Assembly: GCA_023251095.1 (NCBI GenBank)
Contig: JAHEZL010000001.1
Location: 195,871 to 259,870 of the forward strand
Source: Flavobacteriales bacterium
GTDB taxonomy: Bacteria > Bacteroidota > Bacteroidia > Flavobacteriales_C > GCA-002722245
DNA length: 64,000 nt
Direction of reading: 5' to 3'
The position numbers were made by a program, and so were the translations under genes. Shown piece after piece: positions 1 to 64,000 of the stretch (positions are counted from its first letter, which is position 1; every line of letters begins with the position of its first letter). The notes beneath the pieces are model-generated. The model saw nothing but the letters and a program-made list of their open reading frames with translations. It made no database searches and was not told where the DNA came from.

Positions 1-255
1 TAAAGACAAAATATTTTCGGCTTTCTCCTCTTTTTTAGGAAGTACGATAGCCATCTCGTAACGCGCCGTGGCAGCAACTCCGATGATAGCGACTATGGAA
101 GAAAAAAGGGCGAAAAGAGCAAAGTCTTCCGGACTGTACATCCTGGTGAGCAGCGGTGAAACAAGCAATGCAACAGCCTGCGCTATTGCAGTACCGGAAA
201 CCAGTGTAGCAATGTTTTTTGTCGTTTCTGAACGCCCTGTAAGTTTTCGAAACAT
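1..255 (-). CDS. Polysaccharide flippase (Wzx-like), N-terminal part only
   Basis: Reading from an ATG at 255 toward the window edge gives 85 residues without a stop: MFRKLTGRSETTKN, then a hydrophobic helix (IATLVSGTAIAQAVALLVSPLL), the motif TRMYSPEDFALFALFSS, a second hydrophobic stretch and ARYEMAIVLPKKEEKAEN. This TR-x-Y-SPEDFG-LF pattern followed by RYE-x-AIVLPK is typical of the N-terminus of MOP-superfamily lipopolysaccharide/O-antigen flippases, inner-membrane proteins that move lipid-linked sugar units to the periplasm. The rest of the gene (normally about 400-500 residues) lies outside the window, so substrate and neighbours are unknown. A short overlapping plus-strand frame is a shadow of it. 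Confidence 0.8.
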   Translation of the reverse strand, partial: MFRKLTGRSETTKNIATLVSGTAIAQAVALLVSPLLTRMYSPEDFALFALFSSIVAIIGVAATARYEMAIVLPKKEEKAENILSL

Positions 256-270
256 AGTGTTAATATACAA

Positions 271-300
271 GAATAGCTCCTGATGGAGCTATTCGTTTTT
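271..300. terminator. Hairpin terminator between rny and the flippase gene
   Basis: A perfect 10-bp inverted repeat, GAATAGCTCC-TGAT-GGAGCTATTC, is followed on the plus strand by GTTTTTT and preceded by few A residues on the other side. Both flanking genes run leftward, so it sits where rny transcription should stop, yet the T-run is on the plus strand. It may act weakly in both directions. Confidence 0.55.
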
Positions 301-317
301 TCATTTATTGTGTTTTT

Positions 318-1853
318 TTACTTCGCATATCCCACAGCTCTCACCTCACGGATTACGGTTACTTTAACCTGCCCCGGATAAGTCATGTCGGTTTGAATTT
401 TTTGCGAAATATCAAAAGCCAGTTTTTCAGCATCTTTATCGCTTACTTTTTCGCTTTCCACCACTACTCGTAATTCTCTACCTGCCTGAATAGCGTAAGT
501 TTTTTGAACTCCCGGATAAGACAAAGCCAATCCTTCCAGCTCGTGAATACGCTTGATGTATGAATCGAGGATTTCACGACGTGCTCCCGGACGTGCTCCT
601 GATATCGCATCACACACCTGAATGATAGGAGAAATCATCGACGTCATTTCAATCTCATCGTGATGCGCTCCGATAGCGTTGCAAATTTCCGGACGCTCCT
701 TGAATTTAACAGCGATGTTCATCCCTAAAATAGCATGCGGCAATTCCGGATCTTCATCAGGCACTTTACCTATATCATGTAACAATCCTGCTCTTTTCGC
801 CAGCTTAGGATCCAAGCCCAGTTCAGCAGCCATGATGGCGCACATGTTGGCTACCTCACGTGAATGCTGCAATAAATTTTGTCCGTAAGAAGAACGGTAT
901 TTCATTCTTCCCACCATTCTGATCAACTCAGGATGCAAACCATGAATACCTAAATCGATAGCAGTTCTTTTTCCTATCTCAACAATTTCTTCCTCTAAAC
1001 TTTTTTTCACTTTGGAAACCACCTCTTCAATACGCGCCGGGTGAATACGGCCGTCGGTTACCAATTGATGTAAGGCCAAACGCGCCAACTCTCTTCTAAC
1101 AGGATCGAAACAAGAAAGGATAATCGCCTCAGGGGTATCATCTACAATGATTTCAACTCCTGTTGCAGCTTCTAGTGCTCGGATATTTCTTCCTTCTCTA
1201 CCGATGATTCTTCCTTTGATTTCATCCGACTCAATGTGAAACACAGAAACCGCATTGTCGATTGCCGCTTCGGTAGCCGTACGTTGTATCGTTTGAATGA
1301 TAATTTTTTTAGCTTCTTTAGTCGCAGTGATTTTTGCTTCTTCAATGCTGGTTTGAATGAATTCCATCGCAGCAGTTTTCGCTTCATTTTTCAAAGCTTC
1401 CACCAATTGCTCCTTCGCTTTATCGGCTGTGATACCCGCCATTGCTTCCAGCTGATCCACCTGACGCTTGTGTAATTTCTCTACATCCTGCTCTTTTTTG
1501 GCAACAATTTCCAATTGAGATTTCAATTTATCTCTACCGGTTTCAACATCTTTTTCCAGTTTTTTCAACTCCTGAAATTTGGTGTTGTTTTGTTGTTCAC
1601 GTTGTGTGATTTTGTTTTCGTTGGCCGACATTTTCTGGTTTCTTTCCAGAATCACTTTTTCGTGTTCCGACTTCAATTCCAAAAACTTTTCTTTCGCCTG
1701 AAGGATTTTATCCTTCTTAATTTGCTCTCCTTCTTTCTCGGCATTGTCGAGAATTAATTTTGCTTTCCCCGTGGTTGATTTATTTACCACAAACCAGCTG
1801 ATCCCGGCTCCTAAAGCCAATGCGACCACTCCTATAATAATATTTACGATCAT
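318..1853 (-). CDS. rny: Ribonuclease Y
   Basis: The 511-residue protein has the complete RNase Y layout: an N-terminal membrane anchor (about 4-24), a long charged coiled coil (about 30-200), a KH RNA-binding domain starting at [11 protein letters not shown] (214-224) and an HD phosphohydrolase domain with the metal-binding HD pair at 359-360 (LLHDIGK). RNase Y is a membrane-associated endoribonuclease that starts mRNA decay. Length and C-terminus fit the family. It lies downstream of zapA on the same strand, with an 86-bp gap that is A/T rich but holds no recognisable 6S RNA. The downstream hairpin separates it from the flippase gene. Confidence 0.97.
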
Positions 1854-1939
1854 ACTTCTAATTTAAATTTAAAAAAAATGCACCAACCCAAAGCTCTTAC
1901 AAGCTTCCGATTGATGCGTATATACTTATTAATAATGTT

Positions 1940-2236
1940 CTACTTGTCCCTTAAATATTCCGAAACAAATTGCTCTAGTTCCTCCAACTTCGCCACCACC
2001 GAATCATCTTCAACGATGGGTTTTTTCTCAAGCTTCAACTTCTCCACCACAAACTGCAAGGCGCACATTGAAAGTACATCCTGCTTATCTTTCACCGCAT
2101 AAGCCTGTTCAAATTCCTTTATCTTTTGATCTATCAGTTTCGCCGCATTACGCACAATCTCTTCGTCCTCCCAGGCAATTGTCATGGGATAAACACGATT
2201 GGCGATATTTACTTTGATAGATAAAGATGACATCAT
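1940..2236 (-). CDS. zapA: Cell division protein ZapA
   Basis: A 98-residue protein, MMSSLSIKVNIANRVYPM, followed by EDEEIVRNAAKLIDQKIKEF and a C-terminal helix. The N-terminal strand pair (ikvniagr-ypl) and the acidic-then-helical core match ZapA, which binds and bundles FtsZ filaments at the division ring. The start chosen is the ATG that overlaps the stop of the preceding coiled-coil gene (TAATGATG), which implies translational coupling; the next ATG at 2233 is equally possible. A longer frame beginning MYCSYKW would run back into the upstream gene and is unlikely. The order small coiled-coil gene, zapA, rny is, from memory, common in Bacteroidota. Confidence 0.9.
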   Translation of the reverse strand: MMSSLSIKVNIANRVYPMTIAWEDEEIVRNAAKLIDQKIKEFEQAYAVKDKQDVLSMCALQFVVEKLKLEKKPIVEDDSVVAKLEELEQFVSEYLRDK

Positions 2237-2529
2237 TAACCATTTGTAAGAGCAATACACTTATCAATTTCACGCACCAACTCATTTATTTTCAGCTTCA
2301 GTTCATTCTTTCCCTGCTCATCTCCGGAAAGACTTTTTGCCAAAGCCAACACTTTATTCTTTTCCTCCAGTTCGTCAATTTTTTTTCCTGCACCTTTCAA
2401 CTCCTCCTTCATCACTTCATTTTCCTCTTTCACTTTCTTCAACTCCTCTGCACTTCTTTTATTGATGTAAATCAATTTCTCCACCTTTGAATGCAAACTC
2501 GCTAATATCAATGAAAGATTTTTCGCCAT
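2236..2529 (-). CDS. Small coiled-coil protein upstream of zapA
   Basis: A 97-residue protein, MAKNLSLILASLHSKVEKL, followed by a nearly uninterrupted charged helix (EELKKVKEENEVMKEELK, then KKIDELEEKNKVL). The start at 2529 is preceded by AAAGGAAG, a fair ribosome-binding site; a longer frame to 2652 has a cysteine-rich, unconvincing extension that runs back to the upstream terminator. It overlaps zapA by one base. The position suggests a cell-division or chromosome-related partner of ZapA, but that is inference. I do not recognise a named family; small proteins in this position are sometimes mislabelled as phenylalanyl-tRNA synthetase fragments in databases. Confidence 0.8.
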   Translation of the reverse strand: MAKNLSLILASLHSKVEKLIYINKRSAEELKKVKEENEVMKEELKGAGKKIDELEEKNKVLALAKSLSGDEQGKNELKLKINELVREIDKCIALTNG

Positions 2530-2632
2530 TTTTTCTTCCTTTGTTGAAGAACACAAATCTAAACGCAAGCATCCAATTAAACAAATTATTGGCTGATTAT
2601 TACATAACGAACAGAAAGTGAGCGATTTATTA

Positions 2633-2662
2633 AAACAAAAAAAGCCCCGCAAATTGCGAGGC
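2633..2662 (-). terminator. Rho-independent terminator after the expansin-like gene
   Basis: On the minus strand GCCTCGC-AATTT-GCGGGGC is followed by a run of seven T residues. It lies 22 bp beyond the stop of the expansin-like gene and before the coiled-coil/zapA/rny genes, so these two groups are probably separate transcripts. Confidence 0.8.
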
Positions 2663-2683
2663 CTTCTTCATTATTTACCCGCA

Positions 2684-3667
2684 CTATATCTTAATTATTT
2701 TACTGCTGAATACCACTGCATTGCTATTTGAAAGCTGAACGGTATAACTTCCCGCTGCTAATCCCGAGATGGAAATTTGCGCCTTTGAAGCGCCTCCAGG
2801 CAAAACTTCAACATGAACCAATTCGCCCAACAAATTGTAAATGTTAATTGTTTTGATGCCCTGAACATCGTCGAAAACCACCGCATCTGTTGCAGGATTT
2901 GGATATATACTTACCTTTCTTACCGTTTCGTAATCGGCAATATCGGTACTTAAACAAGGGGAGAAATTAGAAGTTCCCTGAAATGTTTTATTCACTCCAC
3001 TGGCTATTTCCACACTACTAACCACAACCTGCTGATTGAAAACATCTGTAATGCGAATCTGGGTATTACCGGGAATACTGATGGCCGTTGCATTCACCCA
3101 CCCATTGTCCATACCTCTGGTCATATTTACCCATTTAGATGTATAAGTATCGTAAATCTCTACTTTATTAATCTTGTTTTTGTGTTTGGCAATAATCACT
3201 TTCGCATACCATTGATTAGATCCCTGAGTAGTGATATTTAACGGAGTAGTACTCCACGGACAAGCTACTTCATGCCAATCCATCTTTGCCCGACCAATAC
3301 CCAAATCACCAAAAATGGCAAGAAAGGCCTGATTACTCAAATCGATATCACCAACCAAACACTCAGGACATTTATCCACAATTTCAATAATCTGGGTTCC
3401 CTTTGTTCCGGCTTTACCGGTGAGCTCTACACAGGTGCCGCAATAATCAGCAGTTGCATACTGAGTGTTGTTCATTGCACCGTAATAAGGTTTAATATTT
3501 GAATTGGTAAAAGAACAATTGAAGGTGGCAGTTGCAGATCCCGGAGCTTCCGCATCAATGTAAAAGGTGCCGTCTCCTGTGTAAACTGTAGCGTTGCAAG
3601 AAGATTGCGCTTTTAACAATACACTGCACAATAAAACGCATGAAAGAAGTAGTACTTGTTTTTTCAT
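2684..3667 (-). CDS. Secreted expansin-like protein with T9SS sorting domain
   Basis: A 327-residue protein with a signal peptide (MKKQVLLLSCVLLCSVLLKAQ). Residues 24-138 look like the double-psi beta-barrel of expansins: many cysteines, VDKCPECLVGDIDLSNQAF (97-115) and a terminal MDWHEV (129-134), which occupies the place of the expansin HFD motif and its conserved Asp. Residues about 140-232 fit the second, beta-sandwich carbohydrate-binding domain. From about 250 the VSIYPNPATDAVVF motif and beta-rich tail are a type A T9SS sorting signal, so the protein should be exported to or through the outer membrane. Bacterial expansins loosen cellulose-containing or related walls without hydrolysis. 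Substrate is unknown. Confidence in the expansin fold is high, in the physiological role moderate. Confidence 0.85.
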   Translation of the reverse strand: MKKQVLLLSCVLLCSVLLKAQSSCNATVYTGDGTFYIDAEAPGSATATFNCSFTNSNIKPYYGAMNNTQYATADYCGTCVELTGKAGTKGTQIIEIVDKCPECLVGDIDLSNQAFLAIFGDLGIGRAKMDWHEVACPWSTTPLNITTQGSNQWYAKVIIAKHKNKINKVEIYDTYTSKWVNMTRGMDNGWVNATAISIPGNTQIRITDVFNQQVVVSSVEIASGVNKTFQGTSNFSPCLSTDIADYETVRKVSIYPNPATDAVVFDDVQGIKTINIYNLLGELVHVEVLPGGASKAQISISGLAAGSYTVQLSNSNAVVFSSKIIKI

Positions 3668-3708
3668 AAGTTAATAGTTTTAAGTTTTTAAAATAGCCCC
3701 CGCTTTCA

Positions 3709-3738
3709 CTAACATAACTTTTTTCTTCTTAAGCACAA
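3709..3738 (-). promoter_or_regulatory. Putative promoter of the expansin-like gene
   Basis: On the minus strand TTG is followed after 19 nt by TATGTTAG, close to the Bacteroidota -33/-7 consensus (TTTG, TAnnTTTG). The expected start is near 3703, inside an AGC-GGGG-GCT motif (3695-3704) that sits 27 nt before the ATG, as in the other surface-protein genes. Confidence 0.5.
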
Positions 3739-3779
3739 AAAAAAGAACCGTAAATTCAGAAGTGTAGCAAATAATCACG

Positions 3780-3787
3780 TAAGTTTG
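3780..3787 (+). promoter_or_regulatory. Putative -7 box for kup
   Basis: TAAGTTTG is a full match to the Bacteroidota -7 consensus TAnnTTTG and lies 13 nt before the kup ATG. I see no good TTTG element 19-21 nt upstream. Confidence 0.4.
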
Positions 3788-3800
3788 CGCGGAATTTTTT

Positions 3801-5756
3801 ATGCAAGACAACAAACACAAAAACATCAATAAGGTTTCGGCAGCCGGTTTACTGGTAACCCTGGGAATTATCTTTGGAGACATCGGTACCTCTCCTCTTT
3901 ATGTACTTAAGGCAATTGTAGGTGATTCTGTTATTGATGGCGATATTGTTTTAGGCGGACTCTCTTGTATTTTCTGGACACTTACACTTCAAACCACAGT
4001 GAAATACGTGATGCTCACACTGAAAGCCGACAACAACGGTGAAGGTGGGATTTTCGCTTTATTTACTTTACTGAGAAGAATGAATAAAAAATGGCTGGTA
4101 TATATAGCCGTTATCGGAGGAAGTACTTTACTCGCCGATGGTTTTATCACTCCTCCTATTTCTGTTACTTCTGCTTTAGAAGGTTTGCGTGTTATCAACC
4201 CGTCGCTCACTCAGGAAGACATCATTCCTTTTGTAATCGCTATTCTGGCCTTTCTTTTTATCATTCAGCAATTCGGAACACAACTGGTAGGGAAATTTTT
4301 CGGACCGGTAATGCTGGTTTGGTTTGGTATGCTGGGGGTTTTAGGCTGTACAGCTATTTTCGATGACCTCAGTATTTTAAAAGCCGTTAATCCTTACTAC
4401 GCCTACAAACTTTTGGTAATACACCCCGGTGGGTTTTGGTTGCTGGGCGCTGTGTTTTTATGTACTACCGGAGCAGAAGCTCTATATTCTGATTTAGGAC
4501 ATTGCGGAAGAGAAAATATTCGCATCTCCTGGTTTTTTGTAAAAACGATGTTGTTACTCAACTACTTCGGTCAGGGTGCCGCTCTGATGAAACTCGACGG
4601 ATCAAAGCTTGGCGACATTCATCCTTTTTACTCCTTGATGAATGATGATTTTCTTCCGATAGGCATCGCAATATCAACTGCAGCAGCCATTGTAGCGAGT
4701 CAGGCTTTAATCAGCGGATCCTTCACCCTCATCAATGAGGCCATGCGCTTAAACCTTTGGCCGAAAGTGAAAGTGAAATACCCTACTACCGAACGCGGAC
4801 AATTATACATTCCTTCTGTAAACTGGATTTTGTGCGTCGGATGTATCGGCATAGTATTGTTCTTCGGTGAATCCTCCAAGATGGAAGCAGCTTACGGCTT
4901 ATCCATCATAATCACCATGATCATGACCACTATCCTTCTGATGAATTTCTTAATCATGAAAAGATATCCGGCATGGATCATCTATGTATTACTGATCACT
5001 TTCCTTTTTATTGAAATTTCCTTCCTCATTGCTAACCTTATTAAATTTGAACATGGTGGCTATGTCACCATTATAATGGCAAGTGTTTTAGCAGGAGTGA
5101 TGCTGGTGTGGCTCTTTGCCCGAAAAATTCAGGATCGCTATGTGGAGTTTACCAAAATGGATAAATACCTCCCTATCCTTTTACAACTGAGCAACGACAG
5201 AACAATTGAGAAATATGCCACTCATCTGGTATACATGACAGGCGCAGCAAAAAATAATGAAATTGAAGAAAAAGTAATTTACTCCATCTTGCGAAAACAC
5301 CCTAAACGTGCCGATATTTATTGGTTTGTACACATCGACTTAGCCGATGAACCTTTTTGCAGAGAATATAAAGTGACACAAATCATTCACAACAAAGTAA
5401 TCAGAATCGATTTCAAACTCGGTTTCCGTGAATTGCCTCGTATCAACACTATGTTCCGTCAGGTGGTAACCAGACTGGCCGAAAACAAAGAAGTAGATGT
5501 GGTGAGCCGTTACGAATCTTTACACAGAGAGAACATTGCCGGCGATTTCCGTTTTGTGGTAATGAAAAAATTCCTCTCTTACGAAAACGACCTTCCTTTC
5601 TTTGAAAAAATTATCATGGACACGTATTTCACCATCAAGGAAGTCAGCTTATCGGAAGAAAAAGCTTTCGGTTTGGATACCAGCAACGTTACCCTGGAAA
5701 AGGTTCCTTTGATTATAAAAATGGTGAAGAACTGCGAGCTGACGCGCTTGGATTAA
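3801..5756 (+). CDS. kup: Kup-type potassium uptake transporter
   Basis: A 651-residue protein that fits Kup/Trk-D potassium:proton symporters: the signature FGDIGTSPLYVLKA near residues 25-38, about twelve hydrophobic segments up to roughly residue 455, and a hydrophilic cytoplasmic tail. It should import K+ across the inner membrane. Length is slightly above the E. coli protein. It stands alone, divergent from the expansin gene, with 24-nt A/T-rich leader sequence and a TAnnTTTG box just upstream. Nothing in the sequence suggests truncation. The name could also be written KUP family potassium transporter. Confidence 0.96.
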   Translation: MQDNKHKNINKVSAAGLLVTLGIIFGDIGTSPLYVLKAIVGDSVIDGDIVLGGLSCIFWTLTLQTTVKYVMLTLKADNNGEGGIFALFTLLRRMNKKWLVYIAVIGGSTLLADGFITPPISVTSALEGLRVINPSLTQEDIIPFVIAILAFLFIIQQFGTQLVGKFFGPVMLVWFGMLGVLGCTAIFDDLSILKAVNPYYAYKLLVIHPGGFWLLGAVFLCTTGAEALYSDLGHCGRENIRISWFFVKTMLLLNYFGQGAALMKLDGSKLGDIHPFYSLMNDDFLPIGIAISTAAAIVASQALISGSFTLINEAMRLNLWPKVKVKYPTTERGQLYIPSVNWILCVGCIGIVLFFGESSKMEAAYGLSIIITMIMTTILLMNFLIMKRYPAWIIYVLLITFLFIEISFLIANLIKFEHGGYVTIIMASVLAGVMLVWLFARKIQDRYVEFTKMDKYLPILLQLSNDRTIEKYATHLVYMTGAAKNNEIEEKVIYSILRKHPKRADIYWFVHIDLADEPFCREYKVTQIIHNKVIRIDFKLGFRELPRINTMFRQVVTRLAENKEVDVVSRYESLHRENIAGDFRFVVMKKFLSYENDLPFFEKIIMDTYFTIKEVSLSEEKAFGLDTSNVTLEKVPLIIKMVKNCELTRLD

Positions 5757-5785
5757 TCCATTGATTTTTTGTTGTAAAAATCGTT

Positions 5786-5816
5786 TTGGCGGCTATTCCT
5801 CAATTCCCTATTTTAG
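5786..5816 (+). promoter_or_regulatory. Putative promoter of the T9SS protein gene
   Basis: TTG (5786-5788) and TATTTTAG (5809-5816) are separated by 20 nt, matching the Bacteroidota arrangement with one mismatch in the -7 box. The predicted leader is about 17 nt. Confidence 0.45.
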
Positions 5817-5838
5817 CACAAACCTTAAAACAATTTAC

Positions 5839-6756
5839 ATGAAAAAATCACTACTTCTTTTATCTGCAGCCTTTACCCTGTTTGCAGCAACACTTTCAGC
5901 AACAAGTTATTCAAACGCATCATGGAACGGGGCCTGGATGGTAACCGGCTTAACTCAAAACTATGTTATTTTTGATGGTGCAGGCAATATTACTGCAGCA
6001 GGTATTCCTTCAGCAACCGGTGCAGGAACATACAATATTGCGGCGGGTGGAGCTGTAACAGGAACTTTAAATGTTGGCGGAACACTTTGCCCTTTTACCG
6101 GAGCGCTCAGCAGCGACTCAGTAGCTAACGTTTCAGTTACTTACATGTCAATGTCGATTCCCGCTACTTTTATAGCAGTAAAAAACACTGCTGTAATGCA
6201 AGGAACTTACGACGGAACAATAGTTCAAACAGCCGGAGGAAGCGCTACTTTACCTATCAACTTTACTGTTGATGCAATGGGTAACATCACTTCTTCAACA
6301 AATTTAACAGGTAGTATTTCTGGAGCATTGTATTATTCAAACGGAAAAGTAACCGGTTTAATTAAAAGCGGTGAGGCAGCTCCTTTTACTGAAATAGAAA
6401 TCAACATCACCAGTGGTTATAGCGGATCTAACTCCTTATCAGGAGCTGCTACCTTAACAGGATCAGGAAAATCAGGAACGTTTGCCTTAACAAAAAGTGC
6501 TACTGTTTCTGTAAACACTGCTTTAGCGGTTCAATTCAACGCTTACCCTAATCCTGCAAAAGATCTGTTTGTAGTAGAAGGTGCTGTTTCAAACGGTAAC
6601 ATTAAAGTTTACGATGTGCTTGGAAATGTATTGATGAATACCACCATCACTTCTTCTAAAACTATTTTGAATGTAAGTACTTTGAGCAAAGGAGTTTATT
6701 TCTACAATGTTACTTCCGGAACTGCAGTTAGCGCAGGGAAGTTTATTGTTGAATAA
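5839..6756 (+). CDS. Secreted protein with T9SS sorting domain, function unknown
   Basis: A 305-residue protein starting MKKSLLLLSAAFTLFAATLSA, a clear signal peptide; an in-frame extension to 5761 upstream has no support and would bury the signal peptide. The middle (about 20-220) is Gly/Thr/Ala-rich and beta-like, with repeated patterns such as GTYNIAAGG, GTLNVGG and GTYDGTIV. The C-terminus from about 228 (FNAYPNPAKDLFVVEG to SAGKFIVE) is a type A T9SS sorting domain. I recognise no catalytic motif in the middle. It follows its own putative promoter and ends before a strong bidirectional terminator. Confidence 0.85.
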   Translation: MKKSLLLLSAAFTLFAATLSATSYSNASWNGAWMVTGLTQNYVIFDGAGNITAAGIPSATGAGTYNIAAGGAVTGTLNVGGTLCPFTGALSSDSVANVSVTYMSMSIPATFIAVKNTAVMQGTYDGTIVQTAGGSATLPINFTVDAMGNITSSTNLTGSISGALYYSNGKVTGLIKSGEAAPFTEIEINITSGYSGSNSLSGAATLTGSGKSGTFALTKSATVSVNTALAVQFNAYPNPAKDLFVVEGAVSNGNIKVYDVLGNVLMNTTITSSKTILNVSTLSKGVYFYNVTSGTAVSAGKFIVE

Positions 6757-6776
6757 GCGATAGTTATTATAAAAAG

Positions 6777-6810
6777 AAAAGCGGCAACTGATGAAGTTGC
6801 CGCTTTTTTA
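6777..6810 (+). terminator. Strong terminator, likely bidirectional
   Basis: GCGGCAACT-GATGA-AGTTGCCGC (6781-6803) is flanked by AAAA on the left and TTTTTTT on the right, extending the stem to about 13 bp. It lies 24 bp past the T9SS gene and faces ndh from the other side. Confidence 0.9.
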
Positions 6811-6822
6811 TTGTTACCTCCT

Positions 6823-6934
6823 AACCCACCCCTAACCCCTCCAAGGAGGGGAATTAGTTACTAAACCACACTCAATAATGCTTAGGAAATGCCAGCTAAT
6901 TAATTCCCCTCCTTGGAGGGGCTAGGGGTGGGTT
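6823..6934. repeat. Long palindromic intergenic element, copy A
   Basis: Two 34-bp arms (6823-6856 and 6901-6934) are inverted repeats with one mismatch. Each arm also contains an inner palindrome CCCCTCCAAGGAGGGG. The 44-nt spacer ends with ATGCCAGCTAATTAATT, a motif shared with a second element near 9.8 kb. It lies between convergent genes and carries no reading frame. It resembles the short palindromic repeats scattered in Bacteroidota genomes. Confidence 0.85.
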
Positions 6935-6940
6935 CTTGTA

Positions 6941-8221
6941 TTACTTCTTTTTCTTCGGATCCCTAATAATCAACCTCAGCGACTGATCATAAGTAATATA
7001 ATTCCAGGCCCAGTTGATAAAAATCAAAATGCGGTTTTTAGCACCCACTATCGACATTAAATGCACAAACATCCAAATCAACCAGGCGAAAAATCCCTGC
7101 ACTTTCATGAAAGGAAAATCAACCACTGCAAGATTTCTACCCACTGTTGCCATTGACCCTAAATCTTTATAAGAAAAACATTTCATCTCCCCGCCTTTCA
7201 AAATTCTACCGAGATTGTGCGCCAGATTTTCTCCCTGCTGCATTGCTACCTGAGCCACCTGCGGATGTCCGTTGGGAAATTTTTCTTCGGTCATAAAGCA
7301 CACATCACCAATGGCAAAAACGTTGGCACTACCCTCCATCCTATTGAAGCGATCAACTTTTATTCTATTGCCGCGAATCAAAACATCTTCAGGAATTCCC
7401 TCCAGTTTATTGCCGATAACTCCCGCTGCCCAAATCAATGTTCTTGCATGAATCAGGGAACCGTCTTCCAGCGAAACCTTATCGCCATCATAATCTTTTA
7501 CACGGGTATCCCGACGAACGTTAACGCCCAGTTTATCCAGATACTCTTTTGATTTATCCGACGATTTTTGAGACAAGCCGCTCAATAATCTCGGAGAAGC
7601 TTCCAGCAAATAAATCTGCATTCTTTCAAACTTCAGTTCAGGAAAATCCTTAGGCAAAATATTCTTTTTCATTTCGGCCAGTGTTCCTGCAACCTCAACT
7701 CCTGTTGGTCCGCCACCAACCACCACTATATTCATTAAGGCCTGTTGCTTTTCAGCATCTTCAACACTCAAGGCCTCTTCATAATTTTGTAAAATCCTGT
7801 TTCTGATGCTCAGCGCCTCTGAAATAGATTTCATTGGCAACGAGTTACTTTTTATTTTTTCGTTGCCGAAAAAGTTAGTGTCGGCACCAATAGACACCAC
7901 CAGATAATCGTAAGGAATTTCCCCCACATCAGAAACAACAAAGGATTCTTTGGTATTTACAGAGCTTACCTCCGTAAGGCGGATGACTACATTTTCTTCC
8001 TTTTGAAAAACTTTACGGAAGGGAAAAGAAATGGCGCTTGGTTCCAGTCCGGCTGTTGCCACCTGATAAAACAAAGGTTGAAACTGATGGTAATTGATTT
8101 TATCCAGCAACACCACCTGAAAATCATACTTAGCCAATTTCCTGGCGAATTTGAGTCCGCCAAAACCACCACCGATAATGACTACTCTTTTTTGATTGGT
8201 TTTAGGAATATTTGCCTTCAT
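6941..8221 (-). CDS. ndh: Type II NADH:quinone oxidoreductase (NDH-2)
   Basis: A 426-residue flavoprotein with two Rossmann motifs: GGGFGG (17-22) for FAD and VVVGGGPTGVEVAG (166-179) for NADH, plus FAIGDV before the C-terminal part. The tail (residues about 365-410, GFFAWLIWMFVHLM and following) is hydrophobic and amphipathic, as in NDH-2 enzymes that attach to the inner face of the membrane. It passes electrons from NADH to the quinone pool without pumping protons. It is monocistronic, convergent with the T9SS gene and divergent from the phosphoesterase gene. Confidence 0.92.
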   Translation of the reverse strand: MKANIPKTNQKRVVIIGGGFGGLKFARKLAKYDFQVVLLDKINYHQFQPLFYQVATAGLEPSAISFPFRKVFQKEENVVIRLTEVSSVNTKESFVVSDVGEIPYDYLVVSIGADTNFFGNEKIKSNSLPMKSISEALSIRNRILQNYEEALSVEDAEKQQALMNIVVVGGGPTGVEVAGTLAEMKKNILPKDFPELKFERMQIYLLEASPRLLSGLSQKSSDKSKEYLDKLGVNVRRDTRVKDYDGDKVSLEDGSLIHARTLIWAAGVIGNKLEGIPEDVLIRGNRIKVDRFNRMEGSANVFAIGDVCFMTEEKFPNGHPQVAQVAMQQGENLAHNLGRILKGGEMKCFSYKDLGSMATVGRNLAVVDFPFMKVQGFFAWLIWMFVHLMSIVGAKNRILIFINWAWNYITYDQSLRLIIRDPKKKK

Positions 8222-8238
8222 AAAACAGATTTTTTATG

Positions 8239-8267
8239 TTGCTTTTAAAGATAACAAACTATATTCG
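8239..8267 (+). promoter_or_regulatory. Putative promoter of the phosphoesterase gene
   Basis: TTG (8239-8241), 18-nt spacer, TATATTCG (8260-8267; one mismatch to TAnnTTTG). The ATG at 8273 falls where the transcript should begin, suggesting little or no leader. Confidence 0.45.
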
Positions 8268-8272
8268 CTTTA

Positions 8273-8785
8273 ATGAGGAAAATCCTTTTAATATCTGACA
8301 CTCACAGCTATCTTGATCCACGCATCAATAAACACATTGACGATTGTGATGAAGTATGGCATGCCGGAGATATTGGAAATATTGAACTCACCGATGGCAT
8401 CAAAACCAAAAAACCTTTGATTGCTGTTTATGGAAACATCGACGATAATATAGCGAGGGCAGAATTTAAACGCGATGAAATTTTTATGTGTGAAGACGTA
8501 AAAGTTTTCATCACTCATATAGGCGGCTATCCTCCCAACTACACCTCTGTATTGCTTCAGCGCATAAAGGAAATAAAACCTCAGTTGTTTATTTGCGGAC
8601 ACTCCCATATCCTCAAGGTGATGTACGACGAAAAACTATCTTGTTTGCATATGAATCCGGGAGCAATAGGCACTCATGGTTTCCATAAAGTACAAACAGC
8701 CCTTAAATTTGAAGTTGAAAAGGGTAAAATTCAAAACCTCCAGATCATTGAGCTGACAAGGCTTAGCGATAGCCCTCAGATGTAG
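8273..8785 (+). CDS. YfcE/MJ0936-type metallophosphoesterase
   Basis: A 170-residue single-domain calcineurin-like phosphoesterase. Metal-binding motifs are in order: SDTHSY (D9, H11), HAGDIGN (D33), YGNIDDN (about 54-60) and GHSH (about 118-121), then HMNPGAIG. The family hydrolyses phosphodiesters in vitro and the natural substrate is usually unknown. Length matches YfcE-like proteins. It is divergent from ndh with a 51-bp gap and is followed by the SirB1-like gene on the same strand after 78 bp, so cotranscription is possible. Confidence 0.92.
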   Translation: MRKILLISDTHSYLDPRINKHIDDCDEVWHAGDIGNIELTDGIKTKKPLIAVYGNIDDNIARAEFKRDEIFMCEDVKVFITHIGGYPPNYTSVLLQRIKEIKPQLFICGHSHILKVMYDEKLSCLHMNPGAIGTHGFHKVQTALKFEVEKGKIQNLQIIELTRLSDSPQM

Positions 8786-8863
8786 TTATACACATAGCAC
8801 CCTTAAATAAAAACCCATCCCTCATGTCGAAAACCATCCTTTATATATGATTTTTGAGAAGAA

Positions 8864-9784
8864 TTGAGTAACTTCTTACAAAGGAAACAGGTGATCGACA
8901 ACAACCAATTAAATGCCTTAATCAAATTACTGGATGATCCTGACGAGGACATCTACGGACAAATTGAAGGGCGTTTACTGGAGCTCGGTGCCGAAGTTAT
9001 TCCTTATCTGGAAAATGCCTGGGAAGACAGCGAGAACGAGGTCATTCAAACCCGAATTGAAAACATCATTCAAAAAATAAACTACGATGATGTTTGCAGA
9101 AAGCTGGTGAACTGGGCGCGTTTGGGCGGACAAAATTTACTCACGGGCGCTTTATTAATTGCCAAGTATCAGTTCCCTGAAATGGATGAGGAAAAGGTGA
9201 AAAACCACCTCAATCAACTGCGTCAGGATGTGTGGCTGGAGCTGAACGACAATCTTACTGCTTTGGAAAAAGTAAAAACCATGAACCATATTCTTTTTAA
9301 AGTTCATGGCTTCAATGGCAACAGAAAAAATTATCATTCGCCCAATAATTCCTATATCAACTGTGTGCTGGAAAGCAAAAAAGGGAACCCTTTATCCATC
9401 GGAATGATTTATATGATTATTGCTCAGGGCCTTGATATTCCTGTATATGGAGTTAATCTTCCCGAGCATTTCATTTTGGCTTATGAAGATGAATTGAAAC
9501 AATTTGCTACAACGTCCTCCGAAAACGAACAGGAAGGAATTCTTTTTTACATCAATCCTTTTTCCGGCGGATCTATCTTCGGAAAAAAAGAAATCAATAG
9601 CTACCTTGAGCAAATAGGCGTTAAAACAAAACGCTCGTATTTTGTGCCTTGTAACAACATTGATCTTATCATAAGAAATCTGAACAACCTTATTTTCAGT
9701 TATCAAAAAACAGGGAAAGAAGGAAAGGTAGATGAGATTAAGCATATTCTGGATTTGATCAGTTCTTATAAGACGGAGAAGTAA
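8864..9784 (+). CDS. SirB1/transglutaminase-like family protein
   Basis: A 306-residue protein beginning at a TTG; no ATG lies in frame between the upstream TGA (8855) and the conserved region, so TTG is the only reasonable start. The N-terminal third is helical and repeat-like (LIKLLDDPDEDIYGQIEGRLLELG). The core has the SirB1_N pattern: NYHSPNNSYINCVLESKKGNPLSIG, then GLDIPVYGVNLPEHFILAY. The fold is transglutaminase-related, but the usual catalytic Cys position reads Ser in GNPLS, as is common in this family. The biochemical role is not established. The Phe/Pro-His-Phe motif near the end of the core is conserved in relatives. Confidence 0.85.
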   Translation: MSNFLQRKQVIDNNQLNALIKLLDDPDEDIYGQIEGRLLELGAEVIPYLENAWEDSENEVIQTRIENIIQKINYDDVCRKLVNWARLGGQNLLTGALLIAKYQFPEMDEEKVKNHLNQLRQDVWLELNDNLTALEKVKTMNHILFKVHGFNGNRKNYHSPNNSYINCVLESKKGNPLSIGMIYMIIAQGLDIPVYGVNLPEHFILAYEDELKQFATTSSENEQEGILFYINPFSGGSIFGKKEINSYLEQIGVKTKRSYFVPCNNIDLIIRNLNNLIFSYQKTGKEGKVDEIKHILDLISSYKTEK

Positions 9785-9801
9785 AATCCCTCTTGCCACC
9801 A

Positions 9802-9932
9802 CACAGAATCCTCCGCACTCTCCCTTTTTCAAAGGGAGAAGCCCATACTCGTACATTTTCACAACACACTTTATGTAATGCCAGCTAACTAACTTCCTCC
9901 TTTAAAAAAGGAGGAGTGCGGAGAATTCTGTG
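9802..9932. repeat. Long palindromic intergenic element, copy B
   Basis: Arms of about 40 bp (9802-9841 and 9893-9932) form an imperfect inverted repeat; each contains an inner CTCC-T-run-GGAG palindrome. The spacer ends with ATGCCAGCTAACTAACT (9878-9894), 15 of 17 bases identical to the motif in the 6.8-kb element. It lies between the convergent SirB1-like and sucC genes and has no reading frame. Confidence 0.8.
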
Positions 9933-9967
9933 CGAGGGAAAGGAGGATTTCGTGAAAACGTAAAACA

Positions 9968-10001
9968 AAAAAGCCATCCCGATTTTCCGAGATGGCTTTT
10001 T
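9968..10001 (-). terminator. Terminator after sucC
   Basis: AAAAAGCCATC (9968-9978) pairs with GATGGCTTTTT (9991-10001) around a 12-nt loop, giving T-runs on both strands. It lies 17 bp beyond the sucC stop and can stop transcription from either side. Confidence 0.85.
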
Positions 10002-10017
10002 CTATCAACCTTTAATT

Positions 10018-11232
10018 TTATTTTCCTAAAACCTGTTTCACCTTATCAGCAGCTTCTTGTAAAAGAACTACCGAGTGAACGCTCAGTCCTGAATCTTCAA
10101 TTAATTTTTTAGCTTCAATGGCGTTGGTTCCTTGCAAACGAACAATGATAGGCACTTTCACCTCTCCAATGTTTTTGTAAGCATCAACGATACCTTGCGC
10201 AACTCTGTCGCAACGAACGATACCACCAAAGATATTTACCAGAATCGCTTTCACGTTCGGATCTTTCAAAATGATACGGAAAGCTTTTTCAACTCTCTCT
10301 GCATTTGCGGTTCCACCTACGTCTAAGAAGTTAGCCGGCTCACCACCAGATAATTTGATGATGTCCATAGTAGCCATCGCCAATCCGGCTCCGTTTACCA
10401 TGCAACCAACGTTACCATCTAATTTCACGTAGTTTAATCCGTGTTCTTTAGCTTCAACTTCAGTTGGATCTTCTTCTGTAACGTCTCTTAACAAAGCGTA
10501 ATCAGGATGTTTGAACAAAGCGTTGTCATCTAAACTTACTTTAGCATCAACAGCAATAATTTTATCATCAGATGTTTTCAATACAGGATTGATTTCAAAC
10601 ATGGAAGCATCGCAACCGATATATGCATTGTATAAAGCAGCAACAAACTTTGTCATTTCTTTATTCGCTTTACCTTCCAATCCTAAATTGAAAGCAATTT
10701 TTCTGGCTTGAAAACCTTGTAATCCCAAAGTAGGATCAATTTCTTCTTTGAAAATCAAATCAGGAGTGTTGTGCGCAACATCTTCAATAGACATACCACC
10801 TTCAGTAGAATAGATAATGATGTTTTTACCTTTTTCTCTATCTAAAAGAACACTCATGTAATATTCTTTCGGTTTGCTTTCGCCGGGATAATATACATCC
10901 TGAGCGATCAACACTTTATTTACTTTTTTACCTGTAGCGCTGGTTTGCAAAGTCACCAGATGCCCGCCTAAAATTGCTTTTGCTTTTTCAGGAACTTCAT
11001 CTAAGCTTTTTGCCAAAACAACACCTGAAGATCCTGTTTCAGTTACTTTTCCTTTACCACGGCCACCTGCATGGATTTGTGCTTTTACCACAAACCAGCC
11101 TGTACCTGTTTGTTCTTTTAATTTTTTAGCTGCCTCAGTCGCTCCTGCTGCTGAATCGGCTACAATACCTTCCTGTACTGCTACTCCGAAGCTTTTTAGA
11201 ATTGATTTCCCTTGGTATTCGTGTATGTTCAT
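10018..11232 (-). CDS. sucC: Succinyl-CoA synthetase beta subunit (ADP-forming)
   Basis: A 404-residue ATP-grasp protein starting MNIHEYQGKSILKSFGV, with IHAGGRGKGK (53-62) in the nucleotide-binding domain, FEINP motif in the middle, and the CoA-ligase domain from about 250 (NVGCMVNGAGLAMATMD, then FGGIVRCDRVAQGI). It forms succinyl-CoA or succinate with ATP as part of the citric acid cycle. The alpha subunit gene sucD is not adjacent: the gene is monocistronic between a terminator and its own promoter. Separate sucC and sucD loci are not rare in Bacteroidota. Confidence 0.97.
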   Translation of the reverse strand: MNIHEYQGKSILKSFGVAVQEGIVADSAAGATEAAKKLKEQTGTGWFVVKAQIHAGGRGKGKVTETGSSGVVLAKSLDEVPEKAKAILGGHLVTLQTSATGKKVNKVLIAQDVYYPGESKPKEYYMSVLLDREKGKNIIIYSTEGGMSIEDVAHNTPDLIFKEEIDPTLGLQGFQARKIAFNLGLEGKANKEMTKFVAALYNAYIGCDASMFEINPVLKTSDDKIIAVDAKVSLDDNALFKHPDYALLRDVTEEDPTEVEAKEHGLNYVKLDGNVGCMVNGAGLAMATMDIIKLSGGEPANFLDVGGTANAERVEKAFRIILKDPNVKAILVNIFGGIVRCDRVAQGIVDAYKNIGEVKVPIIVRLQGTNAIEAKKLIEDSGLSVHSVVLLQEAADKVKQVLGK

Positions 11233-11258
11233 TTGCTAGATTTTTTTTCTGTGAGCGG

Positions 11259-11287
11259 CTAATTTACATTTTTTTGGGAATAGTCAA
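11259..11287 (-). promoter_or_regulatory. Putative promoter of sucC
   Basis: On the minus strand TTG, an 18-nt spacer and TAAATTAG (one mismatch to TAnnTTTG). The predicted start lies about 20 nt before the sucC ATG. Confidence 0.5.
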
Positions 11288-11330
11288 TAAGGAATAGCCC
11301 ACTCTTCACAGATTTATTTATTTTTACTCC

Positions 11331-11981
11331 GTGATAGAAGTTAAAAACATCAGGAAATCTTATGGTACTCTGGAAGTACTGAAAGGCATCAATCTCAATA
11401 TCAGCAAAGGTGAAATTGTAAGTATTGTGGGTGCATCTGGTGCAGGAAAAACAACACTGTTACAGATTTTAGGCACTCTCGATAATGCTGATTCCGGACA
11501 ATTGTTCATCAACAACACAGAAGTATCTTCTCTGAAAGGAAAAAAAATAGCCAAATTCAGAAATCAGAACATCGGTTTCGTTTTTCAGTTCCATCATCTC
11601 TTGCCCGAATTTACTGCTTTGGAAAATGTTTGCATTCCTTATTATATAAGCAATGGGAATAAAAAAGAAGCGGAAGCAAAGGCAATGAAAATACTGGAAA
11701 TACTGGGGGTGGCTGCCAGAGCCAATCACAAACCAAATGAATTATCGGGAGGTGAACAACAACGTGTTGCGGTAGCAAGGGCTTTGATCAATGATCCTGC
11801 TATTGTGTTGGCCGACGAACCTTCAGGAAATCTAGATTCGGCAACAGCCAACAATCTGCATCAGTTGTTTTTCAAACTGAGAGATGAATTCAATCAAACT
11901 TTCGTGATTGTAACCCACAACGAGGAGCTCGCTGCAATGGCCGACAGGAAAATTGTAATGAGAGACGGAAATATAATTTAG
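11331..11981 (+). CDS. lolD: Lipoprotein-releasing ABC transporter ATPase LolD-like
   Basis: A 216-residue ABC ATPase with Walker A GASGAGKT (34-41), Q-loop in [18 protein letters not shown], signature LSGGEQQRV (138-146) and Walker B VLADEP (159-164). The Q-loop sequence and short length are typical of LolD/MacB-type subunits; LolD powers extraction of lipoproteins from the inner membrane. The permease LolC/E is not nearby. The start is a GTG, preceded by TATTTTTA (11319-11326), a possible -7 box so close that the message may be nearly leaderless. Other members of the same ATPase group (FtsE, MacB) cannot be fully excluded. Confidence 0.88.
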
Positions 11982-11982
11982 C

Positions 11983-12150
11983 TTATTGTTGCTGCATTTC
12001 CCTTACTTTTAAGAACTTTAATCCATCGAAATTATCTACTGCATCTAAAAGTTTCGCCAGCTCGTCGCGTTCCTGAACACTTTTTTCAGGTTTCATTAAA
12101 CTTTTGATTCTCGCTACAACTTTGTTGTATTCCTCAACTGATTTCAACAT
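11983..12150 (-). CDS. 55-residue protein resembling the N-terminus of HigA-type antitoxins
   Basis: A short frame on the minus strand from ATG at 12150 encodes MLKSVEEYNKVVARIKSLMK, then PEKSVQERDELAKLLDAVDNF, GLKFLKVREMQQQ and stop. The EY-x-x-x-ARI-x-x-LM pattern followed by E-x-x-EL-x-x-L-x-x-x-V/I-x-x-x-(E/D) resembles the N-terminal helices before the HTH in HigA-like antitoxins, but the HTH itself is absent. It sits 66 bp downstream of ygiQ on the same strand and its stop is one base from the lolD stop. No toxin gene is adjacent. It may be a free-standing small helical protein or a remnant; the clean frame, good codon use and convergent packing support it as a gene. Confidence 0.6.
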   Translation of the reverse strand: MLKSVEEYNKVVARIKSLMKPEKSVQERDELAKLLDAVDNFDGLKFLKVREMQQQ

Positions 12151-12216
12151 GGTTTTCAATTTTTAAATTGTGCCTGTTTAACTGTTTCTCCTACGGTTCG
12201 GTTACAAAAATCTTTA

Positions 12217-14142
12217 CTATTTTTTAAATTTCCTATACTTCGCCTCTTTTTCTCTCCTCTCTTTCAACCATTTAGGCGTATTGTCGATACTTTTGTGAGT
12301 CGGTTTTTGCTGATCTTCCACCAATACCTCAATCAAATCGGGCCTCTTCATCGCTTTCAATCGTTCCGTAATTTTTTTCTTGTTTTCATCTTTGTACCAA
12401 AAGAAAAATATATTCTGATCATTTTTATCATCCCTGGAAATTGCAGTTTGAACTTTCTGCAAAGTATAAGGATGATAGCCTGAATAATAAATTTCTGTTG
12501 CCACTGTCATTGGTGTTGGTGTAAAATCCTGTACCTGCTCCAGCTTAAATCCTAATTCTTTGGTTTCGGCAGCCAGTTCGGCCATGTCTTCTTCGGTAGT
12601 TCCGGGGTGACTTGAAATGAAATAAGGTATGAGCGGCTGATCCAATCCGTGTTTCTTATTTACCGCATCATAATTCTTTTTAAACTCCTTAAAATGCTTG
12701 AACGACGGCTTTCGCATGATTTTAAGCGTGTTTTCGGCAGTGTGCTCGGGAGCAACTTTTAAGCGACCGCTAATGTGGCGTGTCACCAGCTGATCCATAT
12801 ATTCATCAATACTATCGTCGCCATTTTTATTGTAGCCCTTGGTCAGCAAATCATAGCGTATTCCGCTACCCACAAAGGCCTTTTTTATCAACGGATGAGC
12901 GTCCACTTTTTTATACAGTTCGGTCATTGGCTTGTGACTCGTATCCAGATTAGAACAAATCACGGGATGAATACACGACGGACTTACACATCTTTCGCAA
13001 ATGGCTTCGTCGATGCCTTTCATCTTATACATATTGGCCGACGGACCGCCTAAATCACTAATATAACCTTTGAAATCAGGCATTTTAGTTACTTCTTCCA
13101 CTTCTTTCATAATAGAAGTCTCGGAGCGACTGGCAATGAATTTGCCCTGATGGGCCGAGATGGTACAGAAGCTGCAACCACCAAAACATCCGCGGTGCAT
13201 ATTCACCGAAAACTTAATCATGTCGTAAGCCGGTATCGGTCCGCGGGTTTTGTACTTAGGATGCGGCAAACGGGTGTAAGGCAAATCGAAGGTAGTATCC
13301 ATCTCCTTCTCCGTCATTGTTTTATAAGGCGGATTAATGAGCAAAGTCTTCTCTCCTATCTTTTGCAAAATGCGACGGGCATTCAATTTATTGGATTCCT
13401 GCTCTACTACTTTAAAGTTAGAAGAATAGGTTTTTTTATCGGCTAAACAAGCCTGATGCGAAGCCAGTTCCACATCCGTCCACCTTTTATTTTTTGGTAA
13501 TTCTTCTCCTTCAGGAATGATCACCGAAGTTTGAGGAACGGTTTTCAAAGATTCAAAAGGAACTCCTTTTTTCAATAAATCAATGATATTTCGCAAAGGC
13601 TGCTCTCCCATTCCATACACCAACAAATCGGCGCCGCTGCTCTCTAAAATGGAAGGCATGAGTTCATCTTTCCAGTAATCATAATGGGTGACTCTTCTCA
13701 AAGAAGCCTCGATTCCGCCAATCAACACCGGAACATCGGGAAATAGTTTTTTTAATATTTGAGTATAAACTGTTACTGCATAATCGGGGCGAAAGCCTGC
13801 TTCACCACCCGGTGTGTATGAATCTGAAGAACGTTTTCTTTTGCCTGCGGTGTAATGATTCACCATAGAATCCATACAACCGGCAGTTACTCCGAAAAAC
13901 AAACGGGGTTTACCCAGTTTTTGAAAATCCTGTAAATTATCTCTCCAGTTGGGCTGAGGAACAATGCCAACGCGCAATCCTTCACTTTCTATAATTCGTG
14001 CTATTACTGCCGTTCCAAAGGCAGGATGATCCACATAGGCATCTCCTGAAATGATGATAACATCCAGTTCTTCCCAATCCCTTTTCCGCATTTCTTTTTT
14101 TGAAATCGGCAACCAATCTGTTATCGGACGCAAGTCTTCCAT
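12217..14142 (-). CDS. ygiQ: YgiQ-family radical SAM protein
   Basis: A 641-residue protein with the YgiQ architecture: an N-terminal cobalamin-binding-like domain (VIISGDAYVDHPAFG) and a radical SAM domain with the CxxxCxxC iron-sulfur motif GCFGGCSFC near residues 317-324. Further cysteine motifs (CERCVSPSCIHPVIC) follow, and a C-terminal basic region ends the protein, where the family has a DUF3362-like part. The family is widespread and its reaction is unknown. Length matches relatives. It is transcribed alone or with the 55-residue gene downstream. Confidence 0.92.
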   Translation of the reverse strand: MEDLRPITDWLPISKKEMRKRDWEELDVIIISGDAYVDHPAFGTAVIARIIESEGLRVGIVPQPNWRDNLQDFQKLGKPRLFFGVTAGCMDSMVNHYTAGKRKRSSDSYTPGGEAGFRPDYAVTVYTQILKKLFPDVPVLIGGIEASLRRVTHYDYWKDELMPSILESSGADLLVYGMGEQPLRNIIDLLKKGVPFESLKTVPQTSVIIPEGEELPKNKRWTDVELASHQACLADKKTYSSNFKVVEQESNKLNARRILQKIGEKTLLINPPYKTMTEKEMDTTFDLPYTRLPHPKYKTRGPIPAYDMIKFSVNMHRGCFGGCSFCTISAHQGKFIASRSETSIMKEVEEVTKMPDFKGYISDLGGPSANMYKMKGIDEAICERCVSPSCIHPVICSNLDTSHKPMTELYKKVDAHPLIKKAFVGSGIRYDLLTKGYNKNGDDSIDEYMDQLVTRHISGRLKVAPEHTAENTLKIMRKPSFKHFKEFKKNYDAVNKKHGLDQPLIPYFISSHPGTTEEDMAELAAETKELGFKLEQVQDFTPTPMTVATEIYYSGYHPYTLQKVQTAISRDDKNDQNIFFFWYKDENKKKITERLKAMKRPDLIEVLVEDQQKPTHKSIDNTPKWLKERREKEAKYRKFKK

Positions 14143-14210
14143 GACCGCAAGTTACAAGTAAGAAGTAAATTTTCCTACTCACCCTATTTTAAGCAATAAA
14201 ACCTTAGGCT

Positions 14211-14240
14211 TTGTATTAACAAAAAAACTCGTTACTTTTA
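14211..14240 (+). promoter_or_regulatory. Putative promoter of the lipoprotein/sigma/anti-sigma operon
   Basis: TTG (14211-14213, within TTTG) is separated by 19 nt from TACTTTTA (14233-14240), one mismatch from TAnnTTTG. The start codon of the first gene lies 23 nt further on. Confidence 0.55.
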
Positions 14241-14263
14241 ATGCCTTACATACAAAACACACA

Positions 14264-14956
14264 TTGAGCCCTCGGTACCTAATTATTCTATTCTTATCCT
14301 CCTGCTTCCTGTTCGGATGCGTTGATGATTCAAAGGGTCCTAAAGAAGGCATTATCACCTACGACATCACTTATCCTAAGCCTGCAGCCGATCCTTTTGA
14401 TCAGCAAATGATGCCGGGTGAAATGACGATGAAGTTTAAAAACAACAAATCGGCTACCAAGCTTAATTTCGGAATGGGTTTTATTCAAATGACCTACCTT
14501 TCGGATAGCGAAAATAAATCCATTACCGAGCTGAATAAATTCATGGGTAAAAAAAGAGCTTTTGTTTCGTACGAAAAGGATTTGCCTTATTTATTAAAAG
14601 ATGTCCCTCCCTATACTGTTGAATTCATCAAACAAAAAGATACACTCATCGCCACATACAATTGTAAAAAAGCCATTGTTCATGTTAAAAGTGCTACTCC
14701 TTACGATTTTGTTGCGTACTACACAGAAGACATTCAGATCACCGAACCCAACTGGTGTACTCCCTTCAAAGAAATTAAAGGTGTGTTAATGGAATATCAG
14801 GTAGAACAATACAATATTATCATGCGCTTTACCGCAAAAACTGTGGAACTGATTGAACAGGATGATGCTGATTTCACAATGCCTGCCGATTTCAAACTGG
14901 TTTCTCAAAAAGATATGGATGACATCCATAGAATGATAAAAGAGATGAATGAATAA
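14264..14956 (+). CDS. Lipoprotein of unknown function, first gene of a sigma-factor operon
   Basis: A 230-residue protein with a lipoprotein signal (YLIILFLSSCFLFGC; lipobox LFGC, mature Cys19 followed by VDD). The start must be TTG: no ATG occurs in frame before residue 45 and a stop lies just upstream. The body begins with GIITYDITYPK and has beta-strand character reminiscent of the DUF4412/GLPGLI-type lipoproteins of Bacteroidota, but I cannot assign it firmly. Its last bases overlap the start of the ECF sigma gene, so it is cotranscribed. A cell-envelope sensor or output of that sigma system is a reasonable guess only. Confidence 0.75.
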   Translation: MSPRYLIILFLSSCFLFGCVDDSKGPKEGIITYDITYPKPAADPFDQQMMPGEMTMKFKNNKSATKLNFGMGFIQMTYLSDSENKSITELNKFMGKKRAFVSYEKDLPYLLKDVPPYTVEFIKQKDTLIATYNCKKAIVHVKSATPYDFVAYYTEDIQITEPNWCTPFKEIKGVLMEYQVEQYNIIMRFTAKTVELIEQDDADFTMPADFKLVSQKDMDDIHRMIKEMNE

Positions 14957-15539
14957 ATCATCATTCATGAACTCTTCTCCAAACGACATTATTTCCAACT
15001 GGGTCAATGAATATACCGATGAGCTTTTTCGCTATGCTCATTATAAAATCTCCGACAAAGAAGCTGCTGAAGATCTGGTTCAAAATACTTTTCTGGCGGC
15101 AGTCAGTTCCTTTGCTAATTTCAAAAACGAAAGCAGTCCGAAAACCTGGCTCTACTCCATTTTGAAAAACAAAATAATGGACTACCACCGTGCTAAATTC
15201 AGAAAGCCGGAATTCAGGGAAATTAAAACCGACAATGATGCTGTGTTAGATTTCTTTTTTGATAAAAATTACCATTGGAAAAAAGAAGTTTCCCCTGATG
15301 AATGGGACGATACAGAAGAATTACTCGATAGTGAAGATTTCAATGCAACTTTGAAATCATGCATGGATAAATTACCTTCAAAGTGGAATTCGGCCCTGCA
15401 GTTGAAATACATGGACGAAAAAGAGGGAAAAGAAATTTGTCAGGAACTGGATATAACTCCGACTAACTTCTGGCAGATCCTTCACCGCGCGAAATTACAA
15501 TTGAGAGAATGCATAGAAACCAATTGGTACAAGAAATAA
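14949..15539 (+). CDS. ECF-type RNA polymerase sigma factor
   Basis: A 196-residue sigma-70 family protein with region 2 (ELFRYAHYKISDKEAAEDLVQNTFLAA, then SPKTWLYSILKNKIMDYHR) and region 4 (SALQLKYMDEKEGKEICQELDITPTNFWQILHRAKLQLRECI). The linker between the regions is unusually long and acidic. It starts inside the end of the lipoprotein gene (8-bp overlap; a second ATG at 14967 is possible) and is followed two bases after its stop by a zinc-finger-type anti-sigma gene. This pairing marks a signal-controlled ECF sigma. Confidence 0.9.
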   Translation: MNKSSFMNSSPNDIISNWVNEYTDELFRYAHYKISDKEAAEDLVQNTFLAAVSSFANFKNESSPKTWLYSILKNKIMDYHRAKFRKPEFREIKTDNDAVLDFFFDKNYHWKKEVSPDEWDDTEELLDSEDFNATLKSCMDKLPSKWNSALQLKYMDEKEGKEICQELDITPTNFWQILHRAKLQLRECIETNWYKK

Positions 15540-15540
15540 A

Positions 15541-15813
15541 ATGAGTTGGCTGATTAAAATAATAGGAATCAATTGCAGAAATGTAACGGCTCTTTCAGAT
15601 AAGAAAGTTCATGTAGGACTCAATCCTATTGAACAAACCAAACTCACTTTTCACTTAATGGTGTGCGACGGCTGTCGCAATTACCTGAAACAGGCCCGTA
15701 TTTTAGATAAGATATTAAAAGAAAAACTATCGAAAATAAAAGCGTCCGACAACAACTCTTCCAATGAAGATTTGAAGTTGCGCATTATGCAACAGATCAA
15801 TAAAAAATCTTAG
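15541..15813 (+). CDS. Small zinc-finger anti-sigma factor
   Basis: A 90-residue protein with the anti-sigma zinc motif H-x3-C-x2-C (HLMVCDGCRNY) in its middle, preceded by an N-terminal helix and followed by a lysine-rich helix and no membrane segment. ZAS-type anti-sigma proteins bind ECF factors through the region around this motif. It starts immediately after the sigma gene. Lack of a transmembrane helix points to a cytoplasmic regulator. Function is inferred from motif and position. Confidence 0.8.
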   Translation: MSWLIKIIGINCRNVTALSDKKVHVGLNPIEQTKLTFHLMVCDGCRNYLKQARILDKILKEKLSKIKASDNNSSNEDLKLRIMQQINKKS

Positions 15814-15848
15814 TTTTGTTTCGCCTGATTAAATAAATTTACTTTATC

Positions 15849-18107
15849 ATGAACGAAACAACAGCTACTGATCCGGCCGCGCTGGCCTCTAAGTTTATTA
15901 ACCATACTCAAAAAAATATTTTCCTTACCGGTAAAGCCGGAACAGGTAAAACCACTTTCCTTAAACACATCATTCAATTCACCCACAAAAAAGCAGTAAT
16001 CGTTGCACCAACAGGTATTGCAGCCATTAATGCCGGAGGAGTTACCATACATTCTTTATTTCAATTGCCTTTCGGAAGTTTTGTACCTGTTAAACAAAAC
16101 TTCAGCAGTGCTTCTTCCAAAATTATTGATCCGCAAGCACTCTATAAAAACTTACACATCGCAGGAATCAAAAGAAAAATGTTGCAGGAGCTGGAACTGC
16201 TTATCATTGACGAAGTAAGTATGCTGCGCGCCGATTTGCTGGATGCTATAGATATGGTATTGCGCTTTGTGCGCCGCAAACAAAATGTTGCTTTCGGCGG
16301 AGTGCAGGTTTTGTTTATCGGCGATTTACTGCAACTTCCTCCCGTTGTAAAAGATGAAGATTGGCAGGTATTGAAAGCTTTTTATAAAAGTGTTTATTTT
16401 TTTGATGCCCGTGTTTTGCAACAGGAAAAACCATTGTACATTGAACTGGAGAAAATTTACCGTCAGGACGACAAGGTATTTATCTCTCTGCTCAACAACC
16501 TTCGAAACAACCTCATCACTCCCGATGATGTGGACTTATTGAATAAACATTATCAACCCGGATTCAAATCGCAGGAAAATTATATCACATTAACTACTCA
16601 CAATTACAAAGCCGATAAACTCAACAAAGATTATCTGCTGGAACTGAAAAACAAATCTTACTTTTTCCAGGCCGAAATCAAAGGGGAATTCAATGAATAT
16701 AGCTACCCTGTTGAGAAATCTCTGGAGTTAAAACTGGGAGCGCAAATCATGTTTATGAAAAATGATCCTACGGGCGCTCAACGTTTTTTCAACGGGAAAA
16801 TCGGTGTGGTTTCCTCCATTTCCGAAAAAGAAATTAAAGTACAATTCTCTCCAACTGAAAAAGAAATTACCATTGAGCCTTACGTTTGGGAAAACATAAA
16901 ATTCACACTCAACACCAGCACCAATGAAATCGACGAAAAAGTAAGCGGTACTTTCACTCAGTTTCCTATCAAACTGGCTTGGGCGATAACGGTGCATAAG
17001 AGTCAGGGACTCACTTTCGATAAAGCTATTATTGATATTGGATCTGCTTTTGCTCCCGGACAAGCTTACGTTGCTTTATCGCGACTGCGTAGTTTAAACG
17101 GACTCGTTCTCACCTCGCGCATCAACTACGAAAACATTGAGCAGGATGAAAAAGTAACTTCATTTTCAAAAACAAAAACCGAACAGGAAGATCTTGGCAG
17201 CTTAGTAGAAAAAGAAGAACTCTTATTTTTCAAAAGCTATTTATTGTCGTGTTATGATTTTTCGGCACTTTCGCAAATCCTTCTGGAACACGCTCAATCC
17301 TACGACAAGGCGGAAAATAAATCAGTGAAACAACAGCATAAAGATTGGGCCTTCGAATTAAAAACCTCTTTCGATAAAGAAAAACCTCATGCCGATAAAT
17401 TTCTGAATTATGTAAATTCAGTATTGAACAAAAAAGAAAAGGGACATCTGGAAACATTGAACGGACGGGTAAAAGCCGCCGCCGACTATTTCACTCCCGT
17501 ATTTAAAAATTTGTCTAAAACGGTGATCCAACAAATTGAAAAAGTAAAAGCCGAAAAAAAAATAAAGACCTATATCGGAGAATTGCTCGATCTCGAAGCT
17601 TCTTTATATGAACAAATGAAACGCATTCAAAAAGCACAGGCCTTAACAGAAGCCATCATCAGCAATAAAGAATTTTCAAAAGAATCTATTCAGCACATCA
17701 TCAATGATAAAGCCCGACTGGAAACCATGAATGCTCTCTTTCAGCAAAGCAGCAGCATAGGTGTGAGTCGCGTTGGAAAAGTAAAAGGTCCTAAAAAAGA
17801 TAAGGTAGATACTAAAGCGCTGACTTTTAAATTGTATCAGGAAGGAAAATCAATTGAAGAAATCGCTAAAGAAAGAGCTTTGGCACACACCACCATTGAA
17901 ACACACCTGGCGCATTTCGTAGCTTTGGGAAAACTGGATGTTTCTGTTTTTATCAATGAAGAAAAAATACAACAAATCATTACTGCTGCCAAAGCAATAA
18001 AGTCTTTTCAGTTAATTCCTATCAAACAAGTATTGGGAGATGAATTCAGTTATAGCGATATCCGCTTTGCAATGGCCAAATATTTAGGCGGAAAAATCAA
18101 CGAATAA
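15849..18107 (+). CDS. Pif1-like DNA helicase with C-terminal helix-turn-helix
   Basis: A 752-residue superfamily 1B helicase: Walker A GKAGTGKT (28-35), then APTGIAAINAGG, Walker B LLIIDEVSMLRAD, GDLLQLPPV, and the C-terminal motif VHKSQGLTFDKAIIDIG with ALSRLRS. The C-terminal 100 residues contain LTFKLYQEGKSIEEIAKER, an HTH of the type found at RecQ C-termini. Pif1 helicases unwind G-quadruplexes and stalled forks with 5'-3' polarity. Bacteroidota commonly carry this two-part form. It is monocistronic between the anti-sigma gene and a convergent T9SS gene. Confidence 0.92.
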   Translation: MNETTATDPAALASKFINHTQKNIFLTGKAGTGKTTFLKHIIQFTHKKAVIVAPTGIAAINAGGVTIHSLFQLPFGSFVPVKQNFSSASSKIIDPQALYKNLHIAGIKRKMLQELELLIIDEVSMLRADLLDAIDMVLRFVRRKQNVAFGGVQVLFIGDLLQLPPVVKDEDWQVLKAFYKSVYFFDARVLQQEKPLYIELEKIYRQDDKVFISLLNNLRNNLITPDDVDLLNKHYQPGFKSQENYITLTTHNYKADKLNKDYLLELKNKSYFFQAEIKGEFNEYSYPVEKSLELKLGAQIMFMKNDPTGAQRFFNGKIGVVSSISEKEIKVQFSPTEKEITIEPYVWENIKFTLNTSTNEIDEKVSGTFTQFPIKLAWAITVHKSQGLTFDKAIIDIGSAFAPGQAYVALSRLRSLNGLVLTSRINYENIEQDEKVTSFSKTKTEQEDLGSLVEKEELLFFKSYLLSCYDFSALSQILLEHAQSYDKAENKSVKQQHKDWAFELKTSFDKEKPHADKFLNYVNSVLNKKEKGHLETLNGRVKAAADYFTPVFKNLSKTVIQQIEKVKAEKKIKTYIGELLDLEASLYEQMKRIQKAQALTEAIISNKEFSKESIQHIINDKARLETMNALFQQSSSIGVSRVGKVKGPKKDKVDTKALTFKLYQEGKSIEEIAKERALAHTTIETHLAHFVALGKLDVSVFINEEKIQQIITAAKAIKSFQLIPIKQVLGDEFSYSDIRFAMAKYLGGKINE

Positions 18108-18242
18108 CAATCATCTAGATTTTTCCATCCAGAAAATCCGTTACGGTTCTGGAAATAAAAATGCAGGTTTTTATGGTCTGTAAACCGGCTCTAAAAAAAA
18201 TATCACTAAAAAATCCGTTGCTATACATAGGTGTAAATATAT

Positions 18243-19694
18243 TTATTCCTTGACAAATTTCACTGTTTGAGCATTATTTTCATTTTCAAATCGCAATAAA
18301 TAGATTCCCTGAGGAAGTTTACTCACGTCGATTTGTGACTTAGCGCTTTGAATATTTGTTTCAAATAATGTCTGACTATTGATATTTAAAATTTTCACTT
18401 TAGAGGCCGAACCATCCGTTAATAGTGACAATACATCATATACAGGATTGGGATATAAAGAAATTTTATTATTTTCTTTCTCTGTAAAATCAATCACTAT
18501 AGTTTTAGAAAATTCAAAAGACTCATCTTTATCCACAATTTTCAAACGGCAATAATTATTTCCCGGCAGGGGATGTTCATCCGTAAATGAATAACTTAAA
18601 ACAGAAGAGCTGTTTCCTAATGCCTCTACTCTTCCGATAGATTCATAGTGAATTCCATCTGAAGAACGTTCAATTACATAATGATCAGAATTTATTTCGC
18701 TCGCTGTTTTCCATGAAAAATTGGTAACCCCATCATTTTTCAATCCTGTGAATGAAAGCAAATCGACCGGTAAAGTTCCTGTTGTTGTTGCAAAAGAAAA
18801 ATACTGCATAGTGTGTCCCGAAGTATTCACCTCACCTTGTACACCTACTGTAAATCCGGTACTGGTTATCCCGTTAATGGCGATTGTTGACGGACCGTTG
18901 ATAAAAGTATAAGAAGTGGTGGCAGGCATATCATAATCTTTAAACCACAAATTATTATTCAGATCGGTAATGTCTTTTACAATTACCCAATCAGGAGTAG
19001 CGCCATAATTAATAGTCGTCGCACTGCCATTTCCGGCGTATGTTCCGGTATATGCCGTTGATCCTTTAAAAGCAACATAATTGTATTTAGATCCATCATC
19101 AACACCTGATGAACCCGAAGCCGGTACGGTAAAACCTGTTGCCGTGTAACTACTCACACTTGCGGAGGAAGCATCTAAAGTAGACGCACTTGAAAAAGCA
19201 TCGGGTATATTGTCCCAACCATCCATTGAAATATTTCCGTAATCATTCCAGTCACCGGCTTCTCCTAATACCCATAACATTCCCGGACGATAGCCTAAAT
19301 TCATCGTTTGAGCACTGGTGGAGCCTGTATAAGTACCTACTGAGATGTCGCCATCAGCATCCAAAGCCACATAATAATAAATTATTCCGCTGGCATTGGC
19401 CGAACTACCGGCAGTAAAACCATCGGCATCAAAAGAATTAACATAATTGGAAGCCGGAACATTCGCGGAGGAAAGAACTTTTGATTTTCCTGCCGACATG
19501 GTAGAAGTAGAAATAAAGGATGAAGAGGCATTGGCCGGCTTAACTAAAACTGCTTCGGGTTGAAAACCTAAACCTGAAATTGCTTTGGATGCACCACCGT
19601 TACCGGTATAATGTCCAACAGCTTGTCGCAATGCATTGGCAGAAATTGATAAAAACATCATAGCATAAAAAATGCTGCATTTTAAATTAGTCAT
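18243..19694 (-). CDS. Large T9SS surface protein with repeated YTGNG modules (paralog 1)
   Basis: A 483-residue protein starting at MTNLKCSIFYAMMFLSISANA, a signal peptide; a longer frame to 19745 would run through the leader hairpin and is rejected. Residues about 25-310 hold three divergent copies of a module with GHYTGNGGASKAISGLGFQPEAVLVK, SVGTYTGST...LGYRPGMLWV and YTGTYAGNG...TPDWVIVK. I believe such modules are classed as DUF7483, seen in phage and surface proteins, but cannot check. Then comes the WKTASEINSDHYVIERSSDG segment usual before sorting domains, and a type A T9SS tail (ISLYPNPVYDVLSL). It is a tandem paralog of the next upstream gene. Likely surface-exposed; function unknown. 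Confidence 0.85.
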   Translation of the reverse strand: MTNLKCSIFYAMMFLSISANALRQAVGHYTGNGGASKAISGLGFQPEAVLVKPANASSSFISTSTMSAGKSKVLSSANVPASNYVNSFDADGFTAGSSANASGIIYYYVALDADGDISVGTYTGSTSAQTMNLGYRPGMLWVLGEAGDWNDYGNISMDGWDNIPDAFSSASTLDASSASVSSYTATGFTVPASGSSGVDDGSKYNYVAFKGSTAYTGTYAGNGSATTINYGATPDWVIVKDITDLNNNLWFKDYDMPATTSYTFINGPSTIAINGITSTGFTVGVQGEVNTSGHTMQYFSFATTTGTLPVDLLSFTGLKNDGVTNFSWKTASEINSDHYVIERSSDGIHYESIGRVEALGNSSSVLSYSFTDEHPLPGNNYCRLKIVDKDESFEFSKTIVIDFTEKENNKISLYPNPVYDVLSLLTDGSASKVKILNINSQTLFETNIQSAKSQIDVSKLPQGIYLLRFENENNAQTVKFVKE

Positions 19695-19721
19695 AATAGT
19701 AGCGTTAATCGTAGTATCAAC

Positions 19722-19741
19722 AGCAATTCCCCCGAACTGCT
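19722..19741 (-). promoter_or_regulatory. Leader hairpin with GGGG loop, paralog 1
   Basis: In the minus-strand RNA AGCAGTTC-GGGG-GAATTGCT forms an 8-bp stem with one G.U pair that would be A.C on the other strand. It lies 27 nt before the start codon. The same loop and position recur at 21453-21472, with a U-A for C-G exchange in the stem. Confidence 0.6.
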
Positions 19742-19772
19742 TCACTGTAATTTACAGTGAGCACTAAAAATA
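19742..19772 (-). promoter_or_regulatory. Possible -7 box and adjoining perfect palindrome, paralog 1
   Basis: A 9-bp perfect inverted repeat with one central base (TCACTGTAA-T-TTACAGTGA, 19742-19760) directly adjoins the leader hairpin. Just upstream on the minus strand is TATTTTTA (19765-19772), one mismatch from TAnnTTTG, without a clear TTG at -33. The palindrome would lie at the transcript start, as an operator might. Confidence 0.4.
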
Positions 19773-19896
19773 TGCTACTTAAGAAGGTAATAGGAAATAA
19801 GTTTGTTGTAAAATAACATTTCGAAAAGTAGTTTTTTTAATTCAAAAAACTGATTTTCAAATAGTTAAAACAAATAAAAAGAAGGAGGCAAAGGGA

Positions 19897-21423
19897 TTAA
19901 TTCTTACAGAATTTCAGCATTTCTGAAACTGCATTTTGTGTTACAATTCTTATTGAATAATATCCATCGGCTAAAGAAAGTAAATTCACATTTACTGTAT
20001 TGCTTCCTTTGCTTACTGCGAATTCAGAAAAATACACCAGTTGACCGATAGCATCATATACTTCTAAATGGGCTGTCCCGTTTTTCACCGCTTCAAAATT
20101 CACTTGTGTATTTTCTTTTGCCGGATTTGGAAATAAAGAAATATGAGACGTTGAATTTCCGCTGTTAAAATCAACTACTACGGTTTTAAAAAATGCATAG
20201 GATTCATCTTTATCTACTGCCTTTAAGCGATAATAATTATTTCCCGATAAAGGATGTTCGTCCGTAAATGAATAATTTAAAACAGAAAAACTTGAACCGG
20301 CAGCTTCCACTCTGCCAATGGCTTCATAGTGAATTCCGGCAGCGGAACGCTCTAATACATAATAATCAGAATTTATTTCACTGGCTGTTTTCCATAATAA
20401 TTTTATTCCATCCTCTTCTCTCACTCCTTTAAACGACAACAATTCAACGGGTAGGATATCTGCAGCATCCAGAGCAAACCATTCCGACGCACTGCCGAAA
20501 ATATTTGCATCACCTGAAGTTCCCAGATCAAAACCATCATTTCCTATTGCTGTTACCTGTAAAGTAGAAAGAGCTCCTCCGAAAGTATAGGAATCGGCAG
20601 CCGGAATAACTGTGGTTTTATACCAGCTGGTTGCACCCGGTGCGCTTCCCTGATCTTTGGCAAACACAAATACAGGATGACTACCAACCCCGGTAACAAT
20701 TGATCTTGCAGTAGCATTCCCTGTGTACGACCCTGTTTTTCCGTAATTGAATGCAGCATAATGATAAGTCACGCCAACGTTGGCATAATCAGTTACCGTG
20801 AAGGCTGTAGCAGTATATGAACTTAATAATTCCTTGTGCCAGTCGGCAGCACCACCCAACATATAAAAACTATTGGCTTCATTGTTTACCATATTCATTT
20901 GGGAATTGTGTGGCCAGGTAGCATCGGCACCCATAGCCCAAACCATTTTAGGTTTAAATCCAACTGTCACTGTTTGGTAAGAAGCGGAACCTACAAAAGT
21001 TCCTGTTGCAACAGCATTAGAAGAAAAAGCAGTATAGTAATAAGTAATCGTATTGGTATTGGCATCAGCCGAATTAGTGCCTACAGTAAAATATCCCGAC
21101 CCGAAAGAAGTAATATAATTTGAAACCAAAGCATTGGCACCATTCAGTTTTACTTTACCTCCCATAGTATTAGTAGCGATAAAACTTGTACCTGAACCGC
21201 TTTTTTGCACCAGCACACACACAGGCGTAAAGCCTAAACCCGTAACATTAAAAGCCGTTCCTCCATTTCCTGTATATGTTCCAACAGCAACGTTTTGAGC
21301 TGTTAAAGCATTGACAAACAAAACAAGGCTGAAAACAAAAACTAAAGATGATTTTTTTTGAAAATGAAAGGATATAAAAGTAGAATAACTTTTAAAACGT
21401 GGTTTTAAGTCAGTAGTGTGCAT
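19897..21423 (-). CDS. Large T9SS surface protein with repeated YTGNG modules (paralog 2)
   Basis: A 508-residue protein with a long polar N-terminus, then a hydrophobic signal core (SLVFVFSLVLFVNALTAQ). Three divergent modules follow: VGTYTGNGGTAFNVTGLGFTPVCVLVQ, ATGTFVGSASYQTVTVGFKPKMVWA and TGSYTGNATARSIVTGVGSHPVFVFA. Then WKTASEINSDYYVLERSAAG, nearly identical over 60 residues to paralog 1, and a type A sorting domain (ISLFPNPAKENTQV to SEMLKFCKN). It is transcribed from a strong promoter and precedes paralog 1 by 202 bp, so both may share some transcription. Tandem duplication is the simplest origin. Function is unknown; surface display is expected from the sorting signal. Confidence 0.86.
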   Translation of the reverse strand: MHTTDLKPRFKSYSTFISFHFQKKSSLVFVFSLVLFVNALTAQNVAVGTYTGNGGTAFNVTGLGFTPVCVLVQKSGSGTSFIATNTMGGKVKLNGANALVSNYITSFGSGYFTVGTNSADANTNTITYYYTAFSSNAVATGTFVGSASYQTVTVGFKPKMVWAMGADATWPHNSQMNMVNNEANSFYMLGGAADWHKELLSSYTATAFTVTDYANVGVTYHYAAFNYGKTGSYTGNATARSIVTGVGSHPVFVFAKDQGSAPGATSWYKTTVIPAADSYTFGGALSTLQVTAIGNDGFDLGTSGDANIFGSASEWFALDAADILPVELLSFKGVREEDGIKLLWKTASEINSDYYVLERSAAGIHYEAIGRVEAAGSSFSVLNYSFTDEHPLSGNNYYRLKAVDKDESYAFFKTVVVDFNSGNSTSHISLFPNPAKENTQVNFEAVKNGTAHLEVYDAIGQLVYFSEFAVSKGSNTVNVNLLSLADGYYSIRIVTQNAVSEMLKFCKN

Positions 21424-21452
21424 AGAAATGCGCCGTAATAGTAGTAAAAGCT

Positions 21453-21472
21453 AGTAATTCCCCCGAATTACT
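21453..21472 (-). promoter_or_regulatory. Leader hairpin with GGGG loop, paralog 2
   Basis: In the minus-strand RNA AGTAATTC-GGGG-GAATTACT is a perfect 8-bp stem with a GGGG loop, 29 nt before the start codon and about 25 nt after the predicted transcription start. Compared with paralog 1, stem position 3 changes C-G to U-A and position 5 G.U to A-U. Confidence 0.65.
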
Positions 21473-21499
21473 TTAAAAATAGCATTATAGTGTCGGCCG

Positions 21500-21530
21500 C
21501 GAATATAGACGATACCATCACGCTTGTCAA
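21500..21530 (-). promoter_or_regulatory. Strong promoter of paralog 2
   Basis: On the minus strand TTGACA is followed 17 nt later by TATATT. In Bacteroidota terms this is TTG, 20 nt, TATATTCG (one mismatch to TAnnTTTG). The predicted leader is about 70 nt and contains the GGGG hairpin. Confidence 0.65.
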
Positions 21531-21563
21531 GTTTACTTTTCAATAAAATTGAACTTCTTAAAA

Positions 21564-24194
21564 CTATCTGTATTTGCTGATCAGCTTGGCCACAATTCCG
21601 GTCCAACCGGTTTGATGACTCGCACCCACTCCCCTTGAATTATCCCCATGAAAATATTCATAAAAGAGCACCAGATCTTTAAAGTGTTCTTCCTGGTAAA
21701 TCGGGTGTTTATCATTTACGGGGCGATGACCTTCTTTATCCAGAGTAAACATAGAAACCAATCGCTTGGTAATTTCAGTAGCGATATCTCCCAGATTCAA
21801 TTCAACTCCCGATCCTTTCGGATATTCCAGTTTTAAAGTATCACCATAATATTTGTGATACTCCCTGAGCGAATCCACCAGTAAATAATTCACAGGCATC
21901 CAAACCGGTCCTCTCCAGTTGGAGTTACCGCCAAACATAGCCGTAGTAGATTCTCCCGGTTGATAATTGATAGAGTATTTCCCTCCTTCAATATCAATGG
22001 AATATTCCTGAGTGTGTCTTTTTGAAAGCGAACGAATACCGCCCGGAGCAAGGAACTCAGCTTCATCTATCATGGCCTGAATCAACTTGATCATCCTGTC
22101 TTTAGGAATCAAAGAGAAAAGAATATCTTCTCCTTCTTTGTAATCCTGAATGGCTAAAAACTTGATTTTATTTTTTCTGTTATTTACAAAATATTTGAGG
22201 CGTTTTGTAAATCCGGGAATGTCTTTCAGGGTTTCTTTTGGGATTAAGGAAACTGCGTATAACGGCGACAAACCAACCAAAGAGTGAATTTTCAGCTTAA
22301 CAAATTTCTTTCCGGGCAAACGCAATACATCATAATAAAATCCACCTTCTTCATCCCATGCACCTATCCAGTCTTCCGATTTATTTAAAGATTCGGAGAT
22401 GTACACAAAATGCTCAAAAAACTTGGTAGCCACATCTTCGAAAGATGAATCGTACTCGCAAATTTTAATGGCAATTTTCATCATATTTAATGAATACATC
22501 GCCATCCAGCTGGTACCATCGGCCTGCTCTAAAGTACCACCACCGGGCAACTCACTGCTTCTGTCGAAAACCCCAATGTTATCCAATCCAAGGAAACCGC
22601 CTTCAAAAACATTTTTTCCTTTGGCATCTTTTCTATTGACCCACCAGGTAAAATTGATCATGAGTTTTTGAAAAACTCGTTTCAAAAATTTCACATCTCC
22701 CCTACCGTATAATTTTTTCTCTGTCTCAAAAATAAGAATGGCCGCCCATGCCTGCACAGGAGGATTAACATCACCAAAAGCCCATTCGTACGCAGGAATC
22801 TGTCCGTTAGGCGCCATGTACCACTCGCGCATGATGATGATGAGTTGCTTCTTGGCAAACTCAGGATCCACCATGGACAAAGGCACACAATGAAAAGCTA
22901 AATCCCATGCGGCATACCAGGGATATTCCCATTTATCGGGCATGGAAATAATATCCTCATTGCGAAGGGTCGTCCAGCTTTTATTTCTTCCTCTTTTTCT
23001 CGATTCAGGCGGAACAGGCTGCAAAGGATCTCCTTCCAGCCATTTTTCAACATCGTAATTGTAATATTGCTTGGTCCACAACATTCCCGCAAAAGCTTGT
23101 CGCTGAATATTTTTTAAATCCTCACTGATAACTTTCGGAATAAATTTCTCATAAAAAATATCAGCTTCTTTCAATCGCAAATCAAAAATCTCTTCAAAAG
23201 CGGGCGCGAAAGGATTGGATTCCGCAGGTGTTTTAGTGAGTTTAAGTTTAACCACTACCGATTCTCCACCCTGGATTTTACGTTGATATAAAGGAGATAA
23301 TTTAGTTCCTGATTTTTTATTCTTGAAAATTTCAAAGTCGTTTTCTGTTACTGCTTTGTGAAAGGCATCTTTCACATAAGGAGTTCTATTGGGCGTATTG
23401 AAAATACGCTCCATGTTGGTTTCATTTTCGGTAAACAAAACCTGCTCGGGCGTTTGAAAATACAAATAGTAATCGCCTATTTTATGGTGCGATGCTTTAA
23501 CACCGCTATAGCCCACCAATCCTTCAACAGTTTCAATTGTAGGCTTGTTCAAATCAACACCAAAACTCCACAGGTTACGAAACCACAAGGTTGGCAAGAT
23601 GGATAAATCGGCAGCATCGGCACCACGATTGTGTGCCGAAATTTTTATCAGATAATCAAAAGGACCTTCTTTCGCATATTCAACAAAAACATCAAAATAT
23701 TTGTTTTCATTAAACACACCTGTATCCAACAATTCGTATTCGGGATCTTCTTTGCTTCTGGTTAAATTAACGTGTTTGAGATCACTGTAAGGAAATTTCG
23801 ACTGAGGATATTTGTACAAATATTTCATGTACGAATGCGAAGGCGTATTGTCCAAATAGTAATACAACTCTTTACAGTCTTCACCGTGGTTACCAATTGG
23901 TCCACTTAAACCGTACAATCTTTCTTTTAAAATAGAATCATTGCCATTCCACAGCGACAAACAAAAACAAAGATTTTGGTAGTGGTCGGAAATTCCAGCA
24001 ATGCCATCTTCTCCCCATCTGTAGGTACGTGAACGCGAATGATCGTGAGTGAAATAATCCCACGCGGCGCCATCCGGACTGTAATCTTCTCTTACCGTTC
24101 CCCACTGTCGTTCACTGAGGTAAGGACCCCATCTTTTCCAAAATTTTACTTTCGATTTAGCTTCTTCTAATCTTATTTCTTCTGCAGTCTTCAT
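21564..24194 (-). CDS. GH63-like glucosidase (mannosyl-oligosaccharide glucosidase family)
   Basis: An 876-residue protein without signal peptide. The N-terminus SERQWGTVREDYSPDGAAWDYFTHDHSRSRTYRWGEDG is diagnostic of the bacterial glucosidase group related to GH63/MGH1. The (alpha/alpha)6 barrel carries WDLAFH, a likely catalytic acid, and NSNWRGPVWMPVNYLLVDSL near the C-terminus, which follows the likely catalytic Glu in QPGEST. The family cleaves alpha-linked glucose or related sugars; the substrate here is unknown. It is cytoplasmic by sequence and is flanked by unrelated genes, not a polysaccharide utilisation locus with SusC/D. Length agrees with relatives. Confidence 0.88.
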   Translation of the reverse strand: MKTAEEIRLEEAKSKVKFWKRWGPYLSERQWGTVREDYSPDGAAWDYFTHDHSRSRTYRWGEDGIAGISDHYQNLCFCLSLWNGNDSILKERLYGLSGPIGNHGEDCKELYYYLDNTPSHSYMKYLYKYPQSKFPYSDLKHVNLTRSKEDPEYELLDTGVFNENKYFDVFVEYAKEGPFDYLIKISAHNRGADAADLSILPTLWFRNLWSFGVDLNKPTIETVEGLVGYSGVKASHHKIGDYYLYFQTPEQVLFTENETNMERIFNTPNRTPYVKDAFHKAVTENDFEIFKNKKSGTKLSPLYQRKIQGGESVVVKLKLTKTPAESNPFAPAFEEIFDLRLKEADIFYEKFIPKVISEDLKNIQRQAFAGMLWTKQYYNYDVEKWLEGDPLQPVPPESRKRGRNKSWTTLRNEDIISMPDKWEYPWYAAWDLAFHCVPLSMVDPEFAKKQLIIIMREWYMAPNGQIPAYEWAFGDVNPPVQAWAAILIFETEKKLYGRGDVKFLKRVFQKLMINFTWWVNRKDAKGKNVFEGGFLGLDNIGVFDRSSELPGGGTLEQADGTSWMAMYSLNMMKIAIKICEYDSSFEDVATKFFEHFVYISESLNKSEDWIGAWDEEGGFYYDVLRLPGKKFVKLKIHSLVGLSPLYAVSLIPKETLKDIPGFTKRLKYFVNNRKNKIKFLAIQDYKEGEDILFSLIPKDRMIKLIQAMIDEAEFLAPGGIRSLSKRHTQEYSIDIEGGKYSINYQPGESTTAMFGGNSNWRGPVWMPVNYLLVDSLREYHKYYGDTLKLEYPKGSGVELNLGDIATEITKRLVSMFTLDKEGHRPVNDKHPIYQEEHFKDLVLFYEYFHGDNSRGVGASHQTGWTGIVAKLISKYR

Positions 24195-24247
24195 TTTTCA
24201 TCAAGTTGTAAAAGCCCCACCCTTAAGATTTCCGCATTATGCAGAAA

Positions 24248-25921
24248 CTACTTGCTTATCTTATTATTGAATTTGTATTTTGATTGCACGACTAATTTTC
24301 CGTCTTTGTTCCATACTTTAAAACTGCCGTGTTTCATATCGTTTTTGTAATTGGCCTCACTTTGTTTTTGTCCGTTTTCAAAATACGCCAACGACTTCCC
24401 TTCCAGCTTTCCTTTTTTGAAAGTCATTTCCTGAAATTTCCCTCCCAAAGGATAATAAACAGTCCACTTTCCATCTTTAATTCCCATCACATAAGTTCCT
24501 TCATCAATCACACTCCCTTTGTCGTTAGTGTTTTTCCAAGGACCATTCAAAGTATCATTTTTGTATCCGCCTTCAATTTCAACAATTCCCGATTCATACC
24601 ATTTCTGATAAGTTCCGTTCTTTTTTCCGTTGGAATAAGCTGTTAGATAATCCTGTTTTCCGTTTTGATACCAACCCGACCATTTTCCATCCATGATGCC
24701 ATCCTTGAAAGATCCTTGTTCTTTCATTTTTCCATCGTTGTACCAGGAAGTCCAAACGCCATTTTCTTTATCATTTTTAAATTCACCTTCATGTTCTTTT
24801 GCACCATCTTCATAAAACACCTGCCACAAGCCTTCTCTTTTGTCGCTTACAAATTTCCCTTTTTTCAATACTTTACCATCAGGGTAGAAATAAGTCCATT
24901 CACCATCTTTCAAATCCTCTTTGAAAAAAGCAAGGTGCTCTATTTTTTCTCCGCCCGGAAAATAATAGATCCATTTCCCATTGCGTTTACCTTCTGTGAA
25001 AAAACCTTCCATGCGTTTTTTACCATTGGCATACCATATCCACAAACTGTCTTCTACTCCGTATTTATAAAATCCTTCTCCTTCTTTCTGTCCGTTGTAT
25101 AAAAAATTCTCCCATTTACCATGTTCCTTATCAAAGGAATAATGTGTGAAGGATTTCAATTGTCCGTTGGTGTAATAAGTTTTATAAACACCATTCAGCT
25201 TTGCAACTCTGTATTCTATCTCGCTCCAGATGGTTCCGTCTTCGTACCACGATTTCATGATACCGTCGGCAAATCCACCTGCCAAAGGAGTTTCGGTTTT
25301 CTTTGCCCCATCATTATAAAACTCCAGCAGAGTTCCTTCACCCTCTTTCACCATTTGTTTTCCTTTAGGATCGAAGTAAGAATCCACTTGCTCTTTCCCT
25401 CTGAAAAAACGAGCCTCTTTCATTTTTTTTCCGTCGCGATACCAAAAAGCAAAAGAGCCGTCTTTATCACCATCCACATAAAATCCTTCCCATTCTTTTT
25501 GTCCGTTTTCAAAATAAGAAATCCATTTTCCTGTTCTTTGATCTTCTTTGTAAGCCCCTTGTAATCTAATGTTTCCGTTGTTATACCAACCTGTATAATC
25601 TCCAATCCTTTTTCCGGCACGAAAGGATCCTTCATCCTCTTTTTTTCCGTTTTCATAAAACAGCACCACTTTGCCGTAATACCTTCCGTAGTTGAATTCT
25701 GCTTCCTGTTTTAATTGGCCGTTAGGATACCAATACATCCATTTCCCATGTTCAAAACCATCAAAATAATCGCCTTCACTTTCTTTTTGAGTAGGATTGC
25801 TTTTGTAAAAATTCACGAAATGCTCCAGTTGTTGTTCGGGAGTAATAGTGACTGAACTTTTTTGAGCAAAAGCCGCAGAGAACAACACATTCAGGGAGAG
25901 AAAAAGCAATACTTTTTTCAT
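24248..25921 (-). CDS. Secreted MORN-repeat protein (YwqK-like)
   Basis: A 557-residue protein with signal peptide MKKVLLFLSLNVLFSAAFAQ. From residue about 50 to the end it is a continuous array of roughly 20-23-residue repeats of the form DGKWxxYYxNGxxKxEGxF, more than twenty in number. Such MORN-type repeats are often annotated as 'toxin-antitoxin system YwqK family antitoxin', but the evidence for an antitoxin role is weak. A secreted or periplasmic elongated beta-structure that binds a partner or membrane is more likely. No sorting domain is present at the C-terminus. It follows the glucosidase gene's direction with a 53-bp gap, so they may be cotranscribed. Confidence 0.88.
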   Translation of the reverse strand: MKKVLLFLSLNVLFSAAFAQKSSVTITPEQQLEHFVNFYKSNPTQKESEGDYFDGFEHGKWMYWYPNGQLKQEAEFNYGRYYGKVVLFYENGKKEDEGSFRAGKRIGDYTGWYNNGNIRLQGAYKEDQRTGKWISYFENGQKEWEGFYVDGDKDGSFAFWYRDGKKMKEARFFRGKEQVDSYFDPKGKQMVKEGEGTLLEFYNDGAKKTETPLAGGFADGIMKSWYEDGTIWSEIEYRVAKLNGVYKTYYTNGQLKSFTHYSFDKEHGKWENFLYNGQKEGEGFYKYGVEDSLWIWYANGKKRMEGFFTEGKRNGKWIYYFPGGEKIEHLAFFKEDLKDGEWTYFYPDGKVLKKGKFVSDKREGLWQVFYEDGAKEHEGEFKNDKENGVWTSWYNDGKMKEQGSFKDGIMDGKWSGWYQNGKQDYLTAYSNGKKNGTYQKWYESGIVEIEGGYKNDTLNGPWKNTNDKGSVIDEGTYVMGIKDGKWTVYYPLGGKFQEMTFKKGKLEGKSLAYFENGQKQSEANYKNDMKHGSFKVWNKDGKLVVQSKYKFNNKISK

Positions 25922-26023
25922 GCAAATTAATTTGGAATCTAAGAAAGCGATTATATCCCGAAAATCGCGGGGAATGACGGGTATTTTTTGAACATTGTTA
26001 TAAACAGGAAGAGCCGAACAGAA

Positions 26024-26788
26024 CTATTTTGTCGCGATATAAAACAAATCGAAACAACCATCCTTTGCTTCAGCGATGAAATAATCTTCCATTTTAATAT
26101 CGGAAACCAAACCTGTATTTTGCTGCAACAACTTTTTGCGATTTCGGCGATTCATAAAATCATAAGGAATCTGAAGCATCCAGCGCGGTAGTCGGTATTG
26201 CAATTTAAAAATATCAAAGCGTGTTATTTTTTCTACCGAAGCTTTGTTTTTATTGTAGTAATCCATGATTTTCTGATTACCAAAAACACCCTTTGCTTCC
26301 ACAGTGGAAAAATATTTCCCCAGCAATGTTTTCAATTGCTCAATGGTATATTCACGAACATGCCACGGATTGCGGGTAATCGACATTTTAATATTGGGAG
26401 TGGTGACAATGTATTTTCCTCCCGGTTTTAAAACACGCGCGATTTCTTTGACATATAGATTATCATCCTCAATGTGTTCTATCACTTGAAAAGAAACAAC
26501 AAAATCCAGACTGCTATCTGCAATCCCCTCCAGTGGCGGCACATTCATCAACTTAACTTTCACATTGGCAGGAAATTCTTTTTCATGCGCAGGCGACGGA
26601 TATTTATCAACTCCCAAATAAGAATCTGCATTACCGGCAAGATATTTCACCCCATAACCTTCACCATAACCAACTTCCAAAACAGCGCCCTTCACTTGTT
26701 TTGCAGCCTCAACATAAGCGAGAACACTGCGTTGAAAAACATAATTGTCTGATAAATCCTGGGCTGATACTCTTTCGGCTGTTTGCAT
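26024..26788 (-). CDS. Class I SAM-dependent methyltransferase
   Basis: A 254-residue protein starting MQTAERVSAQDLSDN. Motif I VLEVGYGEGYGVKYLA, an acidic D in YLGVDKYPSP, and IADSSLDFVVSFQVIEHIEDDNLYVKEIARVLKPGGKYIVTTPN (motifs IV-V) define a small-molecule or polysaccharide-type methyltransferase. The C-terminal part is basic. The frame can be extended upstream to 26830, but the extra 14 residues are encoded by a dispersed-repeat-like sequence and are not likely translated. Substrate is unknown. It stands between the MORN protein and the GldK-like gene. Confidence 0.87.
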   Translation of the reverse strand: MQTAERVSAQDLSDNYVFQRSVLAYVEAAKQVKGAVLEVGYGEGYGVKYLAGNADSYLGVDKYPSPAHEKEFPANVKVKLMNVPPLEGIADSSLDFVVSFQVIEHIEDDNLYVKEIARVLKPGGKYIVTTPNIKMSITRNPWHVREYTIEQLKTLLGKYFSTVEAKGVFGNQKIMDYYNKNKASVEKITRFDIFKLQYRLPRWMLQIPYDFMNRRNRKKLLQQNTGLVSDIKMEDYFIAEAKDGCFDLFYIATK

Positions 26789-26876
26789 ATTTGGGGTTTG
26801 TGTGGCTAAAATACATACCGAACACGTCATTGCGAAATTTTTGTACCCAAAAATGAAGTAAACTTTATCTCACTTT

Positions 26877-26899
26877 AGATCCTGAAACAAGTTCAGGAT
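26877..26899. repeat. Short hairpin repeat, partner of a copy at 29044-29061
   Basis: ATCCTGAA-ACAAG-TTCAGGAT is a perfect 8-bp hairpin. An 18-bp part, AGATCCTGAAACAAGTTC, recurs inverted at 29044-29061, on the other side of the GldK-like gene. Sequences such as TCATTGCGA just upstream (26827-26835) belong to the same kind of dispersed intergenic repeats. Confidence 0.7.
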
Positions 26900-26953
26900 G
26901 ACATTAGTAGTTATTACCCGAGAAACGGAGTAGATTTCAAGAAGAACTCAATG

Positions 26954-28792
26954 CTAATATTGTTTGAGAACTATTCTCTCCTTTGACATTTCCATTATTC
27001 GATAGCGAACCCGATAGCCCTGCAATACAGTATTGCAGTTTAAGTTTACAAAAGCAAGATCACAAGATTGAATTTCAATTTGATTTCCCACATTGGCATT
27101 CTTAGGATCAAAAACCAATATTATCTCATCACCTTTACAAGCATCATCAATATTTTGAATCCTGTAGTTTTTAGAATTGAATTTAATTAAAGAATAATCA
27201 GGCCTGTCGAAATGAAAGCCCTTACTCAATAATGTTGCAGTATCAATATTTAGTTTCACTCTTACCACATAACGAAATCCCACTGTACAATATGCCGAAT
27301 CCGGATCAACGAAAGCTTTGGCATAAGCACCATCCATCGCCTGATCCAACTGAATAGAAATTCTTTCATCAGACCAGTTGGCACCAATAATCATCTTGCC
27401 GTTTTTATCGTTTCGGCTATCGTAATAGCGCTCTATCTCACTAATGATTTTTTCTTCAACAGTATTGCTTGCCTGCAGCATTTGCTGGCGTTTCCAGAAC
27501 AATGGTGCCCAGTCGGAGTAATTCATGCTAGTCCATTCAGAAACATTGTTACCCATATTGGAAATGCCTTTTTTGTTGGTGTTGTATATTTTCATAGTAG
27601 GGCGATCATTCCAACGGTCATAGCCAGAAGGCAAAGTATGCAATCCCCCATCTTCTACCAAATTACCCGGAGTGATTCCATTTCGGTATAAGAGCGCTCT
27701 TAATTGCTCAGGGCCGGCCCCAGAATCCCCATTCCAGTATAGATTGCTATAGCGCAGATCTGTAAGGTAATTCCTGTCAACATAATTATATTTTGAATTA
27801 GGCTCAAATTCCTTTGATTCCATTATAGAGGTTTCCCATTCATGTAAAGATGGCAGATCCACCTCTATTATTATATTAGGATTCTGCAAAGCAACTTCCT
27901 TCTGTATTTGTGCTTTTTTCCAATGACAATAAGCCAAAGCCTGCTCATAAGTAATGCCCACTACCGGGTAATGATCGTAAACAGGGTGCCAGAAGTACAT
28001 CTTATCCATTGGTTCATTGAAAGAAAAATTAAACTGCTTTACCCATGAATTAGTGTCGGGATATATACTTAAACTCTTTCCGTTAAAGTTGTATTGGATT
28101 TTTGCCGCATCAATTTGTTTGTTTTTATAAAACCGTTCTGTTTCAAGATGAAATAAAAAAATCAATGGTTCTATATTGTCTTGGCTTTCCCAATCAATTT
28201 TTTCTTTCCAATTTAAAAGCGTGTCTTTACCCGTGATAATCAAATGCTTTCCTCCAAGGGATTTTTTAGCTAATGAATCAATCACATGTCTTACGAATTC
28301 TCGATATTCAAAATTAGTAACTTCTGTCTTTTTGAAATAAAAAGGTTGAAAGTATTTTGAAAAATCGGTGGGTGGAATTGAATCGAAAAACAAGGCTGAA
28401 TAATCATAAGAATAAAACAGGTTGTTTGTATCCACAGTATAGCGAAATGAGTTGGGAAAGTTCGGAGCATCCACTATTCTTTCATCCACATTAGCATTGT
28501 CGCCAAACCTGTTTATAATCAGCTGCCCAGGATTGAAATAAACAAAGTCTTTAGAGACCTTCTTCATAGGTTTACCCTTATAAACTTTAATAGGAACTAC
28601 ATTCGGGGAAAATGGCTTTTTAGAACAATAATATGTCGATGGCATTTCCATATCCCAGCTCGGACGAACAGTTAAAGTATATCCTCTAAAATTCTTTAAT
28701 TCAATAGAATCAACAAGCAATTGGAATTCCTGATCTTTTTGCCCGTAAAGAACATTCGTCAGAACTATAAAAACAAATGCGATTTTTCTCAT
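26954..28792 (-). CDS. GldK/GldJ-like protein with FGE-sulfatase-type domain
   Basis: A 612-residue protein with a signal peptide (MRKIAFVFIVLTNVLYGQ) and no lipobox cysteine. Its centre has the formylglycine-generating-enzyme-like fold of gliding-motility proteins: KTEVTNFEYREFVRHV, then SIYPDTNSWVKQFNFSFNEPMDKMYFWHPVYDHYPVVGITYEQALAYCHWK. These motifs recur in GldK/PorK, an outer-membrane ring component of T9SS, and GldJ. Here gldL, gldM and gldN are absent, so it is an unlinked paralog. No FGE cysteine motif is visible. A role at the T9SS or cell surface is inference from similarity. Confidence 0.8.
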   Translation of the reverse strand: MRKIAFVFIVLTNVLYGQKDQEFQLLVDSIELKNFRGYTLTVRPSWDMEMPSTYYCSKKPFSPNVVPIKVYKGKPMKKVSKDFVYFNPGQLIINRFGDNANVDERIVDAPNFPNSFRYTVDTNNLFYSYDYSALFFDSIPPTDFSKYFQPFYFKKTEVTNFEYREFVRHVIDSLAKKSLGGKHLIITGKDTLLNWKEKIDWESQDNIEPLIFLFHLETERFYKNKQIDAAKIQYNFNGKSLSIYPDTNSWVKQFNFSFNEPMDKMYFWHPVYDHYPVVGITYEQALAYCHWKKAQIQKEVALQNPNIIIEVDLPSLHEWETSIMESKEFEPNSKYNYVDRNYLTDLRYSNLYWNGDSGAGPEQLRALLYRNGITPGNLVEDGGLHTLPSGYDRWNDRPTMKIYNTNKKGISNMGNNVSEWTSMNYSDWAPLFWKRQQMLQASNTVEEKIISEIERYYDSRNDKNGKMIIGANWSDERISIQLDQAMDGAYAKAFVDPDSAYCTVGFRYVVRVKLNIDTATLLSKGFHFDRPDYSLIKFNSKNYRIQNIDDACKGDEIILVFDPKNANVGNQIEIQSCDLAFVNLNCNTVLQGYRVRYRIMEMSKERIVLKQY

Positions 28793-28829
28793 CTAGAATC
28801 AGTGTTAAGTTTACTGCAACATCCTTTTT

Positions 28830-28837
28830 CAAAAATA
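28830..28837 (-). promoter_or_regulatory. Putative -7 box of the GldK-like gene
   Basis: TATTTTTG on the minus strand is a full match to TAnnTTTG, about 37 nt before the ATG. No clear TTG lies 19-21 nt further upstream. Confidence 0.4.
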
Positions 28838-28898
28838 ATAAAATAAAGGCGATGAACATTAACTACAAGGTCTAACTGGATAATTTAAATTCGCCCCG

Positions 28899-28964
28899 AC
28901 GACTGCTCCATTAGTGAACCGATACCTAATCAGAACAGCCTGAACGCAGCTATAAAGCAGTCGT
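28899..28964. other. Possible structured RNA or large hairpin between recA and the GldK-like gene
   Basis: ACGACTGCT (28899-28907) pairs with AGCAGTCGT (28956-28964), 9 bp perfect. Inside, ATTAG (28910-28914) pairs with CTAAT (28926-28930) and a CAG/CTG pair may close a third hairpin, giving a three-way-junction shape. The 404-bp gap around it has no gene. It otherwise holds the GldK-like promoter, a repeat copy and the recA terminator. No known RNA family is recognised. Confidence 0.35.
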
Positions 28965-29043
28965 GAACCAACTGTTTTTTGAACTAAATATTCTGAACCA
29001 CCTCTAAATGAATGGATTCGTGAAAACACAGACTAGTTATATC

Positions 29044-29061
29044 GAACTTGTTTCAGGATCT
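29044..29061. repeat. Inverted 18-bp copy of the 26877 repeat
   Basis: GAACTTGTTTCAGGATCT is the exact reverse complement of 26877-26894. The left arm of the hairpin is degenerate here. The copy lies 11 bp before the recA terminator. Confidence 0.65.
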
Positions 29062-29071
29062 CGATAATATC

Positions 29072-29101
29072 ACAAAAAAGAAACGCGTCTTACGACGCGT
29101 C
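29072..29101 (-). terminator. Terminator after recA
   Basis: On the minus strand ACGCGTC-GTAA-GACGCGT is followed by TTCTTTTTT. It lies about 95 nt past the recA stop. Confidence 0.85.
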
Positions 29102-29196
29102 TCTCTTAATCAACCATTAAAATTTTATGTTCTCTTTAACAAGAAGCTATGGCGTAACTTCCAATCAAAAGTTGTGAACCTAAAACTTTAAACTCT

Positions 29197-30225
29197 TTAT
29201 GCTTTCGGCTTCAAAGCCTCCACCACTTTTACTTCTATTTCTTCAGCCAGCTCATGATTGTCTTCCAACAATTGTTTTACAGCATCACGACCTTGTCCGA
29301 GTTTGGTATCACCGTAAGCAAACCATGATCCTGATTTTTTAATCACATTCAGTTCTACTCCAAGATCAATCACCTCACCTATTTTAGAAATTCCTTTACC
29401 GTAAATTATATCAAATTCTGCTTTTTTGAAAGGAGGAGCCACTTTATTTTTCACAATTTTCACTCTCGTTCTGTTTCCATAAACCTCTTCTCCCTCTTTT
29501 AATTGTCCGATTTTACGAATATCAATACGTATAGAAGCATAGAATTTCAAGGCATTACCACCTGTTGTTGTTTCAGGATTACCGAACATCACACCAATTT
29601 TCTCACGCAGCTGATTAATGAAAATCACGCAACATCCGCTTCTACTGATGGTAGCCGTTAATTTTCTTAAAGCTTGCGACATCAAACGGGCGTGTAAACC
29701 CATTTTTGAATCACCCATCTCTCCTTCAATTTCCGCTTTTGGCGTTAAGGCCGCAACAGAGTCAACAATCAACAAATCTACCGCTCCGGAGCTGATGAGA
29801 TTATCCGCAATTTCCAAAGCCTGCTCACCATTATCCGGTTGAGAGATCAAAAGATTATTGGTATCAACACCCAACGCTTCCGCATAAGAACGATCGAAAG
29901 CATGTTCTGCATCAATAATAGCAGCAATTCCACCTTTCTTTTGAACCTGAGCAATGGCATGAATAGCCAAGGTAGTTTTACCGGAAGATTCAGGTCCGTA
30001 AATTTCAATCACTCTTCCTTTAGGAAAACCACCCACTCCCAAAGCAATATCAATAGATACTGATCCGGAAGAGATTACTTCCATTGGCTCTATGGCAGTG
30101 TCGCCCATGCGCATTACCGAACCTTTACCAAAAGACTTATCCAGTCTTTCAATTGTCATTTGCAAAGCTTTAAGCTTTTCTGCATTTACCGAGTTTACCT
30201 CTTTTTCCTTTTCTTTTGCTGCCAT
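29197..30225 (-). CDS. recA: Recombinase RecA
   Basis: A 342-residue protein with Walker A GPESSGKT (77-84), [22 protein letters not shown] (Walker B and L1 region), and the L2 loop [20 protein letters not shown]. It forms ATP-dependent filaments on single-stranded DNA for recombination and the SOS response. Length is normal. The ATG lies two bases from the stop of bcp upstream, so the two are an operon. Shadow frames on the other strand were ignored. Confidence 0.98.
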
Positions 30226-30227
30226 AA

Positions 30228-30686
30228 TTAATAAGTTGATAAGATTTGTTGTGTGTGATTTTTAGTTTCTACTTTATTGAAAATTCTCTCTATGATTCCT
30301 TTTTCATTGATTATAAAAGTGGTTCTGATAATACCGTCGTATTCAATACCCATAAATTTTTTAGGTCCCCAAACATCGTAAGCATCAATCACTTTTCTGT
30401 CTTCATCCGCAATCAAACGGTAAGGCAATGAATACTTATTGATGAAATTGCGATGTCTTTTTTGTGAATCGGCACTTACACCGATTACTTCAAAACCCTT
30501 TTTCTTTAACTCTTTATAATTCTCCCCCAAATTACATGACTCCGCAGTACATCCCGGGGTATTGTCCTTGGGGTAAAAAAACAAAAGCACTTTTTTTCCG
30601 GCAAAGTCAGAAAGGGAAATGCTTTTTCCATTTTCATCCTTTCCTTGAAAGTCGGGGGCTTTATCTCCTGTTTTTAGTTTTGACAT
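30228..30686 (-). CDS. bcp: Thioredoxin-dependent peroxiredoxin (BCP type)
   Basis: A 152-residue peroxiredoxin starting [13 protein letters not shown]. The peroxidatic Cys46 and resolving Cys51 are in [12 protein letters not shown], the atypical 2-Cys pattern of bacterioferritin comigratory proteins. A longer frame to 30749 adds a hydrophobic, unconserved stretch; the internal ATG at 30686 fits the family. It reduces hydrogen peroxide and alkyl hydroperoxides using thioredoxin. It is the first gene of a bcp-recA unit, linking peroxide defence with DNA repair. Confidence 0.95.
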
Positions 30687-30922
30687 TATTTTTAACAATC
30701 TTGTGATTGATTTCTTAACAAATGAAAGGATTAAAATTATAAAAAGCAAAAGTTTTTGAAAAAATAAATGATTTGAAGTTTTACCGACTTATAAACAAAA
30801 TCGCATTTTTTCCTGCCATAGCAATGATTTTCATCGAAAAAAGAATCGGAAAATTAGCCTCATAAATTTCGAAACAGTTTATCAATATCGCCGTATGATG
30901 TTTCAATAATCCTTTCTATAAG

Positions 30923-31498
30923 ATGAAAAAACTCGATGCCAGAATCGCTTATCGCGATAAAAGAAATATACTTACCACCGAAAGAGTTGAAGAATTCAGT
31001 CAGCTCATTTTTAACAACTTCTTTAAACAATTCGATGCCAGTGACTATTCCTGCATCCATTATTTTAAAACAATCAGCAAGCTTAAAGAAGTAAACACCA
31101 AATATTTTGAAGAGGTGATGTATGAAAAATTCCCTCAGGTAAAAACCGCCACCAGCGTATCCGATATCAATTCTACTTTACTCACACATTATATAATAGA
31201 TCAAAACACCACTTTCAAAGAAAACCTTTTGCGAATCCCGGAACCTGTAAACGGCAAAAAAATCAGCGAAAAAGAAATAAGCTTAGTTATTGTTCCAATG
31301 TTTGCTTTTGATAAAGCAGGGCACCGTGTTGGTTACGGCAAAGGATATTACGACAGATTTTTAAGAGAACTAACCACTGACTGCGTGAAAGTTGGGGTTA
31401 ACTTTTTTCCGCCGGTGGATGTGATTGAAGACTTTGATACTTTTGATGTTGCGTTGAATTATTGCATCACACCTGAGAAAGTGTACAAATTCAAATAG
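30923..31498 (+). CDS. 5-formyltetrahydrofolate cyclo-ligase
   Basis: A 191-residue protein ending with the family's phosphate/folate-binding motif GHRVGYGKGYYDRFL, preceded by VIVPMFAFDKAG. The N-terminal R-x-x-Y-R-DKRN region also fits. It converts 5-formyl-THF to 5,10-methenyl-THF with ATP. It is convergent with the yciH-like gene, whose stop is three bases away, and divergent from bcp-recA with a 236-bp gap that contains no other recognisable feature. Confidence 0.93.
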   Translation: MKKLDARIAYRDKRNILTTERVEEFSQLIFNNFFKQFDASDYSCIHYFKTISKLKEVNTKYFEEVMYEKFPQVKTATSVSDINSTLLTHYIIDQNTTFKENLLRIPEPVNGKKISEKEISLVIVPMFAFDKAGHRVGYGKGYYDRFLRELTTDCVKVGVNFFPPVDVIEDFDTFDVALNYCITPEKVYKFK

Positions 31499-31501
31499 AT
31501 C

Positions 31502-31846
31502 TTATCCGCCTTTTCTGATTATCTGATAACCTTCTGCTTTTAGGAGCACTGTGATTTTATCACGGAAATCTCCCTGAATCATTATCTCATTGTCTTTTAC
31601 AGTACCACCTACTCCACATTTCGATTTCAGCATTTTTCCCAAAGCTTCCAGATCTTCTTCCTTTCCTACAAAACCTTCTACTAAAGAAACTGCTTTTCCT
31701 TTGCGGTTTCGTTTGTCCAGACTCACATATAACTTTTGCTGACGCGGCGGAAGGGTTTCGCCCTCTTCATTTTTATTGGTTTCAAACTCAAAATTCGGAT
31801 TGGTGGAATATACCGTGCCTAGTCTTTCTTTCCAGTCTTTTGCCAT
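31502..31846 (-). CDS. yciH: SUI1/eIF1-like translation factor (YciH family)
   Basis: A 114-residue protein with the SUI1 fold: LYVSLDKRNRKGKAVSLVEGF, then LGKMLKSKCGVGGTVKDNEIMIQGDFRDKITVLLKAEGY. YciH-type proteins resemble eukaryotic eIF1 and may influence initiation fidelity or ribosome function under stress. It is the last gene of a six-gene leftward operon and its ATG overlaps the stop of the YfiT-like gene (TAATG). Confidence 0.92.
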   Translation of the reverse strand: MAKDWKERLGTVYSTNPNFEFETNKNEEGETLPPRQQKLYVSLDKRNRKGKAVSLVEGFVGKEEDLEALGKMLKSKCGVGGTVKDNEIMIQGDFRDKITVLLKAEGYQIIRKGG

Positions 31847-32388
31847 TAGTTCCAGTTTTTTCGTTTTTTCAATTCAGTGATGTGCGCCAGATGATGATTG
31901 CAATGCCAGGAGTATAAAGCAACATTTACATATAAATAAATCTCTCTGCCGTGCTCGGGATGAACAAAGCTTTTATTCAAATCATTTTGATGAAGTGAAT
32001 TCAATAATACGGTCCATCGTGAATGAAGTCCTTCTATTAACTGCAATGAAGGACGGATATCCATTTTACTATCCGGAAGCTCAGCCCATTTGTCTTCCAT
32101 GTAAGGTTTAATGATTGGCTTTTCTTCTGTTATAGCCAACTTAAAACGAATGATGCTGTTCATGTGACTGTCGGCACAGTGATGAATTACTTGTCGGATG
32201 GTCCAGCCATCGGGACGGTATTGCGTATTCAATTGCTCATCAGACAAATGAAGCGTTTCTTTTTTTAATCTTTCAGGAAAAGATTGAATATCGGCAATCC
32301 ACTGCTTTACCAATTCATTAGAAAAACCATCAGGTCTTATAAATTTCCCGATAGGAAAACGCAATATTTCCAATTCCTGTTCTGTCAT
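31846..32388 (-). CDS. YfiT-type DinB-fold thiol transferase
   Basis: A 180-residue four-helix protein starting with the family motif EILRFPIGKF. Candidate metal ligands are in IRQVIHHCADSHMN and WHCNHHLAHI. YfiT/BstA-like enzymes transfer bacillithiol or act as metal-dependent hydrolases; Bacteroidota commonly carry them. Start and stop overlap or nearly touch the neighbouring genes, so it is part of the operon. The exact substrate is inferred from the family only. Confidence 0.9.
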   Translation of the reverse strand: MTEQELEILRFPIGKFIRPDGFSNELVKQWIADIQSFPERLKKETLHLSDEQLNTQYRPDGWTIRQVIHHCADSHMNSIIRFKLAITEEKPIIKPYMEDKWAELPDSKMDIRPSLQLIEGLHSRWTVLLNSLHQNDLNKSFVHPEHGREIYLYVNVALYSWHCNHHLAHITELKKRKNWN

Positions 32389-32391
32389 TTC

Positions 32392-33174
32392 TCAAATATA
32401 AATTTCTCCGGTTAAATATAACACAGCTTGCCCGCTCATTTCCACTCTATCGCCCAACATTTTGCATTTCAATATTCCACCACGGGAAGAAACCTGTTTG
32501 GCCAACATTTCTGTTTTTCCCAAACGTGCGCTCCAAAAGGGAATCAAACGCGTATGCGCAGAACCTGTCACAGGATCTTCATTAACGCCAATTTTAGGCG
32601 CAAACATTCTTGAAACAAAATCAAACTCTTTTCCTTTGGCTGTTACCACTACGGCTTTGGCATCCCACTCTATTATGTCATTGAAGTTGGGCTGCATATT
32701 TTTTATTTCTTCGTCGGAAGCGAATACTAGCAGGAAATAACTACTGTCGCGATAAGTTTCTGCAGGATTTATACCCAAAGCCTTTTTAAAATCATAAGTC
32801 AGATTAACCGCTTCAACCTTATTCACAGGAAAATTCAACGTGAACCAATCCTTATTTTTAGTCACCTCTAAAATTCCGCTTTTGCATTCAAACACAATTT
32901 TTTCTTCTTTGTAATTCAGTATTTCAAACAACACATAAGCAGAAGCCAAAGTTGCGTGGCCACATAAAGGAACCTCATCCGTTGGCGTAAACCAGCGGAT
33001 GTAAAATCCTTTTTCGTTTTTCACGAAGAAAGCTGTTTCAGCTAAATTATTTTCGGCGGCGATTTTTTGCATTTGTTCTTCCGGAAGCCATTGTTCCAAA
33101 GGAACTATTGCGGCGGGATTACCGGTAAAAACTTTGTCGGCAAAAGCATCGACTTGATAGATTTTTAGTTTCAT
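32392..33174 (-). CDS. PhzF-family epimerase/isomerase
   Basis: A 260-residue protein with the PhzF pattern: YQVDAFADKVFTGNPAAIVPLE at the N-terminus, NNLAETAFFV with the catalytic Glu, RWFTPTDEVPLCGHATLASAYVLFE, and DPVTGSAHT. The two halves form the diaminopimelate epimerase-like fold. Most PhzF homologs outside phenazine clusters have unknown substrates. It lies three bases before the YfiT-like gene and seven after the flavin-binding gene, all on the same strand. Confidence 0.93.
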   Translation of the reverse strand: MKLKIYQVDAFADKVFTGNPAAIVPLEQWLPEEQMQKIAAENNLAETAFFVKNEKGFYIRWFTPTDEVPLCGHATLASAYVLFEILNYKEEKIVFECKSGILEVTKNKDWFTLNFPVNKVEAVNLTYDFKKALGINPAETYRDSSYFLLVFASDEEIKNMQPNFNDIIEWDAKAVVVTAKGKEFDFVSRMFAPKIGVNEDPVTGSAHTRLIPFWSARLGKTEMLAKQVSSRGGILKCKMLGDRVEMSGQAVLYLTGEIYI

Positions 33175-33180
33175 AGAATA

Positions 33181-33819
33181 TTATTTTAAATGTTCTGGTA
33201 AAGGAATATCCTGACTGAATTGATCAGCAACAGGAGTTAATCTTTTTTGAGGAATAGGAATCAATCCCGACCACAACGGAAGATTTGTATCATCACTTTC
33301 AGCGGCATAAGGCATTCCCACTCGAATTTTTGCTGAAGCTTCTTTAATATCAAAAGCAATAAGCATTGTTTTATCTACCTCACTTTTTTTCATCGGACGA
33401 AGATAATCCCAGCTTCCCGGAACCACTTTTTCTGTCAGTCTTTTAAAAAATTCAGCTTTCATTTCGTAATCATCAATTATCTCACTTTTTGAAAAAACAA
33501 CTACCGAACGATAATTCACAGAATGATCAAAAGCAGATTTTGCCACTACTAACTCATCAGCCAACATCACTGTAATACAAACAGGAGTGCCTGTTGTCAA
33601 CTGACGCAAGAAATGACTTCCTACGGAACCATGAATATATATTTTATCATCTTTTCTTACGAAAGAAGTAGGAATAGCAAAGGGTTCGTTATTGACACAA
33701 AAACTAATGGTGCAAAACAAAGCTTCATCCAAAATAGAATAAATAACTTCTTCGCTGTAATGCGCTCTTTGATTGGCGTAGCGGCTGGGTGTGGTTTTAT
33801 CGGTTTTTTCTATGGTCAT
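33181..33819 (-). CDS. Pyridoxamine 5'-phosphate oxidase-like flavin-binding protein
   Basis: A 212-residue protein of the split-barrel flavin-nucleotide-binding group: LFCTISFCVNNEPFAIPTSFV, YIHGSVGSHFLRQL, and VNYRSVVVFSK followed by KVVPGSWDYLRPMKKSEVDKT. These proteins bind FMN or F420-like cofactors; the substrate is unknown. It is in the operon between PhzF and the small 33816 gene, with which it overlaps by four bases (ATGA). Confidence 0.88.
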   Translation of the reverse strand: MTIEKTDKTTPSRYANQRAHYSEEVIYSILDEALFCTISFCVNNEPFAIPTSFVRKDDKIYIHGSVGSHFLRQLTTGTPVCITVMLADELVVAKSAFDHSVNYRSVVVFSKSEIIDDYEMKAEFFKRLTEKVVPGSWDYLRPMKKSEVDKTMLIAFDIKEASAKIRVGMPYAAESDDTNLPLWSGLIPIPQKRLTPVADQFSQDIPLPEHLK

Positions 33820-34154
33820 ATTTCTTCAATTATTGATTCCCCTTTACTTTTATCCCCACTCGTCCACTCCCATTTTTCATGCAAACGAATTTTACCGTTG
33901 GGTAAAATTTCAGGAGTAGAAAAACAAAGCCCTGTCATAAATTCTCCTTTATCATTTATTTGATGATAGCGCATATTCAAACAACCTTCATCATCAACAA
34001 TTGCAATCAATTGTCCTGAAATAATTTTCCCTCCAGAATATTTTGCTGTGACTATATTTCCTATTTGTTCATAATGAAAAATGGTTTCGGAAGAAGTTTC
34101 TCCGTTTTCAGTATTGGCTATGGCCCGAAACTTTCGGTTGTGATAGGAAATCAT
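33816..34154 (-). CDS. Small beta-rich protein, annotated elsewhere as N-acetylglutamate synthase-like
   Basis: A 112-residue protein, MISYHNRKFRAIANTENGETS, followed by repeated strands (VTAKYSGGKIISGQLIAIVDDEGCLNMRYHQIN) and RLHEKWEWTSGDKSKG. Homologs are often labelled 'n-acetylglutamate synthase', which I consider unproven: there is no GNAT motif. The sequence looks like a lipocalin-like or beta-barrel small-ligand protein. It overlaps the flavin-binding gene and follows the outer-membrane protein gene by four bases. Confidence 0.75.
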   Translation of the reverse strand: MISYHNRKFRAIANTENGETSSETIFHYEQIGNIVTAKYSGGKIISGQLIAIVDDEGCLNMRYHQINDKGEFMTGLCFSTPEILPNGKIRLHEKWEWTSGDKSKGESIIEEI

Positions 34155-34158
34155 TGAA

Positions 34159-34713
34159 TTACAGTTTCACTCCAAATTTCAACATTGCACCTGAATTAAT
34201 ATCATTATTTAAATAAGGCTGTGAAAAAAGCTTTAATCCTAAAAGAAACCTGTCCGTAACAGAAAATGTATTTTCAATGATTAAATTAAATCCAAAAGAA
34301 TCCCTGTTCTCAAACACATAATCCCTATCAACCAACTGATTGTTTGAATAAGATTCAAAACTCATGTAAGCATCAGAAACATTGTAAAAACTCAAACCTG
34401 TTCCTATCCTGAAATCATTTCTTTTATCATTCCTGAAAGGAGACCAGTAAATATTTAAATTTCCCTGAATAAAAGACGCAGTTTCAAACACCCCCCAATT
34501 ACTTCTTCCGAAATTTAAAGAAACTGAATTCGAAAAATAAGGACTGAATTTATTGTTAATCTCATTTTCAAAATTAATTGTTCTCATATCACCTGTGCCT
34601 AAAAGTGACATTCCCACACCGAATCTCACATCCAAAGTATCTCGTTTTTTTTGAGCAGATACTTGTTGAATAAGGCATACTAATAGCAGAAGGGATAAAA
34701 TTTTTGATTTCAT
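34159..34713 (-). CDS. Outer-membrane beta-barrel protein, function unknown
   Basis: A 184-residue protein with signal peptide MKSKILSLLLLVCLIQQVSAQ. Alternating polar/hydrophobic strands (DVRFGVGMSLLG, NSVSLNFGRSNWGVFETASF, DSFGFNLIIENTFSV) and an end in FGVKL suggest a small beta-barrel. It is the first gene of the leftward operon. I do not recognise a named family. Confidence 0.75.
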   Translation of the reverse strand: MKSKILSLLLLVCLIQQVSAQKKRDTLDVRFGVGMSLLGTGDMRTINFENEINNKFSPYFSNSVSLNFGRSNWGVFETASFIQGNLNIYWSPFRNDKRNDFRIGTGLSFYNVSDAYMSFESYSNNQLVDRDYVFENRDSFGFNLIIENTFSVTDRFLLGLKLFSQPYLNNDINSGAMLKFGVKL

Positions 34714-34830
34714 GTTGGGTAAATTTATTTTATTTAATTAGGTGCGCATATATTTCATAGGCATATGCTCCAGCAAATCTAATTGATTTATTTACGATTA
34801 AAAAAAAATCGCTAGTAAAGCACCCTGAAA

Positions 34831-34866
34831 TTAAATAGCCCGAAAATTAAATTCCGGGCTATTTAA
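34831..34866 (-). terminator. Terminator after the ABC exporter gene
   Basis: TTAAATAGCCCG and CGGGCTATTTAA form a perfect 12-bp stem with a 12-nt loop. The T-run on the minus strand is short (TTTAATTT). It lies 44 nt past the stop of the ABC exporter and before the operon starting at 34713. Confidence 0.7.
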
Positions 34867-34909
34867 CAAGTTAGCTTAATTTATTTTTTATCAAAATAAA
34901 ACTATACCA

Positions 34910-36658
34910 TCAAATCCTCGATTGATAAGTATACAAATCATAATACCTTCCTTTTTTAGCTATCAAATCGTCATGCGTGCCCTTCTCGTGAATCACCCCT
35001 TTTTCAATCACCAAAATTTGTGTAGCCTGACGGATGGTGCTTAATCTATGTGCAATCACAAAAGTGGTTCTTCCTTTCATCAACTCCGCCAAACTTTTTT
35101 GAATTAAGGATTCACTTTCTGTATCGAGATTGGAAGTAGCTTCATCTAAAATAATAATCTTAGGATCAGCTAAAACAGCTCTTGCTATTGCGATACGCTG
35201 GCGCTGACCACCCGATAATTTTACACCTCTTTCTCCGATAACAGTATCTAATCCGTTTTCAAAACGATCACTGAATTCATTAACATATGCAGCTTTCACT
35301 GCTTTATCCAATTCTTCGGCGGTGGCATCCGGACGGGGAAATAAAATATTTTCGCGTATAGATCCTTCGAATAAAAAATCATCTTGCAATACTACACCTA
35401 AATATTGTCGGTAGCTGCTTAAATTTACTTTTGACAGATCCTGTCCGTCTATAGTTACCGTTCCCGAATCAGGCGTTAAGAATGTAGCCGCCAATCCTGC
35501 AATGGTTGATTTTCCTGAGCCAGATGTTCCTACCAATGCTGTAACAGAACCGAGCGGCGCATCGAAAGTAATATTATGCACCACTTCTTTTCCTGATTCA
35601 TAAGCAAAAGTAACATCGTTAAATTTGATATCACCCTTGATGTCTTTGAGATGAACAGTTCTGGAATGCTCATCATTCTCAGGCTCCATGTTCATGATCT
35701 CTTCCGTTCTGTCGAGTCCGGCAAAAGATTCGGTGAGCTGACTGCCGATATTGCTCATTTGAACAATCGGCGCAATCATAAATGCCAGTAAAAAAATAAA
35801 GGCAAAGAATTCTCCACGGGTTAAAGTCTCATCCATCATCATATATCCACCAACCCCCATAATTACTACACTAGCTAAACCTAATAAAAACCCGGATGAA
35901 CTGGTCATTATAGCTGTATAAGTCAAACTCTTTTTCACATTTTCAAACAATAAGCCCACTCCTTTTTCAAAAGATTTTGTTTCTTGTTCTTCGGCATTAA
36001 ATCCTTTGATTACACGGATACCATTCAACGTTTCTGTTAAGCGACCGGAAACATCGGCATTGATTTTTCCGCGGATTTTGAATATCGGGCGGATTTTCCC
36101 GAAAGCCTTCATCGCTATAAAAGCGAAAATAGCCACAGGAACAAGAACAAATAACGTCATCATCGGATTGATTTTAATCAATAAAATCAAAGCAACCACA
36201 GATGTCAAAGTACCTCCAACCAATTGTACCAATCCGGTTCCAATTATATTTCTTACCCCTTCAACATCCGTCATAATGCGTGAAACCAAGGCCCCCGACT
36301 TATTATTATCGAAATAGCGAATTGGCAATGACAAAATTTTCTTTTGAACCTGAACGCGCAAAATAGAAATAAAATGTTGCGCCTCAACACTTAATAATTT
36401 AGTAAGGATATATGAAGTAAATGCCTGAACAGCTAAGGCGGCAACAACAACTATCAACAACAATTGCAGATATTCAAAGTCTTTATTCGGAATAATATTA
36501 TCTATTAATATTTGAGTAGCCACGGGCAAAACCAATCCGGTCAACCTGCTGATAACAATCAACACCAACCCTACCAAAAGCAGCTTTCTTCGGGGCCACA
36601 TAATAGTTCTAAAAACCTTCGCTACACTAACTTTCCCCTTCTTTTTATTCTCCGTCAT
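34910..36658 (-). CDS. ABC exporter, fused permease and ATPase (MsbA-like)
   Basis: A 582-residue half-transporter: six membrane helices in residues about 25-320, then an ATPase with Walker A GTSGSGKST, Q-loop VLQDDFLF, signature LSGGQRQRIAIARA, Walker B IIILDEATSNLD and H-loop VIAHRLSTI. It should act as a homodimer at the inner membrane, exporting lipids, lipopolysaccharide precursors or drugs; MsbA-like is the most general label. It starts 14 bp inside the end of the DUF1456-like gene, so the two are coupled. Confidence 0.92.
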   Translation of the reverse strand: MTENKKKGKVSVAKVFRTIMWPRRKLLLVGLVLIVISRLTGLVLPVATQILIDNIIPNKDFEYLQLLLIVVVAALAVQAFTSYILTKLLSVEAQHFISILRVQVQKKILSLPIRYFDNNKSGALVSRIMTDVEGVRNIIGTGLVQLVGGTLTSVVALILLIKINPMMTLFVLVPVAIFAFIAMKAFGKIRPIFKIRGKINADVSGRLTETLNGIRVIKGFNAEEQETKSFEKGVGLLFENVKKSLTYTAIMTSSSGFLLGLASVVIMGVGGYMMMDETLTRGEFFAFIFLLAFMIAPIVQMSNIGSQLTESFAGLDRTEEIMNMEPENDEHSRTVHLKDIKGDIKFNDVTFAYESGKEVVHNITFDAPLGSVTALVGTSGSGKSTIAGLAATFLTPDSGTVTIDGQDLSKVNLSSYRQYLGVVLQDDFLFEGSIRENILFPRPDATAEELDKAVKAAYVNEFSDRFENGLDTVIGERGVKLSGGQRQRIAIARAVLADPKIIILDEATSNLDTESESLIQKSLAELMKGRTTFVIAHRLSTIRQATQILVIEKGVIHEKGTHDDLIAKKGRYYDLYTYQSRI

Positions 36659-36893
36659 GCTGCTGTTTTTTAGGATCCATCGGTCCGCGCATTTTAATAA
36701 TCAATCCGTTCAAAAAATTACGTAGCAGCTGATCTCCGCATATTACGTAATTGGGATGGTCATCCTTACGGAAAATTGCACTCAACTCACTTTTAGAAAT
36801 ATTGAAATTCACCAGTTTCAGAATATCAACTATCTCGTCATCTCTTAATTTCAAAGCTACTCTGAGCTTTTTCATGATATCATTATTGTCCAT
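36645..36893 (-). CDS. DUF1456 (YehS-like) single-domain protein
   Basis: An 82-residue protein, MDNNDIMKKLRVALKLRDDEIVDILKLVNFNISKSELSAIFRK, matching one DUF1456 repeat. Proteobacterial YehS has two repeats (about 150 residues), so this is a half-length version. A C-terminal RGPMDPKKQ tail follows. It overlaps the ABC exporter gene by 14 bp. Function is unknown. Confidence 0.85.
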   Translation of the reverse strand: MDNNDIMKKLRVALKLRDDEIVDILKLVNFNISKSELSAIFRKDDHPNYVICGDQLLRNFLNGLIIKMRGPMDPKKQQHDGE

Positions 36894-36939
36894 ATTTTTT
36901 TCTTAGTTGCGTAAAGTTAAAAGAATAAAAAGCATTTGT

Positions 36940-36947
36940 TACTTTTA
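36940..36947 (+). promoter_or_regulatory. Putative -7 box of the YhiN-like gene
   Basis: TACTTTTA, one mismatch to TAnnTTTG, lies four bases before the ATG. The expected transcription start coincides with the start codon. Confidence 0.4.
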
Positions 36948-36951
36948 TTCA

Positions 36952-38163
36952 ATGAAGATAGCAGTAATAGGTGGTGGCGCGGCCGGATTTTTCGCAGCAA
37001 TTTCTTGCAAAAATCATTTCCCTGAAGCACAGGTTTTGCTATTGGAAAAATCTCAAAAAACCCTTGCTAAAGTTAAAGTTTCGGGCGGCGGACGATGCAA
37101 CGTGACTCATGCTTGTTTCAATATTTCCGAGTTGTCGGGATTTTACCCGAGAGGCGGCAAACACCTCAAAAAATCTTTTGGGATTTTTAACACCAATCAC
37201 ACTGTGGAATGGTTTACCAAAAGAGGCGTGACTTTAAAAACCGAGGCAGACAACAGGATGTTTCCCACCACCGATGATTCGCAAACCATTATAGATTGCC
37301 TTATTCGTGAAACGCAGAAATTGAATATTGAAATAAAAATAGGTTTTGGTGTTAGTGAATTAAAGAAAGAAGAAAGCGGATTCAGTTTAATCGCTAACGA
37401 CGAAAAAGAACTTTTTGATCATGTAATTATCGCCACCGGAGGGAATCCGAAACTTTCGGGCTTTGATTGGCTTGCTGCTTTAAATCATGAAATCGTAGAT
37501 CCTGTGCCTTCTCTGTTTACTTTCAACATGCCAACGGAAAACACCGCTGAACTCATGGGCGTAGTGGCACCAAATGCCATAGTGCGCGTGCAGGGAACCA
37601 ACCTGCAAACACAAGGCGCACTAATGATAACGCATTGGGGCATGAGCGGACCGGCGGTTTTAAAATGTTCGGCCTGGGGCGCAAGAATCCTGCACGATTT
37701 AAATTACAAATTCACCGCAACAGTGAATTGGACAGGCTTAACCAACGAAGAAATCATTCGTGAAAAATTTGCAGAGACAAAAAACAAACACGGCAAAAAG
37801 AAAATAAGCAACGAAAATCCTTTCGACATCACAGCGCGAATGTGGGAAAGCTTGTTGGCCAAAGTTGAAATCAAACCCGATTTAATCTGGAATGAATTGC
37901 CTAAAAAAGAACAAAACCGACTCATCAATACCTTATACAACGATGCTTACAAGGTAGAAGGCAAAACAACATTTAAAGAAGAATTTGTGACTTGCGGTGG
38001 TATTTCCCTGAACGATGTAAACATGAGTACCATGGAAAGCAGAAAATGCCCGGGATTATTTTTCGCCGGCGAAGTTTTGGATATTGATGGAGTAACGGGA
38101 GGATTTAATTTTCAGGCGGCGTGGACGACGGGGTTTATTGCTGGGAAGTTGGGGAAGGGATAA
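36952..38163 (+). CDS. YhiN/HI0933-family flavoprotein
   Basis: A 403-residue FAD/NAD(P)-dependent oxidoreductase. N-terminal dinucleotide motif GGGAAGFFAAI, KVKVSGGGRCNVTHA, HVIIATGGNPKLSG and the terminal GEVLDIDGVTGGFNFQAAWTTGFIAG are all characteristic of the HI0933/YhiN family. The start at 36952 (MKIAVIGG) is chosen over an upstream ATG at 36907, because the latter would overlap the promoter and add unconserved residues. The reaction is unknown. It is monocistronic. Confidence 0.92.
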   Translation: MKIAVIGGGAAGFFAAISCKNHFPEAQVLLLEKSQKTLAKVKVSGGGRCNVTHACFNISELSGFYPRGGKHLKKSFGIFNTNHTVEWFTKRGVTLKTEADNRMFPTTDDSQTIIDCLIRETQKLNIEIKIGFGVSELKKEESGFSLIANDEKELFDHVIIATGGNPKLSGFDWLAALNHEIVDPVPSLFTFNMPTENTAELMGVVAPNAIVRVQGTNLQTQGALMITHWGMSGPAVLKCSAWGARILHDLNYKFTATVNWTGLTNEEIIREKFAETKNKHGKKKISNENPFDITARMWESLLAKVEIKPDLIWNELPKKEQNRLINTLYNDAYKVEGKTTFKEEFVTCGGISLNDVNMSTMESRKCPGLFFAGEVLDIDGVTGGFNFQAAWTTGFIAGKLGKG

Positions 38164-38199
38164 AACAAAATCGCCTGTACTTTTTCAAATACAGGCGAT
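38161..38199 (-). terminator. Terminator after the RRM protein gene
   Basis: ATCGCCTGTA (38170-38179) pairs with TACAGGCGAT (38190-38199); on the minus strand the stem is followed by TTTTGTTTTA. The right order for stopping the leftward RRM gene, and it may also receive read-through from the YhiN-like gene. Confidence 0.8.
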
Positions 38200-38219
38200 C
38201 CCTTAATATTATTTTCTAA

Positions 38220-38660
38220 CTAGTAACTTGATCTTCTCGGTCCGCCAGGTTTATTACCACCTCCGCCTTTTCCACCGAAACCACCTTTTCCGCCAAAGCC
38301 GCCTTTGAATCCGCCACCACCTTTTGGTTTATCTGCATTTCTGAATTTACCTTTTGAACCGCCACCGCCGCCTGAACCACCACTATATCCGCCACCGCCG
38401 CCTGATCCGCCTGATCCACCTCTGTCTTGCGACTGACTAACCGCTATCGCTCTACCCATCACTTCCATTCCATTCATTTCTTCAATTGCTTTATTAGCTT
38501 CCTCATCATTAGGCATTGTTACGAAAGCAAAGCCTTTGCTCTGACGCGTAATTTTATCCATGATGATTTTACAAGATGCAACAGCTCCATGTTTTTCAAA
38601 CAGCTGAGTTAATTCATCTTCTCTTAATTTAAAAGGCAAGCTACCTACAAAAATGTCCAT
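38220..38660 (-). CDS. RNA-binding protein with RRM and glycine-rich tail
   Basis: A 146-residue protein with one RRM: RNP2 IFVGSLPF at 3-10 and RNP1 KGFAFVTM about 43-50. The second half is a Gly/Ser-rich tail (many GGSGGGGG runs, FKGGFGGKGGF) ending RRSSY, a low-complexity tail like those of eukaryotic and cyanobacterial cold-shock RBPs. Bacteroidota often carry several such proteins; some regulate polysaccharide utilisation genes. Target RNAs are not known. Confidence 0.93.
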   Translation of the reverse strand: MDIFVGSLPFKLREDELTQLFEKHGAVASCKIIMDKITRQSKGFAFVTMPNDEEANKAIEEMNGMEVMGRAIAVSQSQDRGGSGGSGGGGGYSGGSGGGGGSKGKFRNADKPKGGGGFKGGFGGKGGFGGKGGGGNKPGGPRRSSY

Positions 38661-38737
38661 AATGAGTTTTAATTGGTTTAGCGGTAAATGTAAACTTAGT
38701 TTTTTAAGAATATGTTATTTAAAAGAAAAGAATTCGT

Positions 38738-39448
38738 TTACAAGCTCAATCTTCCCAAATACATTCCCTCCTCTTCCTGAAAAAGGATTTCGAAGCCAAA
38801 GCCTTTTTTTGCAGCCAATGTTTTTATCATATCGGCAGATATGAAGAGCCAGGGAAAAGGATTTCCTTTATTTTTTTTGTACGACATGGTGTACGTTACT
38901 TCTCCGTAATATTTCGCATTTAAATCAATATTTACAGCACCTTCCTCATCTTCAAACATGTATAAAATATCACAGGAATCGAAAATAATCTGTCCGCCTT
39001 TATTCAGCATTTTTTTGCTGTTTTCTAAAAAGGAATCCAACCCGTCCAATGTTCCGGAAATACCGATACCATTCATTAACATCAACAAAGTATCAAATTT
39101 TTGAGCCGGGAAATTCTCCAGTTTTTCATTCACTACTTTTTGTACTCCTCTATCCAAAGCGATTTCACAGCAAAGGGATGAACTATCTAATAAGGTAATA
39201 TCCAATCTGGTTTTTTGTAGTTCCAAAGCATGAGAACCAACGCCACCTCCTATCTCCAAAACTTTTCCTTTGCAAAATTTCAAAGCTGTTTTTTCCAGCT
39301 CGGGCATCTCCTTATAAGAACGAAAAAGATAAGGAACCGGAATGTAGGATTTTTCGGGAATGCTGCTATTTACAATAATTTTATTTGATTTTTTCGTTGC
39401 GAAATAATCTTTGCAGGCTATACCGATAATATCGTTTTCTGTCATCAT
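38738..39448 (-). CDS. SAM-dependent methyltransferase paired with a radical SAM protein
   Basis: A 236-residue protein whose core begins ALKFCKGKVLEIGGGVGSHALELQ (motif I), LDITLLDSSSLCCEIA, and FDTLLMLMNGIGISGTLDGLDSFL (motif IV). Class I fold. The ATG overlaps the stop of the radical SAM gene (ATGA), so the two are cotranslated. The C-terminus has a small beta insert. Target unknown. Methylation of a small molecule or of the partner's product is the likely role. Confidence 0.83.
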   Translation of the reverse strand: MMTENDIIGIACKDYFATKKSNKIIVNSSIPEKSYIPVPYLFRSYKEMPELEKTALKFCKGKVLEIGGGVGSHALELQKTRLDITLLDSSSLCCEIALDRGVQKVVNEKLENFPAQKFDTLLMLMNGIGISGTLDGLDSFLENSKKMLNKGGQIIFDSCDILYMFEDEEGAVNIDLNAKYYGEVTYTMSYKKNKGNPFPWLFISADMIKTLAAKKGFGFEILFQEEEGMYLGRLSL

Positions 39449-41595
39449 AAAATCAGCAGTCCGTGTTGTTTTAAAATGATCATTTCTACTTGATCGAATA
39501 GTGAGGGAAATTCTTTTTCCAGTTCTGAAAAAAGCGCCACCTGAGGATTGTACACTGATGTTCGTTGAGTGAGCGCGATTATTAATTGCGCGGTTTTTTC
39601 ATAGCATTGAAAAACCACATCTTCTTTTTTTGAGGAAATCACTAACTCAACTTTTGATTTTTTTGCAGACGTTTTCAATGAAACAGCGCTTCCCAGCCAA
39701 ACAATTTTCGAATTGGCCTTTATCTTTTTTTCATCGGAAACCGACAATATATTTTCAATGAAATCGGGAGCAACAGTAGTTTTCGGCACTTTGAAATCAA
39801 ACCATTTTTGTAGTTCAAAATCGAAACAAACACCATGCATATAATTGAACAATGATTTTTTCAAACCATCGCTGAAAGTATCATGATCAGCACCGGTTTT
39901 ATCTGCATAGAGTAAATCGTTGTTGGCAAAAGTTCCTTCTTTACTACTTTCTCTTTCCACCTTAAAAGCTTTAGGATTCAGGCCTACCGGACTGTGCGCC
40001 GTCATAGCAAACTGATGCCAGAAGCCCGATTGTACCACACCATGTTGCAATAACTGTCGGACCACCTCCAATGAATCAATGGTTTCCTGAGCCGTTTGCG
40101 TAGGAAATCCATACATCATATAAGCATGAACCATAATTCCCGACTGAGTGAAATTATCGGCTACTTTGGCAACTTGCGCAACAGTTACTCCTTTCTCAAT
40201 CAATTTCAACAAACGATCCGAAGCCACTTCCAATCCGCCTGAAACCGCAATACAACCTGATGCGCTCAACAAAATACAAAGATCGCGGGTAAAGCTTTTT
40301 TCAAAGCGAATGTTGGTCCACCAAACAACAGTAAGTTTTCTTCGGATGATTTCCAGCGCCAGCTCTTTCATCAATGCAGGAGGTGCAGCTTCATCTACAA
40401 AGTGAAATCCGTTCCGGCCGGTTTGACGAATAATTTCTTCAATACGATCGCACAACAATTGCGCAGTACTCGGCTCATAATTTTTTATGTAATCGAGCGT
40501 GATATCGCAAAAAGTGCATTTTCCCCAGTAGCAGCCATGCGCCAACGTGAGCTTGTTCCAGCGCCCGTCGCTCCACATGCGATGCATGGGATTTACAATT
40601 TCAATCACAGAAATATATTGATCCAAAAGCAAATCGGAATAATCAGGGGTTCCTACTTCCAACTGCGAATAATCTTTTTCCTTGGAACCATTGAAATAAG
40701 TCACTTCTCCATTTTGCAAAGCGAAAGTTCTCTTTAAATCAACGATAGATCTTTTGCCCTGCAGGTGTTCTATCAAATGAAAAACAGGAGCTTCCCCGTC
40801 ATCCAAAGTGATGAAATCGAAATAAGAAAACACCCGTGTTTCTTTTAACGAACGCAATTCGGTATTCGGGAATCCTCCACCCATTGCGACTTTTATATGC
40901 GGATACATTTTTTTGATCCATTGCGCAGCTTTGAACGCACTGTACAAGTTCCCTGGAAAAGGCACTGAAAAGGCTATAAAATCAGGTGCTTCCTGTTGTA
41001 TTTTACTTTGGAGCAATTCAATGAGCAAATCATCAATGAAGGAATTCTTTTTGTTTAGTGCTTTATCCAATTCGTCAAAAGACGCAGCCGATCTTCCCAA
41101 ACGTTCGGCATAGCGACTGAATCCGAAATTCGGATCAACAGCCTCCACAATCAAATCGCTCAAATCCTCCAGATACAGAGTAGCCAGATGCTTTGCTTTA
41201 TCCTGAATACCCATTGTTCCAAAAGCCCATTCCAAATCGTCCAGCTGCGCAAACCTTGATGCTTGCGGTAAATAAGATCCTTCACAAATTAAATGTGCCA
41301 GCGAAGGATTTTTATCTTGTAAAAAAGCAATGACGGAATCAATGCTTTTAATGTAATCGTGTTTGAGGTTGTAAATGCGTTGGGCGTTAGCCGACAAAGG
41401 TTTTTTCTTTTTTTCCACCTCAGCGAACAACTGCGTTAATCCCGGTTTAGAAAACAAAAACAATATCACCTCAATTCCCAAATCACACTGATAAACAGAA
41501 ACACCTTTTGTGTTCAAAAACCCTTTCAGATAAGCCGTTGCAGGATAAGGAGTATTGAGCTGTGTGAACGGAGGAGTGACGAGTAGTAATTTCAT
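39445..41595 (-). CDS. B12-binding-type radical SAM protein
   Basis: A 716-residue protein. The N-terminus MKLLLVTPPFTQLNTPYPA and FIAFSVPFPGNLYSAFKAAQWIKKMYPHIKVAMGGGF resemble a cobalamin-binding domain of class B radical SAM enzymes; the DxHxxG cobalamin motif is not obvious. The radical SAM cluster is in GCYWGKCTFCD (CxxxCxxC), followed by HFVDEAAP and GLEVASDRLLKLIEKG. The C-terminal 150 residues are a separate region ending MIILKQHGLLIL. A coupled methyltransferase follows directly. Such pairs build or modify peptides, lipids or cofactors, but no precursor or other biosynthetic gene is visible. Confidence 0.82.
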   Translation of the reverse strand: MKLLLVTPPFTQLNTPYPATAYLKGFLNTKGVSVYQCDLGIEVILFLFSKPGLTQLFAEVEKKKKPLSANAQRIYNLKHDYIKSIDSVIAFLQDKNPSLAHLICEGSYLPQASRFAQLDDLEWAFGTMGIQDKAKHLATLYLEDLSDLIVEAVDPNFGFSRYAERLGRSAASFDELDKALNKKNSFIDDLLIELLQSKIQQEAPDFIAFSVPFPGNLYSAFKAAQWIKKMYPHIKVAMGGGFPNTELRSLKETRVFSYFDFITLDDGEAPVFHLIEHLQGKRSIVDLKRTFALQNGEVTYFNGSKEKDYSQLEVGTPDYSDLLLDQYISVIEIVNPMHRMWSDGRWNKLTLAHGCYWGKCTFCDITLDYIKNYEPSTAQLLCDRIEEIIRQTGRNGFHFVDEAAPPALMKELALEIIRRKLTVVWWTNIRFEKSFTRDLCILLSASGCIAVSGGLEVASDRLLKLIEKGVTVAQVAKVADNFTQSGIMVHAYMMYGFPTQTAQETIDSLEVVRQLLQHGVVQSGFWHQFAMTAHSPVGLNPKAFKVERESSKEGTFANNDLLYADKTGADHDTFSDGLKKSLFNYMHGVCFDFELQKWFDFKVPKTTVAPDFIENILSVSDEKKIKANSKIVWLGSAVSLKTSAKKSKVELVISSKKEDVVFQCYEKTAQLIIALTQRTSVYNPQVALFSELEKEFPSLFDQVEMIILKQHGLLIL

Positions 41596-41597
41596 AT

Positions 41598-42224
41598 TTA
41601 CACCTTAACACCATATTTAGAACACACGGGACATTTTTCGGGATGATGACCTCTGGCCGGACAATACTCTCTACCAAAATAAATGATTTGTAAATGCAGC
41701 TTGATCCATTTCTCAACAGGAAAAAGCTTTTTACAATCCCTTTCGGTTTGAGTGACTGAGCTTCCGTCTGACAAGCCCCAACGGTAAATCAAGCGATGAA
41801 TATGCGTATCCACCGGAAAAGCCGGCACCTGATAAGCCTGAATCATTACTACCGATGCTGTTTTGTGTCCCACACCGGGCAGTTCTTCCAGCTCCTCCAT
41901 AGTGCGGGGCACCTTTCCTTTGTGTTTATCTATTAATATTTGCGAAAGATTGAAAATAGCTTTTGATTTGGCGGGAGATAATCCGCAGGGTTTTATGATT
42001 TCACGAATCTCTTCAATAGAGTGCTTCACCATATCGTATGGATTGTCGGCCATTTTAAACAAATGCGGAGTGATTTGATTTACCCTGATATCAGTACATT
42101 GAGCCGAAAGCAAAACCGCTATCAGCAAAGTATATTCGTCTTTATGATCTAAAGGAACCGGAGGATTGGGATACAATTTCTCCAGTATTTTTGTGATTGC
42201 AGCGGCCTTCTCTTTTTTAGTCAT
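41598..42224 (-). CDS. nth: Endonuclease III
   Basis: A 208-residue DNA glycosylase/AP lyase with the helix-hairpin-helix ELPGVGHKTASVV (catalytic Lys in HKTA) and the catalytic Asp in VDTHIHR. It removes oxidised pyrimidines. The iron-sulfur motif near the C-terminus is unusual: C188-x9-C198-x2-C201 and no fourth cysteine, where the standard pattern is C-x6-C-x2-C-x5-C. It lies two bases upstream of the radical SAM gene's start, in the same direction, so it heads a three-gene unit. Confidence 0.95.
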   Translation of the reverse strand: MTKKEKAAAITKILEKLYPNPPVPLDHKDEYTLLIAVLLSAQCTDIRVNQITPHLFKMADNPYDMVKHSIEEIREIIKPCGLSPAKSKAIFNLSQILIDKHKGKVPRTMEELEELPGVGHKTASVVMIQAYQVPAFPVDTHIHRLIYRWGLSDGSSVTQTERDCKKLFPVEKWIKLHLQIIYFGREYCPARGHHPEKCPVCSKYGVKV

Positions 42225-42238
42225 GGCACTAAAATAAG

Positions 42239-42274
42239 AAAGGTGTTCTGAAAACCCTTATTCAGAACACCTTT
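42239..42274 (-). terminator. Terminator between the sigma-linked small gene and nth
   Basis: AAAGGTGTTCTGAA and TTCAGAACACCTTT form a perfect 14-bp stem around an 8-nt loop, with short T-runs at both ends. It lies 21 bp past the stop of the small acidic gene. Confidence 0.85.
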
Positions 42275-42295
42275 AAAACGACATCAACCAATTTT

Positions 42296-42511
42296 TTAAT
42301 TCAAAACAAAGCAGATCTTATCCAACATATCAGAATTTCGAACGCTTAAAGCTTTTGAATAATTAATGATGTTGTTCACAAAATCATCGCCGGGTACTTC
42401 GTCTTCATTGATTTCAGCAGATCCTTTTGGCATCGCTGCAAGCTCAAGAAGTTCATTCAGTTCGGCGTCAAATTTTTCGATTAGATTTTTTTGAGTAAAC
42501 ATTTCGTCCAT
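42296..42511 (-). CDS. Small acidic protein downstream of an ECF sigma gene
   Basis: A 71-residue acidic protein, MDEMFTQKNLIEKFDAELNELLELA, then EINEDEVPGDDFVNNIINYSKAL and a C-terminal MLDKICFVLN. The ATG at 42511 is preferred over an upstream TTG. It follows the ECF sigma gene by 69 bp on the same strand and ends at a terminator, so they form a unit. It has no zinc-finger or membrane segment; an accessory or anti-sigma role is a guess. I recognise no named family. Confidence 0.72.
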   Translation of the reverse strand: MDEMFTQKNLIEKFDAELNELLELAAMPKGSAEINEDEVPGDDFVNNIINYSKALSVRNSDMLDKICFVLN

Positions 42512-42580
42512 AAGCAATATAAGTTTTGATTTATAAGGATAACGACACCTTTAAACTGCATATTGCGAAGGACAAAAAAT

Positions 42581-43180
42581 TTAATCCATTGAAAGTACCA
42601 TATTGTGATCTTTCACCAGTTTTCTCATGTTGATCAAAGCATAACGCATTCTTCCAAGCGCAGTATTGATACTGATATTTTTCATTTCAGCGATTTCTTT
42701 AAAGCTCAAATCCTCAAAATGACGCAGCATCACCACTTCTCTTTGTTCTTCTGGAAGATAATCGATCAGTTTTTTAACATCTTCTTTGATTTGAGCATCC
42801 ACCATTTGCTGCTCCACATTCATTTCTTTGGAATCAATACGATCGAAAATATCAAGCTCCTCATTGTCTTTTGAGCGCACATTCACCTTTTGAATATTTT
42901 TTTGCTTGCGGAAATGATCTATCATCAGGTTGTGCGCAATACGCATCACCCAGGGTAAAAACTTCCCTTTTTCATCGTAGCGCCCTAATTTCAAGGTATT
43001 GATCACTTTTATAAAGGTGTCCTGAAAGAAATCATCCGCCAATTCTTTATCCTTAATGGTAAAACGGATATAAGAGTAGATCTTGGATCTATGTCTTTTG
43101 ATTAGAACTTTAAGGCTTTCTTCATTGCCTTTGATATATGACTGCACGAGTTCGTGGTCACTCAAATTAGATAAAAGCAT
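42581..43180 (-). CDS. ECF-type RNA polymerase sigma factor
   Basis: A 199-residue sigma-70 protein with region 2 (LADDFFQDTFIKVINTLKLGRYDEKGKFLPWVMRIAHNLMIDHFRK) and region 4 (YLPEEQREVVMLRHFEDLSFKEIAEMKNISINTALGRMRYALINMRK). It is one of three ECF-like sigma factors in the window, and this type, without an adjacent membrane anti-sigma, is widely conserved in Bacteroidota. Its target genes cannot be deduced here. Confidence 0.93.
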   Translation of the reverse strand: MLLSNLSDHELVQSYIKGNEESLKVLIKRHRSKIYSYIRFTIKDKELADDFFQDTFIKVINTLKLGRYDEKGKFLPWVMRIAHNLMIDHFRKQKNIQKVNVRSKDNEELDIFDRIDSKEMNVEQQMVDAQIKEDVKKLIDYLPEEQREVVMLRHFEDLSFKEIAEMKNISINTALGRMRYALINMRKLVKDHNMVLSMD

Positions 43181-43452
43181 ACGCTACAGGGTTTTTAATT
43201 CAACATTTAAACACGAGTAGATATACTTCTATAGGCAATTATTTTTTAGATTGTTAATGATGCAACGAACTCAAATATATGTTATTGTGTGAAGAATAAA
43301 AAATATCCTTCTTTAGCTTAGACAAAAAAAATGTTAAATGGTTGCCTCGCTTTTCCGGATAATTTAAGAATGTATTAGTATTTGCTGATGTAATAAATGA
43401 ATTTTATTAGCGTTAAACTCCGCAAATCACCTTCTGGAGCCTTTTTATATCA

Positions 43453-45798
43453 ATGCATAAAATTATTTTTTCAATATTACTTTGCGTTTCTTTTAATGCA
43501 TTTGGAAAAAAACTTACTCTTACCGGTTTCATTGCCGATAGCAGCTCAGGCGAACCCATTTATGGAGCCAGTATTTATGAATCAAAAAACAATCAGGGTA
43601 CCACAACAAATTCCATGGGTTTTTTTTCCTTATCGCTGGATTCGGGGAATTATGAGATGGCATTTAGCGCTGCGGGCTACAAAACACAAACCGGAAACCT
43701 TGCATTGTATAAAAACACAGGAATTAAAATTCTTTTAACTGTTGAAATTATCAGTACCGAAAAAATCATCATCACAAAAAATTCTTATAAAGGACAAAGC
43801 AGCGATATACAAATAAGTAAGCTCGATCTGCCTTTAAAACAAATACAAGCCATTCCCTCTATTCTGGGAGAAAGCGATCCTTTAAAAATTATTCAGAATT
43901 TACCCGGTGTGCAAAGTGGCGGTGAGGCTACTCCCGGTTTATTTGTAAGAGGATCGGCAGCTGATCAGAATTTAGTGTTGATTGATGATGCGCCTGTATA
44001 CAATCCCTTTCATTTGTTTGGCATATTTTCTATCGTCAACTCCGATGCGCTGAAAAGCTTCGACATCACCAAAGGCGGGTTTTCATCAGAATTCGGTGGC
44101 CGCCTCGCATCAGTGATCACCATGAATTTAAAAGAAGGAAATAAAAATAAATTCACAGGAAATGTAAGCTTAGGCTTAGCTACTTCCAAAATTTTACTGG
44201 AAGGTCCGCTAATAAAAAACAAAATATCCATCATGGTTTCGGGTAGAAGTTCCTATGCGCATCTGTTTACAAAACAATTCATGCCCAAGGACCAGTTTGG
44301 CTCTTATCACTTTTATGACTTAAACTGTAAAATAAGCGCCGAACTTTCTTCTAAAACAAAATTATATTTCGGAAGCACCTATAGTGGCGATCAATTTAAT
44401 ATCACTGATGAATCTACCTACTATGCTTTATATTACGCTAAAGTGAAATGGAATAATTTCAATTCCTCTCTTCGTTTAAACCATGTGATTAACAAACGAT
44501 TATTTTGGAATGCCTCCCTCCTTTACTGTAAATACAATTTAATTACCGATGTAAAACAAATCAATCCCTATATCGCTACTTATTATTTACAATACAAAAC
44601 CAACATTGAAGACTTAGGATTTAAAAACGACTTCAGCTATTTTATCAATCCTCAAAACACCTTCAAATTCGGAGCCATCGTAACACAAAAAAACTTTGCT
44701 CCTGATGCGGCTGTTTCTATAAACACAGAAATATCTCAGTTAAACCGCACAATACAAAAATATAGTGCAATGGAAAGTGCACTATACGCCGAAGATGAAT
44801 TCAGCGTCACCAAAAAACTAAAATTCAGAGTGGGCGGCCGCTTAAATATTTACACTTATAAATCGTACACCTATATTAACCCCGAACCCCGAATTGCTTT
44901 GTCTTATAATTTAATCAAGGACTGGGCTTTTAAAGCTTCATACACTCAAACACATCAGTACCTTCATTTGCTGAGCTCCAAAGGGGTTGGACTCCCCACT
45001 GATTTATGGATTCCGGCCACTGAAAAAGTACCTTTTAAATGGGCCGATCAATTTACTGTTGGACTGGTAAAAGACTTGCCGAAAAAAAACATCAGCATTT
45101 CCTTAGAAGGCTATTACAAAAAAACAAATCACGAAGTGTCATTTAAAGAAGGCGTTAGTTTTATGCAAACCAGCAACATTAATGCTATTGACCCTGATGA
45201 AGTAAGCTGGGAAAACAACATCACTTCGGGCACCTCATGGGCCTATGGCGGCGAAATATTATTGCATAAAAAATCAGGTCGCTGGCAAGGATGGATGGGT
45301 TATACTTTATCATGGTCCCTTTCTCAATTCAACGAATTAAACAACGGAAAGCCTTTTTACAATCGTTACGACAGACGGCATAATTTCGATATTACTTTGA
45401 TTTATCAGCTCACAAAAAAAATCAGTGTCACCGCCAGCTGGATATACATGAGTGGAAATCCTATAACAGTAGCCAATTCAGCCTTCAACCTTACCAACTC
45501 CAATCCGTCAATCGCTCCCTCTGTACCTCATTATGGGATTGTATTTGATTATCCGGGCATTAATAATTTCCGGATGCCGGCTTACCACCGACTCGATATA
45601 GGGATCAATTATAAAACACAAGGAAAAAGATTTACCAAAGAATTTGAATTCAGTGTATACAACGCTTACAACCGTCAAAACCCTTATTTCTATTATATAT
45701 TAAGCAGCGGAACTCCTGCTACAGGGACTTCAAATACAACAAAACAAATTTCGGTTTTACCTATTTTACCATCGGTGAATTATAAAATTACTTTTTAA
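43453..45798 (+). CDS. TonB-dependent outer-membrane receptor with carboxypeptidase-like N-domain
   Basis: A 781-residue protein with signal peptide MHKIIFSILLCVSFNAFGK. Residues about 22-105 (GFIADSSSGEPIYGASIYES) are a CarboxypepD_reg-like domain, then the plug (DPLKIIQNLPGVQSGGEATPGLFVRGSAADQNLVLIDDAPVYNP and KGGFSSEFGGRLASVI) and a long beta-barrel ending in YKITF. It should import a bulky ligand driven by TonB. The stop overlaps the ATG of the DUF4249 gene by one base. This pair replaces SusC/SusD in many Bacteroidota and its ligand is unknown. Confidence 0.94.
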   Translation: MHKIIFSILLCVSFNAFGKKLTLTGFIADSSSGEPIYGASIYESKNNQGTTTNSMGFFSLSLDSGNYEMAFSAAGYKTQTGNLALYKNTGIKILLTVEIISTEKIIITKNSYKGQSSDIQISKLDLPLKQIQAIPSILGESDPLKIIQNLPGVQSGGEATPGLFVRGSAADQNLVLIDDAPVYNPFHLFGIFSIVNSDALKSFDITKGGFSSEFGGRLASVITMNLKEGNKNKFTGNVSLGLATSKILLEGPLIKNKISIMVSGRSSYAHLFTKQFMPKDQFGSYHFYDLNCKISAELSSKTKLYFGSTYSGDQFNITDESTYYALYYAKVKWNNFNSSLRLNHVINKRLFWNASLLYCKYNLITDVKQINPYIATYYLQYKTNIEDLGFKNDFSYFINPQNTFKFGAIVTQKNFAPDAAVSINTEISQLNRTIQKYSAMESALYAEDEFSVTKKLKFRVGGRLNIYTYKSYTYINPEPRIALSYNLIKDWAFKASYTQTHQYLHLLSSKGVGLPTDLWIPATEKVPFKWADQFTVGLVKDLPKKNISISLEGYYKKTNHEVSFKEGVSFMQTSNINAIDPDEVSWENNITSGTSWAYGGEILLHKKSGRWQGWMGYTLSWSLSQFNELNNGKPFYNRYDRRHNFDITLIYQLTKKISVTASWIYMSGNPITVANSAFNLTNSNPSIAPSVPHYGIVFDYPGINNFRMPAYHRLDIGINYKTQGKRFTKEFEFSVYNAYNRQNPYFYYILSSGTPATGTSNTTKQISVLPILPSVNYKITF

Positions 45799-46721
45799 TG
45801 AGCTTTAAAACATTTACATATCTAGCGATTTTTTTCGGGTTGTTTTTTTCTTCCTGTATCAAAGAAATAAACGAAGACTTCGATTACCAAAACAAAATTG
45901 TTGTGACCTCCTATTTATCTAGCAACGACGCTGTTTTTAGAGTTGAATTGATCCAGAATTTTCGAGCCAACACCAAACATATTTCCGAAAATTATGAGGA
46001 TATTCCTTACATCATTGATGCAATAGTCACCATTAAAAATGATTTTGGCGATGAAAGGCAATTGATTTACGATGCTAACGATGAATGTTATTCCATTGAC
46101 TCTGCTTCATTCCATTTAATACCCGGATTGAACTATTATTTAAACGCAACAACACCTGATGGTAAAAAAATAACAGCAAAAATGACCCTGCCTCCAAAAA
46201 TTCAACCCCCGACTCTTTCTATTGATAGTTCTTCTTCACCTTACACCATTACCGACAGTATCTATTACCCTATTTATTCAATGAAAAAAGACCTTGAGTT
46301 AAAGGTGAATTTCTCTGCCTCAGGCGATTATTATTTTGTGTACACTACTGTTTTTTACAGCAATCATTACACCACATCAAGCACTGATACTGTTGTACAT
46401 GGAATTTCCGAATCATTTATGAGTTATTCTGAAAAACCTGCTTATCTCAATAACAACAATACACTGGAGACAAAAACAACCATTAAAACCGAATCCTACG
46501 ATCCTGTTACTTCTTTTGATTTAAGTGTTGATAGCGTTTTAATTAAAGTGATTGCAACAAAAGAAGACTATTACAAATTTGTCAATAGTTTAGAAAAACA
46601 AAGTTCCCTTAGCAATGATCCTTTCGCCGAGCCGGCTATGCTATATTCTAATATCGACGGAGGATTAGGAATTTTCACAGGTTTTACTGTGAGCGCTAAT
46701 ACAGTAAAATACAAGCCTTGA
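45798..46721 (+). CDS. DUF4249 lipoprotein, partner of the TonB receptor
   Basis: A 307-residue protein with lipoprotein signal LAIFFGLFFSSC (mature Cys20 followed by IKEINED, acidic as in surface-exported lipoproteins). The body has EINEDFDYQNKIVVTSYLSSND at its start, a typical DUF4249 N-terminus, and YYLNATTPDGKKITAKMTLPP. DUF4249 proteins sit beside TonB receptors of this group and probably help bind or deliver the ligand at the cell surface. Start and coupling are clear (TAATG). Confidence 0.9.
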   Translation: MSFKTFTYLAIFFGLFFSSCIKEINEDFDYQNKIVVTSYLSSNDAVFRVELIQNFRANTKHISENYEDIPYIIDAIVTIKNDFGDERQLIYDANDECYSIDSASFHLIPGLNYYLNATTPDGKKITAKMTLPPKIQPPTLSIDSSSSPYTITDSIYYPIYSMKKDLELKVNFSASGDYYFVYTTVFYSNHYTTSSTDTVVHGISESFMSYSEKPAYLNNNNTLETKTTIKTESYDPVTSFDLSVDSVLIKVIATKEDYYKFVNSLEKQSSLSNDPFAEPAMLYSNIDGGLGIFTGFTVSANTVKYKP

Positions 46722-46734
46722 AGCAAGAATATTG

Positions 46735-47649
46735 CTAAAAAATGGAAATCCCTGTTTTGGTAGTGAACAACTCTAAAGCCTTCATTCCCAGTACGGAATT
46801 TCCTTTTTCATTGAGTTTTGGACTCCATACCGTGATGCTGAACTGATCGGGTTGAACCGCTACAATACCTCCACCTACCCCGCTTTTTCCGGGCAAACCG
46901 ACCTTGTAAGCAAACTCACCCGACTCATCGTAAAATCCGCAGGAAAGCATCACTGCATTGATTCGTTTTACTCTACTTTTACTTAAAATTGGTTCCGGTA
47001 AATGATAAGCCATTCCATGATTCGCAAAAGGCAAAAAGGCCTTACTCAATTCCCCGCAGGTCATTTCAATGGAACATTGATGAAAATAAAAATCTAAAAC
47101 CACATCGATATCATTCTCAATGTTGCCGTAAGATTTAATCATATTGGCCAGGGAAGCATTTTTAAACCCCACCGATTGCTCTGATTCAGCAACCTTTTCA
47201 TTGTACTGAAGATTTTTATTTCCCGATAGTAATCTCACATAATTCAGAAATTCTTTTTTGGGATCTTTCAAATGAGTCACCAATATATCAGCCAATACCA
47301 AAGCTCCGGCATTGATAAAAGGATTTCGTGGTTTTCCCTTTTCATATTCCAGCTGCACTATAGAATTGAAGGGATTTCCCGAAGGCTCCACCCCTATTCT
47401 GTCCCATACTTTTTCACCGATTAAGGACATCACCATGGAAAGCGACAATACCTTGGAAATACTTTGAATAGAAAATTTCTCGCTGTGATCCCCCACAAAA
47501 TACTCTTGTCCAGTGGTAGTCAATAAGTGTATTCCGAATTTACCGGCATCCACCTTCGCCAATTCAGGAATATAGGAAGCCGGTTTGCCCTCCGATTTTC
47601 TACTCCTTACTTTTTCATAAACCTCTGATAATACAAGAGAAAAATCCAT
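46735..47649 (-). CDS. glsA: Glutaminase
   Basis: A 304-residue serine-dependent beta-lactamase-like glutaminase. The catalytic S63-x-x-K66 lies in FSIQSISKVLSL; downstream NPFINAGALV, GNIENDIDVVLDFYFHQCSIEMTC and KVGLPGKSGVGGGIVAV fit the family. It hydrolyses glutamine to glutamate and ammonia. It is monocistronic, convergent with the DUF4249 gene and divergent from the universal stress gene. Confidence 0.95.
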   Translation of the reverse strand: MDFSLVLSEVYEKVRSRKSEGKPASYIPELAKVDAGKFGIHLLTTTGQEYFVGDHSEKFSIQSISKVLSLSMVMSLIGEKVWDRIGVEPSGNPFNSIVQLEYEKGKPRNPFINAGALVLADILVTHLKDPKKEFLNYVRLLSGNKNLQYNEKVAESEQSVGFKNASLANMIKSYGNIENDIDVVLDFYFHQCSIEMTCGELSKAFLPFANHGMAYHLPEPILSKSRVKRINAVMLSCGFYDESGEFAYKVGLPGKSGVGGGIVAVQPDQFSITVWSPKLNEKGNSVLGMKALELFTTKTGISIF

Positions 47650-47729
47650 AATTCATCTGCTAAATAGGAAACACTAAAGTATAAAAAAGTGCCACCAATT
47701 CGGTGGCCAATTATTTTATTAAAAATTAA

Positions 47730-47762
47730 TTGGTGTAGAAGTCACATTTTGCTGTATTTTTG
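47730..47762 (+). promoter_or_regulatory. Putative promoter of the universal stress gene
   Basis: TTG (47730-47732) and a perfect TATTTTTG -7 box (47755-47762) are 22 nt apart, a spacer slightly longer than usual. The ATG follows 19 nt later. A GCCACC/GGTGGC hairpin (47691-47707) lies upstream in the divergent gap. Confidence 0.55.
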
Positions 47763-47781
47763 AGCAAAATTTAAAGTCAGA

Positions 47782-48681
47782 ATGTCTGTCATTAAAAAAA
47801 TACTTTTAACCACCGATTTATCTCAGGCGGCTGTAAATGCTACAGATTTCGCTGTTTTTTTTGCCAATAAAACAGGCGCCGATCTTCATTTACTTTATTG
47901 CTACAAACCCAAATACGAAGAACACATTGCCAAAAAAATTGCCGAACTGGATGCCGAACAGCACATTTATGGTGAGATCACTGATTACAAACACGCGGCC
48001 GCTTTTTTACTTAGAAGATATACGGCTGACTTACGAATGAAAGTTAAAACCTCTCTGCACGAACACATTGTAGAAGGTTCTTTTCAGGATATAGTTTTTG
48101 AATTTATAGAACAAAAAAACATTGATCTGGTGGTAATGGCCTCACAAGGGATCAATTCCATTGAAGATCGAATTTTCGGATCGAATGCATTGAAAATCTT
48201 AAGAAGTTCTGCTTCTCCTGTTTTGATTGTACCGCACAACTACGAAAAAGTAGGTGTTAACGATATTTTATATCCAACTGCAATCAACAACAAAGACAAG
48301 GCTATTGAACACTATCTGGCAGGATTTGCAGAATTATTTGAAGCACAGCTGACCTTATTGCATATTGATGATGGCCGACACGTGATTAACGCAAAAGACA
48401 TTGTGAATTTTAAAAGAAAGGCCCTTAATTTTCAATACAGGAAAGTAATTTCAGAAATTGAACCAAATGTGAGTGTTCCCGACGGCATCAATGAATACAT
48501 TGAAAACAATAAGATTGATTTATTGTGTATCACCTCTCACACCACCACTTTCATTGATCGCTTCCTGAAAAGAAGCACAGTGAAAAGCACGCTTTCCAAA
48601 ATCACTATTCCTGTTTTAGGATTTAATGAAACTTGCTTGGAAGTGATAGAGAAGAAAATGGCGAAAATAAAACCGAACTGA
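47782..48681 (+). CDS. Universal stress protein with two UspA domains
   Basis: A 299-residue protein with tandem UspA folds: residues 1-150 (KKILLTTDLSQAAVNATDFAVFFANKTGADLHLLYCYKP, VMASQGINSIEDRIFGSNALKILRSSASPVLIVP, a nucleotide-binding G-x-x-x-x-x-x-x-G-S/N motif) and a second, more divergent domain (DILYPTAINNKDKAIEHYLAGFAELFEAQLTLLHIDDG to KSTLSKITIPVLGF). Cytoplasmic stress or growth-arrest role; no further specificity can be inferred. Confidence 0.92.
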   Translation: MSVIKKILLTTDLSQAAVNATDFAVFFANKTGADLHLLYCYKPKYEEHIAKKIAELDAEQHIYGEITDYKHAAAFLLRRYTADLRMKVKTSLHEHIVEGSFQDIVFEFIEQKNIDLVVMASQGINSIEDRIFGSNALKILRSSASPVLIVPHNYEKVGVNDILYPTAINNKDKAIEHYLAGFAELFEAQLTLLHIDDGRHVINAKDIVNFKRKALNFQYRKVISEIEPNVSVPDGINEYIENNKIDLLCITSHTTTFIDRFLKRSTVKSTLSKITIPVLGFNETCLEVIEKKMAKIKPN

Positions 48682-48687
48682 TCGGTT

Positions 48688-49107
48688 CTATTGAATAGTA
48701 TCTATTGACAATCCATTCTTTATTACCACATGGCAGCAATTGTGCGCTATTCTGTACTCAAGATTTACCACTTCATTTCCGCCTTTTGTTCCGATAAATT
48801 TAAAGTAAACACCATCTTTAGTCACTTTACTTTTTTCGGTATCCGACAATACAACGTATTGCCCGGTAGTATCGGTAGAAGAATTAATCGTTTTAGATAA
48901 AACAGCATCTCCTCCGTCTTTCGGCACCACAGTATAGCTATCTAATATATAAGGTTTACCTGAAGGACTATATAATGCAACATCAATGTGAGCAATTTCA
49001 TCACTGCATTTTTCACCGGTACATTCATCTACTTTACCACAGGAAGAAATTATTATTGCAGCTGCAACAACAACTAAAGAAGCTATCTGAATTTTTAATT
49101 TTCTCAT
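48688..49107 (-). CDS. Small lipoprotein, function unknown
   Basis: A 139-residue protein with signal KIQIASLVVVAAAIIISSC (lipobox ISSC). Mature sequence CGKVDECTGEKCSDEIAHIDVALYSPSGKPYILDSYTVV and a C-terminal CC pair suggest disulfides and a small beta fold. It follows rsmG in direction by 30 bp. I do not recognise a family. Confidence 0.78.
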   Translation of the reverse strand: MRKLKIQIASLVVVAAAIIISSCGKVDECTGEKCSDEIAHIDVALYSPSGKPYILDSYTVVPKDGGDAVLSKTINSSTDTTGQYVVLSDTEKSKVTKDGVYFKFIGTKGGNEVVNLEYRIAHNCCHVVIKNGLSIDTIQ

Positions 49108-49137
49108 AATTTTTGTTTGATTTCTTACTTGAAGTAC

Positions 49138-49761
49138 TTAAAATCTTTTCACATACACAACTTTTTTTGTCTGGAAGAACTCCTCTTCAAAAAAATCACT
49201 GATGTTATAAATCTTTGCTTTTCCTTTAACAGAAGCTATTTCATCTTTTATATCTCCGCCCTTTAAATAAAGCAAACCGTTATTGATGTAATTAAAACTT
49301 TTAACGGAATACTTGTTTCGTATCCAAGTCATGAATTCGGGAAGCGTAGTTACGGCGCGACTCACAATAAAATCAAATTTCTCTTCAAGCTCTTCCGCCC
49401 TGATCTGCATGGCTCTTACATTTGTTAAACCTAAAGCAGCAGCAACTTCCTTTACCACTTTTATTTTTTTACCGATAGAATCCACCAAAACAAAATTAAC
49501 TTCAGGAAATAGAATAGCCAATGGAATTCCAGGGAATCCACCACCTGTGCCTACATCTAAAATTTTGCTTTGCGGTTTAAAAGGAACAACCTTGGCAATT
49601 GCCAAGGAGTGTAAAATATGATGCTCATACAAATGCTCAATGTCTTTCCGTGAAATAACATTGATTTGCTCGTTCCAATGCATGTATAAAGGCATGCATT
49701 GTTCAAACTGCTGAATTTGTTTGGGAGTAAGATCAGGAAAATGTTTGAGGATTGCTTTCAC
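49138..49761 (-). CDS. rsmG: 16S rRNA (guanine-527 N7) methyltransferase
   Basis: A 207-residue class I methyltransferase with ILDVGTGGGFPGIPLAILFP (motif I), VLVDSIGKKIKVV and FDFIVSRAVTTLPEF, the classical RsmG/GidB pattern. It methylates G527 in the 530 loop of 16S rRNA. It lies four bases after the ECF sigma gene, so it is part of a glycosyltransferase, sigma, rsmG unit. Confidence 0.96.
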   Translation of the reverse strand: MKAILKHFPDLTPKQIQQFEQCMPLYMHWNEQINVISRKDIEHLYEHHILHSLAIAKVVPFKPQSKILDVGTGGGFPGIPLAILFPEVNFVLVDSIGKKIKVVKEVAAALGLTNVRAMQIRAEELEEKFDFIVSRAVTTLPEFMTWIRNKYSVKSFNYINNGLLYLKGGDIKDEIASVKGKAKIYNISDFFEEEFFQTKKVVYVKRF

Positions 49762-49765
49762 AAAC

Positions 49766-50377
49766 TTAAATGCTTCCTTCTGTGTTTTTCAACAATTGAA
49801 AAAGAAACTCTCTGGCTCTGAAAAGCTGTGCTTTCACGGTTCCCAATGGAAGATCCAATTCCTCTGCAATTTCTTCGTAAGAATATTCTTTGAAATATCT
49901 CAACTCTACCAAAGTGCGGTAACGTGGTTTTAATTTTTTCACCACATCCTGCATCAGGCGGATTTTTTGATCTTTGATATACGATTCTTCCGGATTTAAA
50001 ACATCGGCTTTGATATCCATTTCCATTTCACTTCCTTCACCATCATCCATAGAACGATTCAGAGAAAAAGTATTTTTCTTTTTCTTTCTGATAAAGTCGA
50101 TACAATTGTTGGAAGCGATTTTAAACAACCATGTACTAAAGGCATAGTTGGGAGTATACTGATGTAATTTGCGAAATGCTTTACCAAAAGCTTCAATGGT
50201 TAAATCGTCAGCGTCATCTTTGCTGTTTACCATTTTGAGCAACATGAAATAAATGGAATCACGGTAGCGATCCATCAACTCTGCGTAAGCACGCTCCGAT
50301 TTGTTTTTTATAGCATCCTGAACAAGACTGTAATCATACATTGCCTTTTCAGAAAGATTTGGACCCGGTACTACCAT
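49766..50377 (-). CDS. ECF-type RNA polymerase sigma factor
   Basis: A 203-residue protein with region 2 (SKDDADDLTIEAFGKAFRKLHQYTPNYAFSTWLFKIASNNCIDFIRKKKK) and region 4 (RYRTLVELRYFKEYSYEEIAEELDLPLGTVKAQLFRAREFLFQLL). The start at 50377 overlaps the glycosyltransferase gene by seven bases, but the internal ATG at 50341 (MYDYSLVQ) is an alternative. The arrangement with rsmG and a family 2 glycosyltransferase is, from memory, widespread in Bacteroidota. No anti-sigma is adjacent. Confidence 0.93.
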   Translation of the reverse strand: MVVPGPNLSEKAMYDYSLVQDAIKNKSERAYAELMDRYRDSIYFMLLKMVNSKDDADDLTIEAFGKAFRKLHQYTPNYAFSTWLFKIASNNCIDFIRKKKKNTFSLNRSMDDGEGSEMEMDIKADVLNPEESYIKDQKIRLMQDVVKKLKPRYRTLVELRYFKEYSYEEIAEELDLPLGTVKAQLFRAREFLFQLLKNTEGSI

Positions 50378-51483
50378 TTATCTCTTTTAGTTATCATGTT
50401 TGTAAAAACTATCGTCGTACTCAGGAACATTAACACGTTTCCAAATATAACCGATAATATTAAATTGGCACCAGTTGTAAGCTTACTTAACGTAAATTTA
50501 AAGATAATATACTGAATCAGAACTTTTATCAACCACAGTGTAAAAACTACTAACAAGTATTTGTGCAAAATGAAATTCACCAGTAAAATAAAGGGCCACA
50601 GAAGAAATATAAAATTTATGAGCGACAAGCGAAAGAGGATAGATTTTTTATATGCCCCACCTGTTGTGAGGTGTCGTGATTTCTGATTGTACCAATCTTT
50701 AAAAGTTTCTTTGCTTCGGGATATCGTATGCGAATCATGATCCAGAACAACCGCTACATTGTTTTTATTGGCCGCTTCCATCACAAACAAATCATCATCA
50801 CCGGAAGCAATGTGCGCATGACTTTCGAAACCTTTTACTTTTTCAAAGAGCGTTTTTTTGTAGGCCAGATTTCTTCCCACTCCCATGTATGGTCGACCCG
50901 CCAGTGCAAAAGAAAAATACTGTACTGCCACAAAAAAAGTATCCCACTGCACCAGTTGATTTACAAAGCCTGCTCGTTTTTCATATTTGCCATAACCCAA
51001 AACAATTTCCTTTCCGTTTGAAAATCCATTGGCCATCAACTGAATCCACCGTTCACTTCTCGGCCGGCAATCAGCATCAGTCATTAACAAATACTCATAC
51101 TTTGCGTTTTTAATTCCTACCGACAAAGGATATTTTTTTCCTTTTCCAATTTTTTCAGAGGGATCTATTTTAATAATTCTCAATTTCGGAAACTCTGAGG
51201 CAAAATGCTGTAAAACATCAGCAGTGGCATCTGTTGATCCGTCATCCACCACTATCACTTCAAAGTCGGAATATTTTTGATTCAATACAAAGGGCAAATG
51301 TTTTCTGAGATTCAGCGCTTCGTTGCGAGCGCAAATAATAACAGAAACAGGTTGCGAAAAATCTTTTTGAATTGCAGGTGCTTTGTAAAAAGCCAATCTT
51401 CTTACATATACCAACAGGAAATAGAGGAACACTAAAAAGCAAGCGAGATAACTATAAAATAATATGTTGCTAATGGTATACAA
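50371..51483 (-). CDS. Membrane glycosyltransferase, family 2
   Basis: A 370-residue protein with an N-terminal membrane helix (FYSYLACFLVFLYFLLVYV), a GT-A domain with SVIICARNEALNLRKHLPFVLNQKYSDFEVIVVDDGSTD, LMTDADCRPRSE (the metal-binding DxD-like motif) and the acceptor motif WYNQKSRHLTTGG (QxxRx). Two or three membrane helices close the protein. It may make a surface or exopolysaccharide or a glycolipid. It precedes the sigma gene and overlaps it by seven bases. Confidence 0.9.
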   Translation of the reverse strand: MYTISNILFYSYLACFLVFLYFLLVYVRRLAFYKAPAIQKDFSQPVSVIICARNEALNLRKHLPFVLNQKYSDFEVIVVDDGSTDATADVLQHFASEFPKLRIIKIDPSEKIGKGKKYPLSVGIKNAKYEYLLMTDADCRPRSERWIQLMANGFSNGKEIVLGYGKYEKRAGFVNQLVQWDTFFVAVQYFSFALAGRPYMGVGRNLAYKKTLFEKVKGFESHAHIASGDDDLFVMEAANKNNVAVVLDHDSHTISRSKETFKDWYNQKSRHLTTGGAYKKSILFRLSLINFIFLLWPFILLVNFILHKYLLVVFTLWLIKVLIQYIIFKFTLSKLTTGANLILSVIFGNVLMFLSTTIVFTNMITKRDKW

Positions 51484-51525
51484 GACTCAGTAAATTTAGA
51501 AAAATCGACCGAGTCCCGAAATTTA

Positions 51526-53322
51526 CTAATTCTGCTTAACTATTTTACTTGTATACATTTTACCGGCTTGCTGAATTTTCACAAAATAAATACCGGCAGA
51601 AAATGAAGAAACATCAATCTCTGTCTGGAAATTAAGCGACGGATTAAATTCGGTTTTTTGATACACTTCCTGTCCCAGATTATTGATGATACTTAAACTC
51701 AAATCTTCATTTCCCGACAATTCACAATTTATCTGAACCCCTCTTTGCGTTGGATTTGGAAATACACTCAATAGCGCTTTTTCATTTTTTTCAATCCCCA
51801 CGTCCGATAAGGTTCCTTTTTTCACCTCCACATAATTCAAATTAAATCCTCCGCTTTCAATAACAATGCGCATAAATTGTTTGCCTTTTTGTACAGATTT
51901 GGAAAACACTTTTTTTGTTTGCCACGTTTGCCAGCCACCTGTATTAGGAACAAAAACTTTTCCTGTAACATCTACCCCATTCATTTCCACATGAAGAACA
52001 GCTCCTGTTGAAACACTAGCCACGCGGAATAAGAAATTATATTCTGCCGACGAATCCACATCCACAGTATATTCAAGCCACTCACCATCGGCTATCCATC
52101 CCAGATTTTGTGTGCTGTCACTGTCCATACATTTTTCAATATCCACCTCTTCTCCATCTCGATAAGAAGATGTTCCTGCATTGCCAACAGAGTTATCAAA
52201 ATAAGCTCTTCCCTCGCCGCCAATATCAAAATCCTCAGCTTCTATTTTACCGGGAATAGGCCAAGGCTTAGTATTAAAAGGCTGTTGCGACAAAGTATCG
52301 TAAACAAAAACATTTAGCGAATCTGAATAATAACCACAGGTTTTAGCAATATTTAAAAACACTTTTCCATCACCCGAACCCCACTTCACTTTAATCACAG
52401 AGCTATCCGAAGTACCTACTATACTTGCATCTTTCGGCAGCGTCCATTGATAAACATCCCCATCATTTTGAGGAACAGAGTAAGTATAAACAGAATCGGA
52501 AAAAACTTTTGAGGGTCCGGAAATTGGCAAATAAGTCCCGGGGCTGCTATACATTCTCACGTAATCAATCACATATTGAGCAGGAAAGATCGCGGGATCA
52601 ACTCCCTTTTCACCACCCCATGAACCACCGATAGCCATATTTAAAATCAAATGAAAATCTTTATTGAAAGGCCATTCCTGCCAGCCACTTCCATCGTTGC
52701 TAACCGACATATACTTAATATCATCCACGTAAAAATTCATTTTCAAACTATCCCACTCCAAAGCATAAATATGAAATCCGCTTTCCAGTCCGGGAGTTTT
52801 TTGCCAGTTGGTTTTAACGTTGTTGTTTTTCCAGTTGTAAGCATTGCTATGCGCAGAGGCGTGTACCACATTTGAATCGTGGCCCACATATTCCATAATA
52901 TCAATTTCTCCATTATCAGGCCAGCCGCCATTACCATAACCCGATTGGTTCGGGTACATCCACATGGCAGCCCAGGTACCACGACCGTGTGGAAGTTTGG
53001 CTTTCATTTCCACTCTCCCATAAGTGATGGCGAATTTTGTGCTGATGCGCGCTGATGTATACTGACTTCCCTGATACGCTTCCTTACGCGCTTCAATAAT
53101 TAAATTACCATTTTCAATACGCGAGTTTTCGGAGCGGGCCGAAGTATAATATTGCAATTCATTGTTTCCCCAACCTCCGCCACCTACTTCATATTTCCAT
53201 TTTTGGGCATCAGGCAAACCATTCTGATCAAATTCATCGGCCCACACCAAAACTTTGCATTGAGCAGATGTTTTGAGTGAAATAAAAATCAGTAATAAAG
53301 AAAGGAAGACAGTGGTTTTCAT
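51526..53322 (-). CDS. Secreted GH16 beta-glucanase with CBM6-like module and T9SS signal
   Basis: A 598-residue multi-domain enzyme. Signal peptide MKTTVFLSLLLIFISLKTSAQ. GH16 catalytic domain (about 25-262) with the nucleophile and acid/base in GEIDIMEYVG (E139, D141, E144), preceded by KYEVGGGGWGNNELQYYT, of the laminarinase type (endo-beta-1,3- or 1,3-1,4-glucan). A PKD-like region (about 270-350) follows, then a CBM6-like module (about 360-495, KIEAEDF and NTGGWQTWQTKKV), and a type A T9SS domain (LSVFPNPTQRG). It should degrade algal or fungal beta-glucan outside the cell. It follows the glycosyltransferase gene by 42 bp in the same direction, but is probably a separate unit. Confidence 0.93.
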   Translation of the reverse strand: MKTTVFLSLLLIFISLKTSAQCKVLVWADEFDQNGLPDAQKWKYEVGGGGWGNNELQYYTSARSENSRIENGNLIIEARKEAYQGSQYTSARISTKFAITYGRVEMKAKLPHGRGTWAAMWMYPNQSGYGNGGWPDNGEIDIMEYVGHDSNVVHASAHSNAYNWKNNNVKTNWQKTPGLESGFHIYALEWDSLKMNFYVDDIKYMSVSNDGSGWQEWPFNKDFHLILNMAIGGSWGGEKGVDPAIFPAQYVIDYVRMYSSPGTYLPISGPSKVFSDSVYTYSVPQNDGDVYQWTLPKDASIVGTSDSSVIKVKWGSGDGKVFLNIAKTCGYYSDSLNVFVYDTLSQQPFNTKPWPIPGKIEAEDFDIGGEGRAYFDNSVGNAGTSSYRDGEEVDIEKCMDSDSTQNLGWIADGEWLEYTVDVDSSAEYNFLFRVASVSTGAVLHVEMNGVDVTGKVFVPNTGGWQTWQTKKVFSKSVQKGKQFMRIVIESGGFNLNYVEVKKGTLSDVGIEKNEKALLSVFPNPTQRGVQINCELSGNEDLSLSIINNLGQEVYQKTEFNPSLNFQTEIDVSSFSAGIYFVKIQQAGKMYTSKIVKQN

Positions 53323-53444
53323 CGCTGTGATTTTAGTGTATGCTATATTAAGAAAGTGTTTGACGGAGGAATTATTTCAGCATCCTGATTTCTTATTTTA
53401 GCGTTCAGAATAGGGATTTATGCCCTATCTTAACGCTCTCAAAA

Positions 53445-54024
53445 TTGAAAATAATGAAAATCATCTGCTCTCTTTTAATCGCTATTTTTTTAATAAGTTG
53501 TCAGAATTCAACTACAGAAAATACTCCTCTTCCCGAAATTGCAGAAGATCAGGGTCCGGGTTTTTTAGAAAAATATCCTTTAATGACCTGGATGAGAAAA
53601 AATCCGGCAGAATTTGGCTGTATGCTGGAAAACGGATTGTCCTATAAAGACTCTGTTTTCAATTGTTCTTATGAAGAATACATCAACAACGGAGATCCTT
53701 GCGACAGTACTGAGGAATATTATGAAGGAAGTGCATATTCCCGATTCTTTATTTTCAAAAATTAATCCTTCCATAAAAGACATCCGACTGGAGTTCGAAC
53801 ATGGAAGCTTAAGAGAAGTTGAAATTACTTTTAAGGACAGCATGCTCATCAGCGACATTAAAACCCGTTTTGCTTTATCCGATACTGTACCCGAAAATAT
53901 AATGGAGATGCATTATGGTGACAACATTGGATCAAAAAACAAACCTGTAAATCCTAAATACACCAGATGGCTCACTATATACGGCTTTGAGCACATGGGT
54001 GCAGGTGATGTAGATTGCGATTAA
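53445..54024 (+). pseudogene. Frameshifted lipoprotein gene
   Basis: Frame A (53445-53765) gives a lipoprotein start, MKIMKIICSLLIAIFLISC, and ends NNGDPCDSTEEYYEGSAYSRFF... with a stop at 53763. Frame B continues from about 53730 as VHIPDSLFSKINPSIKDIRLEFEHGSLREVEITFKDSMLISDIKTRF to HMGAGDVDCD. The junction of YYEG and VHIPDSLF gives a sensible composite of about 192 residues, while the rest of each frame is nonsense. The shift is near 53727-53735 (one base extra relative to a presumed ancestor). It could be a recent mutation, a sequencing error or, less likely, programmed frameshifting. Product unknown. Confidence 0.7.
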
Positions 54025-54044
54025 ACAATCCGAACATATTTGTC

Positions 54045-54052
54045 TATTTTTG
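54045..54052 (+). promoter_or_regulatory. Putative -7 box of tgt
   Basis: TATTTTTG fully matches TAnnTTTG and lies eight bases before the tgt ATG; no good TTG at the right distance. It falls just beyond the end of the broken lipoprotein gene. Confidence 0.45.
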
Positions 54053-54059
54053 CCCGCTC

Positions 54060-55190
54060 ATGAAATTCAACTTAGAACATAAAGACCCACAGTCGAAAGC
54101 GCGTGCAGGAACGATTGAAACCGATCACGGCATTATTGAAACACCTATCTTCATGCCTGTTGGCACTGCAGCTACGGTGAAAACAGTGCATCAGCATGAG
54201 CTGAGAGACGATATTCAGGCGCAAATCATTTTGGGAAATACCTATCATTTGTATTTGCGTCCGGGAACCAATATCATTCAACAAGCCGGCGGATTGCATA
54301 AATTCAACGGTTGGGACCGTCCGATGCTTACCGACAGCGGCGGTTATCAGGTATACTCTTTGGCCGACAACAGGAAAATCACCGAAGAAGGCGTTAAATT
54401 CCAATCGCATATTGATGGCTCTTACCATTTCTTCACTCCCGAAAATGTAATGGATATTCAGCGCGTTATCGGCGCCGATATCATCATGGCTTTTGATGAG
54501 TGTACGCCTTATCCTTGCGAATACAACTACGCCGCCAAAAGCATCGACATGACGCATCGCTGGCTGAAAAGATGTTTCGACAGATTCAACACCACCGATC
54601 CTTTATATGGCTACACTCAAGCGCTTTTCCCTATAGTACAAGGCAGCGTTTACAAAGACTTAAGAATAAAATCGGCAGAAGTTATCGCTTCTTTTGATGC
54701 GCCGGGAAATGCCATTGGCGGACTTTCCGTTGGTGAACCTCATGAAGATATGTATGCCATGACGGAAGTGGTTTGCAACATTCTTCCCGAAAGCAAACCG
54801 CGTTACTTAATGGGCGTGGGTACTCCTGGAAATATTTTAGAAAACATTGCTTTAGGCATTGATATGTTTGACTGCGTGATGCCTACGCGCAACGGTCGCA
54901 ACGGCACGCTGTTTACCAGTCAGGGCATCATCAACATCAAAAACAAAAAATGGGAAAACGATTTCAGTCCGCTGGATGAATTCGGTACCAGCTACGTTGA
55001 CAAACAATACACAAAAGCCTACGTTCGTCATTTGTTTGCAAGTGATGAAATGCTGGGCAAACAAATTGGCAGCATTCACAATCTGGCTTTTTATCTATGG
55101 CTGGTGAAGGAAGCACGCCGACAAATTATTGCCGGTACTTTTCATCCGTGGAAAGAGAAAATGGTAAAACAAATGACAACGCGTTTATAG
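54060..55190 (+). CDS. tgt: tRNA-guanine transglycosylase
   Basis: A 376-residue protein starting MKFNLEHKDPQSKAR; an upstream ATG at 54015 lies within the broken gene and is rejected. Substrate-binding DSGGYQ (D92), GGLSVGEPHEDM and the nucleophile Asp in MFDCVMPTRNGRNG are present. It exchanges guanine for preQ1 at position 34 of GUN-anticodon tRNAs. The zinc site is atypical: the CxCxxC motif expected after SP(I/L)D reads EFGTSYVDKQY with no cysteine, while the His of IHNL is kept. Next gene lptG-like starts four bases after the stop. Confidence 0.95.
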   Translation: MKFNLEHKDPQSKARAGTIETDHGIIETPIFMPVGTAATVKTVHQHELRDDIQAQIILGNTYHLYLRPGTNIIQQAGGLHKFNGWDRPMLTDSGGYQVYSLADNRKITEEGVKFQSHIDGSYHFFTPENVMDIQRVIGADIIMAFDECTPYPCEYNYAAKSIDMTHRWLKRCFDRFNTTDPLYGYTQALFPIVQGSVYKDLRIKSAEVIASFDAPGNAIGGLSVGEPHEDMYAMTEVVCNILPESKPRYLMGVGTPGNILENIALGIDMFDCVMPTRNGRNGTLFTSQGIINIKNKKWENDFSPLDEFGTSYVDKQYTKAYVRHLFASDEMLGKQIGSIHNLAFYLWLVKEARRQIIAGTFHPWKEKMVKQMTTRL

Positions 55191-55194
55191 TGAA

Positions 55195-56274
55195 ATGAAA
55201 AAACTCGATTTCTATATTATTAAAAAGTTCCTCGGCACTTTCTTCTTTATTATAGGGATTTTCATTTTGATTACTATTGTTTTCGACGTATCGGAAAAAA
55301 TTGATGATTTTCTCGACAGGCAAGCTCCGCTCAACGCCATTGTATTTGATTATTACTGCACTTTTATTCCATGGCTGTACAGCACACTCAACGCCTTAAT
55401 TGTTTTTTTAGCCGTAATATTTTTCACTTCCAAATTAGCAAGCAACAATGAAGTAATGGCCATTCTCAGTTCGGGCATCAGTTTCAACCGGATGCTTCGT
55501 CCTTACATGATTGCGGCGCTTTTTCTTTTCGTGCTTTCTCTTTTTATGAATCATTTTTTGATTCCAATTACCAATCAGAGAAAACTGGATTTTGAAAATC
55601 GCTATTACCACGACTCCAACCGAGTTGATCTAGGTACCAATATTCACCGCAAACTAAAACCCGATGTATATATGTACATCAGCAATTACGGTACTTACAG
55701 CAAAACAGGCTATAACTTCAGTATTGATCAGATGAAGGACGGACAACTCATCCGCCAGTTTAAAGCCGAGCGCCTCGTATGGGATTCGGCCAGCGGAAAA
55801 TGGTCGGCAAAATCGTGGAGAGAAAGGAGTTTGAACGGACTGGATGAATCTTTTGTAAGCGGCGACAGCAAAGATACTTTGCTGAATTTCCGTCCCGAAG
55901 ATTTCAGCGACAAGCCCAACCTCATTTCTACCATGAATTATTTTGAAATGACGGAATTCATTGAAGAAGAAACACAAAAAGGATCGAGCTTAGTAAAGCG
56001 GTATCAACTGGAATTACAAAAACGAACAGCCATACCTTTTTCCATCATTATTCTCACTCTTATCGGTGTTTGTATCTCCTCCCGAAAAATAAAAGGCGGA
56101 TTGGGAATGCATCTGGTTTATGGCATCAGCTTGGGCCTCATCTACGTATTTCTTTCGCGTGTAGGGGAAGTTTTCGCCACCAACACCAACCTGCCTTCAG
56201 CCTTTGCAGTTTGGCTGCCCAATATTTTCTTTAGTGTAGTAGCGTATTTCATTTATAAATTCGCTCCCAAATAA
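55195..56274 (+). CDS. LptF/LptG-family permease (YjgP/YjgQ)
   Basis: A 359-residue inner-membrane protein with three N-terminal membrane helices (starting LDFYIIKKFLGTFFFIIGIFILITIVFDVSEKIDDF), a periplasmic beta-jellyroll-like domain (about 130-250) and three C-terminal helices (FSIIILTLIGVCISSRKIKGG and on). The family forms the LptB2FG exporter that extracts lipopolysaccharide from the inner membrane. Which of F or G it is cannot be told from this alone. It is cotranscribed with tgt and smpB. Confidence 0.92.
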   Translation: MKKLDFYIIKKFLGTFFFIIGIFILITIVFDVSEKIDDFLDRQAPLNAIVFDYYCTFIPWLYSTLNALIVFLAVIFFTSKLASNNEVMAILSSGISFNRMLRPYMIAALFLFVLSLFMNHFLIPITNQRKLDFENRYYHDSNRVDLGTNIHRKLKPDVYMYISNYGTYSKTGYNFSIDQMKDGQLIRQFKAERLVWDSASGKWSAKSWRERSLNGLDESFVSGDSKDTLLNFRPEDFSDKPNLISTMNYFEMTEFIEEETQKGSSLVKRYQLELQKRTAIPFSIIILTLIGVCISSRKIKGGLGMHLVYGISLGLIYVFLSRVGEVFATNTNLPSAFAVWLPNIFFSVVAYFIYKFAPK

Positions 56275-56289
56275 TTTGTAACTTTCAGC

Positions 56290-56745
56290 ATGTCCGATAA
56301 TAATCCGGTTAGTATAAAAAATAAAAAGGCCTTCTTTGAATATGAAGTGCTGGATAAATATGTGGCAGGAATACAGCTGCTAGGGACGGAAATAAAATCT
56401 GTTCGCGACGGAAAAGCAGGATTGGCAGAAGCTTATTGCACTTTCGTTGGCGATGAATTGTATGTACTGGGAATGCACATCGGTATTTATAAAAACGCCG
56501 GACAATTCAATCACGAGGAAAAAAGAGACCGAAAACTTTTACTGGAAAGACAAGAACTGGATAAGCTTCACAAAAAAGTAAAAGAAAAAGGACTGACCAT
56601 CATTCCTCTGAAAATTTTCATTATGAAAAACAAATGGGCCAAGCTTGAAATCGCTTTGGCTCAGGGTAAAAAAACTTACGATAAGCGGGAAGATTTGAAA
56701 AAGAAAGATGCGAAAAGGGAAATAGACCGCATGACAAAACGTTAA
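56290..56745 (+). CDS. smpB: SsrA-binding protein
   Basis: A 151-residue protein with KNKKAFFEYEVLDKYVAGIQLLGTEIKSVRDGKAGLAEAYC, AQGKKTYDKREDLKKKDAKREIDR, the classical SmpB beta-barrel and basic C-terminal tail. SmpB binds tmRNA and rescues stalled ribosomes. It is cotranscribed with the tgt and lptG-like genes. No ssrA gene is visible in the window. Confidence 0.97.
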   Translation: MSDNNPVSIKNKKAFFEYEVLDKYVAGIQLLGTEIKSVRDGKAGLAEAYCTFVGDELYVLGMHIGIYKNAGQFNHEEKRDRKLLLERQELDKLHKKVKEKGLTIIPLKIFIMKNKWAKLEIALAQGKKTYDKREDLKKKDAKREIDRMTKR

Positions 56746-56751
56746 ACAGGA

Positions 56752-57228
56752 ATGACAAAAAAAAGCATATTCAATATTTTTAAAGTGTCGACTTTCGTGT
56801 TTTTACTTTTCACGCTATCTTCTTCCTGCGAAAAAAACGAAGGCTCGTTTATTTATAAAGTCTGGTATTTACTGGAAGTCCCAGCTAAATTCGATGCCAA
56901 CATCACTTACTATTCCGATAAATATGCCGCCACCGGAAAACTGGAAACCATTCATATTACCGACACCACTTACTCTCCTTTTCAGGCAACCCTGTCGGAA
57001 AACTCCGGTAAAATAAATGTTTGGGTAGCCAGCCATTTACAAAGCGATCGTAAACTCCCTTATTATATCGAAGCTCAGTTTAACGACAGCACTAAATTTG
57101 TTACCGCCGGAAATAAAAAATATGTGCTGATGGTTTTTGCAAATGACACTTCACTGATTGATTCTGTGCAGTTTACGCCAACATTCAACAAACTCACCCT
57201 AACAGGAAATATTCCTTTGGAATTTTAA
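56752..57228 (+). CDS. Lipoprotein of unknown function downstream of smpB
   Basis: A 158-residue protein with lipoprotein signal VSTFVFLLFTLSSSC (lipobox SSSC), then mature EKNEGSFIYKVWYLLEVPAKFDANITYYSDKYAATGKLETIHITDTTY and further beta-rich sequence. It starts seven bases after smpB, so it is in the same operon. No family recognised. Confidence 0.8.
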   Translation: MTKKSIFNIFKVSTFVFLLFTLSSSCEKNEGSFIYKVWYLLEVPAKFDANITYYSDKYAATGKLETIHITDTTYSPFQATLSENSGKINVWVASHLQSDRKLPYYIEAQFNDSTKFVTAGNKKYVLMVFANDTSLIDSVQFTPTFNKLTLTGNIPLEF

Positions 57229-57263
57229 TTCCCTCTTTATTATGATTCCTGTTATTAACGTAT

Positions 57264-57271
57264 TACTTTTG
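57264..57271 (+). promoter_or_regulatory. Putative -7 box of the helicase gene
   Basis: TACTTTTG fully matches TAnnTTTG and lies 17 nt before the ATG. No TTG stands at the expected distance. Confidence 0.5.
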
Positions 57272-57288
57272 CGGATTAATGTTTGTGA

Positions 57289-58818
57289 ATGATTAACCCG
57301 GAGATCCCTCAAAAAACGGAAGAAAGAAAGCTTTATCCTTATCAGGAAAAGGCAATCAATCAAATTGTAGAGAAGCTTAACCAGCGTCCCGATGATTTTA
57401 AACTCCTTTATCAATTGCCTACAGGTGGCGGAAAAACAATCATCTTTTCGGAGATAGCCAGGTATTTCAACAATGTAAAAAACAAGCGCGTATTGATTTT
57501 AACACACCGCGTGGAGTTGTTGGAACAAACCTCAGCCCGCTTAAAAGATATCAGCGTAAAAAACTTTATCATCAACAGTGAGATCAGGAAAATTGAAAAC
57601 CAAAATGACTACAACTGTTTTGTGGCCATGGTGGAAACCCTGAACAACCGCTTGATGGAAGACGATAATTTTATTGGGAATATCGGACTCGTAATTATTG
57701 ATGAGGCCCACAACAACTCGTTCAGAAAGATATTCCAGTACTTTAGAAACAGTATTCTTTTAGGTGTTACCGCAACTCCTTTAAGCTCAAATAAAAGCTT
57801 GCCTCTCAAAGACAATTACAATGAGCTGATCACAGGCGACTCTATTCATTCATTGATTGCCGATGGATATCTTTGCGAACCTTCTACCTATACTTACGAC
57901 GTTAATTTAGGATCACTGAAAGTGGGAATCAACGGGGATTACACCGTTAGTTCATCGGAAAAATTGTATTCGGGTTACGATATGCAGTTCAAGCTCATCA
58001 GCGCTTACAAAGAAAAAGCTTTAGGAAAAAAAACACTCATATTCAATCCGGGGATTCAGGTTTCATGGTTGGTATACGACTTCTTTAAAGAGGCCGGAAT
58101 CACCAATATCAAACACCTCGACAGTACCTTTGGGGAAAAAGAAAGAAGAGAAGTTCTGGACTGGTTCAGAAATACACCGGGAGCAGTATTGACTTCCGTT
58201 GGTATTTTAACCACCGGTTTTGACGAACCTTCTGTAGAAGTTATTGTGGTGAACAGAGCCACGCGCTCGTTAACCCTTTACCATCAAATGATTGGTAGAG
58301 GATCGAGGGTTACTCCTACCAAAAAGAATTTTACCATCATTGATTTAGGAAATAATGTTCACCGTTTCGGATTATGGGAAATGGAAATCGACTGGGTGGA
58401 TGTATTCGCTCATCCCGATAAATATCTGGAACAGGAATATTTTGACGAGATTGAACGTCAACGCGAACTCACTTATAACATGCCCGAGGAAATCAGAAGA
58501 AGATTTTCAAACTCTCTGGACTTACTTTCTTTTCCGGTGGTTGATCTCTATGAAGAATATGTGAGCATGGGCATTAAACCCAATAGAATTATCGACGACT
58601 GTATTCAAAACCATGCAGATGTGATTAAACTCAATGCCAAAACTTTTGAAGAGGCTAAAGAAATGCAAGTTTTATTACAGGAGAGCATTAAAAACAGAAT
58701 CAAATTATATACTTCCTGCCTCACCAAATCAAGCAACAATTACTTCAATTGGTTACTGGAAACTTACAATCGCAAGCTTCGCAATCAATTAAGAATTGTA
58801 GTAGAAGAAAACGATTAA
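57289..58818 (+). CDS. Superfamily 2 DEAD/DEAH-box helicase
   Basis: A 509-residue protein with Q-like motif YPYQEKAI, motif I LPTGGGKTIIF, motif II VIIDEAHNN (DEAH), motif III GVTATPL, and C-terminal motifs V-VI TGFDEPSVEVIVVNRATRSLTLYHQMIGRGSR. It resembles the ssl2/RAD25-type and restriction-enzyme-like helicases, but no nuclease or methylase gene is adjacent, so it may be a free-standing repair or RNA helicase. Overlaps the sterol desaturase gene convergently by four bases. Confidence 0.92.
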   Translation: MINPEIPQKTEERKLYPYQEKAINQIVEKLNQRPDDFKLLYQLPTGGGKTIIFSEIARYFNNVKNKRVLILTHRVELLEQTSARLKDISVKNFIINSEIRKIENQNDYNCFVAMVETLNNRLMEDDNFIGNIGLVIIDEAHNNSFRKIFQYFRNSILLGVTATPLSSNKSLPLKDNYNELITGDSIHSLIADGYLCEPSTYTYDVNLGSLKVGINGDYTVSSSEKLYSGYDMQFKLISAYKEKALGKKTLIFNPGIQVSWLVYDFFKEAGITNIKHLDSTFGEKERREVLDWFRNTPGAVLTSVGILTTGFDEPSVEVIVVNRATRSLTLYHQMIGRGSRVTPTKKNFTIIDLGNNVHRFGLWEMEIDWVDVFAHPDKYLEQEYFDEIERQRELTYNMPEEIRRRFSNSLDLLSFPVVDLYEEYVSMGIKPNRIIDDCIQNHADVIKLNAKTFEEAKEMQVLLQESIKNRIKLYTSCLTKSSNNYFNWLLETYNRKLRNQLRIVVEEND

Positions 58819-60008
58819 ACTGTTTTTTGAAAGGCCGCTTTTCTTTTGATGATCCACGGTAAAAAAACCAACAGAGGCATTAAGGCAAGGAAAGCATAAT
58901 CAAGATGCTGAAGCTTCCACAGCACTAAAACAAAAGCTAGCGACATAAATAAAATCCTTAGCGCTTCCAGCGAAAAAGATATTTTGTGCCTATCTAAAAC
59001 AAAGCCTAAACTCAGGGAAGAATATATCACAAAAGAAGACACAATCACTATCACCGAAAAAGGCAGGTTGTCATTATAAAAATACGCAAGAAAAAAAAGT
59101 ACTGTTAAAATGGTAAACTGAACTACTAAGTAAAACTTCAGCGTTTTATCTTCCTGGGGCATTGGCGAATTATTTGTTTTAATATTATCGTAATAAAAAC
59201 CCAGTGTTTCCGGTCCGGCGAAAAAAATACGAAGCTTATTTTTCCATCCGCTAACATGCTTTGCGGCACCAAATAAATCGGCATAATAATGGAACCAGGC
59301 ATTAATAGGATTTCTACTGGTTAAAGGCTTGGTAATGCCATAAGAAACCTCTTCTTTTTCTTCTGCAAAAGTTCCGAAAAGTTTATCCCAGATAATAAAA
59401 ATACCTCCGTAATTCTTATCAATGTATTGTTCATTTTTACCGTGATGCACGCGGTGATGAGAAGGTGTAACCAATATGTTTTCCAAAAACCCGAGCTTGC
59501 CTATTAAACGGGTATGTATAAAAAATTGATAGGCTGCATTGATACCAATAATTAAAGTAGTCACCTTCGGATCAAAACCCACTACCGGCAACCACAACCA
59601 AAAAAACATTCTGATGATGAGCTGTAAGGCTGAAACCCTGAAAGACAAAGAGAAATTATATTCTTCACTTTGATGATGGGTAATATGCGCGGCCCACAAA
59701 ACATTAATTTCATGTCCGGCTCTGTGGTACCAGTACCATAAAAAATCAACCGTTAAAAAAAGCAGAATCACACTCCACCAGGTCACTGCAATATTAAACA
59801 AGGCGAAATGCTGATATATGAATTCAAAAGAAGTGTAATAAATGACCACAAACAACAAAAAGAAAGTGCGTTCCATAACGCCGCAAGCCAGATTGGTAAG
59901 GGTATCCGAAAACTCAAAAACTTTTTTCTTCTTCACTTTACTGAATATAAATTCAACAAGTAAAAAGAACATCATTACAATAATACTATATGCGAAAGGC
60001 TTAACCAT
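58815..60008 (-). CDS. Sterol desaturase/fatty acid hydroxylase family membrane protein
   Basis: A 397-residue membrane protein with histidine clusters typical of di-iron hydroxylases: HRAGHE, HITHHQ and HHRVHHG, plus several membrane helices on either side. The C-terminal third adds about four helices. Family members hydroxylate sterols, fatty acids or alkylglycerol ethers. Substrate unknown; in Bacteroidota hydroxy fatty acids or sphingolipid precursors are plausible. Confidence 0.9.
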   Translation of the reverse strand: MVKPFAYSIIVMMFFLLVEFIFSKVKKKKVFEFSDTLTNLACGVMERTFFLLFVVIYYTSFEFIYQHFALFNIAVTWWSVILLFLTVDFLWYWYHRAGHEINVLWAAHITHHQSEEYNFSLSFRVSALQLIIRMFFWLWLPVVGFDPKVTTLIIGINAAYQFFIHTRLIGKLGFLENILVTPSHHRVHHGKNEQYIDKNYGGIFIIWDKLFGTFAEEKEEVSYGITKPLTSRNPINAWFHYYADLFGAAKHVSGWKNKLRIFFAGPETLGFYYDNIKTNNSPMPQEDKTLKFYLVVQFTILTVLFFLAYFYNDNLPFSVIVIVSSFVIYSSLSLGFVLDRHKISFSLEALRILFMSLAFVLVLWKLQHLDYAFLALMPLLVFLPWIIKRKAAFQKTV

Positions 60009-60032
60009 TTAAATCGACAATCATTTATTTTC

Positions 60033-60040
60033 CAAATTTA
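60033..60040 (-). promoter_or_regulatory. Putative -7 box of the desaturase-family gene
   Basis: TAAATTTG on the minus strand fully matches TAnnTTTG, 24 nt before the ATG; no TTG seen at the right distance. Confidence 0.45.
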
Positions 60041-60139
60041 ATATTTGATTGAAAATGAAAAAAACATCTTCAAAAAAAATACAGCGTGAAAATAGGAAAT
60101 ATAGATGTGATTAATGAAGAAAGGTTTAAAGCAAAGAAA

Positions 60140-61813
60140 TTATCTTTTTAAAAGTTTAATTTGCTGTGTTTCTGAATCGTGTGAAGCAAGCTGTGCAAAA
60201 TAATACCCACTGCTGTATTCAGCAAAAGATAGATCCAGTTTATTAATTCCCTTGCTTGCAGAAACAAATACTTTCTTCAGCTCATTTCCTATTTCATCAT
60301 ATAAAGTAATGGTATACTCACCTCCCATTTCCGAATTAAAAGAAAATCCGGTTTTTTCATCCACAAGATTAGGGAAAGCACTGAATTGCACAAAGCCCTT
60401 AACATTGTTTGAATGGATCGCTATAGTATGAAACAATTCATTGGCTCCGTCATAATCAAACTGACGCAAACGATAGTAGTTATTTCCGGGATTTGGTTTT
60501 GTATCGGTGAACACATAATTGATCAACTGATTGCTGTTTCCCGCTCCGTCAACTTGTCCGATAGCTTCAAAAGAAACCCCGTCGGATGAACGCTCAACAA
60601 CAAAATGACTGGAGTTAATTTCTGTTTCAGTTTGCCAGTAAAGTTTAACTGCGGCATCTTCTTTTTCGCCCGTGAAATAAGTGAGTTTCACCGGAAGTGT
60701 TGTACCGCCACTCAAGATAAAAAATTCAAAAGTACTGGTATTGGTATTTACCTCACCGTTCACTCCCACCGTAAAACCTGTTGCAGTTAGCTTTTTCACA
60801 CTTGAAACATCGGGACCTCCCGTAAATTTATAGGAAGTATCGGTGCCCATGGAGGAGGCTTTGAACCAGGTGTTCTGTCCGCCATTGAAATCTTTTACCA
60901 TCACAAAAGTAGGAGTAGTAGAAGTGGTAACTGCTTTATTGTTAACTCCTGTTCCTGTGTAGGAACCGGTTTGAGCATTCGATCCGGGTTTAAAAGCCAC
61001 ATAATTGTATTTCACTCCGTTGGCCGGACCGTCGTGGGTACCACGATTGCTAACGGCTCTGGTAGTAAATCCGGTAGCACTTAAATCACTGATGATTTTA
61101 TCTGAATTTGTTAAAACACTGCCCTGAGTGAAGTTGGCCATTTTATTGGAGTTCGCATTGTCAAAAGTAAATTGCGGATAACAAACCTCATCCCACTGGT
61201 TGGCGATTCCTTCACCAAAAACCCAAAGCATTTCCGGACGGTAGCCTAAAGTAATATTCACATCAAAAGCACTACAAACACCTAAGTCAGTCCAAATGGT
61301 ACTATTGATATCCGGACGGTTTGTTCCTGAATTAGAAGTGTGTCCTGTTTTATTATGATAAGTATTCGTTCCATAAGTCACCATTGCACCCGGATTATAA
61401 TAAGTGGCATTGGCCCATGCTGCAGAACCACAATTTACCGGAGTAAAACTTCCTGTTGCAATACTTGCATCAGCATCGTCCCAGGCCACAAAATAATACA
61501 CAGCGCCATTGGTATTGGAGGTAGATGAGTTCCCAACAGTAAAACCATCAGAATCAAAAGTATTGAGATAACCTGTTGCAGGAGGATCATTCGTGGTGAG
61601 TAATTTAGCATATCCGGTAGTCATAGATGCTGTAGCAATCCATGCGTCTTGCGTACTTGCTCCCTTCACCAAAACAACTTCGGGTTTAAATCCCAAACCC
61701 GTAACTGATTTTGAAGCAGCACCATTCCCTGTATATTTCCCCGAAATATAAATGGCATTGACTGTAGAAGAAATGAAAAGAAAAAAGAAAATAAGAAGAC
61801 TACCCTGTTTCAT
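60140..61813 (-). CDS. Large T9SS surface protein with repeated YTGNG modules (paralog 3)
   Basis: A 557-residue protein with signal peptide MKQGSLLIFFFLFISSTVNA. Three modules: SGKYTGNGAASKSVTGLGFKPEVVLVK, a second with LGYRPEMLWVFGEG, and a third with TGSYTGTGVNNKAVTTSTTPTFVMVK. Between module 1 and 2 (about 127-181, flanked by Cys128 and Cys180) is an insert, AAWANATYYNPGAMVTYGTNTYHNK to TIWTDLG, that resembles the chitin-binding CBM5/12 fold. Then WQTETEINSSHFVVERSSDG and a type A sorting tail (VDEKTGFSFNS to TQQIKLLKR). It is related to, but more divergent than, the tandem pair at 18.2-21.4 kb, and lies 40 kb away. Confidence 0.85.
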   Translation of the reverse strand: MKQGSLLIFFFLFISSTVNAIYISGKYTGNGAASKSVTGLGFKPEVVLVKGASTQDAWIATASMTTGYAKLLTTNDPPATGYLNTFDSDGFTVGNSSTSNTNGAVYYFVAWDDADASIATGSFTPVNCGSAAWANATYYNPGAMVTYGTNTYHNKTGHTSNSGTNRPDINSTIWTDLGVCSAFDVNITLGYRPEMLWVFGEGIANQWDEVCYPQFTFDNANSNKMANFTQGSVLTNSDKIISDLSATGFTTRAVSNRGTHDGPANGVKYNYVAFKPGSNAQTGSYTGTGVNNKAVTTSTTPTFVMVKDFNGGQNTWFKASSMGTDTSYKFTGGPDVSSVKKLTATGFTVGVNGEVNTNTSTFEFFILSGGTTLPVKLTYFTGEKEDAAVKLYWQTETEINSSHFVVERSSDGVSFEAIGQVDGAGNSNQLINYVFTDTKPNPGNNYYRLRQFDYDGANELFHTIAIHSNNVKGFVQFSAFPNLVDEKTGFSFNSEMGGEYTITLYDEIGNELKKVFVSASKGINKLDLSFAEYSSGYYFAQLASHDSETQQIKLLKR

Positions 61814-61842
61814 AAAAAGTTTTTAAACCTTTTACAAAAATT

Positions 61843-61861
61843 AGTTCCCCCCTAAGGAACT
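61843..61861 (-). promoter_or_regulatory. Leader hairpin with G-rich loop, paralog 3
   Basis: In the minus-strand RNA AGTTCC-TTAGGGG-GGAACT forms a 6-bp stem and 7-nt loop containing GGGG, 29 nt before the start codon. It starts a few nucleotides after the predicted transcription start, so it would cap the message's 5' end. Confidence 0.5.
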
Positions 61862-61871
61862 GGTAATGATA

Positions 61872-61902
61872 CAAGATTATACATAATAAGAGCTGTTGTC
61901 AA
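61872..61902 (-). promoter_or_regulatory. Promoter of paralog 3
   Basis: On the minus strand TTG (within TTGACA), 20 nt and TAATCTTG (one mismatch to TAnnTTTG), the same geometry as at paralog 2. Confidence 0.6.
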
Positions 61903-61989
61903 GAGAAAATCTGTAGAGCTATCAACAATTCGACGAAAGTGTATTTTTCATCTGTGAACGGAATTCAAACATCACTCTTAAAAATAAAT

Positions 61990-61997
61990 TACCTTTG
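61990..61997 (+). promoter_or_regulatory. -7 box of rnpB
   Basis: TACCTTTG is a full match to TAnnTTTG and lies six bases before the first P1 base of RNase P RNA, exactly where a start site is expected. The -33 element is poor. Confidence 0.6.
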
Positions 61998-62002
61998 CTG
62001 CA

Positions 62003-62337
62003 GTACAAACTGCCTTATCGCCTTGTTGAAAGACACAGGGAGGAAAGTCCGGTCATCGCAGAGCACCATGCCTTGTGAAAACGAGGGCAAGGGATTTGCA
62101 AAAGTTCTTTGACGGAAAGTGTAACAGAAAATACCGCCCCGATTCGTCGGGGTAAGGGTGAAAAAGTGAGGTAAGAGCTCACTACTGACGGAAGTAATTC
62201 CGACTTTGTAAAAACCCCTTGGGATGAAAGCTCAAATAGGTTGGGGAGCTGCTCGCTCTTAACCCAACGGGTGGAGCGTATAGATAAATGATAGGGATCG
62301 GGCAACCGATACAGGATCCGGCTTACAGGTTTGTATG
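62003..62337 (+). ncRNA. rnpB: RNase P RNA component
   Basis: The conserved core of bacterial class A RNase P RNA is seen in order: GAGGAAAGTCCGG near the 5' end, ACAGAAAATACCGCC, GGTAAGGGTGAAA with GGTAAGAGCTCAC, AGATAAATGATAGGGATCGGG, and ATCCGGCTTACAG near the 3' end. TACAAAC (62004-62010) and GTTTGTA (62329-62335) close helix P1. It is the ribozyme that trims tRNA 5' ends with RnpA. A spurious 96-residue frame on the opposite strand was ignored. Ends are set by P1 and are accurate to a few bases. Confidence 0.97.
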
Positions 62338-62343
62338 AACGAA

Positions 62344-62374
62344 AGCCTCTCGAAATTTCGGGAGGCTTTTTTTA
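62344..62374 (+). terminator. Terminator after rnpB
   Basis: AGCCTC-T-CGAAATTTCG-G-GAGGCT is a nearly perfect stem-loop followed by TTTTTTTA. It lies just after the P1 helix of the RNase P RNA. Confidence 0.9.
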
Positions 62375-62406
62375 TTATCTAGATTTACCATTCAAACCTT
62401 ACATAT

Positions 62407-62838
62407 ATGAACCACGATTTAATAGTAGCGCAAGCCGTTGAAGTAAATGCTGATTTGGCGAAAGTTTGGAAAGCATTGACAACACCTGAAATCATCAAAG
62501 ACTACCTTTTTGGAACCGAAACTGTCACCGACTGGAAAGTTGGGAGCGAAATAGTTTTTCAGGGTGATTATGAAGGACACAAATACCGCGACCACGGAGT
62601 GATTCTTGAAAATGAATTCCACAAAAAAATAGCCTATTCTTATTGGAGCGGATTTTCAGGCACTGAAGACAAACCTGAAAACTACTCCGCAGTGATTTAC
62701 GATCTGGAAAAAATCAACGATCAAAAAACCAAATTTACCTGGACTCAAAAGGGCTTTGCCAATGAAAAGGGCTATGAGCATTCCAAAAGTGGAATGAATG
62801 AATTCGTTCAAAAAATAAAGGAAGTTATGGAGAGATAA
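62407..62838 (+). CDS. SRPBCC/AHSA1-like domain protein
   Basis: A 143-residue START-like protein: AQAVEVNADLAKVWKALTTPEIIKDYLFG, WKVGSEIVFQGDYEGHKYRDHGVI, and a C-terminal helix. Single-domain AHSA1-type proteins bind hydrophobic ligands in a cavity; function unspecified. It lies 33 bp after the rnpB terminator and may use a TAGATTTA box (62380-62387). Confidence 0.9.
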   Translation: MNHDLIVAQAVEVNADLAKVWKALTTPEIIKDYLFGTETVTDWKVGSEIVFQGDYEGHKYRDHGVILENEFHKKIAYSYWSGFSGTEDKPENYSAVIYDLEKINDQKTKFTWTQKGFANEKGYEHSKSGMNEFVQKIKEVMER

Positions 62839-62905
62839 TCTCCTTCTGAAAAATAAATAATAAATCAAATTTTACTTCTTTGTTTCAAAAGAGGAAAGCA
62901 GTTCG

Positions 62906-62913
62906 TACTTTTG
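62906..62913 (+). promoter_or_regulatory. Putative -7 box of the reductase gene
   Basis: TACTTTTG fully matches TAnnTTTG, 24 nt before the ATG. A TTTG (62879-62882) lies 23 nt upstream, a little far. Confidence 0.5.
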
Positions 62914-62937
62914 AACACTTGTTAATAAATTAAACAT

Positions 62938-64000
62938 ATGCAAAGCTTTAGATCAGAATTCGAAAATCCGGTAATACAACAAGACATTATTGATCTTGAA
63001 AAGAAAATCGCGAAATTCCGTGCGGGAGAAATTGATGAAGAAAAATTCCGCAGCTTGCGTTTGGCAAGAGGTGTTTACGGTCAGCGCCAGCAAGGTGTAC
63101 AAATGATCCGTATTAAAATACCTTACGGAAAAATGACAACTGAGCAGTTGTTAAGAATCTGCGACGTATCTGAAGAATATTCCATTGGAAGATTACATAC
63201 AACGACAAGACAAGATATTCAAATCCACTACGTAAGCCTGGACAGAACTCCGCAATTGTGGGCTGATCTGGAAAAATCAAGCATCACTTTGCGTGAAGCT
63301 TGTGGTAACACGGTAAGAAACATCACTGCTTCTCCTGATGCAGGTATCAATAAAGACGAGGTTTTTGACGTTGCTCCTTACGCTCAGGAAATGTTTGAAT
63401 ATTTCCTGCGTTACCCTGTTTGCCAGGAAATGGGAAGAAAATTCAAAATTTCTTTCTCTGCTTCTGATAAAGATGAGGCTTTCTCTTACATCCACGATTT
63501 AGGCTTCCTGCCTAAAATTGAAAACGGAGTAGTTGGCTTTAAAGTAATGTTGGCCGGTGGTTTGGGAGCTCAGTCTTTCCATGCTCACACTGCTTACGAG
63601 TTTTTATCTGCCGATAAAATCATTCCTTATACTGAAGCAGTATTAAGAGTTTTCGATCGTCATGGTGAGCGTTCTAAAAGACACAAAGCGAGAATTAAAT
63701 ATTTGTTGCACGACTTAGGTTTGGAAGCTTTCCAGGCATTGGTGGAAGAAGAATGGAAAGCCATCAAACACAAAACTTATCCTATCGATGCAGCTGCTTA
63801 CGTTTCAACGGTTGCTCCTGCTGTGAAAGAAATTCCTGCGGTAACCATCAGCGATGAAAAAGAATACGACAGATGGTTTAAATCCAACGTTTTCGAACAA
63901 AAACAAAAAGGCTTTTACGGTATCTGGATCAAATTGACCAATGGTGATTTCTACTTGAAAGAAGCTAGAAACCTTGCTGCTTTGGTAAAAGAATACGCTG
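62938..64000 (+). CDS. Siroheme sulfite/nitrite reductase, N-terminal part
   Basis: An open frame from ATG 62938 runs off the window (354 codons). It begins MQSFRSEFENPVIQQDIIDLEKKIAKFRAG, then EKFRSLRLARGVYGQRQQGVQMIRIKIPYGKMTTEQLLRICDVSEEYSIGRLHTTTRQDIQIHYV, REACGNTVRNITASPDAGINKDEVFDVAPYA, and GFKVMLAGGLGAQ. These are the duplicated ferrodoxin-like halves and siroheme pocket of the sulfite/nitrite reductase family (CysI/SIR). The 4Fe-4S cysteines lie beyond the window. Sulfite reduction for cysteine synthesis is the likeliest role, but nitrite reductase is possible. Confidence 0.93.
   Translation, partial: MQSFRSEFENPVIQQDIIDLEKKIAKFRAGEIDEEKFRSLRLARGVYGQRQQGVQMIRIKIPYGKMTTEQLLRICDVSEEYSIGRLHTTTRQDIQIHYVSLDRTPQLWADLEKSSITLREACGNTVRNITASPDAGINKDEVFDVAPYAQEMFEYFLRYPVCQEMGRKFKISFSASDKDEAFSYIHDLGFLPKIENGVVGFKVMLAGGLGAQSFHAHTAYEFLSADKIIPYTEAVLRVFDRHGERSKRHKARIKYLLHDLGLEAFQALVEEEWKAIKHKTYPIDAAAYVSTVAPAVKEIPAVTISDEKEYDRWFKSNVFEQKQKGFYGIWIKLTNGDFYLKEARNLAALVKEYA

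Follow-up and report, generated by a model that had tools for sequence, protein, structure and literature searches.

Two tandem genes for secreted proteins in a Flavobacteriales genome are each preceded, in the predicted mRNA, by a short hairpin with an identical GGGG loop, and the question raised by this locus is whether these hairpins constitute an element of the mRNA, a site recognized in the DNA, or a palindrome duplicated along with the genes. The hairpins were analyzed within the window (the whole stretch of DNA under study, 64,000 nucleotides), in the remainder of the genome and in related genomes. They are probably a minor, previously undescribed mRNA control element, rather than a product of chance.

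Hairpins in the window and in related genomes

The gene calls used here are simple ORF calls. Paralog 1 (P1, positions 18243 to 19694, minus strand) encodes a protein of 483 aa, with a DUF7483 and a type A sorting domain of the type-IX-secretion system (T9SS), while paralog 2 (P2, 19897 to 21423, minus strand) encodes 508 aa and also features a T9SS type A sorting domain; DUF7483, located at the front of the protein, is clear in P1 and weak in P2. The two genes are tandem T9SS cargo genes, 42% identical, and their ATGs, at 19694 and 21423, are backed by the aligned N-termini of orthologs. A third paralog, of 557 aa, is found at 60140 to 61813 (minus strand), and shares 43-47% identity with P1 over two stretches. 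No orthologs of P1 and P2 were found outside the genus among GTDB species. The window also contains a class A RNase P RNA gene, at 62002-62341 on the plus strand (187 bits).

In the P1 leader, the minus strand reads AGCAGTTC-GGGG-GAATTGCT at 19741-19722, corresponding in the RNA to AGCAGUUC-GGGG-GAAUUGCU, and forms a perfect 8-bp stem, 27 nt before the ATG. Similarly, in the P2 leader the minus strand reads AGTAATTC-GGGG-GAATTACT at 21472-21453, or AGUAAUUC-GGGG-GAAUUACU in the RNA, again with a perfect 8-bp stem, located 29 nt before the ATG. From P1 to P2, a C-G pair changes to U-A and a G·U pair, at another position, to A-U. The preliminary description had reported the two stems, their loops, distances and pair changes, and every detail was confirmed in the sequence. 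The compensatory changes, on which it had relied to argue for an RNA structure, are thus present, but they are weak evidence when taken alone, having about a 2% chance of occurring given three random substitutions. Since the P1 and P2 leaders can be aligned beyond the hairpin, the two hairpins do not represent independent inventions.

The sequence TTCGGGGGAA occurs in 6 copies in the 3.59-Mb genome, and only the P1 and P2 copies are leader hairpins. A second palindrome, CACTGTAAATTACAGTG, lies directly upstream of the GGGG hairpin in the P1 leader (19743 to 19759, minus strand), and is not found in the P2 leader; present in the genome as a single exact copy, it was rejected as a genome-wide site. 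A hairpin related to the P1 and P2 pair, which the preliminary description did not include, precedes the third paralog: this is AGUUCC-UUAGGGG-GGAACU, at 61843 to 61861 (minus strand), 29 nt before the ATG at 61813.

Orthologs, small in number, were available from congeneric freshwater Flavobacteriales MAGs, including nzgw151, LacPavin_0818_WC40_MAG_38_10 and CH-Oct18-48. The core of the hairpin is conserved between species, while the flanks drift. In the P2 ortholog of genome G004 the hairpin is kept almost letter for letter, as GTAATTC-GGGG-GAATTAC. The P1 ortholog of G002 (L020) features an 11-bp stem, containing three G·U pairs, in which the foot AGCA-UU is kept and the loop is GAAA; the ortholog of the third paralog in G003 (L023) has AGUUUC-GUAAGGG-GGAACU at the same place, with a C-G pair changed to U·G. 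An equivalent stem is absent from the P2 ortholog of G001 and from two relatives of the third paralog in G004, and GGG or GGGG is retained there at a similar distance. Stem and G-run are each retained in most relatives, not in all, and the GGGG loop is exchangeable rather than indispensable, because the P1 ortholog of G002 has GAAA in its place.

Because a good Bacteroidota promoter lies upstream, the P2 hairpin falls inside the predicted 5' UTR: the predicted promoter, at 21500 to 21530 on the minus strand, matches the Bacteroidota consensus with TTGACA (21530-21525) and TATATTCG (21507-21500), and the stem starts 27 nt downstream of the predicted -7 box. In G004, the P2 ortholog carries a TTGACA / TATCTTTG promoter and, in the third-paralog pair as in these two genes, promoter consensus places the hairpin between transcription start and AUG. 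For P1, no promoter was recognizable at the expected place.

Loop, G-run and distance from the start codon

Given the leaders which retain Gs and not the stem, it is conceivable, if rather doubtful, that the conserved feature is not the hairpin but a run of G4-G6 near the 5' end of the mRNA, 22-38 nt before the AUG, the hairpin being one way of keeping the run single-stranded. Such a run would be bound by a protein or by a C-rich small RNA, or would serve as an initially transcribed sequence. Intergenic matches to GGGGGAAYTR with a close downstream gene all start 32-41 nt before the ATG, and in several leaders the run is found only 3-9 nt after a -7-like box. A run of at least 4 Gs, at 22-38 nt, precedes 11 of 104 T9SS genes, 9 of 281 other secreted-like genes and 7 of the remaining 579; the windows neighboring this interval show no such difference between gene classes. 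However, regions not chosen for the motif give a modest effect (T9SS 5/85 vs 5/417, p ~0.016), C-runs are likewise somewhat enriched in secreted genes, and the G-run is missing from the P1 ortholog, as well as from 400 kb sampled in the sister genus, a sample with few T9SS genes. The enrichment of G-runs in T9SS leaders is suggestive only. As to its relation to the stem, the run sits in the loop in some leaders and not in others; within the window, the gene for an expansin-like T9SS protein, with its ATG at 3667, has a GGGGG run 29 nt upstream of that codon (3697 to 3701, minus strand), accompanied by only a weak hairpin. Reading the G-run as a Shine-Dalgarno-like signal was rejected, since neither AAGGAG nor AGGAGG shows enrichment at this distance from the start.

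A separate group of homologous leaders, belonging to beta-helix T9SS enzymes (L168:11130, L340:6045 and L340:17228), contains AAGGGG or AAAGGG in a possible extended hairpin. The arms of this hairpin change in step, and the 5' one, overlapping a -7-like box, may be untranscribed.

Coming back to the stem-loop itself, its association with the start codon was evaluated by counting tetraloop stems in genome samples, some of which were chosen around earlier hits, figures for the less biased subset being reported apart. The own genome, sampled over 855 kb, contains 7 stems of 7 bp or more closed by a GGGG tetraloop; three of the seven are intergenic, and each of these three precedes an ATG by 25-29 nt. 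The five congeneric genomes, over 2.05 Mb, yielded 15 such stems, 7 of them intergenic and 5 in leaders. All five leader copies cluster at 25-29 nt before the ATG. For comparison, stems with any tetraloop fall at 22-32 nt before an ATG in 36 of 6739 cases in the same 2.05 Mb, where GGGG is the most frequent of the 256 tetraloops at this distance. Two members are new and unrelated to the paralogs, namely TAATTTCAA-GGGG-TTGAAATTA, before a GH18 chitinase gene (L182:14600), and ATTTCCTA-GGGG-TAGGGAAT, before a gene for a 246-aa lipoprotein-like product in G003 (L341:10964).

These figures bear on the alternative that the hairpin has no function, a leader palindrome having been copied along with the tandem genes and having survived by chance, and the other copies being coincidences among many hairpins. 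The homology of the P1 and P2 leaders beyond the hairpin is in line with this, as are the compensatory pattern, to be expected by chance at the rate given above, and the small size of the GGGG excess, which amounts to 5 cases in 2.05 Mb. We nevertheless consider it unlikely, because the core is kept between species while the flanks drift, the leader copies cluster at one distance, and the excess persists when the P1 and P2 hairpins and the orthologous copy are left out (2 of 12 GGGG stems, against 0.46%; P ~0.0014).

Pairing in the RNA strand

Minimum free energies differ between the two strands. The P1 hairpin is predicted to fold with -9.2 kcal/mol in the sense strand and -4.0 in the antisense one, its G002 ortholog with -12.1 and -1.1, and the L341 hairpin with -6.5 and -2.8 kcal/mol. 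In these three and in L023, G·U pairs confer a clear gain in stability on the sense strand; the sense strand is favored only slightly in the P2, L182 and third-paralog hairpins. When entire leaders are compared to shuffled sequences, P1 reaches z = -4.98, a value which includes the second hairpin, while P2 (-1.5) and its ortholog (0.0) are unremarkable.

The possibility that the palindrome is a DNA operator, to which a transcription factor binds immediately after the promoter, may draw on the P2 and L182 copies, which are perfect DNA palindromes, readable by a dimer, and on the second DNA palindrome adjoining the hairpin in P1. It seems improbable all the same: the arms differ (GTAATTC, TTTCAA, TTCCTA, AGTTCC), so that no half-site is shared, the strands are not equivalent, the G·U pairs of P1, L020, L023 and L341 being valid in the sense only, the spacing from the promoter differs by about 5 nt between P2 orthologs, and no regulon of the same sequence exists in the genome. 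In contrast, RNA-specific pairing is retained through sequence change, in a small number of sequences. The preference for an RNA structure over a DNA operator expressed in the preliminary description is supported, both by the sense-strand stability conferred by G·U pairs and by a stem kept while its sequence drifts.

Candidate role, known elements and distribution

The reading we favor, to which we assign about an even chance, is that, in this genus, the 5' UTRs of a few mRNAs for secreted proteins contain an RNA stem-loop that acts in cis. Transcription would start upstream of the stem-loop, as promoter consensus indicates for P2 and its ortholog, and the nascent leader would fold into a stem of 6-11 bp, as suggested by pairing-preserving changes and by sense-strand stability. 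mRNAs of F. johnsoniae feature a low-structure zone from -20 to +20 (PMC6847099). The 3' foot of the stem, lying 25-29 nt before the AUG in most members, would fall just outside such an unstructured stretch, and the stem would thereby leave initiation unblocked. It might shield the leader, or the mRNA, from decay, or keep the leader open for the ribosome; its location suits a structure which shields or insulates the leader and does not interfere with initiation. In the genes having it, the apical GGGG, held single-stranded, could be a contact for an RNA-binding protein or a small RNA, and its repeated occurrence as a loop suggests, at the sequence level, recognition in some members.

Extending recognition to a genus-wide post-transcriptional regulon appears hardly probable. 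In this scheme, single-stranded GGGG would be recognized by a protein or small RNA some 25-37 nt ahead of the AUG, whether displayed in an apical loop or at the 5' terminus of the mRNA. Surface proteins exported by the T9SS and secreted enzymes that degrade polysaccharides (DUF7483, GH18 chitinase, expansin-like, beta-helix) would be co-controlled in this way.

Among known elements, the 5'-UTR stabilizers of the ompA type share with the stem-loop described here a short leader structure, located upstream of the ribosome site without overlapping it. The ompA hairpin is found at the very 5' end of the mRNA. In contrast, some 20-25 nt separate the P2 hairpin from the predicted start, and the recurrent GGGG loop and the fixed distance to the AUG are further differences; proximity of the stem to the 5' end, to within a few nt, was found only in the unrelated GH18 leader hairpins described below. 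CsrA/RsmA target hairpins are likewise stem-loops of the 5' UTR with a G-rich loop at the apex; this loop contains the entire motif ANGGA and usually overlies the SD. Here the loop is GGGG, or GAAA in L020, GGA straddles loop and stem, and the hairpin sits elsewhere than a Shine-Dalgarno, some 35 nt ahead of the AUG, so that membership in this class was rejected; to our knowledge, csrA is mostly absent in Bacteroidota. A terminator scan revealed no intrinsic terminator, with GC stem and U-tract, at the hairpin sites.

The hairpin fits a known kind of element, since flavobacterial transcriptomes show many structured 5' regions without known function: for Flavobacterium psychrophilum, 64 of them have been listed, along with the Flavo-1 motif (PMC9723704), and these are likewise flavobacterial leaders of unknown role. 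Covariance models of Rfam, including Flavo-1, gave no match in the leaders. As with the Flavobacteriales Shine-Dalgarno of the rpsU mRNA (PMC9976891), GGGG could in principle pair with the anti-SD, but its distance from the AUG is too large, and the anti-SD is reported to be sequestered in ribosomes of Bacteroidia. Shine-Dalgarno signals are not used in Bacteroidota, and little is known of what tunes their leaders. If its spacing from the AUG is indeed held constant across secreted-protein genes, the stem-loop would give experimental access to the way surface proteins are controlled after transcription.

The element is small and genus-restricted, and the statistics are modest. A general role in leaders of T9SS cargo genes, as envisaged in the preliminary description, is unsupported: as a class, these leaders are hardly more structured than shuffled sequences, and the search of relatives by a covariance model, which had been proposed as a check, produced no credible additional copies with this sequence. 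The model R1, built from the P1, P2 and G004 copies, recovered from five congeners the three known hairpins and weak matches; searched over 295 genomes of the class, it reported 8 genomes at E<=0.02, with about 6 false ones expected. No GGGG leader hairpin was found in the 400-kb sample of the sister genus (G006), and the hairpin appears to be restricted to this genus.

The weak R1 matches mostly correspond to terminators (AUCCCUCGAAGAAAUUCGGGGGAU followed by a U run), to coding sequence, and to stems that surround the start codon in the gene of a different secreted protein. A recurrent terminator, AUCCCUCGRAGAAAUUCGGGGGAU followed by a U run (L372, L377, L381 and L386, in G001 and G002), mimics the hairpin core TTCGGGGGA. 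In two orthologous secreted proteins (L379, G000:C8:40112, and L375, G003:C63:1797), codons 2-7 form AAAUUC-GGGG-GAAUUUU, directly behind the start codon, which this stem could hide.

A different hairpin, CCCUUUUR-CUACUA-YAAGAGGG, is found right after the -7 box in the leaders of GH18 chitinase orthologs (L188-L192; own copy at G000:C8:64040). Its loop is CUACUA in three of the five congeners and short in the other two, and paired changes suggest, as far as the aligned leaders go, a conserved 5'-terminal RNA hairpin. ACTACT / ACTACTA is also more frequent on the sense than on the antisense strand at up to 80 nt from starts (39 vs 9 occurrences, in samples L148-L187 and L289-L348); this enrichment is stronger in T9SS genes, and may reflect a feature of translation or of start sites.
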